The notes beneath the pieces are model-generated. The model did not search any database. It had not been told where the DNA came from and saw only the letters and a list, made by a program, of their open reading frames with translations. The position numbers and the translations under genes are program-made. DNA of 38,410 bases from Anaerolineales bacterium (GTDB taxonomy: Bacteria; Chloroflexota; Anaerolineae; Anaerolineales; Villigracilaceae), in NCBI GenBank assembly GCA_016927315.1, contig JAFGMV010000005.1:1-38410 (forward strand), written 5' to 3'. Within the stretch, counting starts at the first letter, position 1. Each line of letters starts with the position of its first letter. Of this stretch, positions 1 to 38,410 are shown one piece after another.

Positions 1-186
1 GGGAGTTGTGAGATTGGCAACGGGATGGAAGAATGTGGCTGCAGACGGCTCAAGGATCGGTATACCCAGGCGGGTATTTACTTGAACAAGGTCAGCCCTG
101 AACGCCTGTCACCTGTACGGGCGGCTCAGATGAGTGGCAGATTTGAGGAACGCTGGAAGCTCGCCTGCAACTCGCCCCCGAATTGA
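1..186 (+). CDS. possible C-terminal end of an unidentified protein (partial)
   Basis: An open frame runs from the window edge for 61 codons to a TGA at 184-186. It contains LKDRYTQAGIYLNK and later FEERWKLAC, and its codons look protein-like with many G/C third positions. I recognise no family. The true start lies outside the window. A second frame is open for only 27 codons. It could equally be non-coding, so confidence is low. Confidence 0.3.
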   Translation, partial: GSCEIGNGMEECGCRRLKDRYTQAGIYLNKVSPERLSPVRAAQMSGRFEERWKLACNSPPN

Positions 187-210
187 CATACACCCTGATC
201 CAGACGATGC

Positions 211-240
211 TTTACAAACAGAAATAAAATATGCTATAAA
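211..240 (+). promoter_or_regulatory. sigma70-type promoter of the DUF4190 gene
   Basis: TTTACA (211-216), an 18-base spacer and TATAAA (235-240) lie upstream of the small membrane protein gene. The predicted transcript start is near 247. An AAGGAG ribosome-binding site follows at 265-270, six bases before the ATG at 277. Confidence 0.55.
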
Positions 241-276
241 GGAACAGTGAAACAAAACCAATCCAAGGAGAATTAA

Positions 277-597
277 ATGGCTGAACAAGTTCCCCCTCAA
301 GTAGTATCCGGCGATACCCCTGGTGACAGCAAGAAAGGATTTGCCATTGCCTCGCTGGTGGTCGGCATAATTAATCTTTGCGCCTGGCTGCTGCCAATCT
401 GCGGTGGTCCACTGGCCGTAGTAGGGATCGTGCTGGGTGTTTTAGGCATCCAGTCTTCACAGCGAACCCTGGCAATCGTTGGCATTGTACTGTCTGGCCT
501 GACCCTGCTCCTGGCGATCCTCAACGCTGTAGCCGGTGTGTTGTTTGGCCCGCAAATCACTGACATGTTCAACCAAATTCAGAGCGAGCTCTATTGA
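277..597 (+). CDS. DUF4190-type small membrane protein
   Basis: This 106-residue protein has a polar N-terminus of about 20 residues followed by Gly/Val/Leu-rich hydrophobic stretches at roughly 22-48, 50-60 and 65-92. That is the pattern of DUF4190 proteins (FAIASLVVGIINL, then GGPLAVVGIVLGVLG). Such proteins are predicted inner-membrane proteins of unknown function. The ATG is preceded by AAGGAG with good spacing and by a clear promoter, so the start is well supported. It is a single-gene transcript; the next gene lies on the opposite strand and converges on it. No catalytic residues are visible and no function should be assigned. Confidence 0.8.
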   Translation: MAEQVPPQVVSGDTPGDSKKGFAIASLVVGIINLCAWLLPICGGPLAVVGIVLGVLGIQSSQRTLAIVGIVLSGLTLLLAILNAVAGVLFGPQITDMFNQIQSELY

Positions 598-748
598 TGT
601 ATGTAGGGCAAATGGTTCAGGATTGTACACATCCCTGAACTGGATCTTTGAGTGTGATGGATTGTCCTCTCCACCAACGAACACGGGTCGAGGGGACTTC
701 TTTTATGTTTCTGTGTGTCGAGGATGATCCTTTCAGGAGATTTCTTAT

Positions 749-1567
749 TTACGGTGTGGGGGTGATGATTGGTATCGTATTGATCCCGCTTGAAAGTTCA
801 ACGAGACTGCTGTACACCCAGGCGGTTGCTCCGGGCTGTCCTGGATTTTCGATCAGCAGCCAGCCATAATCGGCGGTTATCCCCAGGACATTTGCGGTCT
901 GTCCGACCTCCAATATTCCAGACGCCGAAGCGTTGAGATCTGGAGCAGAACGCAGGTTAGCTGAAGTCGGGCCAGGATTGGTCGCGGTAATTCCGGCAGC
1001 GGGGGCAGCTTGAGCGTTGGGTGTTCCAGTCGTACCGTCTGGCGCCGATGTCGGTTGATTGGGGTCGGGGGTTGCAGCAACCAGTGTTACACCCAATAGA
1101 CGCAGCATTTCCAGGGTGTATTCATCGTGCTGTCTGCGCGCCAGCGCAATTCCATCGTTCAGCGTTTCTTGGGTTGTGCCTCCCATAAATGAAACCATTG
1201 TATTAATGACGGTATTCATATGCGCGAGCTGGTGGGTTTTCAGTTGGTTTAGACAAGCCGGAACCTTAAGGTCTTCTGCATCACGGCGTATTCGCTGCAG
1301 GTTTGCTATCGTATCACTGAGTTGTCCGGCCGGACTGTTGGCAGCCAGGATAGAAGCATCATCGAATTCTCTCATCAGCTTGTGAACTATTTCTACTTCT
1401 GTCTGTATATTTTCGGGGGCACAGGGGTCCGGTGTGTGTGTAGGCTGCAGGACCGCAGCCGGAGTTTTGGTTGGATCATCTGTGACAGTGGCCTGACTGC
1501 TGCAGGATACCAGTGAAAATAAACTGGCTGCCAGGATGACAATGATAATTCTTTGGATCTTGTTCAT
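749..1567 (-). CDS. lipoprotein with C-terminal SH3-like (SH3b) domain
   Basis: The 272-residue protein begins with a lipoprotein signal (Lys/Arg start, hydrophobic core, lipobox LVSC with Cys22), so it is expected to be lipid-anchored outside the cytoplasmic membrane. A Thr/Pro linker follows. A helical region at about 45-165 contains two conserved-looking Cys residues in PDPCAPEN and VPACLNQL. A second Pro/Ala/Thr linker leads to a C-terminal segment at about 200-262 (ANLRSAPDLNASASGILEVGQ, then YGWLLIEN and TAWVYSSLV) typical of bacterial SH3 domains that bind cell-wall polymers or peptides. An AAAGG motif precedes the ATG. The helical middle domain is not recognised. It is probably monocistronic. 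Confidence 0.75.
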   Translation of the reverse strand: MNKIQRIIIVILAASLFSLVSCSSQATVTDDPTKTPAAVLQPTHTPDPCAPENIQTEVEIVHKLMREFDDASILAANSPAGQLSDTIANLQRIRRDAEDLKVPACLNQLKTHQLAHMNTVINTMVSFMGGTTQETLNDGIALARRQHDEYTLEMLRLLGVTLVAATPDPNQPTSAPDGTTGTPNAQAAPAAGITATNPGPTSANLRSAPDLNASASGILEVGQTANVLGITADYGWLLIENPGQPGATAWVYSSLVELSSGINTIPIITPTP

Positions 1568-1681
1568 GATAAAAAACCTTTCAGGCGCTAAGGAATCGAT
1601 CGAATACCTGGATGATTACGGGTTGTGAATGTGTTACGCAATAATCTGATTTTCTGTCCAGAAATCCGGAAGACGCCTTTC

Positions 1682-1722
1682 AATAAAAATTGAGGAACGG
1701 CGCACTCTACTGGCCGTCCCTC
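1682..1722 (-). terminator. intrinsic terminator of the beta-helix gene
   Basis: On the minus strand GAGGGACGGC (1722-1713) pairs over ten positions (one G-U) with GCCGTTCCTC (1701-1692) across an 11-base loop, followed by AATTTTTATTG. It lies 30 bases past the stop of the beta-helix gene. A short T run on the other side makes weak plus-strand activity possible. Confidence 0.75.
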
Positions 1723-1752
1723 GATTTTAACAGATTCTCTGGTTGTACTTGG

Positions 1753-4700
1753 TTACGGAGAGACCAAGATAAAAGTGCCAGGGAAGTTTACTGTAACTGT
1801 AACGTACCCATCAACGACTTCAACACCAGCCAAGACCAGGCGTTCATCCTCAGGGTTATCCGGATCGATCGGGAAGATTGTGCCGGCTTCGAATAATGGT
1901 AATTCAAGCCAGCCGCCTTCGCCGTCATTGAGTGTGAGATCCCAATATAAGATTGAGAAGCTGCCGCCACATGCATCTTCCGGTATCTTGAAGTTAAGTG
2001 TGACACCGCCATCTTCGTTAAGCAGGGGGTTTCCATTCTCATCTGTCAATCCAATTACAATGCCTGAGATGAATTCTGTGCCTGCACCGAGGCCATTGCC
2101 TGGAACATCATTTTCCTCGATGCCTCTAAGTGTGCTGTACCCTTCGTATGGACAGCCCACCTTGATCCAGGAGCCATCCGGAAGTCTCAGGATCGTTCCG
2201 CTTGTGTTTTCGCAATCCTGCTCTACGGGGTCTGCGCCTTCAAATGGGACTTCAATGATCACAGGATCTTTGGGTTCAACTTTTGGTTTGGGGTCACAGC
2301 ATTCTCCGCAGGCGCACGGCGGGCAATTTTCAGGTGTGAACAATGTGTCGATCAAGACATCGCCCAAGGTGTTGTTCGTGAAAGTATTGCCCGATTCGTT
2401 CAATATACCGTCTGGACCGGGCAGTACCTGTAAACCGTACTCGCCGTTATTAGTGATAAAACTGTTGTTAACATTGACTACGATGCTGACGGGTCCTTCT
2501 CCCGGGCAAAGACAATCGTCCGTGTAGGTGCTGTAAATTTCGATACCGTTGCCGCCATTCTGGTCCGCAGTTACATTATCCAGGGTGACCTCGCCGCTGG
2601 CGACAATGACCAGGCCGGCCCCGGCATTCAATTCGAAAGTGCTGTTGCTGACGAAGACGTTGCCGCCGTTTTCAGTCCTAAGGTAAGCGCCCGTGGTCGT
2701 GATGTTATTCCCCGTGACGGTCACATTGTCCAGGGTGATATCACCTTCGTTCGTTACGGCATAAAGGTTATAAGCGCCGTTCTCTATGAAGATGCTGTCG
2801 CTGACGAAGATATTCCCCAGGCAGGTGCAGCTGGCGACCAGATAAGCGCCTTTGACGCCATTATACGAAGCTTCAACCGCGGTAAGCGCAATGTCTCCGT
2901 CTACACTGTGTGCATATATACCATAGGAGCCGTTGCTGTTGAAGACGCTGTTTGTAACATTGATCGCACTGGCGCCGCTGGCTGTCAGATAAGCCCCTTT
3001 TTGGGCGTTAAGGTTTGCGGTGACATTATCCAAAGTGATCGCGCCGCCGCCATTTTTTGCTTGTATGCCAAAAGTGCCATTCTCGTCGAAAACGCCGTTT
3101 GTAACGGTAATATTTCCAGTATCCTGGGAGATCAGCACAACACCTGCGCCGTACTCATTCTGATTGGCGGTCACATTTGTGAGGGTGATATTCCCCATGC
3201 TTTTGACATACAGTCCGGGGTCGTCAGGAGAGGCGGTATGCACGTTATCGTTGAATTCACTGTCTGTAACTGAAACATTGCCTTCTGCAATCAAGTAGGC
3301 GCCATTCGCGCCGTTGCCAGAGGCAGCCACATCGCTCAAAGTGATATTATTCCCAGATTCAACATGAAGGCCAGACCAGGTGTTGTCCAGGAAATTGGAA
3401 TTGTCAACACCCACAGAGCCGCTGCCTGCCGTTGTGTCCAATTGTGCGCCAGTTCTGTTTTCCTGGGCTAAGACATTGACCAGGGATATATTTCCATCAG
3501 AAAAGATGGACAAACCAGCGCCATTGCTGTTTTGATTGAATTGGCTGTTAGATACAGCGACGTTTCCTGTCGCATCATTGTCAGTCGCCAGTATGACAAG
3601 CCCTTTTTGGCCATTGTTATTGGCCTGGATGGCGTCTATGATTGTGTCAACGCTGGCCTGGATGGACAGCCCATGGGTGCCATTGCCGCTGAAGATGGAG
3701 TTGTCGACAGAAAGGTTCCCCGATCCTGCGCATAAGCCTGCGGCATCCTGTCCATAAAGGCAATTGTCCAGGAAGGCCCCATCCAGACCGTTCCCTGTGG
3801 CGACGACGGAATGCAGGGTAACAGTGCCCCTGGCGCCAACGATCAGCCCATTGTCTTCGTTGTCATTAAAGTTACTGTCAGTTATGGTTACATCGCCAGT
3901 GGTATGAAGTTCGGCGCCTTCTCCATAGCCATAACTGTTCTCGGCAGTATCATGTACGGATACCTGGTCGAGGGTAACATCTCCATCCGTATCCACATAC
4001 AGACCATACCCGGCATTGTCACTGATGTTCTCGATATCAATATTGTTGATAGTGATATCTCCGGTCCAGTTGACAAAGGTAATAGAGGTATCAAACAGGG
4101 ATGGGCCGCCGATATCCTCGTTGATGTTGAAGTTGGCGCCGAGGTCTCCGTTCCAACCTCCCTGTAAAGCGATCCCGCCCAACGATGTGAGCACATCTCC
4201 ATCAAAAACGATGGGAGCATCGTCATTCCCGTTGTAGGTCTCTTCAATCCAGATCGTGCCATTGCCAGAGTAGGTAGCGCCATTATCAAGCTCCAGCGCT
4301 TCGAGTAGTTCTTCGAAGGTGTTGTAGCTCGCGGTGCAGCCCGCATCTCCGGGGCTGGCGCCTTCGGGGCACCACATTGGATCGCCTGTGTTGAGAATTT
4401 CTTCAGCTTCCGTGGTGACCATTGGTTCGATTTCACCGTCTTCATTAACGATGACAAGATTGGTGCCTTCCGGAGCCTGATCTAGAACATCTGGAAGGAA
4501 TACCATTTCTCCATCCCCGGTTTCTTCGACCGGCATCTCTGTCATTCCATCGGAAGGAGTTTCTTCTACGCGGCCATCTTCGGTAGCTGTTCCACCTGGA
4601 GCTTGTTCAGCAGGATCTACAACAGGCTGTTCCGTTGTGAAGATATCGGGTGTGGCTGTTTCGACTACAGACTCGCCCTCACCAACAGGCGACTCCGTGG

Positions 4701-4869
4701 TTGTATCCTCATCACCTTCCACCTCCGGGGTATCTACTACTTCTGTCTCAGTCGTTTGAGGATCTGCTGGAGTGTTGTCATCTGCAAAGACGACGGTTGG
4801 GGTGGTGGCATTTAATATCATCACCAGGATCGTGGTAATTGACAGCATGAAAAAGCGTAAATTTCGCAT
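1753..4869 (-). CDS. large secreted right-handed parallel beta-helix protein
   Basis: The 1038-residue product has a Sec signal peptide (about 1-29, ending TVVFA) and an acidic Thr/Glu/Pro-rich segment to about 155, like a cell-surface spacer. From about 200 to 830 it carries many imperfect repeats of the form VTLDNVTAxxNxxNGxxL, VTDSxFNDN and GDITL, alternating on a period of about 20-25 residues as in parallel beta-helix rungs. A short Cys-rich hinge (CPPCACGECC, about 847-856) leads to a C-terminal beta-rich domain of about 180 residues. There is no LPXTG sorting signal, no C-terminal membrane segment and no visible catalytic site. Likely roles are adhesion, polysaccharide binding or surface-layer structure (inference). 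GGAGATGCATT precedes the ATG. Confidence 0.8.
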   Translation of the reverse strand: MRNLRFFMLSITTILVMILNATTPTVVFADDNTPADPQTTETEVVDTPEVEGDEDTTTESPVGEGESVVETATPDIFTTEQPVVDPAEQAPGGTATEDGRVEETPSDGMTEMPVEETGDGEMVFLPDVLDQAPEGTNLVIVNEDGEIEPMVTTEAEEILNTGDPMWCPEGASPGDAGCTASYNTFEELLEALELDNGATYSGNGTIWIEETYNGNDDAPIVFDGDVLTSLGGIALQGGWNGDLGANFNINEDIGGPSLFDTSITFVNWTGDITINNIDIENISDNAGYGLYVDTDGDVTLDQVSVHDTAENSYGYGEGAELHTTGDVTITDSNFNDNEDNGLIVGARGTVTLHSVVATGNGLDGAFLDNCLYGQDAAGLCAGSGNLSVDNSIFSGNGTHGLSIQASVDTIIDAIQANNNGQKGLVILATDNDATGNVAVSNSQFNQNSNGAGLSIFSDGNISLVNVLAQENRTGAQLDTTAGSGSVGVDNSNFLDNTWSGLHVESGNNITLSDVAASGNGANGAYLIAEGNVSVTDSEFNDNVHTASPDDPGLYVKSMGNITLTNVTANQNEYGAGVVLISQDTGNITVTNGVFDENGTFGIQAKNGGGAITLDNVTANLNAQKGAYLTASGASAINVTNSVFNSNGSYGIYAHSVDGDIALTAVEASYNGVKGAYLVASCTCLGNIFVSDSIFIENGAYNLYAVTNEGDITLDNVTVTGNNITTTGAYLRTENGGNVFVSNSTFELNAGAGLVIVASGEVTLDNVTADQNGGNGIEIYSTYTDDCLCPGEGPVSIVVNVNNSFITNNGEYGLQVLPGPDGILNESGNTFTNNTLGDVLIDTLFTPENCPPCACGECCDPKPKVEPKDPVIIEVPFEGADPVEQDCENTSGTILRLPDGSWIKVGCPYEGYSTLRGIEENDVPGNGLGAGTEFISGIVIGLTDENGNPLLNEDGGVTLNFKIPEDACGGSFSILYWDLTLNDGEGGWLELPLFEAGTIFPIDPDNPEDERLVLAGVEVVDGYVTVTVNFPGTFILVSP

Positions 4870-4918
4870 AATGCATCTCCAAATGAGTGTGTAATGAATT
4901 TACAATACTTCCATATAG

Positions 4919-4947
4919 ATGATATTTGCCTACTCTGTACAGGTCAA
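4919..4947 (-). promoter_or_regulatory. promoter of the beta-helix gene
   Basis: On the minus strand TTGACC (4947-4942), a 17-base spacer and TATCAT (4924-4919) form a good sigma70-type promoter, with a predicted start near 4912 and a leader of about 43 bases. Confidence 0.65.
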
Positions 4948-4972
4948 CTGTTTTATCCCTTACCTTAGTAAC

Positions 4973-4990
4973 CCTTACAGATTTGTAAGG
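4973..4990. promoter_or_regulatory. operator-like palindrome between beta-helix gene and pncC
   Basis: CCTTACA and TGTAAGG form a perfect seven-base inverted repeat around GATT. It lies 10 bases before a TATAAT (5001-5006) facing pncC, and 25 bases upstream of the -35 of the divergent beta-helix promoter. This is a plausible dimeric regulator site; the regulator is unknown. Confidence 0.45.
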
Positions 4991-5000
4991 CGATGTTTTG

Positions 5001-5006
5001 TATAAT
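5001..5006 (+). promoter_or_regulatory. -10 element of the pncC promoter
   Basis: TATAAT lies 32 bases before the TTG start of pncC. No good -35 hexamer stands at 17 bases; that position overlaps the palindrome at 4973-4990, which suggests a regulated promoter. Confidence 0.45.
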
Positions 5007-5038
5007 TGGATTGATAACAACTTGGTAGGAGGTGATGT

Positions 5039-5524
5039 TTGAATAATTTATCAGAAAAAGTGGGTCAATCCCTGGTGCGATACGGTCTCATGATCGCTGT
5101 GGCCGAATCCTGTACTGGCGGGCTTGTCGGCAGCCGCATTACCGATATTTCGGGTTCCTCTGAGTATTTTATGGGAGGGATCATTGCTTATTCCAATCAG
5201 GTTAAAATTCGCCAGTTGGGAGTATTCCCTGGGACGTTGGAAGAAACCGGCGCTGTTTCCAGGCAGACTGTTGTGGAAATGGCCAGGGGTGTGAAGCAAA
5301 AATTCAGCGCCGATATCGGGCTATCTGTTAGCGGGATTGCCGGACCCGGCGGCGGTACACCTGCCAAGCCGGTCGGAACGGTCTGGGTCGGTCTGGCTTC
5401 AAAGGATTTCACAGATGCCAGATTGTTTCTCTTCGATGGGGACCGCCGGCAGAATAAGGAAAATGCGGCTGATGCGGCCTTGGCGTTCTTACTGGAATAT
5501 CTTGAGGGAAAATCTGGCCAATGA
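5039..5524 (+). CDS. pncC: nicotinamide-nucleotide amidohydrolase, CinA C-terminal domain family
   Basis: The 161-residue protein is a stand-alone CinA C-terminal domain. Members deamidate nicotinamide mononucleotide to nicotinate mononucleotide and ammonia in pyridine-nucleotide recycling. Family signatures visible are AVAESCTGGL (about 20-29), GGIIAYSNQVK (about 46-56), the segment around GAVS (about 71-74) and SGIAGPGGGTPAKPVGTVW (about 98-116). The N-terminal MoaB-like half of full CinA is absent, which is common. The start is TTG: an essentially perfect AGGAGGTGAT (5027-5036) stands at correct spacing, while the nearby ATG at 5035 opens only a three-codon frame. Its TGA overlaps the ATG of the next, broken gene (ATGA at 5521-5524), so the two were translationally coupled. 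Confidence 0.9.
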   Translation: MNNLSEKVGQSLVRYGLMIAVAESCTGGLVGSRITDISGSSEYFMGGIIAYSNQVKIRQLGVFPGTLEETGAVSRQTVVEMARGVKQKFSADIGLSVSGIAGPGGGTPAKPVGTVWVGLASKDFTDARLFLFDGDRRQNKENAADAALAFLLEYLEGKSGQ

Positions 5525-6057
5525 ACATTGTCGTTGTCGTTTCGGCTAACTCTGAATGAAAGGCTCTCCGGGAATTGCGGCCTGATGTAGCGTTTCTGAC
5601 TTCACCATTCGGTGAAACCTTTGTGGTTGATAATAATACGGTTCCGGTTCGCCTCTTTCACGGAGGCTGGGGAAAGATCTCTGCTGCAGCAACTGCACAA
5701 TTTGTCATCGCTCACTATCGACCGGAACTGCTGGGCAACCTGGGGACCTGCGGCGGTTTCGATGGTCAGATTGCAGCCGGGGAGATCATCCTGGTTGAAA
5801 AGACCCTGGTTTACGATACCATCGAGCAAATAGGAGACAGTGAGCAGGCCGTTGCATTATATACATCCAGGCTGGAACTGGGATGGGTACCCGATCCGGC
5901 TCCTTTTCCGGTGCGAAGGGGATTGTTTGTTTCGGTTGACGGGGATATCGAAGTGTTCCACAAGCGTACCCGCGGGATTATGCGAGTTCTCATGGAGCAG
6001 CTGCTGGAATGGCTTAAGATTTGGAGCCCTTCAGGGGGCCGCGGCATAAACGTTTGA
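5521..6057 (+). pseudogene. disrupted MTA/SAH nucleosidase-like (nucleoside phosphorylase family) gene
   Basis: From the ATG overlapping the pncC stop, the frame reads MNIVVVVSANSE, then TGA (5557-5559), then KALRELRPDVAF. Related enzymes carry a Trp at this place (SANAEWKAV style), so TGG to TGA is the simplest explanation. The same frame continues with family-like FHGGWGKISAAA, NLGTCGGFDGQIAAGEII and RRGLFVSVDGD. After about 5945 the match is lost; another frame gives VPQAYPRDYASSHGAAAG, suggesting a frameshift before the expected GDWESG region. An intact enzyme would cleave methylthioadenosine or S-adenosylhomocysteine. A shortened product could start at TTG 5575, but it would lack the N-terminal strand and the C-terminal part of the active site. 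Confidence 0.75.
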
Positions 6058-6085
6058 AGTAGTCATTCTATCTGTTTTCCTTTCA

Positions 6086-6128
6086 AGAGCGTTTCCATTG
6101 TTTCTTTCACTGGAAATGCTCTTTGTGT
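6086..6128 (+). terminator. intrinsic terminator after pncC and the nucleosidase pseudogene
   Basis: AGAGCGTTTCCA (6086-6097) pairs with TGGAAATGCTCT (6111-6122) over 12 positions including one G-U, with a 13-base loop, followed by a T-rich but interrupted tail (TTGTGTTT). Confidence 0.6.
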
Positions 6129-6181
6129 TTGGCGGCCTGCATCGGGGAACTTTCTAGGACAATTGTACGTCTGGTGGATGA

Positions 6182-6255
6182 GACCAAAAAAGGGAGTGGT
6201 TGTGGATGAGACCTCCTGGGATGGGAACCCTCCACTCACCACTACCGGTTTGGTC
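6182..6255 (+). ncRNA. candidate structured 5' leader RNA upstream of the VWA lipoprotein
   Basis: An outer helix GACCAAA (6182-6188) with TTTGGTC (6249-6255) encloses an irregular helix GGT/ACC, GTGG/CCAC and TGAG/CTCA built from 6198-6210 and 6235-6246. The apical part can form a short GGG/CCC stem. A direct repeat GTGGATGAGACC occurs twice, at about 6174 and 6202. It matches no riboswitch consensus I know, and the transcript start is not defined. Confidence 0.3.
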
Positions 6256-6329
6256 GCCGATAGAAGAAACAGGTATGCCGACCTGTAACTTAGAAATCTG
6301 AGAATCACCATTACAAAAGGAGAAGAAAA

Positions 6330-7952
6330 ATGACAGGCAAACAGTTCACAAGAATTCCCGTTTACATCCTTATCGCAGCTGTTGGGCTGTCGGCTTGCGG
6401 TCCGAAAGCAACCGAAGCCCCAGTCGCCACCGAAGCGCCGGCGGATTATCCCGCTGCCACCGAAGCGCCAGAAATGGAAAGTTCAGCAGATTGGTTGGCG
6501 CTCGAAGCAGGCGCCCAACCGCAAAGTTTTATCAATCCCCAGAAGGGCAAACCGGAGTACGATCGGGATGAACCCGAGGATATGTTTTTTGATGATTACG
6601 GGGTCAATCCATTCGTCGAAACAGAAGAGGACGATCTTTCGACTTTTGCACTCGATGTGGACACCGGTTCGTATACGATCATGAGAAGCTATATCGAAGA
6701 TGGTTACCTGCCACCTGAGGATGCGATCCGCGTCGAAGAGTTCATCAACTATTTTGACCAGGGATATGCCTATCCGTCAGAGCGGAGGGTGTTTGCGATC
6801 CACATCGATGGAGGCTCGACGCCTTTTACTCAAACCGAGGGTTACCAGATGTTGCGGGTTGGTATCCAGGGATATGCGGTCCCTGATTATGAGCGTAAAG
6901 ATGTCTCCCTGACATTTGTGATCGATGTTTCGGGTTCGATGGATATGGACAACCGCCTGGGTCTGGTCAAACAGTCGTTGGAAATGCTTGTTGAGCAGCT
7001 GGGCCGGAATGACCGGGTGAGCATTGTTGTCTATGGCTCGAACGCCCGTGCGGTACTGAATCCTACCCCGGGGAACCAGTCAGGTGAAATCATGGAAGCG
7101 ATCTACTCACTGGAACCAGAAGGTTCCACAAATGCGGAAGCGGGTCTCGTAATGGGGTACAGGATGGCGCTCAAGCAGTTCAACCCTGAAGGGATCAACC
7201 GGGTCATCCTGTGTTCGGATGGGGTCGCCAATGTAGGTGCCACCGGCCCCGGGTCGATCTGGGAATCGATCGACCAATATGCCAGCGAGGGCATTACCTT
7301 GACTACGATTGGTTTTGGTATGGATAATTACAACGATGTGCTGATGGAGCAACTGGCCGATAACGGAGATGGCTTTTATGCCTATGTCGATGATATCCCT
7401 GAGGCCCGGCGTCTCTTCGTCGAGAACCTGACCAGCACACTGCAGGTGATCGCCATGGATGCCAAGGTTCAGATCGAATTCAACCCCGCACTAGTATCCC
7501 GGTATCGCTTGGTCGGGTTTGAAAACCGGCACATTGCTGACAAGGATTTCCGGGATAATTCGGTCGATGCCGGTGAAATCGGGGCCGGACACAGCGTTAC
7601 GGCGCTCTATGAAGTCAAGTTATACCCGGAAGCCCGCGGTGAAATTGCTGTAATTCATATGCGTTGGGAAGATCCGGATACGCGTGAAGTCGTCGAGATT
7701 TCACAGGATTTCAAGAGCAATGAGCTGGTGGACCACTTTTATGAAACCGACCCTCATTTCCAGTGGGATGTCGTGGTGGCTGAGTATGCCGAGATCCTGA
7801 GAAACAGCGGCTGGGCTGAAGACAGCAGCCTGGAAGAAGTGTATGAACAGGCGCGTCGTATAAGTCGTTCTTTGCCGGAAGACCAGGCTGTAGATGAATT
7901 CGTCGAACTGGTATGGAAAGCTTCCAACTTGCTTGACGGTTGGGATTGGTAG
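6330..7952 (+). CDS. YfbK-like lipoprotein with von Willebrand factor A domain
   Basis: The 540-residue product starts with a lipoprotein signal (lipobox LSAC, Cys23) and an Ala/Pro/Thr/Glu linker. An N-terminal YfbK-type region follows (about 65-190, with LSTFALDVDTGSYTIMRSY). A VWA domain at about 190-370 has an intact metal-ion site: DVSGS (Asp199, Ser201, Ser203), a threonine-loop region near GSTNAEAG, and CSDGVANVG. The C-terminal region (about 400-540) matches the DUF3520-type tail of this family. Such proteins are thought to bind partners in a metal-dependent way at the cell surface; the ligand is unknown. AAAAGGAG stands just upstream of the ATG. The gene is flanked by terminator-like and non-coding DNA and is probably transcribed alone. 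Confidence 0.85.
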   Translation: MTGKQFTRIPVYILIAAVGLSACGPKATEAPVATEAPADYPAATEAPEMESSADWLALEAGAQPQSFINPQKGKPEYDRDEPEDMFFDDYGVNPFVETEEDDLSTFALDVDTGSYTIMRSYIEDGYLPPEDAIRVEEFINYFDQGYAYPSERRVFAIHIDGGSTPFTQTEGYQMLRVGIQGYAVPDYERKDVSLTFVIDVSGSMDMDNRLGLVKQSLEMLVEQLGRNDRVSIVVYGSNARAVLNPTPGNQSGEIMEAIYSLEPEGSTNAEAGLVMGYRMALKQFNPEGINRVILCSDGVANVGATGPGSIWESIDQYASEGITLTTIGFGMDNYNDVLMEQLADNGDGFYAYVDDIPEARRLFVENLTSTLQVIAMDAKVQIEFNPALVSRYRLVGFENRHIADKDFRDNSVDAGEIGAGHSVTALYEVKLYPEARGEIAVIHMRWEDPDTREVVEISQDFKSNELVDHFYETDPHFQWDVVVAEYAEILRNSGWAEDSSLEEVYEQARRISRSLPEDQAVDEFVELVWKASNLLDGWDW

Positions 7953-8495
7953 TTCAACCTGTTGTGACCGCCGGGCAATGATGACGATCCAGTGGAAACA
8001 ACCGGCTGTTTGTAAAGTTTGATCCCTGAAATTAAACAATCGTTACGCAGTGACACACCAGCAGGGTCTTTGGGAAATAACCATTAGGACTGGCCCTGCT
8101 GGATGCGTGGTATGGGAATGCGTCCAAATCCGGTCAACGATGTATGCATGAATTCATGCCCTGGTGCGGCTGGTTAACCGGCCTGGACAGCCACCCTGCC
8201 TCACCTATGCAGCCTGGCGGTAAAAGCCATATAGGGCGGCGTTCTCAAGCTCAGTTGGACCAACTTGCTGGTATGGCTGGTCCAGGTTTGTGGCTGGGAC
8301 TGATCAAACTACTGGCTGGGTTGCACCAACTTTATGGCTGATATTCCCCCTGCCAATAGCTGACCATCAGCGTACTTTACCAGGCGCAGCACTATGTCGA
8401 ATTGCGGTTATGATTTTGCTTTCCTGTCGGTGTTTTTTATTCTATAATTCAACCAGAATAGCCTATTTCCATAACGGGTGTTTGGAAAAAATAGT
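7953..8495. other. non-coding gap with one strong hairpin
   Basis: No convincing gene was found in these 543 bases. At 8058-8102, CCAGCAGGGTC pairs with GGCCCTGCTGG over 11 positions (one G-U) across a 23-base loop, but no T run follows. From 8215 to 8340 the sequence is rich in degenerate TGGCTGG and TTGGACCAA-like motifs. A TATAAT at 8443-8448 is a likely -10 for the histidine kinase gene, with only a weak -35. Confidence 0.5.
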
Positions 8496-10265
8496 ATGGA
8501 TCTTAATTTTCAATATATGTTGTTTATGGTAATGGCCCCGGTATCGGTGGTACTGACCATCATTTCATTATATTTCGTACTGCGCCTGACCCCTTCCACA
8601 GAGACCCGAATGCTGGCCATTATGCTGGGCGTGGTCGCCGCCTGGACCATCTCTGATACCCTGGAGCTGGTCGCCCAGACCGAAACCTGGTCGGTCTTTT
8701 GGGCAGCTGTTACCCTGGTGCATTCCTCGCTGGTATCACCGCTGTGGTTGATTTTCTCTATCCGTTTCACAGGCCTGGACAAATGGTTTTCCCGCAGGCG
8801 TATTGCGGCCTTGTTCATTATCCCGGTGATCACGATTATTATGATCCTGACCCACCCGTTTCAAAAATATCTGTGGACCTCCTTTGAATATGTGCGGATC
8901 GGTTATTTGCTTGAAGCAAATATTGGATTGGGTTTCTGGTTCTGGGTCCATGTGACCTATTCATATATCCTTGTTCTGATTGGAACAGGGGTGCTGTTCA
9001 GGAATTACATCAGGACATTTACTTTTTATCGCAGACAGTCTACTTTGATGGTTTTGGGTGCTCTGGCCCCGCTGGTTCTGAACCTGATCAAACTATCGAA
9101 GCTCTTTCCGGGATTCACGCGTGACTTCACGTCAGTTGGCTTTGCGGTTGCCAGTATTGCTTTTGGAGTAGCGGTGGTGCGTTATCGTCTTTTCGACCTG
9201 CGTCCGGTTGCCAGGGACGCAATCATCAACAGCATGGATGATGCAGCAATCAGTATCAATATGCGCGGTCAGGTAGTGGATATCAATCCCGCCGGGCAGC
9301 AGCTTGTGAACCTGACGGCAAATGAAGCCCTTGGTATGCAAATTGAATCGATTTTTCCGGAATGGACTACCTGGATAGAACATGTTGAAACCAGCAAAGG
9401 AATGCGCGTGGAAGTGACCCTTGAAAAAGGGGATCTCCTGTTTTGGTTTGATATGCACTATTCACAGTTGATTGACGAGCGCGGGCAACAATCGGGGTAT
9501 TTGATTGTATTGCGGGATATCACCGACCTCAAGCAAGCGGAAGATTCTCTGAGGGAATATGCCGAAGAGCTCGAATTCAAGAACCGGGAATTGGATGCCT
9601 ATGCCCATACGGTGGCGCATGATTTGAAAAATCCACTTGCGACCATCCTTGGGGCGAGTGAATTGTTGATCACAGCAGAAGAGAAGGATGAATTCCCACC
9701 TGCGTTGGTTATGAGTATTGAAATTATTATTCGCAATACCAGGCGCATGAATAATATTATCGATGAGCTTTTGTTATTATCGAAGATCAGGAAGCAACAG
9801 GAAATCAAGACGGCTGTTTTGGATATGTCGCAAATCGTAAATGTTACCCTTGACCGTTTGAAGGGTTTGATCGATGAATTCAGGCCGGAAGTAACGACCC
9901 CTCCGAATTGGCCGGAGGCCGTCGGTTATGCTCCTTGGGTTGAGGAAATTTTAGCCAACTATGTCAGTAACGCGATTAAATATGGCGGCAATCCGGCCAG
10001 GGTTGAATTAGGCGCAGAACCGGTCAGCGATAAAGGACGCAGTATGGTCCGGTTCTACGTCCGGGATCAGGGGGTGGGGATCGATCCCAAAAAGCAGCCC
10101 AATCTTTTCCAGCTTTTTACGCAGTTGGATCATACCCGGACCCAGGGGCATGGTCTGGGTTTGTCGATTGTCAAGCGAATTGTAACCCGGCTGGATGGAG
10201 ATGTAGGGGTGGAAAGCCAGCCGGGAAAAGGGAGTACCTTCTGGTTTACCCTGCCGCGGGCTTGA
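8496..10265 (+). CDS. membrane sensor histidine kinase (7TM N-terminus, PAS, HisKA, HATPase_c)
   Basis: The 589-residue protein starts with about seven hydrophobic segments (about 8-225), as in the histidine-kinase N-terminal 7TM domain. A PAS domain follows (about 228-345; DAIINSMDDAAISIN, then INPAGQQLVNLTANEALG). The dimerisation helix carries the phospho-acceptor His375 in AHTVAHDLKNPLA. The ATPase domain has an N box (NYVSNAIKYGG), G1 (DQGVGID), an F box (LFQLFTQLD) and G2 (GHGLGLSIVKR), all intact, so it should autophosphorylate. No response regulator is adjacent, so the partner lies elsewhere. A GTG at 8478 is in frame, but the ATG at 8496 has the better upstream GGA and spacing. Confidence 0.9.
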   Translation: MDLNFQYMLFMVMAPVSVVLTIISLYFVLRLTPSTETRMLAIMLGVVAAWTISDTLELVAQTETWSVFWAAVTLVHSSLVSPLWLIFSIRFTGLDKWFSRRRIAALFIIPVITIIMILTHPFQKYLWTSFEYVRIGYLLEANIGLGFWFWVHVTYSYILVLIGTGVLFRNYIRTFTFYRRQSTLMVLGALAPLVLNLIKLSKLFPGFTRDFTSVGFAVASIAFGVAVVRYRLFDLRPVARDAIINSMDDAAISINMRGQVVDINPAGQQLVNLTANEALGMQIESIFPEWTTWIEHVETSKGMRVEVTLEKGDLLFWFDMHYSQLIDERGQQSGYLIVLRDITDLKQAEDSLREYAEELEFKNRELDAYAHTVAHDLKNPLATILGASELLITAEEKDEFPPALVMSIEIIIRNTRRMNNIIDELLLLSKIRKQQEIKTAVLDMSQIVNVTLDRLKGLIDEFRPEVTTPPNWPEAVGYAPWVEEILANYVSNAIKYGGNPARVELGAEPVSDKGRSMVRFYVRDQGVGIDPKKQPNLFQLFTQLDHTRTQGHGLGLSIVKRIVTRLDGDVGVESQPGKGSTFWFTLPRA

Positions 10266-10328
10266 TATGAGATCTTCATGAAATTGGGGTAAACCGACCT
10301 GGTGCAGCCCACAACGCATTGGTTGATG

Positions 10329-10866
10329 TTATTTTTTCCGTATGTCTACTGCACCGGCAAGCCGGGACAATCGATTCCATATACCGGCAAGGATGAAGGT
10401 TTGTGAAACCAGAAGAAACAAAGACCACCAATCCTGGAAGCTCGAAGTGAGCATTGGACGAAATATGACTTTCACAAGCAAAAGCAGGAGCAAGGATAAG
10501 CCGTACAGCATAAACAGGACCCGTGTTTTCCGGAAACCCATTGTTACCGCGCTCGCGAAAGCTTAGAATATGTTACGGGTATTTTCCAATACGGCCAGCC
10601 GGTGGGGATAATCAAGAACGATAAGCCAGGGGGTGAATACCAGAAAGATCAGTGGAACCAGAAACCAGGGTGTCCAGTTACCGGCCATGGCAGTCAATGT
10701 CAGCGTCAGCGTGATCAAACCGGTAATCCCGGTATCTGGGAGACAAATCCCAGCAGTAGATAGACCAGTAGAAAAGCCCCAAGCCAATGCCAGCATCCCA
10801 ACAGAAAGCGTCTCCAGGAAAAGCGTTCAGGCTTTTCGATATAGGTCAGTAATATGCTGCCCGATT
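10329..10866 (-). pseudogene. decayed multi-TM membrane protein gene
   Basis: Three hydrophobic stretches in two frames line up as one membrane protein. The first frame (from about 10866) reads TYIEKPERFSWRRFLLGCW, then GAFLLVYLLLGF, and stops near 10727. The second, one frame over, continues through GNWTPWFLVPLIFLVFTPWL and HRLAVLENTRNIF to a TAA at 10563-10565. The same frame then resumes AFASAVTMGFRKTRVLFMLYG and ends IRKK at 10329. One frameshift and one nonsense codon therefore separate the pieces. The upstream end overlaps the methyltransferase stop, and no ATG was found there, so the 5' part may also be lost. Similar long hydrophobic proteins of unknown function occur in Chloroflexota. 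Family assignment is uncertain. Confidence 0.55.
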
Positions 10867-11508
10867 ATTTCTTCTTTTTTTTGCAAATAGATAGGCTCGT
10901 ACGGTTTCTGATTCTATATTCGGATCTGGTTGGCGAGTGATACTTTCTGTGATTTCAAAGCCTGCTTCGAGCAGCCAGCTTTCCATGTCTTTCACCTGGA
11001 AATAGATAAAATCGAGATTCACCGGTTTCTCCCACCATTCATCAAGATGGAGGACTTCGTTTCCGGTGTGGAACGCCAGCAGCAGCGTACCGCCGGGTAT
11101 TAGTTTCCGGTGCATTTCCTTCAGGGCTTGAACAACCTGGGTGTGGGGGAAATGGATAATACAGTAAAAGGCTGCGATGCCTCCCCAGCAATTGTCCGGT
11201 TTGGGTAGTGCAAGCATATCGCCAGTGCGGAATTCGATTCCGGGATTAAGGTTTTTAGCCACTGAGATCATTTGAGGCGACAGGTCTACTCCCAGTGTAT
11301 CTACGCCTTTCCTGTGCAGGTAGCGGGCGATTTGCCCCGACCCACAGCCCAGGTCGCAGATCGGTCCGAGGGCTCCTGCCTGGAGAGTAAGCCGGTCAAG
11401 GCGCTCCCGGTCGAATGGTTTGTCGTCCATTTCATCCTTGAAACGCTCTGCATATTCGGCAGCTACTTTATTGTAGGAGGATTGTGTTTTTAGGGAGTCG
11501 TTTGTCAT
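10846..11508 (-). CDS. class I SAM-dependent methyltransferase
   Basis: The 220-residue enzyme has a Rossmann-type methyltransferase fold. Motif I is ICDLGCGSGQIARYL (about 50-64), binding the methionine part of S-adenosylmethionine. The acidic residue at the end of strand 2 is in TLGVDLSPQMI, motif II-like sequence is FRTGDMLALP, and a motif III-like segment is LIPGGTLLLAFH. It belongs to the broad Methyltransf_25/11 group; the substrate cannot be inferred. The start is ATG with a weak ribosome-binding site. It lies downstream of the metG terminator on the same strand, so it probably has its own promoter, which I could not identify. The C-terminal Lys/Arg-rich tail runs into the decayed membrane gene. 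Confidence 0.85.
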   Translation of the reverse strand: MTNDSLKTQSSYNKVAAEYAERFKDEMDDKPFDRERLDRLTLQAGALGPICDLGCGSGQIARYLHRKGVDTLGVDLSPQMISVAKNLNPGIEFRTGDMLALPKPDNCWGGIAAFYCIIHFPHTQVVQALKEMHRKLIPGGTLLLAFHTGNEVLHLDEWWEKPVNLDFIYFQVKDMESWLLEAGFEITESITRQPDPNIESETVRAYLFAKKRRNNRAAYY

Positions 11509-11577
11509 CTACAAGTCATCATCTGGAAGCACAGCTGACCATACGGTTGGAAGACAGCCATAAAGTATTCCGGTGTT

Positions 11578-11607
11578 AAAAAGAAGGGCCGGAATAAATC
11601 CTGCCCT
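11578..11607 (-). terminator. intrinsic terminator of metG
   Basis: On the minus strand AGGGC (11607-11603) and GCCCT (11589-11585), with inner GGA/TCC pairs around a TTTAT loop, are followed by TCTTTTT. It lies just past the metG stop at 11619. Confidence 0.65.
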
Positions 11608-11618
11608 GGTGTGGTCTT

Positions 11619-13403
11619 CTAATTGCCCAGCCTGGTGCGTTCTTCTTCAACCAGACTCTCATCCAGCTTTTTGAACAACGGTTCCGGTTGGTTGAACGGG
11701 GCGCCAGGCTGCAGCTGGCTGGGTTTCCATTGTGGTTCGTTAATGCCTTTATACCGTAACCCGGTATGGCTGCCGAGGTTGTCCTCGATATCTTCGACAT
11801 ATTGTTCACCAAAGAGCGGGGTCTTATAGCCGAAGAAGTCATGCAGCCGGGAGGAGGTGTGGGGGAGAATGGGGGCAAAGATGATCTTCAGGGAGTCGAT
11901 TGCCTTCAGGGCTGTATAAACAGTTTTGGCCGCTTCATCCTTGTCGATCTTTACCTGTTTCCAGGGGGCCGTCAAGTCCAGGTATTGGTTTACGGTGGTG
12001 GCAAGTTTCATGGCTTCTGACAGTGCGGCGCGCAGCTTGACCCCATCCAGCAAGGCGCCGACAGTATTGAAACCCTCTTCAATGGTCTTCAGCAGTTCTC
12101 TGTCGACCTCCCGCAGGCTGGCAGGGTCAACATCCGGAATGTGTCCTTCCCAGTTTTTATGGCAGAACGACAGTACGCGGTTGGCCAGATTGCCCCAATT
12201 GGCCACCAGTTCGTTGTTGTTGCGTGCAACGAATTCAGCCCAATCCCAGTCACTGTCCTTCATCTCGGGCATGTTGACGGTCAGGTAATACCGCAGTGCA
12301 TCGGCATCATAGCGTGTCAGGGCATCGTTGCCCCAAACCGCCCAATTACGGCTGCCGCTGATCTTTTGCTTTTCGAGATTCATAAACTGGTTTGCAGGAA
12401 CATCATAAGGCAGGGTAAGTTCAGCTTCCTTCCCGGTGAAGATTTTCATAAACTGTGCGCCCACACCCATTAATTCGGCCGGCCACAGGGACGTATGGAA
12501 AAAGATGTTGTCTTTCCCGATGAAGTAGAAAGCACGTGCATCAGGATTGTTCCACCAATCCCGCCATGCATCCGGAAGACCCGATACCTGTCCCCATTCG
12601 ACCGAAGCGGAAAGATAACCGATGACCGCCTCAAACCAGACATACAGGCATTTCCCTTGCCAGCCTTCTACGGGGACAGGGATACCCCAATCGAGATCAC
12701 GGGTGATTGGGCGTGGCTTTAGTCCTTCTGATTCGATTTTTCCCAACGATTCACCGATAACGGTCTCGCGCATATGGTCTTTGCGGGCTCGCAAGAACTC
12801 GACTACGTCCGGTTCGAGTTTTGAGAGGTCAATATAGAAGTGTTCTGTTTCACGAAGTTCAAGTGAGCCGTCACCGGTTTTCGCTTTGGGGTTGATCAGT
12901 TTTTCGGGTTCCAGAACATTACCACAGTGATCGCATTGGTCGGAGCGGGCGCCCTCAGATTGACAGATATAGCAGGTGCCTTCTACATAGCGGTCTGGCA
13001 GGAACTTTCCGGCTGTTGGTGAGTACCACTGCATTGATTTTTGTGTATAAAGAAAACCGTTCTCTTTTAATGCCAGGAAGATCGCCTGGGAGACTTTAAA
13101 ATGGTTTTCGGTGTGGGTGGTGGTAAACAGATCGTATGTAATCCCATACCCCTTGAATAATTCAATGAAGCTATTATGAAATCCCTTGTAGACATCTTCA
13201 ACGGACTTGTTCTCGGCATCTGCCCGCAGGGTGACTGGTGTCCCGTGCGAATCGGTCCCGGATACCATCAGAACACGATTCCCTTTCAGTCGATGATAAC
13301 GGGCAACAATATCACCGGGCAAGTGTGAACCGGTAATATTCCCCACGTGAATATCGGCGTTTGCGTAAGGCCAGGCGATCGCAATAAGAATGTTTTCAGG
13401 CAT
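11619..13403 (-). CDS. metG: methionyl-tRNA synthetase
   Basis: The 594-residue enzyme charges initiator and elongator tRNA-Met with methionine using ATP. The HIGH-type signature is HVGN in PYANADIHVGNITG near the N-terminus. Zinc ligands lie in CYICQSEG and CDHCGN. The KMSKS-type loop is KISGS in EKQKISGSRNWAVW. A helical anticodon-binding domain follows. No C-terminal EMAP/Trbp111 tRNA-binding domain is present. ATG 13403 is chosen over the GTG at 13409 because GGAG stands five bases before it, whereas the GTG abuts the GGAG. Upstream lies a Met-codon leader ORF with a terminator, so expression is probably tuned by methionyl-tRNA supply. A terminator follows the gene. Confidence 0.96.
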   Translation of the reverse strand: MPENILIAIAWPYANADIHVGNITGSHLPGDIVARYHRLKGNRVLMVSGTDSHGTPVTLRADAENKSVEDVYKGFHNSFIELFKGYGITYDLFTTTHTENHFKVSQAIFLALKENGFLYTQKSMQWYSPTAGKFLPDRYVEGTCYICQSEGARSDQCDHCGNVLEPEKLINPKAKTGDGSLELRETEHFYIDLSKLEPDVVEFLRARKDHMRETVIGESLGKIESEGLKPRPITRDLDWGIPVPVEGWQGKCLYVWFEAVIGYLSASVEWGQVSGLPDAWRDWWNNPDARAFYFIGKDNIFFHTSLWPAELMGVGAQFMKIFTGKEAELTLPYDVPANQFMNLEKQKISGSRNWAVWGNDALTRYDADALRYYLTVNMPEMKDSDWDWAEFVARNNNELVANWGNLANRVLSFCHKNWEGHIPDVDPASLREVDRELLKTIEEGFNTVGALLDGVKLRAALSEAMKLATTVNQYLDLTAPWKQVKIDKDEAAKTVYTALKAIDSLKIIFAPILPHTSSRLHDFFGYKTPLFGEQYVEDIEDNLGSHTGLRYKGINEPQWKPSQLQPGAPFNQPEPLFKKLDESLVEEERTRLGN

Positions 13404-13435
13404 AATCACTCCATAAACGCATAATAAAGTCCTTC

Positions 13436-13467
13436 AAAAAAAAGACTGTCCGGTTTGGCGGACAGCC
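13436..13467 (-). terminator. attenuator terminator in the metG leader
   Basis: On the minus strand CTGTCCG (13465-13459), loop CCAAAC, and CGGACAG (13452-13446) form a perfect seven-pair stem. It extends to nine with a G-U and a G-C pair, and after TC is followed by eight T (13443-13436). It stands 33 bases upstream of the metG ATG, so transcription must read through it to express metG. Confidence 0.85.
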
Positions 13468-13495
13468 TGATTGGGAAGATCGCGAAGGGTAAGCG

Positions 13496-13591
13496 TTATT
13501 CTTCCACAACTGTCCGGGCGCGGCTGTACATGTCCATAGGCATCATAGACATCAGAGCAGAGCGTAGCAAGAGGAAGGATATGTTTCTCAT
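13496..13591 (-). CDS. Met-rich leader peptide of the metG attenuator
   Basis: A 31-codon ORF (ATG 13591-13589, TAA 13498-13496) has Met at 1, 14, 16, 17, 19 and 21, so five of eight consecutive codons are ATG (MSMMPMDM). No protein function is needed; the likely role is to make ribosomes pause when methionyl-tRNA is scarce. The sequence CGGACAG (13516-13510), 12 bases past the last Met codon and 11 before the stop, can pair with the 5' arm of the terminator. A ribosome paused at the Met codons leaves it free, while one that reaches the stop covers it. The promoter's predicted start falls at about 13592 or 13591, so this mRNA would be leaderless, with no ribosome-binding site. Absence from standard annotation would be expected at this length. 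Confidence 0.75.
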   Translation of the reverse strand: MRNISFLLLRSALMSMMPMDMYSRARTVVEE

Positions 13592-13598
13592 TGAGGTT

Positions 13599-13627
13599 AG
13601 TTTAGTCAATCAAAAGAGTGTTGTCAA
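13599..13627 (-). promoter_or_regulatory. promoter of the metG leader
   Basis: TTGACA (13627-13622), exactly 17 bases, then TAAACT (13604-13599) on the minus strand form a near-consensus sigma70-type promoter. It begins seven bases past the sigA stop codon. The predicted start is the A just before, or the A of, the leader ATG. Confidence 0.8.
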
Positions 13628-13633
13628 GGTCCG

Positions 13634-14803
13634 TTACAGGTAATCTTTGAGCTGCCTGGCCCTGCGCGGGTGCCGCAAGCGTCTCAAAGCCCTGCCCTCG
13701 ATCTGACGAATACGTTCACGTGTCAGGCCGAATTTCTGGCCGACTTCTTCCAGGGTATAACTGGTGCCGTCATCGAGGCCAAAGCGCAGGCGCAGGATGC
13801 GAGCCTCCCTTGGAGAAAGGCTGGCAAGCACTTCTTCTAATTTTTCTTTCAACATGGTCTGGTAAGCGCTTTGAAGCGGGGTGGGACTGAACTCATCTTC
13901 GACAAAATGGCCCAATTCAGAGTCTTCATCATCGCCAACCGGGCTTTCCAGGGATAGGGGCAGCCAGGATACTTTCATAATCCATTGTACTTTATTGACC
14001 GGGAGTTTTAATGCTTTCGCCAGCTCTTCTGTGGTTGGCTGACGTCCCAGCCTTTGTTCCAGTTCGTGATTGAGTTTGTACATCTGCCGGATGCGATCGA
14101 TCATATGAACCGGTACGCGAATTGTACGCGCCTGGTCGGCAATCGAACGAGTAATTGTCTGCCGGATCCACCAGGTGGCATAAGTTGAAAAGCGAAAACC
14201 TCTGTGGTAATCGAATTTCTCAACAGCCTTCATCAACCCCAGGTTGCCTTCTTGAATCAAATCCAGGAAATGGACGCCGCGTCCCATATAACGTTTGGCG
14301 ATACTGACAACCAGTCTGGTGTTGGCTTTGATGAGATGTTCCCGGGCAGAAAGTCCATCCTGAATAAGGGCTTCCAATTCACGTCGTCTGGGCGGCGATT
14401 TGCGCCCCTGCTTGATCAGTTCCTTTTTCGCCAGGCGGCCCTGTTCAATGCGTATGGCGATATCAAGCTCCTCTTCCACACTCAGCAGAGGTACGCGCGA
14501 CATCTCTTTTAAATACATCCCGATTGTGTCATCACTCGAGATTGTATCAATTACCAAGCCTTCATCTTCAAGCAGTGCTTCATCGCTGGTTGCTTCTGTG
14601 TCCAGTTCCCCCTCCGGATCGACCACATCAACGCCGCGGCGGCGTAAAGCCATCAGGATGACGCTCAATCGTTCCGCATCCCTGCTGGCATCTGGAAAGA
14701 CCTCCATCAGATCATCGGTGGTCAAATAGCCCTGGATACCGGCCTTTTCAAGCAGCATATCCATGGCTACGGTCTTTCTATTTTGTCGTCTTGCGTGTCC
14801 CAA
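13634..14803 (-). CDS. sigA: primary-type RNA polymerase sigma factor (RpoD/SigA)
   Basis: The 389-residue protein has all parts of a group 1 sigma factor. A region 1.1-like N-terminus is followed by region 1.2 ([18 protein letters not shown]) and region 2 with [20 protein letters not shown] and [14 protein letters not shown] for core binding and -10 melting. Region 3 follows ([20 protein letters not shown]), then region 4.2 with the helix-turn-helix [20 protein letters not shown] that reads the -35. The start is TTG, backed by AGGAGG at 14815-14810; the next in-frame ATG is residue 14 and lacks such a site. It is second in an operon with yceD, whose promoter at 15382-15410 matches the consensus such a factor should read. 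Confidence 0.95.
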
Positions 14804-14838
14804 GCAACCCTCCTGGCATCAAGACGACGCTTTAAGAA

Positions 14839-15351
14839 TCAATTGTCCAGCAATTCCTTCAGCGTCGAGAATGGCGATTCTCCGACCTCGGGCCGATGGC
14901 CGCAGTCTTTTTCGTTCAGATCGTTGCCGCAGACAGTACAAAGCCCCTTGCAATCAGGCTTGCAAACGGGGCTGATGGGAACCTCCAACAGGCAGTACTC
15001 TCGTACCAAAGTTTCCAGATCGATATGTGCATCTTCAGGCAGGATCAGTTCTGATTCGGTAACGGATTTTTGATTGAAGGCGTATAACTCTGTCATTGTC
15101 CAGTGAAGTTGATGCTGGTAGTCATTAAGACAACGCACACATTCCAGTTGCGTAGTTGCTTCAAAGTCGGCCTGGACGAGCAGTCCTTGCGGGGTGCGTC
15201 CAATATTGGCGGTTCCGGTGAAACCTGTCAGGAAAAGATCATTGTCAATCCGGATTTCAGGGAACTCGAAATCGAAATTACGATTGTAACCAACCGGTTG
15301 GTTGACAATGAAGCCGACGTTAAGTCTGAATGGACGGCGAGGCATTGACAC
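14839..15351 (-). CDS. yceD: YceD family (DUF177) protein
   Basis: This protein of about 170 residues belongs to the YceD/DUF177 family, linked in many bacteria to 23S rRNA maturation and often next to rpmF. Visible marks are the core CVRCLNDY (about 76-83) and a C-terminal Cys cluster CKPDCKGLCTVCG, probably metal-binding, followed by DCGHRP. Here rpmF is not adjacent; the gene instead shares a transcript with sigA, 35 bases downstream, tying a ribosome-biogenesis gene to the main sigma factor. The start is GTG 15351 (AGG nine bases upstream); ATG 15345 two codons later is an alternative. Confidence 0.85.
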   Translation of the reverse strand: MSMPRRPFRLNVGFIVNQPVGYNRNFDFEFPEIRIDNDLFLTGFTGTANIGRTPQGLLVQADFEATTQLECVRCLNDYQHQLHWTMTELYAFNQKSVTESELILPEDAHIDLETLVREYCLLEVPISPVCKPDCKGLCTVCGNDLNEKDCGHRPEVGESPFSTLKELLDN

Positions 15352-15381
15352 TGTGATTAACCTGTAAAGAAATATTGATTT

Positions 15382-15410
15382 ATTCTAGCACAAGGGACTC
15401 TGTGCGTCAA
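15382..15410 (-). promoter_or_regulatory. promoter of the yceD-sigA operon
   Basis: TTGACG (15410-15405), a 17-base spacer and TAGAAT (15387-15382) on the minus strand. The predicted start is near 15375, giving a short leader of about 24 bases. Confidence 0.8.
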
Positions 15411-15472
15411 GATTTTTTGCGTATAGTCGTGATTTGACCCGTTGGAAGCGTTTCAAAACTGGCAGGCTGCCG

Positions 15473-16438
15473 CTAAATCTGACGGTCGATAATATAGTTC
15501 GCCAGGTTAATAAGCGCCTCCCGTTCTTGTCCTGGCGGGCATTTCTCCAGTTTTTCCAGAGCTCGCTCAACAAAATCGCGTGCGTTTTGCATTGCTCTTG
15601 GGATTGCGTCACTGGTTCGAATGGACTCAACCAGGATTTGCATGGTTTCTTTGTCCTGCCATTGGCCTTTTTGCAGGACAAGCACGTTTGGATCTTTGGG
15701 ATTGTTCTCTGCGTAGTAAATTGCCGGGAGGGTGATAAGTCCCTGGAGGAGATCAGAACCAACCGGTTTGCCTACAGATGATTGGTTGCTGGTGAAATCG
15801 AGAATGTCATCAATGATCTGGAAAGCCATCCCGATCTCATACCCGAAGGCACGCATATCCTCAACAACGTTTTCGTCCACCGAGCTGACCATTGCTGCCC
15901 CGCGGGTGGACATTTCGAACAGGGAAGCTGTCTTGGCATAAATCCGCTGACAATAGTTGTCTTTGCTTATCAACCCGCGAGCTGCGAACATCTGGGTCAG
16001 TTCACCATTAACGATCGTGGCCAGGGTTTCAGCAAATAACCGCATCAATTGGATATTATCTGTTTCTGCAGCCAGCTTGGCTGCGCGCGAGAACAGGAAA
16101 TCCCCGGTCAATACAGTTGCCGATGATGACCATTTTGCATTCAACGTGGGGATCCCTCGCCGCAGCAGTGCACCATCGATCAGATCATCGTGAACCAGGG
16201 TTGCAGTGTGCAGCAGTTCCACTGCAGCGGCCATGGTGATCAATCTGTCGGGATCAGCGCCCAGCATGTTCCCGATAAGCAGTACGATTGTTGGGCGTAT
16301 GCGTTTTCCGCCCGCAAAGGTCAGGTGTTCAAGAGCAGCCTGTAAGTTGGAATGTCGGTCGATTCCCTGTTCCAACATACGCGCTTCTACCAGATTGATC
16401 TGGTCTTGAACGGGAGAAAAGAAGGTGACGATATTCAA
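15473..16438 (-). CDS. polyprenyl diphosphate synthase (long-chain trans-isoprenyl type)
   Basis: The 321-residue enzyme adds isopentenyl diphosphate units to an allylic diphosphate to make a long trans-prenyl chain, normally for quinone side chains. The first aspartate-rich motif is DDLID (84-88), followed by LRRGIPTLNAKW. The second is DDILD (210-214) in FQIIDDILDFT, followed by VGKPVGSDLLQG. Length and motifs fit the octaprenyl/heptaprenyl/solanesyl group; chain length cannot be read off. Its ATG overlaps the tatD stop by four bases (16435-16438), indicating translational coupling, and it is last in a pgm-tatD-prenyl synthase operon. Confidence 0.9.
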   Translation of the reverse strand: MNIVTFFSPVQDQINLVEARMLEQGIDRHSNLQAALEHLTFAGGKRIRPTIVLLIGNMLGADPDRLITMAAAVELLHTATLVHDDLIDGALLRRGIPTLNAKWSSSATVLTGDFLFSRAAKLAAETDNIQLMRLFAETLATIVNGELTQMFAARGLISKDNYCQRIYAKTASLFEMSTRGAAMVSSVDENVVEDMRAFGYEIGMAFQIIDDILDFTSNQSSVGKPVGSDLLQGLITLPAIYYAENNPKDPNVLVLQKGQWQDKETMQILVESIRTSDAIPRAMQNARDFVERALEKLEKCPPGQEREALINLANYIIDRQI

Positions 16439-17268
16439 TTGATATCTCCCCAGCGGAATAGGCGATCTGCATTCTCGCTGGTTGTATTGGCAGTATCTTG
16501 CAGCGTACGGTTGTGAAGCCTGCTGACTTGTTCGGCTACAAGTCTAACATAGGCTGGTTGATTGCGTTTGCCTCGATAGGGATGCGGGCTGAGAAACGGT
16601 GCATCTGTTTCGATGAGCAGGCTCTCTAGAGGCAGGCTGGCGGTAATTTCCTGGCGTTTGTGAGCGTTGCCAAACGTTACCGGGCCGCTGATCCCGATGT
16701 AGAAACCCAGGTTGATGGCGTGTCTGGCTGTTTCCAATGTTCCGGAAAAGGAATGCAGTACACCGGGATTATCTGCCAGGGGGTGATGCTGTTGTACAAG
16801 GGCAGCCATCCATTGGGTAATTATCCTCATCAGGTCAGCTGTGCATGGACCATCATCACGGGTGTCGCCGGCTTCCCGTAAGTGAATTATTACGGGTAGG
16901 TTCAATTCTGAGGCCAGTTCCAACTGCTGCAACAAGATTTCTTGCTGCAGGTCAGGGGGAGCATATTCGCGGTAATAATCAAGACCGATCTCACCGATCG
17001 CGACAACTTTTGGGTTGTGAGCCAATTCGCGCAAGACCCCGGGTGTAGTCCTGCGCCAGGTTACGGCATCATTGGGATGGACGCCAATTGCAGCATAAAG
17101 CCCGGGGTGGCTTTCAGCCAGTTTGGCGACTCCCTTACTCGAATCGGGGGAAATTGCCGGGATGAGAATATGGGTTAATCCTGCTTCCCATGCCCGTTCA
17201 AGAACACTTTGTCGGTCGTTATCAAACCGGTCGGAATCAAGATGGCAGTGTGAATCTACAAGTCTCAC
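16435..17268 (-). CDS. tatD: TatD family metal-dependent hydrolase (3'-5' exonuclease type)
   Basis: The 277-residue protein is a TIM-barrel hydrolase of the TatD family, magnesium-dependent DNases or RNases. Metal-binding motifs are DSHCHLD (5-11), GEIGLDYY (about 93-100), PVIIHLREA, VLHSFSG and ETDAPFLSPHP. The family name does not imply a role in protein export; the Tat translocase genes lie about 9 kb away. The start is GTG 17268; no ATG is available before the conserved DSHCH. It begins 9 bases after the phosphomutase stop. Confidence 0.9.
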   Translation of the reverse strand: MRLVDSHCHLDSDRFDNDRQSVLERAWEAGLTHILIPAISPDSSKGVAKLAESHPGLYAAIGVHPNDAVTWRRTTPGVLRELAHNPKVVAIGEIGLDYYREYAPPDLQQEILLQQLELASELNLPVIIHLREAGDTRDDGPCTADLMRIITQWMAALVQQHHPLADNPGVLHSFSGTLETARHAINLGFYIGISGPVTFGNAHKRQEITASLPLESLLIETDAPFLSPHPYRGKRNQPAYVRLVAEQVSRLHNRTLQDTANTTSENADRLFRWGDIN

Positions 17269-17277
17269 GGGATGCCG

Positions 17278-18699
17278 TTATTTGATGCCGGCAATCTTGA
17301 TACCATCTTGCAGGATCGCCTGGACCTTATCCTTATGGGTGGTTTCGGTGTACACACGCAGGATTGGTTCGGTCCCTGAGAACCGGATCAGTAGGAAACC
17401 ACCATCTTCCAGCGTAAAGCGGAAGCCATCCTGTGTGAGCAGTTCACCGACTTTCAAGCCGCCGATTGTTTTGGGGTTGGCATCCAGAATGGTCTGCTCG
17501 CGGCTTGCCCGGTCTCCACTGAATGGGGTGTCGATGCGGTCGTAGTAATGGGCGCCGACTTTTGCGAAGAGTTCTTCCAGCAGTTCGGATGGTTTTTTAC
17601 CGGTCTTTACCATAAAGTCCAGGAAATACAGGCCTGCCAGAATTCCATCTCTTTCAGGAACATGCCCATGGAAAGCGTAGCCGCCCGATTCTTCCCCGCC
17701 GATCAGGGCATCTGTTTCAAGCATTTTGGGGGCTACATATTTAAAACCTACACCTGTTTCATATACAGGTACATCGTACATTTTTCCAAGTTTATTTAGC
17801 ATGGTGGTTGTGGAGAGCGTCTTGACGATTGGACCTCTCTTTCCACGCGTTTCCAGCAGGTAGTATGCCAGCAGCCCATATGCCCGCAGTTGATCGATAA
17901 AGACACCATTTTCATCACCCAGGCCAACACGGTCTGCGTCTCCATCCAGGATAATCAAGACATCAGCATCGCTGTCCCGGGTCGCTATTAATCCCACGTC
18001 CACATTGGGCTGGATGGGCTCCGGGCGTTTCATCTCGGGGAAGATTGGATTGCGCTGGTTATGGATTTCAAGCACCCTGGTCTTCCCACCTTCCAGAAGT
18101 CGGGGAAACCAACCTGAACCATTGCCCCACATTGGGTCGACCATAATTGTGAAACCGGCATCTTTGATCGTTTGCAGATCCACCAGGCTGTTGACTTGTT
18201 CGATATAAGCCGGGGCGGGGTCGAAGAGGACCAATTTTCCCGCAGTTTCAGCATCATTGAAATCCATGCTGGTAACATCATCGACGCTGTCCGGAATACG
18301 TGCTTCGATTTCTTTCAATCCTGCCGGATCGATTGCACCGCCATTTTCATCTCGAACTTTGAAGCCGTTATCTGTAGGCGGGTTGTGTGAGGCGGTTATG
18401 TTAACGGCTGCAATGGCTTTCTGGGCTTTTACTGCAAAAGAGATAACCGGGGTAGGAGTAGGCCCCTTGGTGAGATAGACATTCAATCCGTTGCCTGTCA
18501 AAACTTCGGCCGCAGTGGCGGCAAAGTTTTCGGAGTGGAATCGCATATCATAACCAACTATCACCCATTGGCCTTTCTTTCCCTTAGAAATGAGGTACGA
18601 AGCAAAACCCTGGGCGCAGCGTTTAAGGGAGGCGAATGTATAGGCGTCGGCAATGCGACCACGCCAACCATCGGTACCAAATATAATTTTCATTGTCAT
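17278..18699 (-). CDS. phosphoglucomutase/phosphomannomutase family protein
   Basis: The 473-residue enzyme moves a phosphate between C1 and C6 of a hexose (glucose or mannose) through a phosphoserine. Signatures are FGTDGWRG at the N-terminus, the catalytic loop [15 protein letters not shown] with its Ser, the metal loop DGDADRVG, the sugar-binding loop [18 protein letters not shown], and the phosphate loop [14 protein letters not shown]. The start is ATG 18699 with GGGAG seven bases upstream; a longer frame to 18753 has no sequence support. A TATAAT on the minus strand at 18741-18736 is the likely -10. It leads the pgm-tatD-prenyl synthase operon. Substrate preference is not decidable here. 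Confidence 0.9.
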
Positions 18700-18735
18700 T
18701 AAAATGCTCCCATAAAGATGACTTTTATGGCAGGA

Positions 18736-18741
18736 ATTATA
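18736..18741 (-). promoter_or_regulatory. -10 element of the phosphomutase operon
   Basis: TATAAT on the minus strand, 37 bases upstream of the ATG, with no clear -35. Confidence 0.4.
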
Positions 18742-18773
18742 ACAGATGCACAATTTTTGGTATGTAATCCCTT

Positions 18774-18796
18774 CCCTTCTAATTGAAGGGTATAAT
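18774..18796 (+). promoter_or_regulatory. iscS promoter with operator-like palindrome in the spacer
   Basis: CCCTTC (18774-18779) and GAAGGG (18785-18790) form a perfect inverted repeat across TAATT, directly abutting a TATAAT -10 (18791-18796). No good -35 lies at 17 bases. The arrangement suggests a regulator binding inside the promoter; an Rrf2/IscR-type factor is a guess from gene context. Confidence 0.5.
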
Positions 18797-18818
18797 CAGA
18801 CCTGTTCAGGTGAGAATG

Positions 18819-19982
18819 ATGAGTATGATAGACCGAGTTTATCTGGATTACGCAGCAACCACACCCGTAGATCCCCGGGTTCTTGAAGTGATGCTGCCAT
18901 ATTTTAACGAAATATATGGCAATCCTTCTTCTGTTCACCAATTCGGTCAACCTGCCGAATCGGCTGTCGAGGACGCCAGGGAGGTTGTTGCGGGTGTGCT
19001 TAATTGTGAACCGGCCGAAGTTTTTTTCACTTCGTGTGGCTCAGAGTCAGATAACCTGGCATTGCGCGGGGTTGGTTTCGTAAGGCAGAAGCAGGGCAAA
19101 AAAATACTCGTAACCAGTAAACTGGAACATCACGCGGTCAGTAAAACAGCCGAACAATTGCGGGATCATTTTGGATTTACAATCTTCTGGTTGGATGCAG
19201 ATCAAGGTGGGATCATTCTTCCGGAGCAGGTAGATCGGGCGCTTTCTGACCAGGTAGCCCTGGTTTCGTTGATGTATGCGAACAATGAAATTGGTACGAT
19301 CAATCCGGTTGCCGGGATTGCTGAAGTATGCCATCAACGGGGAATCCCATTTCATACGGATGCAGTCCAGGCTGCGGGTTACCTCCCGGTGGAGGTTGGT
19401 TCATTGGGAGTTGATCTACTTTCTTTGGGTGGGCATAAGTTGTATGGTCCGAAGGGGGTTGGTGCATTATATGTGCGTAAGGGGACGCCGCTGCTGCCGC
19501 ATCTGACCGGCGGCAGCCAGGAACGCGGCCTGCGGGCCGGAACGCACAACGTACCCCTGATCGTTGGTTTTGCAGAAGCACTGAAACTGGCGGCCGCAGA
19601 ACGCGATCAACGCATTCTGCATGTTCGCCCAATGCGGGATCGAATACTTGGATCGGTTCTTGAAGAAATCCCTGATACGAAAATTACTGGTCATCCCGAA
19701 AACAGGCTCCCAAATCATGCCAGTTTTGTGTTCAAGGGGGTAGATGGCAATTTGCTGCTGATGCTGTTGGACGCAGATGGGTTTGCCTGTTCTTCGGGGT
19801 CGGCTTGCAAGACCGGCAGTCCGGAACCATCTGAAGTTTTATCTGGCCTGGACCTTTCTCCTGAATGGGCGCTGGGGTCCCTGCGTGTGACCCTCGGTTC
19901 TGCAACCACATCGGACCAGGTGACCCGGTTTTTGTCTGTCTTACCAGGACTGGTCCAAAGAGCCCGAAGCCTGGGTAATTGA
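18819..19982 (+). CDS. iscS: cysteine desulfurase (IscS/NifS family)
   Basis: This PLP enzyme of about 387 residues removes sulfur from L-cysteine, giving alanine and an enzyme persulfide for Fe-S clusters and tRNA thiolation. The N-terminus VYLDYAATTPVDPRV is diagnostic. The PLP-binding Lys is in SLGGHKLYGPKG, HTDAVQAAG carries the cofactor-contacting Asp, and the persulfide Cys is in SSGSACKTGS. ATG 18819 is favoured (AGGTGAG at 18808-18814); ATGs at 18816 and 18825 are possible. mnmA follows within 30 bases, so this copy probably feeds sulfur to MnmA. No iscU is adjacent. Confidence 0.92.
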   Translation: MSMIDRVYLDYAATTPVDPRVLEVMLPYFNEIYGNPSSVHQFGQPAESAVEDAREVVAGVLNCEPAEVFFTSCGSESDNLALRGVGFVRQKQGKKILVTSKLEHHAVSKTAEQLRDHFGFTIFWLDADQGGIILPEQVDRALSDQVALVSLMYANNEIGTINPVAGIAEVCHQRGIPFHTDAVQAAGYLPVEVGSLGVDLLSLGGHKLYGPKGVGALYVRKGTPLLPHLTGGSQERGLRAGTHNVPLIVGFAEALKLAAAERDQRILHVRPMRDRILGSVLEEIPDTKITGHPENRLPNHASFVFKGVDGNLLLMLLDADGFACSSGSACKTGSPEPSEVLSGLDLSPEWALGSLRVTLGSATTSDQVTRFLSVLPGLVQRARSLGN

Positions 19983-20008
19983 CCAGTGGAATTCTTTTCG
20001 GGTGTTCG

Positions 20009-21088
20009 ATGAGAAAAGTGGTTGTTGCCATGTCTGGCGGGGTCGATAGCTCCGTAGCCGCGGCTTTGCTCCAACAACAGGGACACCAGGTAACCGGTAT
20101 GATGATGCGTTTGTGGTCAGAGCCGGGGAAAGAAGGTACCAATCGCTGCTGCACACCAGATTCTATGGCGCTGGCCAGGCGTGTGGCCGCCAGGCTTGAT
20201 ATCCCCTTTTATGCCATCGATGCCAGGGATGTCTTTCGGTCAACAGTGGTGGAATATTTTCTGGATGGTTATGCCCGGGGAGAAACCCCCAATCCCTGCC
20301 TGGTCTGTAACCGCCGTGTTCGCTGGTCTTTTTTACTTGACCGGGCGCTGGCCATGGGGGCAGAATATCTGGCTACCGGACATTATGTTCGAGCAAACGA
20401 AGCCAGCGACGGTCATTGGCAGCTGCTGCGAGGCGTTGATCTAACCAAGGATCAATCTTATGTATTGCACGTCTTGACGCAGGACAAACTCAAACATGCA
20501 CTCTTTCCGATCGGTGAACTCCCGAAAACGGAAGTTCGCCGGATTGCGGCCGATATGGGTCTGCCGACTGCTTCCCGGAGCGATTCCCAGGATTTGTGTT
20601 TTCTGGCCGGGGAAGATTATCGCAGCTTTATCCGCCGCAACGCTCCCGGGATTGCAGATCCGGGCCCAATTAAGACGTATGATGGCCGGGAAGTAGGGCG
20701 GCACGAAGGTCTGGCGTATTACACAATCGGACAGCGAAAAGGATTGGGTCTCCCTTCGCAGGTTGCGCTTTATGTCCTGGGCAAACATGCAGTTACCAAT
20801 ACATTAATCATTGGGCCAAAAGATCAACTGGGTTCAAGAGAACTCGCTGTTGATCATATCAACTGGATATCAGGAACGGCGCCTCTGGAACCCTTCCGGG
20901 CAAAGGTCAAGATCCGTTATACTGCCAGGGAGGCCTGGGCACAGATCCTCCCACTCAGCAATGGTAATCAGGCCCGGGTGGTCTTTGATGAGCCGCAGCG
21001 TGATATAACGCCAGGACAGGCGGCTGTTATTTATGATGGTAACTTGATGTTGGGTGGTGGTTTGATCATCCAGAAGAGGACAGCATGA
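20009..21088 (+). CDS. mnmA: tRNA-specific 2-thiouridylase
   Basis: The 359-residue enzyme adenylates U34 of tRNA-Lys, -Glu and -Gln and replaces oxygen with sulfur to form 2-thiouridine. The N-terminal PP-loop is SGGVDSS. The two catalytic Cys lie in NPCLVCNRRV and in SQDLCFLAGED. Other marks are ATGHYV, LTKDQSYVLH and a C-terminal beta-barrel region. ATG 20009, just before RKVVVAMSGGVDSS, is chosen; an in-frame TTG at 19979 overlapping the iscS stop would add ten poorly conserved residues. Its TGA overlaps the ATG of the next gene (21085-21088). Confidence 0.94.
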   Translation: MRKVVVAMSGGVDSSVAAALLQQQGHQVTGMMMRLWSEPGKEGTNRCCTPDSMALARRVAARLDIPFYAIDARDVFRSTVVEYFLDGYARGETPNPCLVCNRRVRWSFLLDRALAMGAEYLATGHYVRANEASDGHWQLLRGVDLTKDQSYVLHVLTQDKLKHALFPIGELPKTEVRRIAADMGLPTASRSDSQDLCFLAGEDYRSFIRRNAPGIADPGPIKTYDGREVGRHEGLAYYTIGQRKGLGLPSQVALYVLGKHAVTNTLIIGPKDQLGSRELAVDHINWISGTAPLEPFRAKVKIRYTAREAWAQILPLSNGNQARVVFDEPQRDITPGQAAVIYDGNLMLGGGLIIQKRTA

Positions 21089-21372
21089 CAATACCGGCGT
21101 TATTGCTTGGTTTTTTGGTCTCGACGCTGCTGGGGGTTATCTTCCATCTGATCGTTAATGGCGGCATTGGGAGAATGGCCCTTTATATCCTGTTCAGCTG
21201 GATTGGTTTCTGGATCGGACATTTGACCAACTGGATGTTTGGTTGGGCTTTTTTTGTGCTTGGGTCGCTGAATTTGGGAATGGCGGTGTTAGGGAGTATC
21301 ATTATCATGCTGGTCGGATATTGGCTCAGCCTGGTGGAAATAACCAGTGAAGATGAATCTGATGATGAATAA
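21085..21372 (+). CDS. small integral membrane protein
   Basis: This 95-residue protein has three hydrophobic helices (about 4-24, 28-48 and 53-82) and an acidic tail (EDESDDE). No family is recognised. It overlaps the mnmA stop by four bases and so is translated with it, though a functional link to tRNA thiolation is not implied. Confidence 0.7.
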   Translation: MTIPALLLGFLVSTLLGVIFHLIVNGGIGRMALYILFSWIGFWIGHLTNWMFGWAFFVLGSLNLGMAVLGSIIIMLVGYWLSLVEITSEDESDDE

Positions 21373-21491
21373 TGGGGTATAATCGGCGGCTGCTGCACAA
21401 TTTCCACCGTATGCAATTACAATAAACCGTCAAGTATTTCCTGTCGGCACCTGCATATGTAACATGAAAATAGGAAGAAGAGAGCATAAAA

Positions 21492-22163
21492 ATGGATTTA
21501 ATTACTTTCTTTATTGACCTTTTCTTGCACCTGGATGTGTATCTGGCTGATATCATCAGTCAATATGGGGGCTGGACATACGCAATCCTGTTTGGTGTGA
21601 TTTTTATGGAGACCGGTTTTGTGGTTACTCCGTTCCTTCCGGGCGACTCCCTCCTGTTTGCTGCCGGTACTTTTGCATCTCCGGCCATGGGGAATGCATT
21701 GAACATCTTCTGGCTGGTTGGTTTGTTGATTCTGGCTGCCTTCCTCGGCGATACTACCAACTACTGGATTGGTCATTTTGTTGGCGAACGCGCATATGGC
21801 AGCCGCTGGATAAAAAAGGAATATATCGACCGGACACAGGCTTTCTTTGCCAAGCATGGGGGGAAAACGATCTTCCTGGCGCGCTTTGTACCCATTATCC
21901 GTACTTTTGCACCCTTTGTGGCTGGTATTGGTCGTATGCCGTATGGATATTTCATCTCATTCAATGTGATTGGTGCAATTGTTTGGGTGCCATTGTTTAC
22001 ATTGATGGGATATTTCTTTGGTTCCCTGCCCTTTGTACAGAAAAACTTCGAGTTGGTGATCATTGTGATCATCCTGATTTCATTAATTCCCGTTTTTTAC
22101 GAAGCATGGAAGGCCAGGCAGGAAAATACCGTTGAACAAAACGTTGAAGCAGAGACGCCCTGA
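21492..22163 (+). CDS. DedA family membrane protein
   Basis: The 223-residue protein matches the DedA/VTT family of inner-membrane proteins linked to lipid flipping and membrane homeostasis. It shows the family's ETGFVVTPFLPGDSLLFAAG (about 38-57), GDTTNYWIGHFVGERAYG, and the amphipathic motif FLARFVPIIRTFAPFVAGIGRM (about 130-151) with the Arg residues of the family signature FxxRFxPxxR. Membrane segments flank these parts. GGAAGAAGAGAG precedes the ATG. A TATAAT at 21378-21383 could be its -10. Confidence 0.9.
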   Translation: MDLITFFIDLFLHLDVYLADIISQYGGWTYAILFGVIFMETGFVVTPFLPGDSLLFAAGTFASPAMGNALNIFWLVGLLILAAFLGDTTNYWIGHFVGERAYGSRWIKKEYIDRTQAFFAKHGGKTIFLARFVPIIRTFAPFVAGIGRMPYGYFISFNVIGAIVWVPLFTLMGYFFGSLPFVQKNFELVIIVIILISLIPVFYEAWKARQENTVEQNVEAETP

Positions 22164-22578
22164 TCCCAGGGCGTCTCTGCCTGTTATGAGATTGGTTACG
22201 GTTCTTTATATTGTTTTGATTATTGCGATCATCGTGGGGGCAAACACAGGTCAGCTGCCTCATTTTCTGGATGCAGTCAATGAACTGCCTTATGGCGATA
22301 AGGTTGCTCACTTTTTCTTGATGGGTATCTTGAGTTTCCTGGTGAATAGCAGCGCGCTGATCACCTTGCGAGGACGAAAGCATAAACAGGTTGTTTTACT
22401 GACGACCCTGGTATTACTGAGCCTGATACTCCTGGAAGAGGTCTCACAGTTTTTCCTTCCCCGGAGGACTTTATCGCTGCTGGACCTGACCAGCGATTTC
22501 TTGGGTGTTAGCCTGGCGGCCTGGCTGGCATACCGGTGGCGGCAGTCATCAGCGCCACCGGAAGAGGTACGTGGATAA
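22132..22578 (+). CDS. VanZ-like family membrane protein
   Basis: This protein of up to 148 residues has about four membrane helices and the VanZ-like pattern GDKVAHFFLMGILSF (about 53-67), EEVSQFFLPRRTLSLLDL (about 101-118) and DFLGVSLAAWLAY. The family's role is poorly defined; VanZ itself affects teicoplanin susceptibility. The start is uncertain. TTG 22132 overlaps the DedA gene and has AGGA eight bases upstream, while ATG 22186 would begin just before the first membrane helix but lacks a ribosome-binding site. It is the last gene before a strong terminator. Confidence 0.75.
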   Translation: MNKTLKQRRPDPRASLPVMRLVTVLYIVLIIAIIVGANTGQLPHFLDAVNELPYGDKVAHFFLMGILSFLVNSSALITLRGRKHKQVVLLTTLVLLSLILLEEVSQFFLPRRTLSLLDLTSDFLGVSLAAWLAYRWRQSSAPPEEVRG

Positions 22579-22654
22579 AATAATGTGCTGCGTGAGTATG
22601 GGGATCCCTGCTCCGGCGCCTGGCAGGATTCTGCCGGTCGCGTGAATTAGGTTC

Positions 22655-22689
22655 AAAAAGGACAGGGTTTGTCTCTGCCTGTCCTTTTT
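22655..22689. terminator. strong bidirectional intrinsic terminator
   Basis: AAAAAGGACAGG (22655-22666) and CCTGTCCTTTTT (22678-22689) are perfect 12-base inverted arms around an 11-base loop, with T runs on both strands. It separates the plus-strand VanZ transcript from the convergent minus-strand Tat/lipoprotein operon. Confidence 0.9.
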
Positions 22690-22849
22690 CTAATTATTTT
22701 GATATTGTCACATTATGGCTGAAACCAAAGTTCTCAACCAAAAAGGATACAAAGGAACCCTTCGGTTTTAGCATTATGCTCTCCTTTGTTAACTTTGTGG
22801 TGAAAGGTTTTGAAATGTGTCATTGTCGAATTATTCAAATGGGTTCAGG

Positions 22850-25378
22850 TTATTCGCCGGTTATTGTGCCCAACAACCTTGGATACCAGTACCATAGGAG
22901 GTCTGCTGCAGGTTTACCATGTATTGAAGCAGACTTATCTTTCAACATGGTCGGGGGATAATAGCCGCGGCTGATCACACCTGCCACCCAGGGCCGGCTG
23001 TTCACTGCCGACAGGACGGCTTCATATGCATCACTCTGGCCTTGCAGGTCAAGGGACAGCGCAGCGATATCCGGGTTTGGCTGGTTCAGCTCGGACCAGT
23101 GAATACACTCATTGGACTGGAGTATGCATCCGCTTGCAGCGCCTTTGATTGATGGATAGGCCAGCCCCAGGATGACCGGCTTACTCATCGCTGACTGGAA
23201 CAGGGCGACTTCTTCATCCAATAATCTCCCGGCTTCAACGGTCATGTCGGCCTTGGAAGGATTGCTTTCCTCGCTCAGGGGCACAGACCAGAGCAGGTAG
23301 ATGCCATCTGTATCTTTCAGGAAGGTTGGCGCAGATTGCAGGTTTCCTACCTGGTATGGGAAGGCCCAGAGAACAGGTCCGTTGAAATGTGCGCGGACAT
23401 CTCCCAGGATCACCCGCCAGCGACTGTCTGAATCTGCCGGCGCGTTGGATGGATTTCCGTTTGCAAGCAGGCCTCCGGGCAGCGCCGGATTGAGTGTTTC
23501 TCCGCCCAGGATAAGCGCCTGGGCGCCGCTGCGGGCTGCCATGTCGGCATAATTGATGACAAAATCATGGTACTGGTTGAACCACGAATTCCACCAGAGT
23601 TCATCGCGTGGTGAAGCCTGCCACCAGGTATCACTATCCATTGGATAGTTCAGTTGAGGGAAGACAGCTACGCTCAGGTTAAAAGCCCGGGCCTGGCCAA
23701 TGATATCGTAGGTCTGGTTCCATAATTGATCCTGTCCCGGTACAGGGGAGAAGGCCAGCGGTGCTTCGCGGGTAAAGGTCCAGGTGGGGGTAACCACAAA
23801 CCAGTTAGAACCGAGCGCCTTGACGTTTTCGAGCGTCGGTTCCGTAAAACTCATCCAGTTGGGTGAGAATTCAGATTGGAATTCGATCCCGGCAATAAAA
23901 CCCGCTTGTCGTGCTGTTACAGCCGACCCGACAACGGAGACTGTGTCTTCGTCCATCCAGTTCCAGCTGTCGACTGTTTCCTTGATTTCCTGCCCGGTCA
24001 GTTTGGTCGAAATACTGCGTCCCTGGGAAGTATCCCCAGGAGTTGCTTTGTCGTCTGCGCTGCCGCACTGGGCATTACGGCAGTAACGGTACCCAAAATT
24101 GTTGAGGATATTGAGTGGTCCATAGAGTTTATAGGCCCAGCGGTTATTGCCTAACGGCCACATCGGGATCGGTTCCGTCCAGCCATATGGGTTGAACTGT
24201 ATGTAGACGATATCGTTCGCGGGTGTGCTGTCTGGCACAGTGATGTCGAAGAGGATTGGCGCTGATGAACCAGCCTGCCAGGACTCGACCACATCTTGAA
24301 CCACTGCGTTCGATTGGGGGACAATGAACTGGCGCACGATGAATTCACCGTTTGCGCCGTGTTCCGAGTTCCAAAAACCATCGCCGAGCGTATATTTGTA
24401 ATGGATATCTGCACCTGCGGGCAGGTTAAGCGAGAGGGTGTAGCGACCGTCTGCTTGGGCCTGCATGACCGGCATCTGGCTGGGGATGGTGCTCAGGCCT
24501 CCGGCCAGATCAGAATAGGAATTTCCCAATTGGAGCAGGTTGCCGGCTAACCTCAGTGGGGCGCCGGCCTGGGTGTTGATGGGCACACTGACATTGAAAA
24601 CTACGTTGACCAGGGGCGCTTGCCTGACTGAAATAGTAACATCAGTGGCGGCATCCCGGCCGACCGTCGCACCTTGTTGAAAGGTCTGGTAGCCGCCGTC
24701 AAGGGCATACACAACCATATTGTGCGTACCGGGGACCAGTCCTTCCAGGTTGAAGCGGCCTTTAGAATTGGTCAGTACCTGTTCCCCGCCAACGGTCACC
24801 AGCAGGTTGGGAATGGGGCTGCCAGTCTCGATGTTTTTGATTTGTCCCCGGACGCTTCCCATGTCACCGGAAAAATTCCGGTTAGTCCAGTTGCTGATAA
24901 TATCGCGGGTCTCACCTGGCCCGGTAGCATGATACAACCGGTAGCGAACCGGTTGGTTGGCGGTGGTCGCTTCATATGCACCGCCCGAATTGGATAATGA
25001 ATACCTGTATTTGACAACAGTATCGAGCGGAATGGGGATAGATGCTTTGTGTGTCAGGGTATCGACAGCTTCCATCGGGTAGCGCTTAGGATTCAGCGCC
25101 AGACCTGTAACCTCATCCAGGATACTGATCATCAAACCCTGTCCGCTTTCCAGCGGTACCGGTACGGTGGCATAGAAAACTACTTCTGCCATGGGGGCCG
25201 GTGTGGAAGTCGGCGGGACGGGGAAGGGGGTGGTCGCCAGGGGCATGCCTCCAGGCTGGTCTGGCAAAAAGGAGAAATCGACCAGCGAGAATGTGCAGGA
25301 GGTGGTGTTTATGATTAGCAAGAAGGCTGTCAGAACCACAGCGCTTCTTTTACCGAGGTTCTTGATTGAAGATGTCAC
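22850..25378 (-). CDS. multi-domain lipoprotein with carbohydrate-binding-like modules and GH113-like C-terminus
   Basis: The 842-residue product has a lipoprotein signal (lipobox around NTTSC, Cys28) and a Pro/Thr linker. Beta-rich modules follow: one with YRYSLSN at about 62-175, a carboxypeptidase-regulatory-like domain at about 178-250 (VRGQIKNIETGSPIPNLLV, then SKGRFNLEGLVPG), a module with YKYTLGDGFWNSEHG at about 262-370 resembling starch-binding folds, and another with FGYRYCRNAQCG to about 480. The last 350 residues resemble a GH113-type TIM barrel (NWFVVTPTWTF, ALILGGETLNPALPGG, VAGVISRGYYPP). Catalytic activity is not assured. The ATG overlaps the tatC stop by four bases. Confidence 0.75.
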   Translation of the reverse strand: MTSSIKNLGKRSAVVLTAFLLIINTTSCTFSLVDFSFLPDQPGGMPLATTPFPVPPTSTPAPMAEVVFYATVPVPLESGQGLMISILDEVTGLALNPKRYPMEAVDTLTHKASIPIPLDTVVKYRYSLSNSGGAYEATTANQPVRYRLYHATGPGETRDIISNWTNRNFSGDMGSVRGQIKNIETGSPIPNLLVTVGGEQVLTNSKGRFNLEGLVPGTHNMVVYALDGGYQTFQQGATVGRDAATDVTISVRQAPLVNVVFNVSVPINTQAGAPLRLAGNLLQLGNSYSDLAGGLSTIPSQMPVMQAQADGRYTLSLNLPAGADIHYKYTLGDGFWNSEHGANGEFIVRQFIVPQSNAVVQDVVESWQAGSSAPILFDITVPDSTPANDIVYIQFNPYGWTEPIPMWPLGNNRWAYKLYGPLNILNNFGYRYCRNAQCGSADDKATPGDTSQGRSISTKLTGQEIKETVDSWNWMDEDTVSVVGSAVTARQAGFIAGIEFQSEFSPNWMSFTEPTLENVKALGSNWFVVTPTWTFTREAPLAFSPVPGQDQLWNQTYDIIGQARAFNLSVAVFPQLNYPMDSDTWWQASPRDELWWNSWFNQYHDFVINYADMAARSGAQALILGGETLNPALPGGLLANGNPSNAPADSDSRWRVILGDVRAHFNGPVLWAFPYQVGNLQSAPTFLKDTDGIYLLWSVPLSEESNPSKADMTVEAGRLLDEEVALFQSAMSKPVILGLAYPSIKGAASGCILQSNECIHWSELNQPNPDIAALSLDLQGQSDAYEAVLSAVNSRPWVAGVISRGYYPPTMLKDKSASIHGKPAADLLWYWYPRLLGTITGE

Positions 25379-26262
25379 TGTTTTCTATTCTTTCCACGAT
25401 AGGCCAGGTAGCTAAAGCCGATGCTGATTATATAGAGAATGAACATTGGAACCATTACAATCCCCATGTTAAATGGATCTACGGTTGGTGTAATCGCAGC
25501 GGCAAGGATAGCACAAAGAACAATTGCAATTCGCCATTGGTCCAGGATGGCTTTGGGATTTAATACCCCAATGGCAGTGAGAATAAAAGCGATCAAGGGG
25601 AACTCAAACGCTATTCCAATCCAGAACATCATACCTAGAGCAAGGTCGTAATAAGACTTCGCCTGGGGTTGTATATTGATGTCAACAAACCTGAGCAAGA
25701 TTGGAACGGCGGCAGGCAGCATTACATAAAAAGCAAAAGCCATCCCGGAGATGAACAAGACAAATGCAAGCGGGATCGCAACCAATCCCATTAATCTGGC
25801 GCGGGATCTTAGCCCGGGAGCAATAAAAAGATATAGTTCAAATGCAATATACGGTAAGGCTGCAACAAAACCAGATAATAACGCGATCTTTAGATATAGG
25901 CTAAAGGGTTCTGTCATCTCAATGGCTGTCAGGCTTTCAAAGCCTTCGGGAAGAGGTTTAGCCAGGTAAACAAGCAGCCGGTAGGCAAAACTGAAAGAAA
26001 TGACAGCGGTGGTCGAGAGGCCAAGTAAAATTCGCAGCAGGTGCATGCGAAGCACATTGATATGCGACCAAAGTTCTTCCCTGGCATCTTTGCTCTGGAT
26101 GGTGCTGGTAAAAACATCGACCAGGGGTTGTTCTTCGGGCTCATCCGTAAAGAAGTTTTTTACTTGTTTGAAGCCGCGGTAAGGGAGTCTGATGATTAAC
26201 CAGATAATGAAACGAAACGGGGCAGTGGTGGCTTTCCATGCGGTGGAGAAGAAATTTTTCAT
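25375..26262 (-). CDS. tatC: Sec-independent protein translocase TatC
   Basis: The 295-residue protein is the twin-arginine signal receptor of the Tat system, which exports folded proteins. A long N-terminal extension of about 60 residues precedes the conserved cytosolic start (REELWSHINVLRMHLLR). Membrane helices include FSLYLKIALLSGFVAALPYIAFELYLFIAPGL, with the Glu of the signal-binding site region, and YYDLALGMMFWIGIAFEFPL; AITPTVDPFNM precedes the last helix. The family is usually about 250 residues, so the extension accounts for the extra length. It follows the tatA/B gene by 12 bases and is coupled to the downstream lipoprotein. Confidence 0.93.
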   Translation of the reverse strand: MKNFFSTAWKATTAPFRFIIWLIIRLPYRGFKQVKNFFTDEPEEQPLVDVFTSTIQSKDAREELWSHINVLRMHLLRILLGLSTTAVISFSFAYRLLVYLAKPLPEGFESLTAIEMTEPFSLYLKIALLSGFVAALPYIAFELYLFIAPGLRSRARLMGLVAIPLAFVLFISGMAFAFYVMLPAAVPILLRFVDINIQPQAKSYYDLALGMMFWIGIAFEFPLIAFILTAIGVLNPKAILDQWRIAIVLCAILAAAITPTVDPFNMGIVMVPMFILYIISIGFSYLAYRGKNRKQ

Positions 26263-26274
26263 TGATTAGGCTGC

Positions 26275-26691
26275 CTATTGTTGGGATTCAGTTTTTCCTG
26301 TTCCAGGTTTCTGGTTTTCAATGTCCACGGTTTTTTGAGGAGGGGCAATAGTGAATTCTGGACCATCCTGATCGTCAATCGTCAGTCCCTGGTTGATTTC
26401 TTCGGTAATTTTTTTTAATCCTTCTACATCTACTGACTGTTCGATTTCGCTTTTGAGATTGTTGAATTCTTCAGGGTCGAAATTGGCTTCCCGCATCAGT
26501 CGGGTTGGCAGGTTGCGTATCTCCTTGGAGGTATCCTGGTAAACCCGCCAGGAATCAGACATGACCAGTTTTCGCAGCCAGGCGCCCAGTGTTCGGCCTA
26601 CTTTTTGCATGTCTTTGGGTCCCAAAAAAACCAAAACCAGAATCATGATAATTATAAATTCAATAGGTCCAATTCCCAAAAAATTGTCCAT
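26275..26691 (-). CDS. twin-arginine translocase subunit TatA/TatB
   Basis: This 138-residue protein has a short N-terminal membrane helix (IGPIEFIIIMILVLVFLGP), the Gly-Pro hinge, an amphipathic helix (KDMQKVGRTLGAWLRKL) and a long charged cytosolic tail. Pro at position 9 and the long tail are more TatB-like than TatA-like, but the families are not cleanly separable here. With TatC it would form the translocon; a second TatA-type gene should exist elsewhere. It starts 6 bases after the nusB stop. Confidence 0.88.
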   Translation of the reverse strand: MDNFLGIGPIEFIIIMILVLVFLGPKDMQKVGRTLGAWLRKLVMSDSWRVYQDTSKEIRNLPTRLMREANFDPEEFNNLKSEIEQSVDVEGLKKITEEINQGLTIDDQDGPEFTIAPPQKTVDIENQKPGTGKTESQQ

Positions 26692-26697
26692 AGCTAC

Positions 26698-27141
26698 CTA
26701 ATCTTCTTTTTCTTTTTGCTGCAGTGCTCGATTAATTTCGTTCTGGTAATCCGCCAGGCTGCCCAAGACGCCGTTGACGAATCTTGGGGCGCTGTCAGAG
26801 CCGAACATTTTTGCAAGTTCGACGGCTTCGTTGATCGCAACCTTGACGGGGGTTTCGCCTTGGATCGCAAATTCCCAGAATGCGATCCGCAGGATATTAC
26901 GGTCGATGGCTGCAATTTGATCCAGGGGCCATTCAGGGGCATACCGGGCAATTAAATTGTCCAGTTCTGTGATCAAGGGGATAATACCAAAGATGATCTG
27001 GCGGGCAAACTCAGCCAGATCCTCGTTCAAAGGGATGTCTTCCAGCCGGGCTTTAAATATTTCACCCGGTGGGTGGTCACTTATATCTACTTCGTAAAGT
27101 GTTTGCAGTGCCACGCTGCGCGCCTTGGTGCGTGACTTCAT
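26698..27141 (-). CDS. nusB: transcription antitermination factor NusB
   Basis: The 147-residue all-helical protein binds boxA RNA with NusE (ribosomal protein S10) to promote antitermination of rRNA transcription. Characteristic segments are ARSVALQTLYEVD (8-20), the central IARYAPEWPLDQIAAIDRNILRIAFWE, and PVKVAINEAVELAKMFGSDSAPRFVNGVLG. Its ATG is five bases after the asp23 stop, with GAGG inside the end of that gene. Confidence 0.93.
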   Translation of the reverse strand: MKSRTKARSVALQTLYEVDISDHPPGEIFKARLEDIPLNEDLAEFARQIIFGIIPLITELDNLIARYAPEWPLDQIAAIDRNILRIAFWEFAIQGETPVKVAINEAVELAKMFGSDSAPRFVNGVLGSLADYQNEINRALQQKEKED

Positions 27142-27146
27142 TCCGG

Positions 27147-27503
27147 TCAGGCCTCGTTGCCAGCGTTGAATTCAATATCTTCGATATGAATGTTTACATG
27201 GGAGATATCAATCCCCACCATTTCGCGTATCGCCCGGGCGACGTGTTTCTGTACATTGCGGCTGACCTCACGGATATTGACATCCTGCTTCAAGGCGATG
27301 TAAAGATCAATTTCGGCGACGTTATCCTTTACGTTGATCCGAACGCCATCACCGGCGCCATGCCGAAACAGTCGGTTTACTCCACCAGGGACCGGGGCCA
27401 TATCGCTGACTCCGGATATACTCAAGGCTGACTGGCGAGCAATCGTAAGCAGCACGTCGGGGGCAACGGTTGTTTTACCGGGTGGGCGGATTTCTTTGCT
27501 CAT
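27147..27503 (-). CDS. Asp23/Gls24 family envelope stress-type protein
   Basis: The protein of 118 residues matches the Asp23/Gls24 (DUF322) family: APDVLLTIARQSALSISGVSDMA at the start, GVRINVKDNVAEIDLYIALKQDVNIREV in the middle and VARAIREMVGIDISHVNIHIEDIEF at the end. Members are cytosolic or membrane-associated proteins tied to cell-envelope stress, and often sit beside nusB, as here. The start is ATG 27503 with AGGAG seven bases upstream; a longer frame to 27557 runs through a hairpin and is not supported. Confidence 0.88.
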   Translation of the reverse strand: MSKEIRPPGKTTVAPDVLLTIARQSALSISGVSDMAPVPGGVNRLFRHGAGDGVRINVKDNVAEIDLYIALKQDVNIREVSRNVQKHVARAIREMVGIDISHVNIHIEDIEFNAGNEA

Positions 27504-27528
27504 CAATTCTCCTGTTTCGAAAATGTTC

Positions 27529-27560
27529 GCCTTGCGAAAGTCTTCCGACTCTCGCAAGGC
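27529..27560 (-). other. intercistronic hairpin between fabG and the Asp23 gene
   Basis: GCCTTGCGA (27529-27537) and TCGCAAGGC (27552-27560) are perfect nine-base arms, with an inner AGTC/GACT helix and a TTCC loop. On the minus strand no T run follows, so an mRNA processing or stability element is more likely than a terminator. Confidence 0.5.
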
Positions 27561-27575
27561 AAGAACTCGTAATTC

Positions 27576-28331
27576 CTACATTACCATGCCGCCGTCTACT
27601 TGCAGGACAACGCCGGTTACATAAGAAGCTTGATCTGAAGCCAAAAAAGCAACGGCATTGGCGATATCTTGGGGGGCGCCAAAACGGCCCAAGGGTGTCA
27701 ATTTGATGCCCCATTCACGCACTTCTTCCGGCAGGTCTACGGTCAGGTCCGTTTCAATAAAACCGGGGGCAACGGCATTGACGGTCACATTGCGTGAGCC
27801 GACTTCCTTTGCCAGTGCTTTTGTAAAACCGATTAACCCTGCTTTGGAAGAGGAGTAGTTGGTTTGCCCTGCCTGGCCGCTTACGCCTGAAACAGAAGAG
27901 ATATTTATGATCCGCCCGGATTTCTGTTTCATCATCTGGCGAATGATTGCCTGGGAGCAGTTGAAAGCGCCTTTCAGGTTGATGTTAAGCACCATATCCC
28001 AGTCCTGTTCGGGCATTCGCATGATCAGTCCATCGCGGGTAATCCCGGCATTGTTGACGAGGATATCAACTTGCCCGAATTCTTCCAGGACTTTCTTCAC
28101 CATTTCTTTAGCGCTTTCGCTGTTGGATACATCCACAGACAGGGCAATGGCTTTTTGGCCGGCGCCGGAGGTGATTTCTTTGGCGGTTTCTTCTGCCAGT
28201 TCGGCTTTAAGGTCGGCCACCACAACAACTGCGCCAAGTTTGGCCAAAGTCATGGCGATCGCTTTGCCAATTCCCCGGGCGCCGCCGGTGATCACTGCTA
28301 CCTTGTCTTTTAATGAGATAAACTCTGTCAT
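27576..28331 (-). CDS. fabG: 3-oxoacyl-[acyl-carrier-protein] reductase
   Basis: The 251-residue short-chain dehydrogenase reduces 3-oxoacyl-ACP with NADPH in fatty-acid elongation. The nucleotide-binding motif is TGGARGIGKAIA (about 15-26), with VDILVNNAGITRDGL. The catalytic set is Ser in INISSVSG and YxxxK in TNYSSSKAGLIGF, and the C-terminus ends VTGVVLQVDGGMVM as in FabG. AGGAGC precedes the ATG by seven bases, and a TATAAT (28359-28354) gives a short leader. It heads a minus-strand series fabG-asp23-nusB-tatA/B-tatC-lipoprotein. Other SDR substrates cannot be excluded. Confidence 0.9.
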   Translation of the reverse strand: MTEFISLKDKVAVITGGARGIGKAIAMTLAKLGAVVVVADLKAELAEETAKEITSGAGQKAIALSVDVSNSESAKEMVKKVLEEFGQVDILVNNAGITRDGLIMRMPEQDWDMVLNINLKGAFNCSQAIIRQMMKQKSGRIINISSVSGVSGQAGQTNYSSSKAGLIGFTKALAKEVGSRNVTVNAVAPGFIETDLTVDLPEEVREWGIKLTPLGRFGAPQDIANAVAFLASDQASYVTGVVLQVDGGMVM

Positions 28332-28353
28332 CGTTCTGCTCCTAGGTTTTAAG

Positions 28354-28359
28354 ATTATA
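28354..28359 (-). promoter_or_regulatory. -10 element upstream of fabG
   Basis: TATAAT on the minus strand 22 bases upstream of the fabG ATG, with no recognisable -35 at standard distance. Confidence 0.4.
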
Positions 28360-28401
28360 CACCAATGACGGCAAGTACATGCCTTCTACAGTGTTAACCC
28401 A

Positions 28402-29064
28402 TTATTGCTTGCGTGGTTTCAACCCCAGGGCTAACGCAAGCGATCCAGCCAGTACCAACACTCCCTCGACGATGAAAACATCCTGCCAGAATCGCAGCGG
28501 GAACAGGCGGATGAGCGTGTCTGTGTACAGGAAGAGCCAAGAATCTCCTTCAAAGAAAAGCGAATGGAAGAGCACAAAGAACTGCCAGAAGCTGACCAGG
28601 GAGAACAGTACAATTGTCCCCATCAGTGCCAGGGTTACCCAGCCGCCTCGTCTTAATCCGTTTTTGAATGCCTGTTTCCAGTTTCCAAACCATGCCCAGA
28701 CACCCAGACTTGCCAGCGCCGCCATATCGATGTATCCAAATTTCAGAGCGGCCTGGGTGACGACTTTTACATCCTGCATGTGGTTTAACTCACGCTCATT
28801 ATAAAGAGGCGCGCCGTCCGGAAACTTCAGGTCGCCCAGGTAGTCAATTCCGGCGGAGTTGACCAGGTAATTGATGGCATATTTTGACCACTCCAGGCGG
28901 TCTACCTGTGTAAAACCGTATTCATCTGGCGGGAAGCCCGGCATACGGTACTCGAGTTCAGTGAAAACGGGCGTTAGCAGCAGGCGGATGGTCAGGATGA
29001 TCAAAGCTCCCGGAGTCAGCAGGCTTACGATCCAGGAGAGGATATTTTCCATAAATCGGTTCAT
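28402..29064 (-). CDS. TIGR01906 (DUF1461) family integral membrane protein
   Basis: The protein of 220 residues has four to five membrane helices. Its pattern fits TIGR01906/DUF1461 proteins of unknown function: a first helix (SWIVSLLTPGALIILTIRLLL), an extracytoplasmic stretch with the ERELNHMQDVK motif (about 93-103), a second helix around YIDMAALASLGVWAWF, then GGWVTLALMGTIVLFSLV and a final VEGVLVLAGSLALALGL. ATG 29064 overlaps the upstream stop as ATGA, so it is coupled to the spermidine-synthase-like gene; the longer frame to 29124 is not needed. Confidence 0.78.
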   Translation of the reverse strand: MNRFMENILSWIVSLLTPGALIILTIRLLLTPVFTELEYRMPGFPPDEYGFTQVDRLEWSKYAINYLVNSAGIDYLGDLKFPDGAPLYNERELNHMQDVKVVTQAALKFGYIDMAALASLGVWAWFGNWKQAFKNGLRRGGWVTLALMGTIVLFSLVSFWQFFVLFHSLFFEGDSWLFLYTDTLIRLFPLRFWQDVFIVEGVLVLAGSLALALGLKPRKQ

Positions 29065-30611
29065 TGCAAGATCTCTGTTTCTCCGTGCAGGACGAAATTG
29101 ATGATCATGTTGTTGGTGATCCATTCGATCGGGGCTTTATCGTCTGTGAAGACCTGGGCGGTTTCATAACCGGGCTGCAGGTTTGTGACCGCAGTCTGGA
29201 TGGCTACCAACAGGAGCGGTTCCGTCCCGTCCTGCTGCTGCAGCCGGGTAAGGTTTTCGACCAGGTTGTCGGGGTGGGTTGGCTGCTTTGTGGCATAGAC
29301 AATCGAATTGAAGGTATAGGGTATATCGATGACATAGACCGAAGGGTAAATACTGGCGATGGTTGTTGCCAGCCCGTTGATCAGGCGGCGGTCACCAGGG
29401 GAGCGCCCGACATTGATGGTCAGAACGCCGTCGTCTTCCAGGTGGTCGTAGGTGACCTGGAAGAATTCCCGGGTGGTCATATGCGGCGGGATATAGGGCG
29501 GCCGGTAGGCATCCACGCCGATAATGGTATATTGGTAAGGGCTTTGCATCAATCCCCAGCGCCCGTCCTGTATATGAACGTTCAGGTTCGGCATATCCAT
29601 GCCGAAGTAGTCCCGGCCGACCTCCACGATCTTGGGATCGATCTCCCAGCCATCGATCGGGACGGCGCCGAAAGCCGCAGTCGCCTGGCGCGCCGTTGTG
29701 CCCGCTGCCAGGCCGACGATACCGACGCGTTTCACCTGTTCGGGTGTGAACCCTTCATTAAAGAAAGGACCCACCAGGAACTGTTCCCAGGGGCCGTTGT
29801 AAGACAGGATTTCCGGATGGTAGACAGAATGAACTCCCTGCCCGTCATTCAGACGTAAGAGCGTGTACCCGTTTTGTTCCAGCACCTGGATATAATTGTA
29901 GGCCGATTCGGTCTCGTAGACCTGGCCCTTCGACTGCTTCATGGATTGTCCGGAGGTGATCACGGCCGCCAGTATCAGGATGATGGGCATGACCAGGTAA
30001 ATGAGGGCATCCCTGCGCTGGCCGCACAGCCACAATCCGATCAGGGCGACTGCCAGCAGGGTCAGGCTGAAAGCCAGGAATGTACGCAGGGTCCCGATGG
30101 TAGGGATCAGTACCAGCGTAGGCAGGAATGAACCCAAGACCGAGCCCAGGGTCGAAATGGCGTACAGCGTCCCGGCCACGTTCCCGGTCGTTTCTGTGTC
30201 CTGCACACTGATGCGGATCGCAAAAGGCGAAATGGCGCCCAGCAGGGTGACCGGAATGCTGAACAGGACCAGCACACCGGCGAAAGATCCCAGCATAATC
30301 CCAAATTGCAGCCCGTCGAAGGCGATTGCGGCTGCCCGCAGGACAGGCTGGGCGACGAACGGGACCACGCCAACCGTGAACGCTCCCCAGGCCAGGACTT
30401 TGTACAGGGTCTTGGGGTGCGGCGAGCGGTCTGCCCAGCGTCCGCCCAGGAAATAACCTGCGGTCAGGTAAATCATGATCAGGCCGATGATACTGGCCCA
30501 CACCAGGTTGCTGGTGCCGAAGACATTTCCTAACAGGCGTGCAGCGCCAAACTCGGCAGCCAGGGTGGTCATACCGGAGATGAAGACAGTGAAGTAGATG
30601 TATTTTCGCAT
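29061..30611 (-). CDS. fused MFS-like transporter/spermidine synthase-like protein
   Basis: This 516-residue protein has an N-terminal half with about seven membrane helices (MTTLAAEFGAARLLGNVFG, LTAGYFLGGRWADRSP, NVAGTLYAISTLGSVLGSFL), as in membrane-bound spermidine-synthase-like proteins. The C-terminal half (about 230-516) is a methyltransferase-fold aminopropyltransferase-like domain: RLNDGQGVHSVYHPE, the glycine-rich VGIVGLAAGTTARQA, acidic GWEIDPKIVEVGRDYFG, and VGVDAYRPPYIPPHMTTREFF. The typical synthase GGGDG motif is altered to GLAAGT, so polyamine synthesis is uncertain. A TATAAT (30646-30641) precedes it. Confidence 0.85.
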   Translation of the reverse strand: MRKYIYFTVFISGMTTLAAEFGAARLLGNVFGTSNLVWASIIGLIMIYLTAGYFLGGRWADRSPHPKTLYKVLAWGAFTVGVVPFVAQPVLRAAAIAFDGLQFGIMLGSFAGVLVLFSIPVTLLGAISPFAIRISVQDTETTGNVAGTLYAISTLGSVLGSFLPTLVLIPTIGTLRTFLAFSLTLLAVALIGLWLCGQRRDALIYLVMPIILILAAVITSGQSMKQSKGQVYETESAYNYIQVLEQNGYTLLRLNDGQGVHSVYHPEILSYNGPWEQFLVGPFFNEGFTPEQVKRVGIVGLAAGTTARQATAAFGAVPIDGWEIDPKIVEVGRDYFGMDMPNLNVHIQDGRWGLMQSPYQYTIIGVDAYRPPYIPPHMTTREFFQVTYDHLEDDGVLTINVGRSPGDRRLINGLATTIASIYPSVYVIDIPYTFNSIVYATKQPTHPDNLVENLTRLQQQDGTEPLLLVAIQTAVTNLQPGYETAQVFTDDKAPIEWITNNMIINFVLHGETEILQ

Positions 30612-30640
30612 ACGCCTTCCAAGGAATAACGGGATACGCG

Positions 30641-30670
30641 ATTATACCCTGCAATGAAATCGACTATACT
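30641..30670. promoter_or_regulatory. divergent -10 elements between spermidine-synthase-like and pentapeptide genes
   Basis: TATAAT on the minus strand (30646-30641) faces the MFS/spermidine-synthase-like gene, and TATACT on the plus strand (30665-30670) faces the pentapeptide gene. The plus -10 ends seven bases before the ATG, so that message would begin at or next to its start codon. The -35 elements are weak on both sides. Confidence 0.45.
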
Positions 30671-30676
30671 AGGAAG

Positions 30677-31339
30677 ATGGATTGTAATAAGATCAACCCA
30701 CCGCACTTCCCCGGGCAGTTCGATGGGAAATTCGCCGAAAGTCTGGCAGACTACAACGAATACATGGCTGTTGACCTGTCTGGGTCGGATTTTTCCAACC
30801 AGCAGGCCCGTGGCGTCTTGTTTGAGGGTTCCCGTTTGCGGAGAGTAAATTTCCTGGGGACCCGGCTGGAAAAGGCCAGGCTGGTCGATGTTGCCCTGGA
30901 TGCCTGTGAATTCTCGGGGGCCGGCTGGGAGGAACCGCACTTCAGGCGGGTTGAATTAATTGGCAGCCGGATGATCGGCTGGCAACTGTTCGAAGCCCGG
31001 TTTGAGGAGGTGCTCTTCCGGGAATGCAAATTCGAGCGGGCTGTCTTTGTCAACTCGACTTTCAAAGCCGCGCGCTTTGAGCGTTGTGACCTGTGCGGAG
31101 TCTCCTTCGATAAAGCCGACCTGTCTGGGGTGATGTTCGCTGATTGCGACCTGACACAGGCGGTTTTCCGGTCTGCGACACTGCAGGATGCAGATTTCCG
31201 TACTGCGGTTCTGAACGGCATGCAAATCGAAGCGCGTGATATGATTGGCGCAGTCATCCATCCATCCCAGGCGGTACAGGTCGTCAGTTTGCTGGGGGTC
31301 CAGGTTCAGGAAAGTGATGAGACTTTGTTTGCCGCCTGA
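30677..31339 (+). CDS. pentapeptide-repeat protein
   Basis: The 220-residue protein consists largely of tandem pentapeptides of the A(D/N)Lxx type with a central Phe or Leu, for example VDLSGSDFSNQQARGVLF, ADLSGVMFADCDLTQAVF and ATLQDADFRTAVLNG. These fold into a four-sided right-handed beta-helix. Some members mimic DNA and protect gyrase from quinolones (Qnr, MfpA), but this cannot be claimed from repeats alone. Repeats span about 30-200, with a short non-repeat tail. No signal peptide is present, so it is cytosolic. The promoter geometry suggests a leaderless or near-leaderless mRNA. Confidence 0.85.
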   Translation: MDCNKINPPHFPGQFDGKFAESLADYNEYMAVDLSGSDFSNQQARGVLFEGSRLRRVNFLGTRLEKARLVDVALDACEFSGAGWEEPHFRRVELIGSRMIGWQLFEARFEEVLFRECKFERAVFVNSTFKAARFERCDLCGVSFDKADLSGVMFADCDLTQAVFRSATLQDADFRTAVLNGMQIEARDMIGAVIHPSQAVQVVSLLGVQVQESDETLFAA

Positions 31340-31391
31340 GATGATGAGGTACATTTATTGTGTCTGGTGATTTTTTCAAGGAGGAACCCAT

Positions 31392-31925
31392 ATGCAGGAA
31401 AGATTGGTCATGACGCTGACCGGCGCCGACCGGGTGGGAATCGTCGAAGAAGTTACTGATATTATTTTGAAGTGTGACGGGAATATTGATGCCAGCCGGA
31501 TGGCCCGGTTGGGCGGCGAGTTCGCGATGCTGGTGTTGATCACCGTACCCGGTGGTAAGCTGCGCCAGTTAGAGGACGGGTTGTGCGGTTTACAGGATGA
31601 CGGCTACAACATTATTACCCGCCCGACGGGGCAGGGAGTCTCTGCCAAATACGCCGGTTGGACTCCGTACCGGGTAGTGGTCAACGGCGCCGATCATGAG
31701 GGCATTATCCATAACATTGCCCGGCACCTTGCCAGGCAGGGGGTTAATATCGAATCGATGGACACCGGAATGGCGCCTGCCCCGGTCAGCGGTACACCGC
31801 TGTTTACCATGGATGCGGTTGTGGTCGCGCCGCCAGACCTGAACTATTATGATCTGCGTGAAAATCTTGAAGAGGTAGCGGACGATCTGAATGTTGAGGT
31901 GAGTGTTTCACCCTTTACGGGGTAA
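31392..31925 (+). CDS. tandem ACT-domain protein (GcvR-like)
   Basis: The 177-residue protein has two ACT domains (about 4-80 and 90-175): VMTLTGADRVGIVEEVTDII and YRVVVNGADHEGIIHNIARHLARQGVNIESM are the typical first strand and helix of each. The layout matches GcvR-type proteins, which respond to amino acids, usually glycine or serine, and act on transcription through protein partners. No DNA-binding domain is present. AAGGAGG stands seven bases before the ATG. Its effector and target are unknown. Confidence 0.85.
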   Translation: MQERLVMTLTGADRVGIVEEVTDIILKCDGNIDASRMARLGGEFAMLVLITVPGGKLRQLEDGLCGLQDDGYNIITRPTGQGVSAKYAGWTPYRVVVNGADHEGIIHNIARHLARQGVNIESMDTGMAPAPVSGTPLFTMDAVVVAPPDLNYYDLRENLEEVADDLNVEVSVSPFTG

Positions 31926-31936
31926 ATGATTGCTAT

Positions 31937-31966
31937 CCGCTGTTCCTAAGACGGGAACGGGGATTT
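31937..31966 (+). terminator. weak terminator after the ACT gene
   Basis: CTGTTCC and GGAACGG pair over seven positions (one G-U) around a seven-base loop, followed by GGATTTTG. It is a weak candidate because the T run is short. Confidence 0.3.
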
Positions 31967-32059
31967 TGCACACAGCCGGGTTTGCCGCAGATGGTTTGGG
32001 GAGCAGCCTGTGAACAAGCCGCCTCTATAAATATTCTGAATTTTCTGTGAATTTTTCTG

Positions 32060-32088
32060 TTGACAGCCTGATCTCCAGACGTTATAAT
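32060..32088 (+). promoter_or_regulatory. consensus promoter of the rplU-rpmA-rpmE operon
   Basis: TTGACA (32060-32065), exactly 17 bases, then TATAAT (32083-32088): both hexamers are perfect sigma70 consensus, as expected for a ribosomal protein operon. Confidence 0.9.
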
Positions 32089-32094
32089 ATCTTT

Positions 32095-32220
32095 CGCTCC
32101 AGCCCCGGCTGTACGATTGCTGGGGCGGAAGTATGTATATTCCAGCTTCCCCGTACGCCGGTGAAGGAAAAGTTGCTCCCACGGGTTGTACGGCGAAGTG
32201 AAGACTTGGAGAGTCAAAAA
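32095..32220 (+). ncRNA. structured 5' leader of rplU (possible autoregulatory element)
   Basis: The leader of about 126 bases contains GCCCC/GGGGC arms near 32104-32128 and CCGTAC/GTACGG arms in the second half. Ribosomal protein leaders often bind the encoded protein, and L21 leader motifs are known in other phyla; no match to a defined motif is claimed. Confidence 0.3.
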
Positions 32221-32787
32221 ATGATGTACGCAATTGTAGAAAGCGGCGGCAAGCAGTATAAAGCCGTTGCAGGCGAGGCCCTGGAGGTCGATCGCCTTCC
32301 ACTCGAGGTTGGCGCAAAATTTGACTTTGAGAGTGTTCTGCTGGTGGTAGATGGCGACGAAGTAATGGTTGGCGCCCCGACAGTTGCCGGCGTCCCGGTA
32401 AAAGCCACCGTGCTTGAGCACTTCAAAGGCCAGAAATTGATTGTCTTCAAATACACTCCCAAAAAGCGCATCCGCGTCAAGCGAGGCCATCGCCAGCAGT
32501 ATACCCGGCTGATGATCGACCAGGTCGGCAAGACGACCGCCGCCGAGAAGGCTGCCAAAGCTGCCCCGGTCGAAGAGGAAGCCACTGTGAAGAAAGAAGC
32601 TGCGGCAAAGAAACCCGCCAAGGCGGCCGCGGCTTCCAAGACAGCCAAGAAAGCGGCTGCCAAGAAGACGCCCGCCAAGAAAACAGCTTCTAAGAAAGCT
32701 CCGGCGAAGAAGATGCCAGCCAAGAAGACTGCGTCTGCAAAGAAGACCTCTTCCACTGCTAAGAAGAGCAGTGCCAAGAAGTCATAG
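32221..32787 (+). CDS. rplU: ribosomal protein bL21 with long Lys/Ala C-terminal tail
   Basis: Residues 1-103 are a normal L21: YAIVESGGKQYKAVAGE, then GAPTVAGVPVKATVLEHFKGQKLIVFKY and KKRIRVKRGHRQQYTRLMID, which binds 23S rRNA in the large subunit. Residues 104-188 form a tail of repeated AKK, PAKK and TAKK units, with one acidic patch (PVEEEATVKKE). This resembles histone-H1-like or HU-type basic tails and is predicted disordered. L21 is usually about 100-105 residues. GGAG at 32208-32211 favours ATG 32221; the second ATG is adjacent. It is first in the rplU-rpmA-rpmE operon. Confidence 0.93.
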   Translation: MMYAIVESGGKQYKAVAGEALEVDRLPLEVGAKFDFESVLLVVDGDEVMVGAPTVAGVPVKATVLEHFKGQKLIVFKYTPKKRIRVKRGHRQQYTRLMIDQVGKTTAAEKAAKAAPVEEEATVKKEAAAKKPAKAAAASKTAKKAAAKKTPAKKTASKKAPAKKMPAKKTASAKKTSSTAKKSSAKKS

Positions 32788-32802
32788 GTTTGAGAGGTAA
32801 CA

Positions 32803-33057
32803 ATGGCTCATAAAAAAGGCGGCGGTTCAAGCCGCAACGGTCGAGATAGTAATGCCCAGCGCCTGGGCGTCAAGAAGTATGCCGGTGAAGCAGTGCTTTC
32901 CGGAAATATTCTGGTTCGCCAGCGTGGTACCCACATTGTCCCCGGGCTCAACGTTGGCAAAGGTTCGGACGATACCTTGTTCGCTACGGCCAATGGGGTT
33001 GTCAGATTTGACATTACCCGTGGTCGTAAGCGTGTGAATGTCGTTCCGGCTGTGTAG
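32803..33057 (+). CDS. rpmA: ribosomal protein bL27
   Basis: This 84-residue protein is a standard L27 with the conserved start [23 protein letters not shown], whose flexible N-terminus reaches the peptidyl-transferase centre. It continues with [21 protein letters not shown] and ends near [13 protein letters not shown]. No N-terminal extension needing cleavage is present. It lies 15 bases after rplU, the common order. Confidence 0.97.
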
Positions 33058-33076
33058 GGCGAAAGGAGACGATTCC

Positions 33077-33544
33077 ATGAAACCCGATATTCACCCAACC
33101 TATTATCCAAATGCCAAGGTCAGTTGTGCTTCCTGCGGCGCGGCCTGGGAAACCGGTTCAACCATCCAGGAAATCCGCGTGGAAATCTGCTCCAATTGCC
33201 ATCCTTTTTTCAGCGGTGAACTGCAGCGCATAATCGACATTGAAGGTCAGGTAGACCGATTCTACAAGAAACTGCAAGCCCGTCAGGAATATGTCGAGAA
33301 GAAGCAGGAGCGCAAGGCGGCCAGGGTCTCCCCGGAACGCCCAATTACTGAGCTTGAAATCGGTAAGCGCCCGACTGAAATGCTGGCCAAGGCCGGCATT
33401 ACACAGGTCGGTCAGTTCCTGGATAAACTGGACGAAGGCGAAAAGACACTCCTGGCGATCGATGGTTTTGGGCAGAAATCCCTGTCTGATACCAAGAAGA
33501 AACTGCGCGCCCTGGGGTACGAACTCCCTGAACCTGAAGCCTAG
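33077..33544 (+). CDS. rpmE: ribosomal protein bL31 fused to an RNA polymerase alpha-CTD-like domain
   Basis: Residues 1-68 are a zinc-type L31: KPDIHPTYYPNAKVSCASCG and VEICSNCHPFFSGE, with Cys17, 20, 38 and 41 as ligands. Residues 69-87 form a charged helical linker. Residues 88-151 (ITELEIGKRPTEMLAKAGIT, then FLDKLDEG and IDGFGQKSLSDTKKKLRALG) closely follow the C-terminal domain of RNA polymerase alpha. Arg98 and the Gly132/Lys134/Ser135 trio align with the DNA-contacting Arg265, Gly296, Lys298 and Ser299 of the E. coli subunit, while Asn268 is not kept. L31 is normally about 66-90 residues. AAAGGAG precedes ATG 33077 by eight bases. A strong terminator follows. Confidence 0.9.
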   Translation: MKPDIHPTYYPNAKVSCASCGAAWETGSTIQEIRVEICSNCHPFFSGELQRIIDIEGQVDRFYKKLQARQEYVEKKQERKAARVSPERPITELEIGKRPTEMLAKAGITQVGQFLDKLDEGEKTLLAIDGFGQKSLSDTKKKLRALGYELPEPEA

Positions 33545-33588
33545 TTTCTTAAAATAAGTTGTGTCACTCGTAATCTCAGGTAAACTTA

Positions 33589-33622
33589 CAGGCAGATGCA
33601 CCTGCATCTGCCTGTTTCTTTT
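33589..33622 (+). terminator. intrinsic terminator of the ribosomal protein operon
   Basis: CAGGCAGATGCA (33589-33600) and TGCATCTGCCTG (33603-33614) are perfect 12-base arms, followed by TTTCTTTT. It closes the rplU-rpmA-rpmE transcript before tdk. Confidence 0.88.
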
Positions 33623-33652
33623 CCCAACAAAATCCATTTTTCTGAGGGTGTT

Positions 33653-34225
33653 ATGAAGCATTACACAGGATCGATTGAAGTGATCACGGGGTCGATGTTC
33701 AGCGGCAAGACAGATGAACTGATCCGCCGCCTGAGGCGGGCGACAATTGCCAGGCAGAAAGTCCAGGTTTTCAAACCCGCCATCGATGTCCGTTATGCGG
33801 AAGGCAAGGTAACCTCGCATGCCGGTAATGACTTCCTGGCGACCCCGATCGAGAAAGCAGTTGAGATCGTCGAAAAGGTCGATCGGGATACCACCGTTGT
33901 GGCGATTGATGAAGTCCAATTCTTCGAAGCGGAGATCATTGATGTGGCCCGCAGGTTGGCAGAGAAGGGCATCAGGGTTTTGGTGGCCGGGCTGGATATG
34001 GATTTCAGGGGGGAACCCTTTGGGCCGATGCCGGTCCTGATGGCCCAGGCCGAGCGGGTTGATAAGCTGCAGGCAATCTGTATGGTTTGCGGTGACGAAG
34101 CCTCCCGGACACAGCGCCTGGTGAACGGCGAGCCGGCGCATTACAACGACCCGGTGGTGATCGTCGGCGCTTCAGAGATGTATGAAGCCCGCTGCCGGCT
34201 GCACCATGAACTGCCGAGAGATTAA
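33653..34225 (+). CDS. tdk: thymidine kinase
   Basis: The 190-residue enzyme phosphorylates thymidine with ATP for dTMP salvage (type II family). The P-loop is [14 protein letters not shown] (about 12-25), the second site is [10 protein letters not shown] (about 80-89), and the lasso region carries [15 protein letters not shown]. One Cys pair, CMVCGDEA, and a later Cys (ARCRLHH) fit the zinc-binding lid. ATG 33653, with GAGGG upstream, is chosen; the longer frame to 33596 would run through the terminator. Confidence 0.93.
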
Positions 34226-34277
34226 GTTGGTGTGCCGGGCTGGACCATTGCTTGAATTATTATTTTTAGGATGAGAA

Positions 34278-34841
34278 ATGCAAGATTACCGAGAGTTCCT
34301 GGCCGAAGTGTTGATCTCAGAGGAAGACCTGAAGAGGCGGGTGGTCGAACTGGCCACTGAAGTAGACGCCGATTATCTAAACGAAGATGATCCACTACTG
34401 TTGATCTGTATTCTGAGAGGCGGGATGATCTTCCTGACCGACCTGATGCGTTATATGAAGGTGCCGCATCAAATCGACTTTATGGCGGTTTCCTCTTATA
34501 GGGTTGGCGCGCGCGCATCAAGCGGCAGCGTCCGGCTGACGCTCGACCTGCAAACCGATATCCGGGGAATGAATGTCCTGCTGGTCGAAGATATCATCGA
34601 CAGCGGCAATACCATCGCGTATGTGCTTGAATATCTGGAGACCCGCCAGCCAAAGAGCCTGAGGGTTTGTTCCCTGTTGGATAAGGCTGAGCGCCGGGAG
34701 GTGGTCGTCCCGATCCATTACCGTGGTTTCGAAATCCCTAATAAATATGTCTTCGGCTACGGGTTGGATATCGATGAGTATTATCGCAACCTGCCCTTTA
34801 TCGGGGTGGCCGATACAGGTAAGCTCTCCGTACCAGGCTAG
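34278..34841 (+). CDS. hpt: hypoxanthine-guanine phosphoribosyltransferase
   Basis: The 187-residue enzyme forms IMP or GMP from hypoxanthine or guanine and PRPP. The PRPP-binding motif is VLLVEDIIDSGNTI (about 101-114); LLICILRGGMIFLTDLMR lies at about 41-58, and the C-terminal base-binding region is FEIPNKYVFGYGLDIDEYYRNLP. The length fits the family. Together with tdk it forms a nucleotide-salvage pair. cca starts eight bases after its stop. Confidence 0.92.
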   Translation: MQDYREFLAEVLISEEDLKRRVVELATEVDADYLNEDDPLLLICILRGGMIFLTDLMRYMKVPHQIDFMAVSSYRVGARASSGSVRLTLDLQTDIRGMNVLLVEDIIDSGNTIAYVLEYLETRQPKSLRVCSLLDKAERREVVVPIHYRGFEIPNKYVFGYGLDIDEYYRNLPFIGVADTGKLSVPG

Positions 34842-34849
34842 GAGATGGC

Positions 34850-36547
34850 ATGTCTTTAGAACGTCCGGCGCTTGAAAGTGATGCAGATAGAGAACGGTCT
34901 CCTTATGCCGGGCGCTGGGTCGCCCAGGTGCGCGGCCAGGTGGTCGCCCAGGGTGGAACCCCGGGGCAGGCTCTGTGGGCTGCCAAAGCCAGTCGTGGAA
35001 AAGAAAATCTTGAGGTCGTCTTTATGTCTCCTGTGCAACCGTACCAATTCCCATCTCTGCTTGATCGTGTACTTGAAGTCATCCCGGATGACCAGCTGTT
35101 GTACCTGGTTGGCGGTGCAGTGCGCGATATTCTGTTGAACCGGGAAACGCATGACCTGGATTTTGTGGTTCCCCGGGGCGGGATCCGGCTTGGACGGCTG
35201 GTCGCGAATGCCTTGGGGGCGGAATTTTTTGCCCTGGATGATGAGCGGGATACCGGGCGGGTGATCCTGGTCGATTTGGACAGCCGGCGGCATGTGCTTG
35301 ATTTCGCAGTGTATCGCGGCCCAGACCTGGAAGCCGACCTGAAAGCCAGGGACTTTACCGTCAACGCATTGGCTATCGATGTCCGCACGCAGGAAACATA
35401 CGATCCAACCGGTGGGGCAGCCGACCTGCATAGCAAACATCTCCGGGCCTGCAGTGACAGGTCCTTCAAAGAAGACCCGCTGCGCATCCTGCGGGGGGTA
35501 CGGCTGGCAGCAACCTATAAGTTCCAGATCCAACCCGAGACCCGCAAGCTGATGCGGGCGGCGGTTGGTTCTCTTGAAACGGTTTCTCCGGAACGTAAGC
35601 GGGACGAGTTGTTCCGCATCCTGGAAGGGGCCAGCCCGGATACCGCCATTCGGGCGCTGGAGATGCTGGGGGTGCTGCCGGTGGTGTTCCCGGAACTTCC
35701 GGCCCTGAAAGGTGTGGAACAGCCCAAACCCCATACATTTGACGTCTGGAATCACACTCTGGGGGTGCTGCGCCATCTGGAGGATATCCTGGAGGTGCTG
35801 GCCCCCGGTTACCAGCGTTCTGACGAGAGCGGGGACCTGTTCATCGGATTGTTGAGCGGAAAACTCGGACGTTACCGCGAGCAGTTCGAAACACACTTTG
35901 CTGATACATTGAATACCGACCGCTCGGTGCGGGCGGTGCTGTTCCTGTCGGCGCTGTATCATGACGTGGCCAAGCCGATGACGCGCTCGATCGATCCGAA
36001 CGGACGCCTGCGCTTCATCGGGCATGACCGGCTGGGAACCAGGATGATCGCCCACCGGGCACGCGACCTGCGGATGAGCAAGGATGAGATCGAGCGCCTG
36101 CAGAATATTGTCCGCAACCATATGCGCATTCATAATCTCACCGGGCGGCTGATGGAGTCCGGGAAACTTCCCTCCCGGCGCTCGATCTACCGCTTTTTCC
36201 GTGATACGGGGGATGCCGGGGTGGATGTGATCCTGCTGGCATTGGCCGACCTGCGGGCAACATATTCATTGGACCTGTCCCGGGAGCAGTGGTCGGCCTG
36301 CCTGGATATCTGTCGTTTGCTGCTGGAGAACCTGTGGGAACGGCCGGCGGAGATCGTGGCGCCTCCGCCGCTGCTCAACGGGCATGAGCTGATGGCCGAA
36401 CTCAAGCTGGAACCCGGTCCGTTGGTCGGCCAGGTGCTGGAGGCCATGCGCGAAGCCCAGGCCACACAGGCGGTCAGCACACGGGCAGAAGCGCTGGAAT
36501 ACGCGCACAGCTGGCTGGTAGAGAACCAGCATGCAGTTGATTCCTGA
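34850..36547 (+). CDS. cca: CCA tRNA nucleotidyltransferase/poly(A) polymerase family with N-terminal DUF5678-like module
   Basis: The 565-residue protein adds or repairs the CCA end of tRNA (class II nucleotidyltransferase). The core has GGAVRDILLNR (88-98), the metal-binding DLD (102-104), RDFTVNALAID (168-177) and KEDPLRILRGVRLAA (207-221). An HD domain follows, with NHTLGVL and LYHDVAKP (His371, Asp372). The first 60 residues, with AGRWVAQVRGQVVAQGGTPGQAL, look like the short DUF5678 module and are extra to the family. Whether it adds CCA, only A, or only CC cannot be told from the sequence. fba starts five bases after its stop. Confidence 0.88.
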   Translation: MSLERPALESDADRERSPYAGRWVAQVRGQVVAQGGTPGQALWAAKASRGKENLEVVFMSPVQPYQFPSLLDRVLEVIPDDQLLYLVGGAVRDILLNRETHDLDFVVPRGGIRLGRLVANALGAEFFALDDERDTGRVILVDLDSRRHVLDFAVYRGPDLEADLKARDFTVNALAIDVRTQETYDPTGGAADLHSKHLRACSDRSFKEDPLRILRGVRLAATYKFQIQPETRKLMRAAVGSLETVSPERKRDELFRILEGASPDTAIRALEMLGVLPVVFPELPALKGVEQPKPHTFDVWNHTLGVLRHLEDILEVLAPGYQRSDESGDLFIGLLSGKLGRYREQFETHFADTLNTDRSVRAVLFLSALYHDVAKPMTRSIDPNGRLRFIGHDRLGTRMIAHRARDLRMSKDEIERLQNIVRNHMRIHNLTGRLMESGKLPSRRSIYRFFRDTGDAGVDVILLALADLRATYSLDLSREQWSACLDICRLLLENLWERPAEIVAPPPLLNGHELMAELKLEPGPLVGQVLEAMREAQATQAVSTRAEALEYAHSWLVENQHAVDS

Positions 36548-36552
36548 TCCCT

Positions 36553-37413
36553 ATGACCTTGGTAAACTTGAAAACGATCCTGGAGAAAGCCCGCCGCGGC
36601 GGTTATGCGGTCGGGGCGTTCAATGTCATCGACCTGACCTTTCTGGAAGCAATCCTCGACGCAGCCCAAAAGCAGAATTCCCCCGTCATCCTGAACATTG
36701 CAGAAGTACACTTTCCTTTCCTGACCCTCGAGAATATCGTCCCGGCGGCGGTTATGCTTGCAGGCAGGCTGCCGGTCGAGACGGTGCTCAACCTGGATCA
36801 CGGGCTGACAATAGAAGCCATCCACCGGGCGGTCGACCTGGGGTTCACCTCGGTCATGTTCGACGGCTCTCACCTGGACTTTGCGGAAAATGTGCACCAG
36901 ACCCGGGAAGTGGTCCGATACTGCCGACCGCGGGGGGTCTCGGTCGAGGCGGAGCTGGGTGCGGTGGGCGGGGAAGAAGGCGGCGGGCTGGTCGGCAGCG
37001 CTGATCCGGAGCGCTATACCGACGCAGGCCAGGCGCGCGAGTTCGTGCGCAAGACGGGGATCGATGCGCTGGCGGTTGCAATTGGGAATTCTCACGGGAA
37101 ATACAAGGGCGCACCTCACCTGGATTTCGAACGCCTGGCGGACATTCGGGAAGCAGCCGGTCTCCCGCTGGTGCTGCACGGCGGTTCGGGGCTGTCCGCT
37201 GAAGACTTCCGCAGGGCGGTCTTGCTGGGTATTGTCAAGATTAACTTCTTCACCGGCATGTCGCAGGCTGCTATCCGGACCGCCCAGGACTGTCTCCAAC
37301 AGGGAGACGAGCGTTACAACGATTACCCGGCCATGGTCCGGTCGGTCAGGAATGCGGTTGGTGCGGTGGTCGAAGAGCAGATGATACTCTTTGGCAGCGC
37401 CGGGCAGGGGTGA
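36553..37413 (+). CDS. fba: class II fructose-bisphosphate/ketose-bisphosphate aldolase
   Basis: The 286-residue zinc aldolase cleaves fructose 1,6-bisphosphate (or tagatose bisphosphate) reversibly. Zinc ligands and active-site parts are NLDHG (about 77-81), VEAELGAVGGEE (about 136-147), IGNSHGKYKG (about 178-187) and LHGGSGLS (about 209-216). KINFFTGMSQA replaces the usual KVNINTD-like phosphate loop, a modest deviation. It ends normally with FGSAGQG. It begins six bases after the cca stop codon, so the two are probably co-transcribed. Substrate among ketose bisphosphates is not certain. Confidence 0.9.
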   Translation: MTLVNLKTILEKARRGGYAVGAFNVIDLTFLEAILDAAQKQNSPVILNIAEVHFPFLTLENIVPAAVMLAGRLPVETVLNLDHGLTIEAIHRAVDLGFTSVMFDGSHLDFAENVHQTREVVRYCRPRGVSVEAELGAVGGEEGGGLVGSADPERYTDAGQAREFVRKTGIDALAVAIGNSHGKYKGAPHLDFERLADIREAAGLPLVLHGGSGLSAEDFRRAVLLGIVKINFFTGMSQAAIRTAQDCLQQGDERYNDYPAMVRSVRNAVGAVVEEQMILFGSAGQG

Positions 37414-38410
37414 GATCGAAGCGACCCGGAAAGCGCTGGCTGGTAGCCGTCTGGAAGCCAATACGGTTACGAACCAGGTGGTGAGCGTGGCTGCCAATGG
37501 TGGTCCTGGCGATCCAGGGACGCGCGCCTACGGTGGGGATGACCGGGTTGCTGTCTACTATCAGGAGGAATTCTCTGGGAACTTCCCCCCAGACTACCTG
37601 GCAAAGGGCGGTGTAGCCGATATCATCTCTTTGGATGACTTCGAGGGCGGGGTGAGATAAGTACAGAAAAGTGGAGCACTGTGGGAACTCCGACGGTATC
37701 GCAATTGGCAAATTATTCGGGTCAATACGGAATAAAGACGATTATTGAAACTGTTCCTACGCCAGTGTACCTTGAAGATATCAGCACTGAATTTGAAGAT
37801 GAGATCTCCTGCCGGGCGCGATTCTATCTCAATTCCACTCAAATGCAGATGGCAGCCTCCGGCGCACTGCGCATCTTCAGCGCTTACAGCGGCCAAGATG
37901 AAGTGCTGAAAGTATACCTGTGCAAAGAAAATGAAGTCTACCAGGTTAAGGCTGCTATGTTGAAGGTTAACGTTGGCGGGAACTGGGAAGAAACAGACTG
38001 GTATACTCTGGAGCATGGTGAAGACGTTCCGGATGACTGGTCTGCAGTAGAGTTACATTGGGTATCCAGTTATTGGGAAGGTGCAATGGACTTGTGGCTG
38101 GATGGCCTGGAGAAAGAGGAAATCACTGGGAAAGACACCCACAACTTTGCATCGACGCCGTGCGCCTGGGGGCCATTGACCCAGGCAGCAATGTAACTGG
38201 CGAACTGTATTTTGACGATTACGAATCACTCAGTTTCAGCAGCATTGGTCTGGTGGATGCGCCTGATATCGATCTACCTGAACTGCTGATCCAACCTGGC
38301 TGGCAAAAGCGGGCCTACGCCTGCGAAGGCGAGCAGGCGCATGCGGTGACTTCTGTAGACAGCAATACCTACACCTACGATGATAACGGCAACATGACCT
38401 GCCGGGTGGA
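37414..38410 (+). pseudogene. frameshifted RHS/YD-repeat surface protein remnant (continues past the window)
   Basis: Coding-like sequence runs in three frames. One (to about 37650) has YLAKGGVADIISLDDFEGG. The next (about 37650-38149) continues with TEKWSTVGTPTVSQLANYSG and LDGLEKEEITGKDTHNF. The last (from about 38150) reads IDAVRLGAIDPGSNVTGEL, then YFDDYESLS, and reaches the YD repeat TYTYDDNGNMTCRV at the window end. The joins read as one protein of the type found in Anaerolineae: a concanavalin-like domain followed by RHS repeats. No start codon or signal peptide lies upstream; the remnant begins at the fba stop, so the 5' part is missing. It would have been secreted if intact. Confidence 0.65.

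Follow-up and report, generated by a model that had tools for sequence, protein, structure and literature searches.

A putative methionine-codon leader peptide attenuator upstream of metG in Anaerolineales and related Chloroflexota

The DNA upstream of metG was analysed in a 38,410 nt stretch from an Anaerolineales bacterium (contig JAFGMV010000005.1), referred to here as the window. The gene is very likely controlled by a ribosome-mediated transcription attenuator that senses the charging of Met-tRNA. The parts of this leader, their conservation, the reading frame, the complementarity of the arms and their geometry are established by sequence comparison. An attenuator of this kind is expected to have a cluster of cognate codons, given here by five Met codons before metG that lie in frame in relatives, and an intrinsic terminator between the open reading frame (ORF) and the gene, which is present. 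A mutually exclusive antiterminator is also expected, and across the relatives this was met by complementarity, covariation, geometry and folding. The positions of the individual elements are given in Table 1.

Table 1. Elements of the metG leader in the window, pairing arms in selected leaders, and T-box matches at other synthetase loci of the same genome.
Feature	Location	Strand	Remarks
-35 hexamer TTGACA	13622..13627	-	seen in sequence; -35-like sequence also above leader ORFs of relatives
-10 hexamer TAAACT	13599..13604	-	17-nt spacer from -35; 7 nt separate it from leader ATG
Leader peptide ORF MRNISFLLLRSALMSMMPMDMYSRARTVVEE	13496..13591	-	stop included; ATG 13591, TAA 13496, 31 codons
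Met control region	13529..13552	-	ATG at codons 14, 16, 17, 19 and 21 of leader ORF
Antiterminator arm CGGACAG	13510..13516	-	within leader ORF
Second antiterminator helix, 5' side	13500..13508	-	one base bulged; nascent-leader fold, 132 + 140 nt
Second antiterminator helix, 3' side	13472..13479	-	nascent-leader fold, 132 + 140 nt
Terminator 5' arm AGGCTGTCCG	13459..13468	-	target of antiterminator arm
Terminator 3' arm CGGACAGTCT	13443..13452	-	8-T run (13443-13436) extends to 13436
GGAG, Shine-Dalgarno-like, of metG	13409..13412	-	seen in sequence
metG, methionyl-tRNA synthetase	11619..13403	-	regulated gene; ATG 13403; TIGR00398 above cut-off
ORF arm/terminator arm, window			CGGACAG/CTGTCCG
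ORF arm/terminator arm, L007			CGGGCAGC/GCTGCCCG
ORF arm/terminator arm, L006			CTGGGATG/TGTCCCAG
ORF arm/terminator arm, L003			CGCCAG/CTGGCG
ORF arm/terminator arm, L068			GGCAGCC/GGCTGCC
ORF arm/terminator arm, L083			TCCGCCG/TGGCGGA
ORF arm/terminator arm, L099			TGGCGGTC/GACCGCCA
ORF arm/terminator arm, L154			TCGGGACGGACG/CGTCTGTCCCGA
T-box, ileS	L198:3515-3783		99.6 bits, over gathering
T-box, pheS	L208:2637-2887		94.6 bits, over gathering
T-box, thrS	L204:328-585		E <1e-9, under gathering (59-70 bits)
T-box, serS	L205:2732-2966		E <1e-9, under gathering (59-70 bits)
T-box, valS	L197:4201-4484		E <1e-9, under gathering (59-70 bits)
T-box, leuS	L199:1053-1287		E <1e-9, under gathering (59-70 bits)

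An initial annotation, made from the letters of the window alone, had described the promoter, the ORF with its five internal Met codons, the CGGACAG motif, the terminator with eight T, and the ribosome binding site and ATG of metG, and all of these were found where it had placed them. The terminator stem was present with its T run, but it had been quoted as 7 bp and is 10 bp long (13468-13443, one G-U pair). The CGGACAG of the ORF does repeat the terminator 3' arm, as had been noted, and lies between the last Met codon, 12 nt upstream of it, and the stop, 11 nt downstream. In the predicted fold of the nascent leader a second helix (13508-13500/13472-13479) lengthens the antiterminator; this was seen for the window only, with no relatives examined. 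The second helix, the start of the ORF at the predicted transcript start and the T-boxes at other synthetase genes had not been part of the initial annotation. The identity of metG was supported by a TIGR00398 score of 473.6 bits against a cut-off of 336, and the gene was the sole full-length match within the genome assembly, which is 92.7% complete. Its nearest named relatives were from MAGs labelled Anaerolinea, Anaerolineaceae, Anaerolineales, Anaerolineae or Chloroflexi/Chloroflexota. A mini-ORF at 13396-13422 on the minus strand (ATG CGT TTA TGG AGT GAT TAT GCC TGA, with AAGGA upstream) overlaps the metG start out of frame and might couple translation.

MetRS searches spanned 152 family, 250 order, 200 class and 151 phylum genomes, overlaps included, and metG upstream regions were fetched for a part of these only. 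Of these regions, 69 belonged to the GTDB family of the window, 40 to the order outside that family, 40 to the class outside that order and 20 to other Chloroflexota classes. A nearest-relative set contained 16 loci, eight from Chloroflexota and eight from Actinomycetes, with seven of the Actinomycete loci reaching the gene start. Six of the eight Chloroflexota loci duplicated family loci; L005 and L007 are near relatives for which the GTDB family was unchecked. The family level therefore consisted of 72 distinct upstream regions, 70 from the same GTDB family including the window and the two near relatives.

A Met cluster, defined as an ORF with at least three ATG per ten codons and no more than 450 nt from metG, was present in the window and in 61 of the 68 scored family loci (L036, with 93 nt only, was unscored). 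The corresponding counts were 8/8 for the nearest-relative Chloroflexota, 17/40 for the order, 10/40 for the class, 2/20 for the other classes and 0/7 for the Actinomycetes. Shuffled sequences gave 0-4.4% depending on the group (2.8% for the family), and reverse complements gave 7/68, 1/8, 2/40, 2/40, 0/20 and 0/7 for the same groups in the same order. The most clustered codon was ATG at 89 of the 149 family, order, class and window loci, the runner-up being CGC at 22.

A scripted leader call, which required an ORF with at least two Met in ten codons and a terminator no more than 90 nt below it, accepted 65/72 family-level, 20/40 order, 11/40 class and 0/20 other-class upstream regions. Three further family loci missed by the script (L049, L055 and L121) carried a full leader by eye; among the remaining family misses no leader was found at L119 or L126, and L036 lies at a contig edge. 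At L061 the promoter and terminator are retained with an ORF, read by eye as MDSCSCAWTRNSRPPM, that has no Met cluster, an observation consistent with a decaying or altered leader. The class figure is an upper one, as the script-accepted L096, L150 and L155 were unconvincing. The leader is not universal, since 20/40 order, 29/40 class and 20/20 other-class loci lacked the scripted ORF and terminator. By eye only, L172 from another Chloroflexota class showed, upstream of metG, the ORF MMHMTDPAWRAT with a strong hairpin and a run of T behind it, and it is possible that the leader exists outside the Anaerolineae; at L181, an other-class locus with a Met cluster, no terminator was visible by eye.

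When the terminator was taken as the starting point (score at least 17, no more than 560 nt from metG), an ORF with at least two Met in ten codons preceded it at 62/63 family, 20/20 order and 11/14 class loci, compared with 17%, 13% and 10% in shuffles. With at least three Met in ten the counts were 58 family, 14 order and 8 class, and about 1% in shuffles. These shuffles covered only the DNA above the best terminator, and the observed counts accept any terminator. The Met run and the second copy of the arm, which the initial annotation expected to recur in related genomes, were thus found upstream of metG at family, order and class level, and the relatives make a strong comparative case for a putative Met leader. 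In L005, L023, L049 and L066 a short repeat (CACTTGCACC ... GCAAGTGCAGG) lies inside the leader ORF directly above the Met cluster, with the frame preserved.

The tail of the ORF complements the terminator 5' arm in many unlike sequences when G-U pairs and one mismatch are allowed (Table 1), and the two arms vary together among the leaders, as the initial annotation had anticipated. The duplex formed with a leader's own arm was stronger than with foreign arms, at -17.7 vs -12.4 kcal/mol for the family (Wilcoxon p 1e-15, all groups). The own arm ranked in the best 5% against foreign arms in 35/56 family, 5/8 nearest-relative, 4/20 order and 3/11 class leaders, these ranks being weak for the order (median 0.17) and class (median 0.29). 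Against 50 shuffled tails, 31/56 family, 4/8 nearest-relative, 12/20 order and 3/11 class duplexes fell in the best 5%. The duplex of the window was itself unexceptional, with 14% of shuffled tails and 24% of foreign arms doing as well. A MAFFT alignment of one subtype (36 leaders of 39 listed; L052, L124 and L125 omitted) gave a 13-pair antiterminator in which 92.8% of cells were paired, against 27-52% in slid registers, and the terminator was paired in 100% of cells. The covariation score of this antiterminator was reached by 0/500 shuffles. Two-sided changes were found in five cells (1/500 shuffles reach this number), all within one pair, and 419/500 shuffles reach one such pair. When the register was anchored on the Trp codon, independently of pairing, 6/20 columns from 37 sequences paired above nearly all shuffles (no more than 7/500 reach them). 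Counts of this kind are inflated by kinship among the sequences. Overall, the attenuation logic put forward by the initial annotation gained support from the relatives, with nothing contradictory, but the pairing of the window alone was only modestly above controls. Around the stop codons of L003, L004, L008 and L055, GCAGTTCA and TGAACTGC were seen by eye to flank the arm CGCCAG; they could pair into a hairpin whose loop contains the arm, and the antiterminator of these leaders may be a loop contact.

The same ORF tails bear on whether the signal is a TnaC-like arrest by the nascent peptide, or some other signal, instead of stalling at Met codons. In favour of such an arrest, peptide endings such as WKAR or SAR are shared within subtypes, but they fall on the pairing arm itself and are not the same from one subtype to another, and the number and spacing of the Met codons vary freely, so that an arrest peptide is very unlikely.

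The position of the arm was considered with respect to the size of the ribosome footprint. The family arm begins a median of 16.5 nt past the last Met codon and ends a median of 4 nt before the stop, and in 49/56 family, 13/20 order and 5/11 class leaders the arm was close to the stop and 9 nt or more beyond that codon. Because the search for arms was confined to the sequence downstream of the last Met codon, the lower limit of this distance is built in. With this geometry the arm should be exposed when a ribosome stalls in the Met run and hidden when it has reached the stop. In a fold of the stalled state, in which the ribosome occupies the last Met codon and the terminator 3' arm is not yet made, the terminator 5' arm paired with the ORF tail at a probability of at least 0.5 in 48/56 family, 4/8 nearest-relative, 18/20 order and 6/11 class leaders, the window value being 0.83. 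Once the 3' arm of the window was made, equilibrium favoured the terminator in spite of the stall (0.97), and in the model a ribosome at the stop still left the terminator 5' arm partly paired (0.49), indicating that the switch must be kinetic.

In the three-hairpin trp leader a protector hairpin hides the antiterminator arm when the leader is untranslated. No protector hairpin was found in the window leader, where the untranslated fold still paired the 5' arm with the ORF tail (0.83). Such pairing of at least 0.5 in the untranslated fold was found in 27/56 family and 14/20 order leaders, compared with 48/56 for the stalled family folds. Because the window lacks this hairpin, the metG leader was not classed as a copy of the trp leader.

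The contribution of chance was estimated in the window itself. In the region 11400-15000 three terminator-like sites were found, of which only this one is on the minus strand, and shuffles expect 3.6; promoter-like sites numbered seven vs 3.2 expected, the leader promoter being the best with 10 of 12 matches. On these counts the promoter and terminator are remarkable by quality and place only, not by number. A scan of all six frames of the whole window (76,762 ten-codon windows) found five ATG per ten codons three times, each time within the leader ORF, and 0/5000 dinucleotide shuffles of the 450 nt above metG reached this number in any frame. Shuffling the ORF tail produced the CGGACAG motif in 12 of 5000 cases. 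The Met cluster is poorly explained by chance. The terminator might nonetheless be a plain one belonging to the upstream rpoD-like gene (13634-14803), which ends at 13634, with metG transcribed from an unrelated nearby promoter and the Met ORF arising by chance; at L119 metG does lie directly behind an rpoD-like gene without a leader. However, the promoter sits between the rpoD stop and the terminator, and an rpoD C-terminus motif was found no more than 800 nt from metG at only 8/78 family-level loci including the window, with the leader present in most. As the Met cluster and the frame bias described below are also far above chance, this arrangement is highly improbable.

The frame bias was measured in 65 distinct family leaders, with the promoter picked without regard to the ORF. 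From the promoter-defined start down to the terminator, 259 ATG were in frame and 16 and 20 were in the other two frames, an indirect sign of translation; translation of the leader ORF itself is inferred. A bias of this kind, together with the very high Met content, would also be expected if the ORF encoded a functional Met-rich small protein that precedes metG by coincidence. The leader peptides are, however, highly variable in sequence and in length (16 to 50 residues), and what recurs is a Met cluster and an arm-complementing tail, just above the terminator and metG, making a small protein a most improbable account of the ORF.

A promoter with at least 9 of 12 matches was found in 50 of these 65 leaders, a weaker one in 11 and none in 4. 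Where the promoter was good, the first ATG or GTG lay 6-7 nt below the -10 hexamer in 47 of 50 leaders, and at 8, 9 and 34 nt in the remaining three. This spacing puts the predicted transcript start on the AUG or no more than about a base away from it, and the leader mRNA is predicted to be leaderless on the basis of promoter spacing only, the 5' end being unmapped. Among the order and class leaders (n=31), 14 had leaderless-type spacing, 10 a Shine-Dalgarno-like site and 7 neither; this count is biased in that only 4-11 nt below the -10 were allowed, a limit absent from the family count. A strict promoter-ATG pattern had nine matches in this genome, and only the match at metG was a Met leader. 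In the portion of PMC3160421 available, leaderless genes are reported as detected in 4 of 12 Chloroflexi genomes, at approximately 5% of genes.

In the proposed attenuator, RNA polymerase would initiate on the A of the leader AUG or on a neighbouring base, giving a bare 5' end onto which a ribosome would load. When Met-tRNA is plentiful this ribosome would pass the Met cluster, reach the stop codon and cover the arm near the end of the ORF, allowing the terminator to fold and transcription to end before metG. When Met-tRNA is short it would stall in the Met cluster and the downstream arm would stay bare, pair with the emerging terminator 5' arm and let transcription continue into metG. The transcript start, ORF translation, termination, read-through and methionine dependence in this scheme are all inferred, with no transcript, termination or methionine-response data.

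Methionine is a special case, as starting the translation of a leader also needs charged initiator tRNA. A more tentative extension, which we regard as possible but short of probable, is that the leader acts as a leaderless two-state sensor that reads both initiator and elongator Met-tRNA, with metG shut off only once a ribosome has arrived at the stop. A lack of charged initiator tRNA would keep ribosomes from loading on the bare AUG, and a lack of charged elongator tRNA would stall them in the Met run. Because there is no protector hairpin, failure of initiation and failure of elongation would both leave the antiterminator free and metG on. That a failed start and failed elongation give the same answer is an inference from the folding model, and about half of the family leaders lack this property. 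If true, such fail-safe logic would fit the one synthetase whose loss also blocks initiation.

Among synthetase genes, pheST, trpS and leuS have known or predicted leader peptide attenuators according to the sections of PMC1262725 available, and hisS according to those of PMC2965389. The latter states that, to its authors' knowledge and with ermC aside, none had been shown outside the Proteobacteria and Actinobacteria before its hisS case. The metG leader resembles these in having a short ORF with a run of cognate codons before a synthetase gene, plus an attenuator, and differs in using methionine, in its occurrence in Chloroflexota, in the location of the arm inside the ORF, and in that no arm-hiding hairpin was found in the window. 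A study by Lopatovskaya in 2010 is also said to concern synthetase attenuators, and one by Canestrari in 2020 reportedly describes, by its title, polycysteine leaderless short ORFs of mycobacteria as amino-acid-responsive attenuators. The metG leader would share with the latter a leaderless short ORF acting in this way, as far as the title goes, but its amino acid is methionine, and it has an intrinsic terminator and precedes a gene for a synthetase. The accessible part of PMC13236596 refers to leaderless cysteine leaders, and no conserved terminator hairpins were seen at the mycobacterial cysteine ORFs according to the same extract of PMC1262725. The view of the initial annotation that this control of metG is undescribed stands within the open literature, where neither a Met leader before metG nor a leader peptide from Chloroflexota appeared in titles or the start of abstracts among the matches listed, subscription papers being excluded. 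The gene name metG was likewise absent from the searched text of PMC4833913, PMC3766115, PMC10219788 and PMC12452182. The metG leader would add methionine to the amino acids sensed through leader peptide attenuation, and would show such attenuation in Chloroflexota in several diverged architectures. It would also offer a natural test of a leader that needs Met-tRNA to start and yet reports Met-tRNA shortage.

T-boxes (RF00230) are also sensors of tRNA charging, often on synthetase genes, and need no translation. Rfam matches to them were found at 6 of 10 synthetase-like loci of this genome, two being over the gathering cut-off of 93 (Table 1). The match at valS is 979 nt upstream of that gene. 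A 327-codon open frame that ends just above valS lies between the two, and the T-box, preceding both open frames, would act on both genes together. At E 0.001 there was no T-box at L203 (PF00579 match), L206 (proS), L207 (hisS) or L202 (PF00133 match); the synthetase at L202 was left unnamed by family assignment, and the upstream DNA viewed at L203 belonged to a neighbouring ORF. These matches raise the question of whether metG too is governed by a T-box, or by a SAM riboswitch, with the ORF incidental. The metG leader (13300-13800) differed in having no Rfam match up to E 1, T-box included, and no Rfam match scored over gathering in the window as a whole, which makes this the least credible of the alternatives considered. 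The relatives gave only a weak ftsZ-DE match, in L063, among 20 loci at E 0.05, and only tRNAs over gathering at 9 further loci. With some of the T-box matches under threshold, the lineage is predicted to use T-boxes for several synthetase genes and a leader peptide for metG, so that two unrelated charging sensors are split among the synthetase genes of one genome. If the two-state reading of the Met leader is true, it may explain the departure of metG from the T-box control of its sister genes. Within the phylum, T-boxes in two Dehalococcoides genomes are listed for ileS and trp genes in the available part of PMC2494555. The valS locus L197 also gave a Phe_leader match, below threshold.
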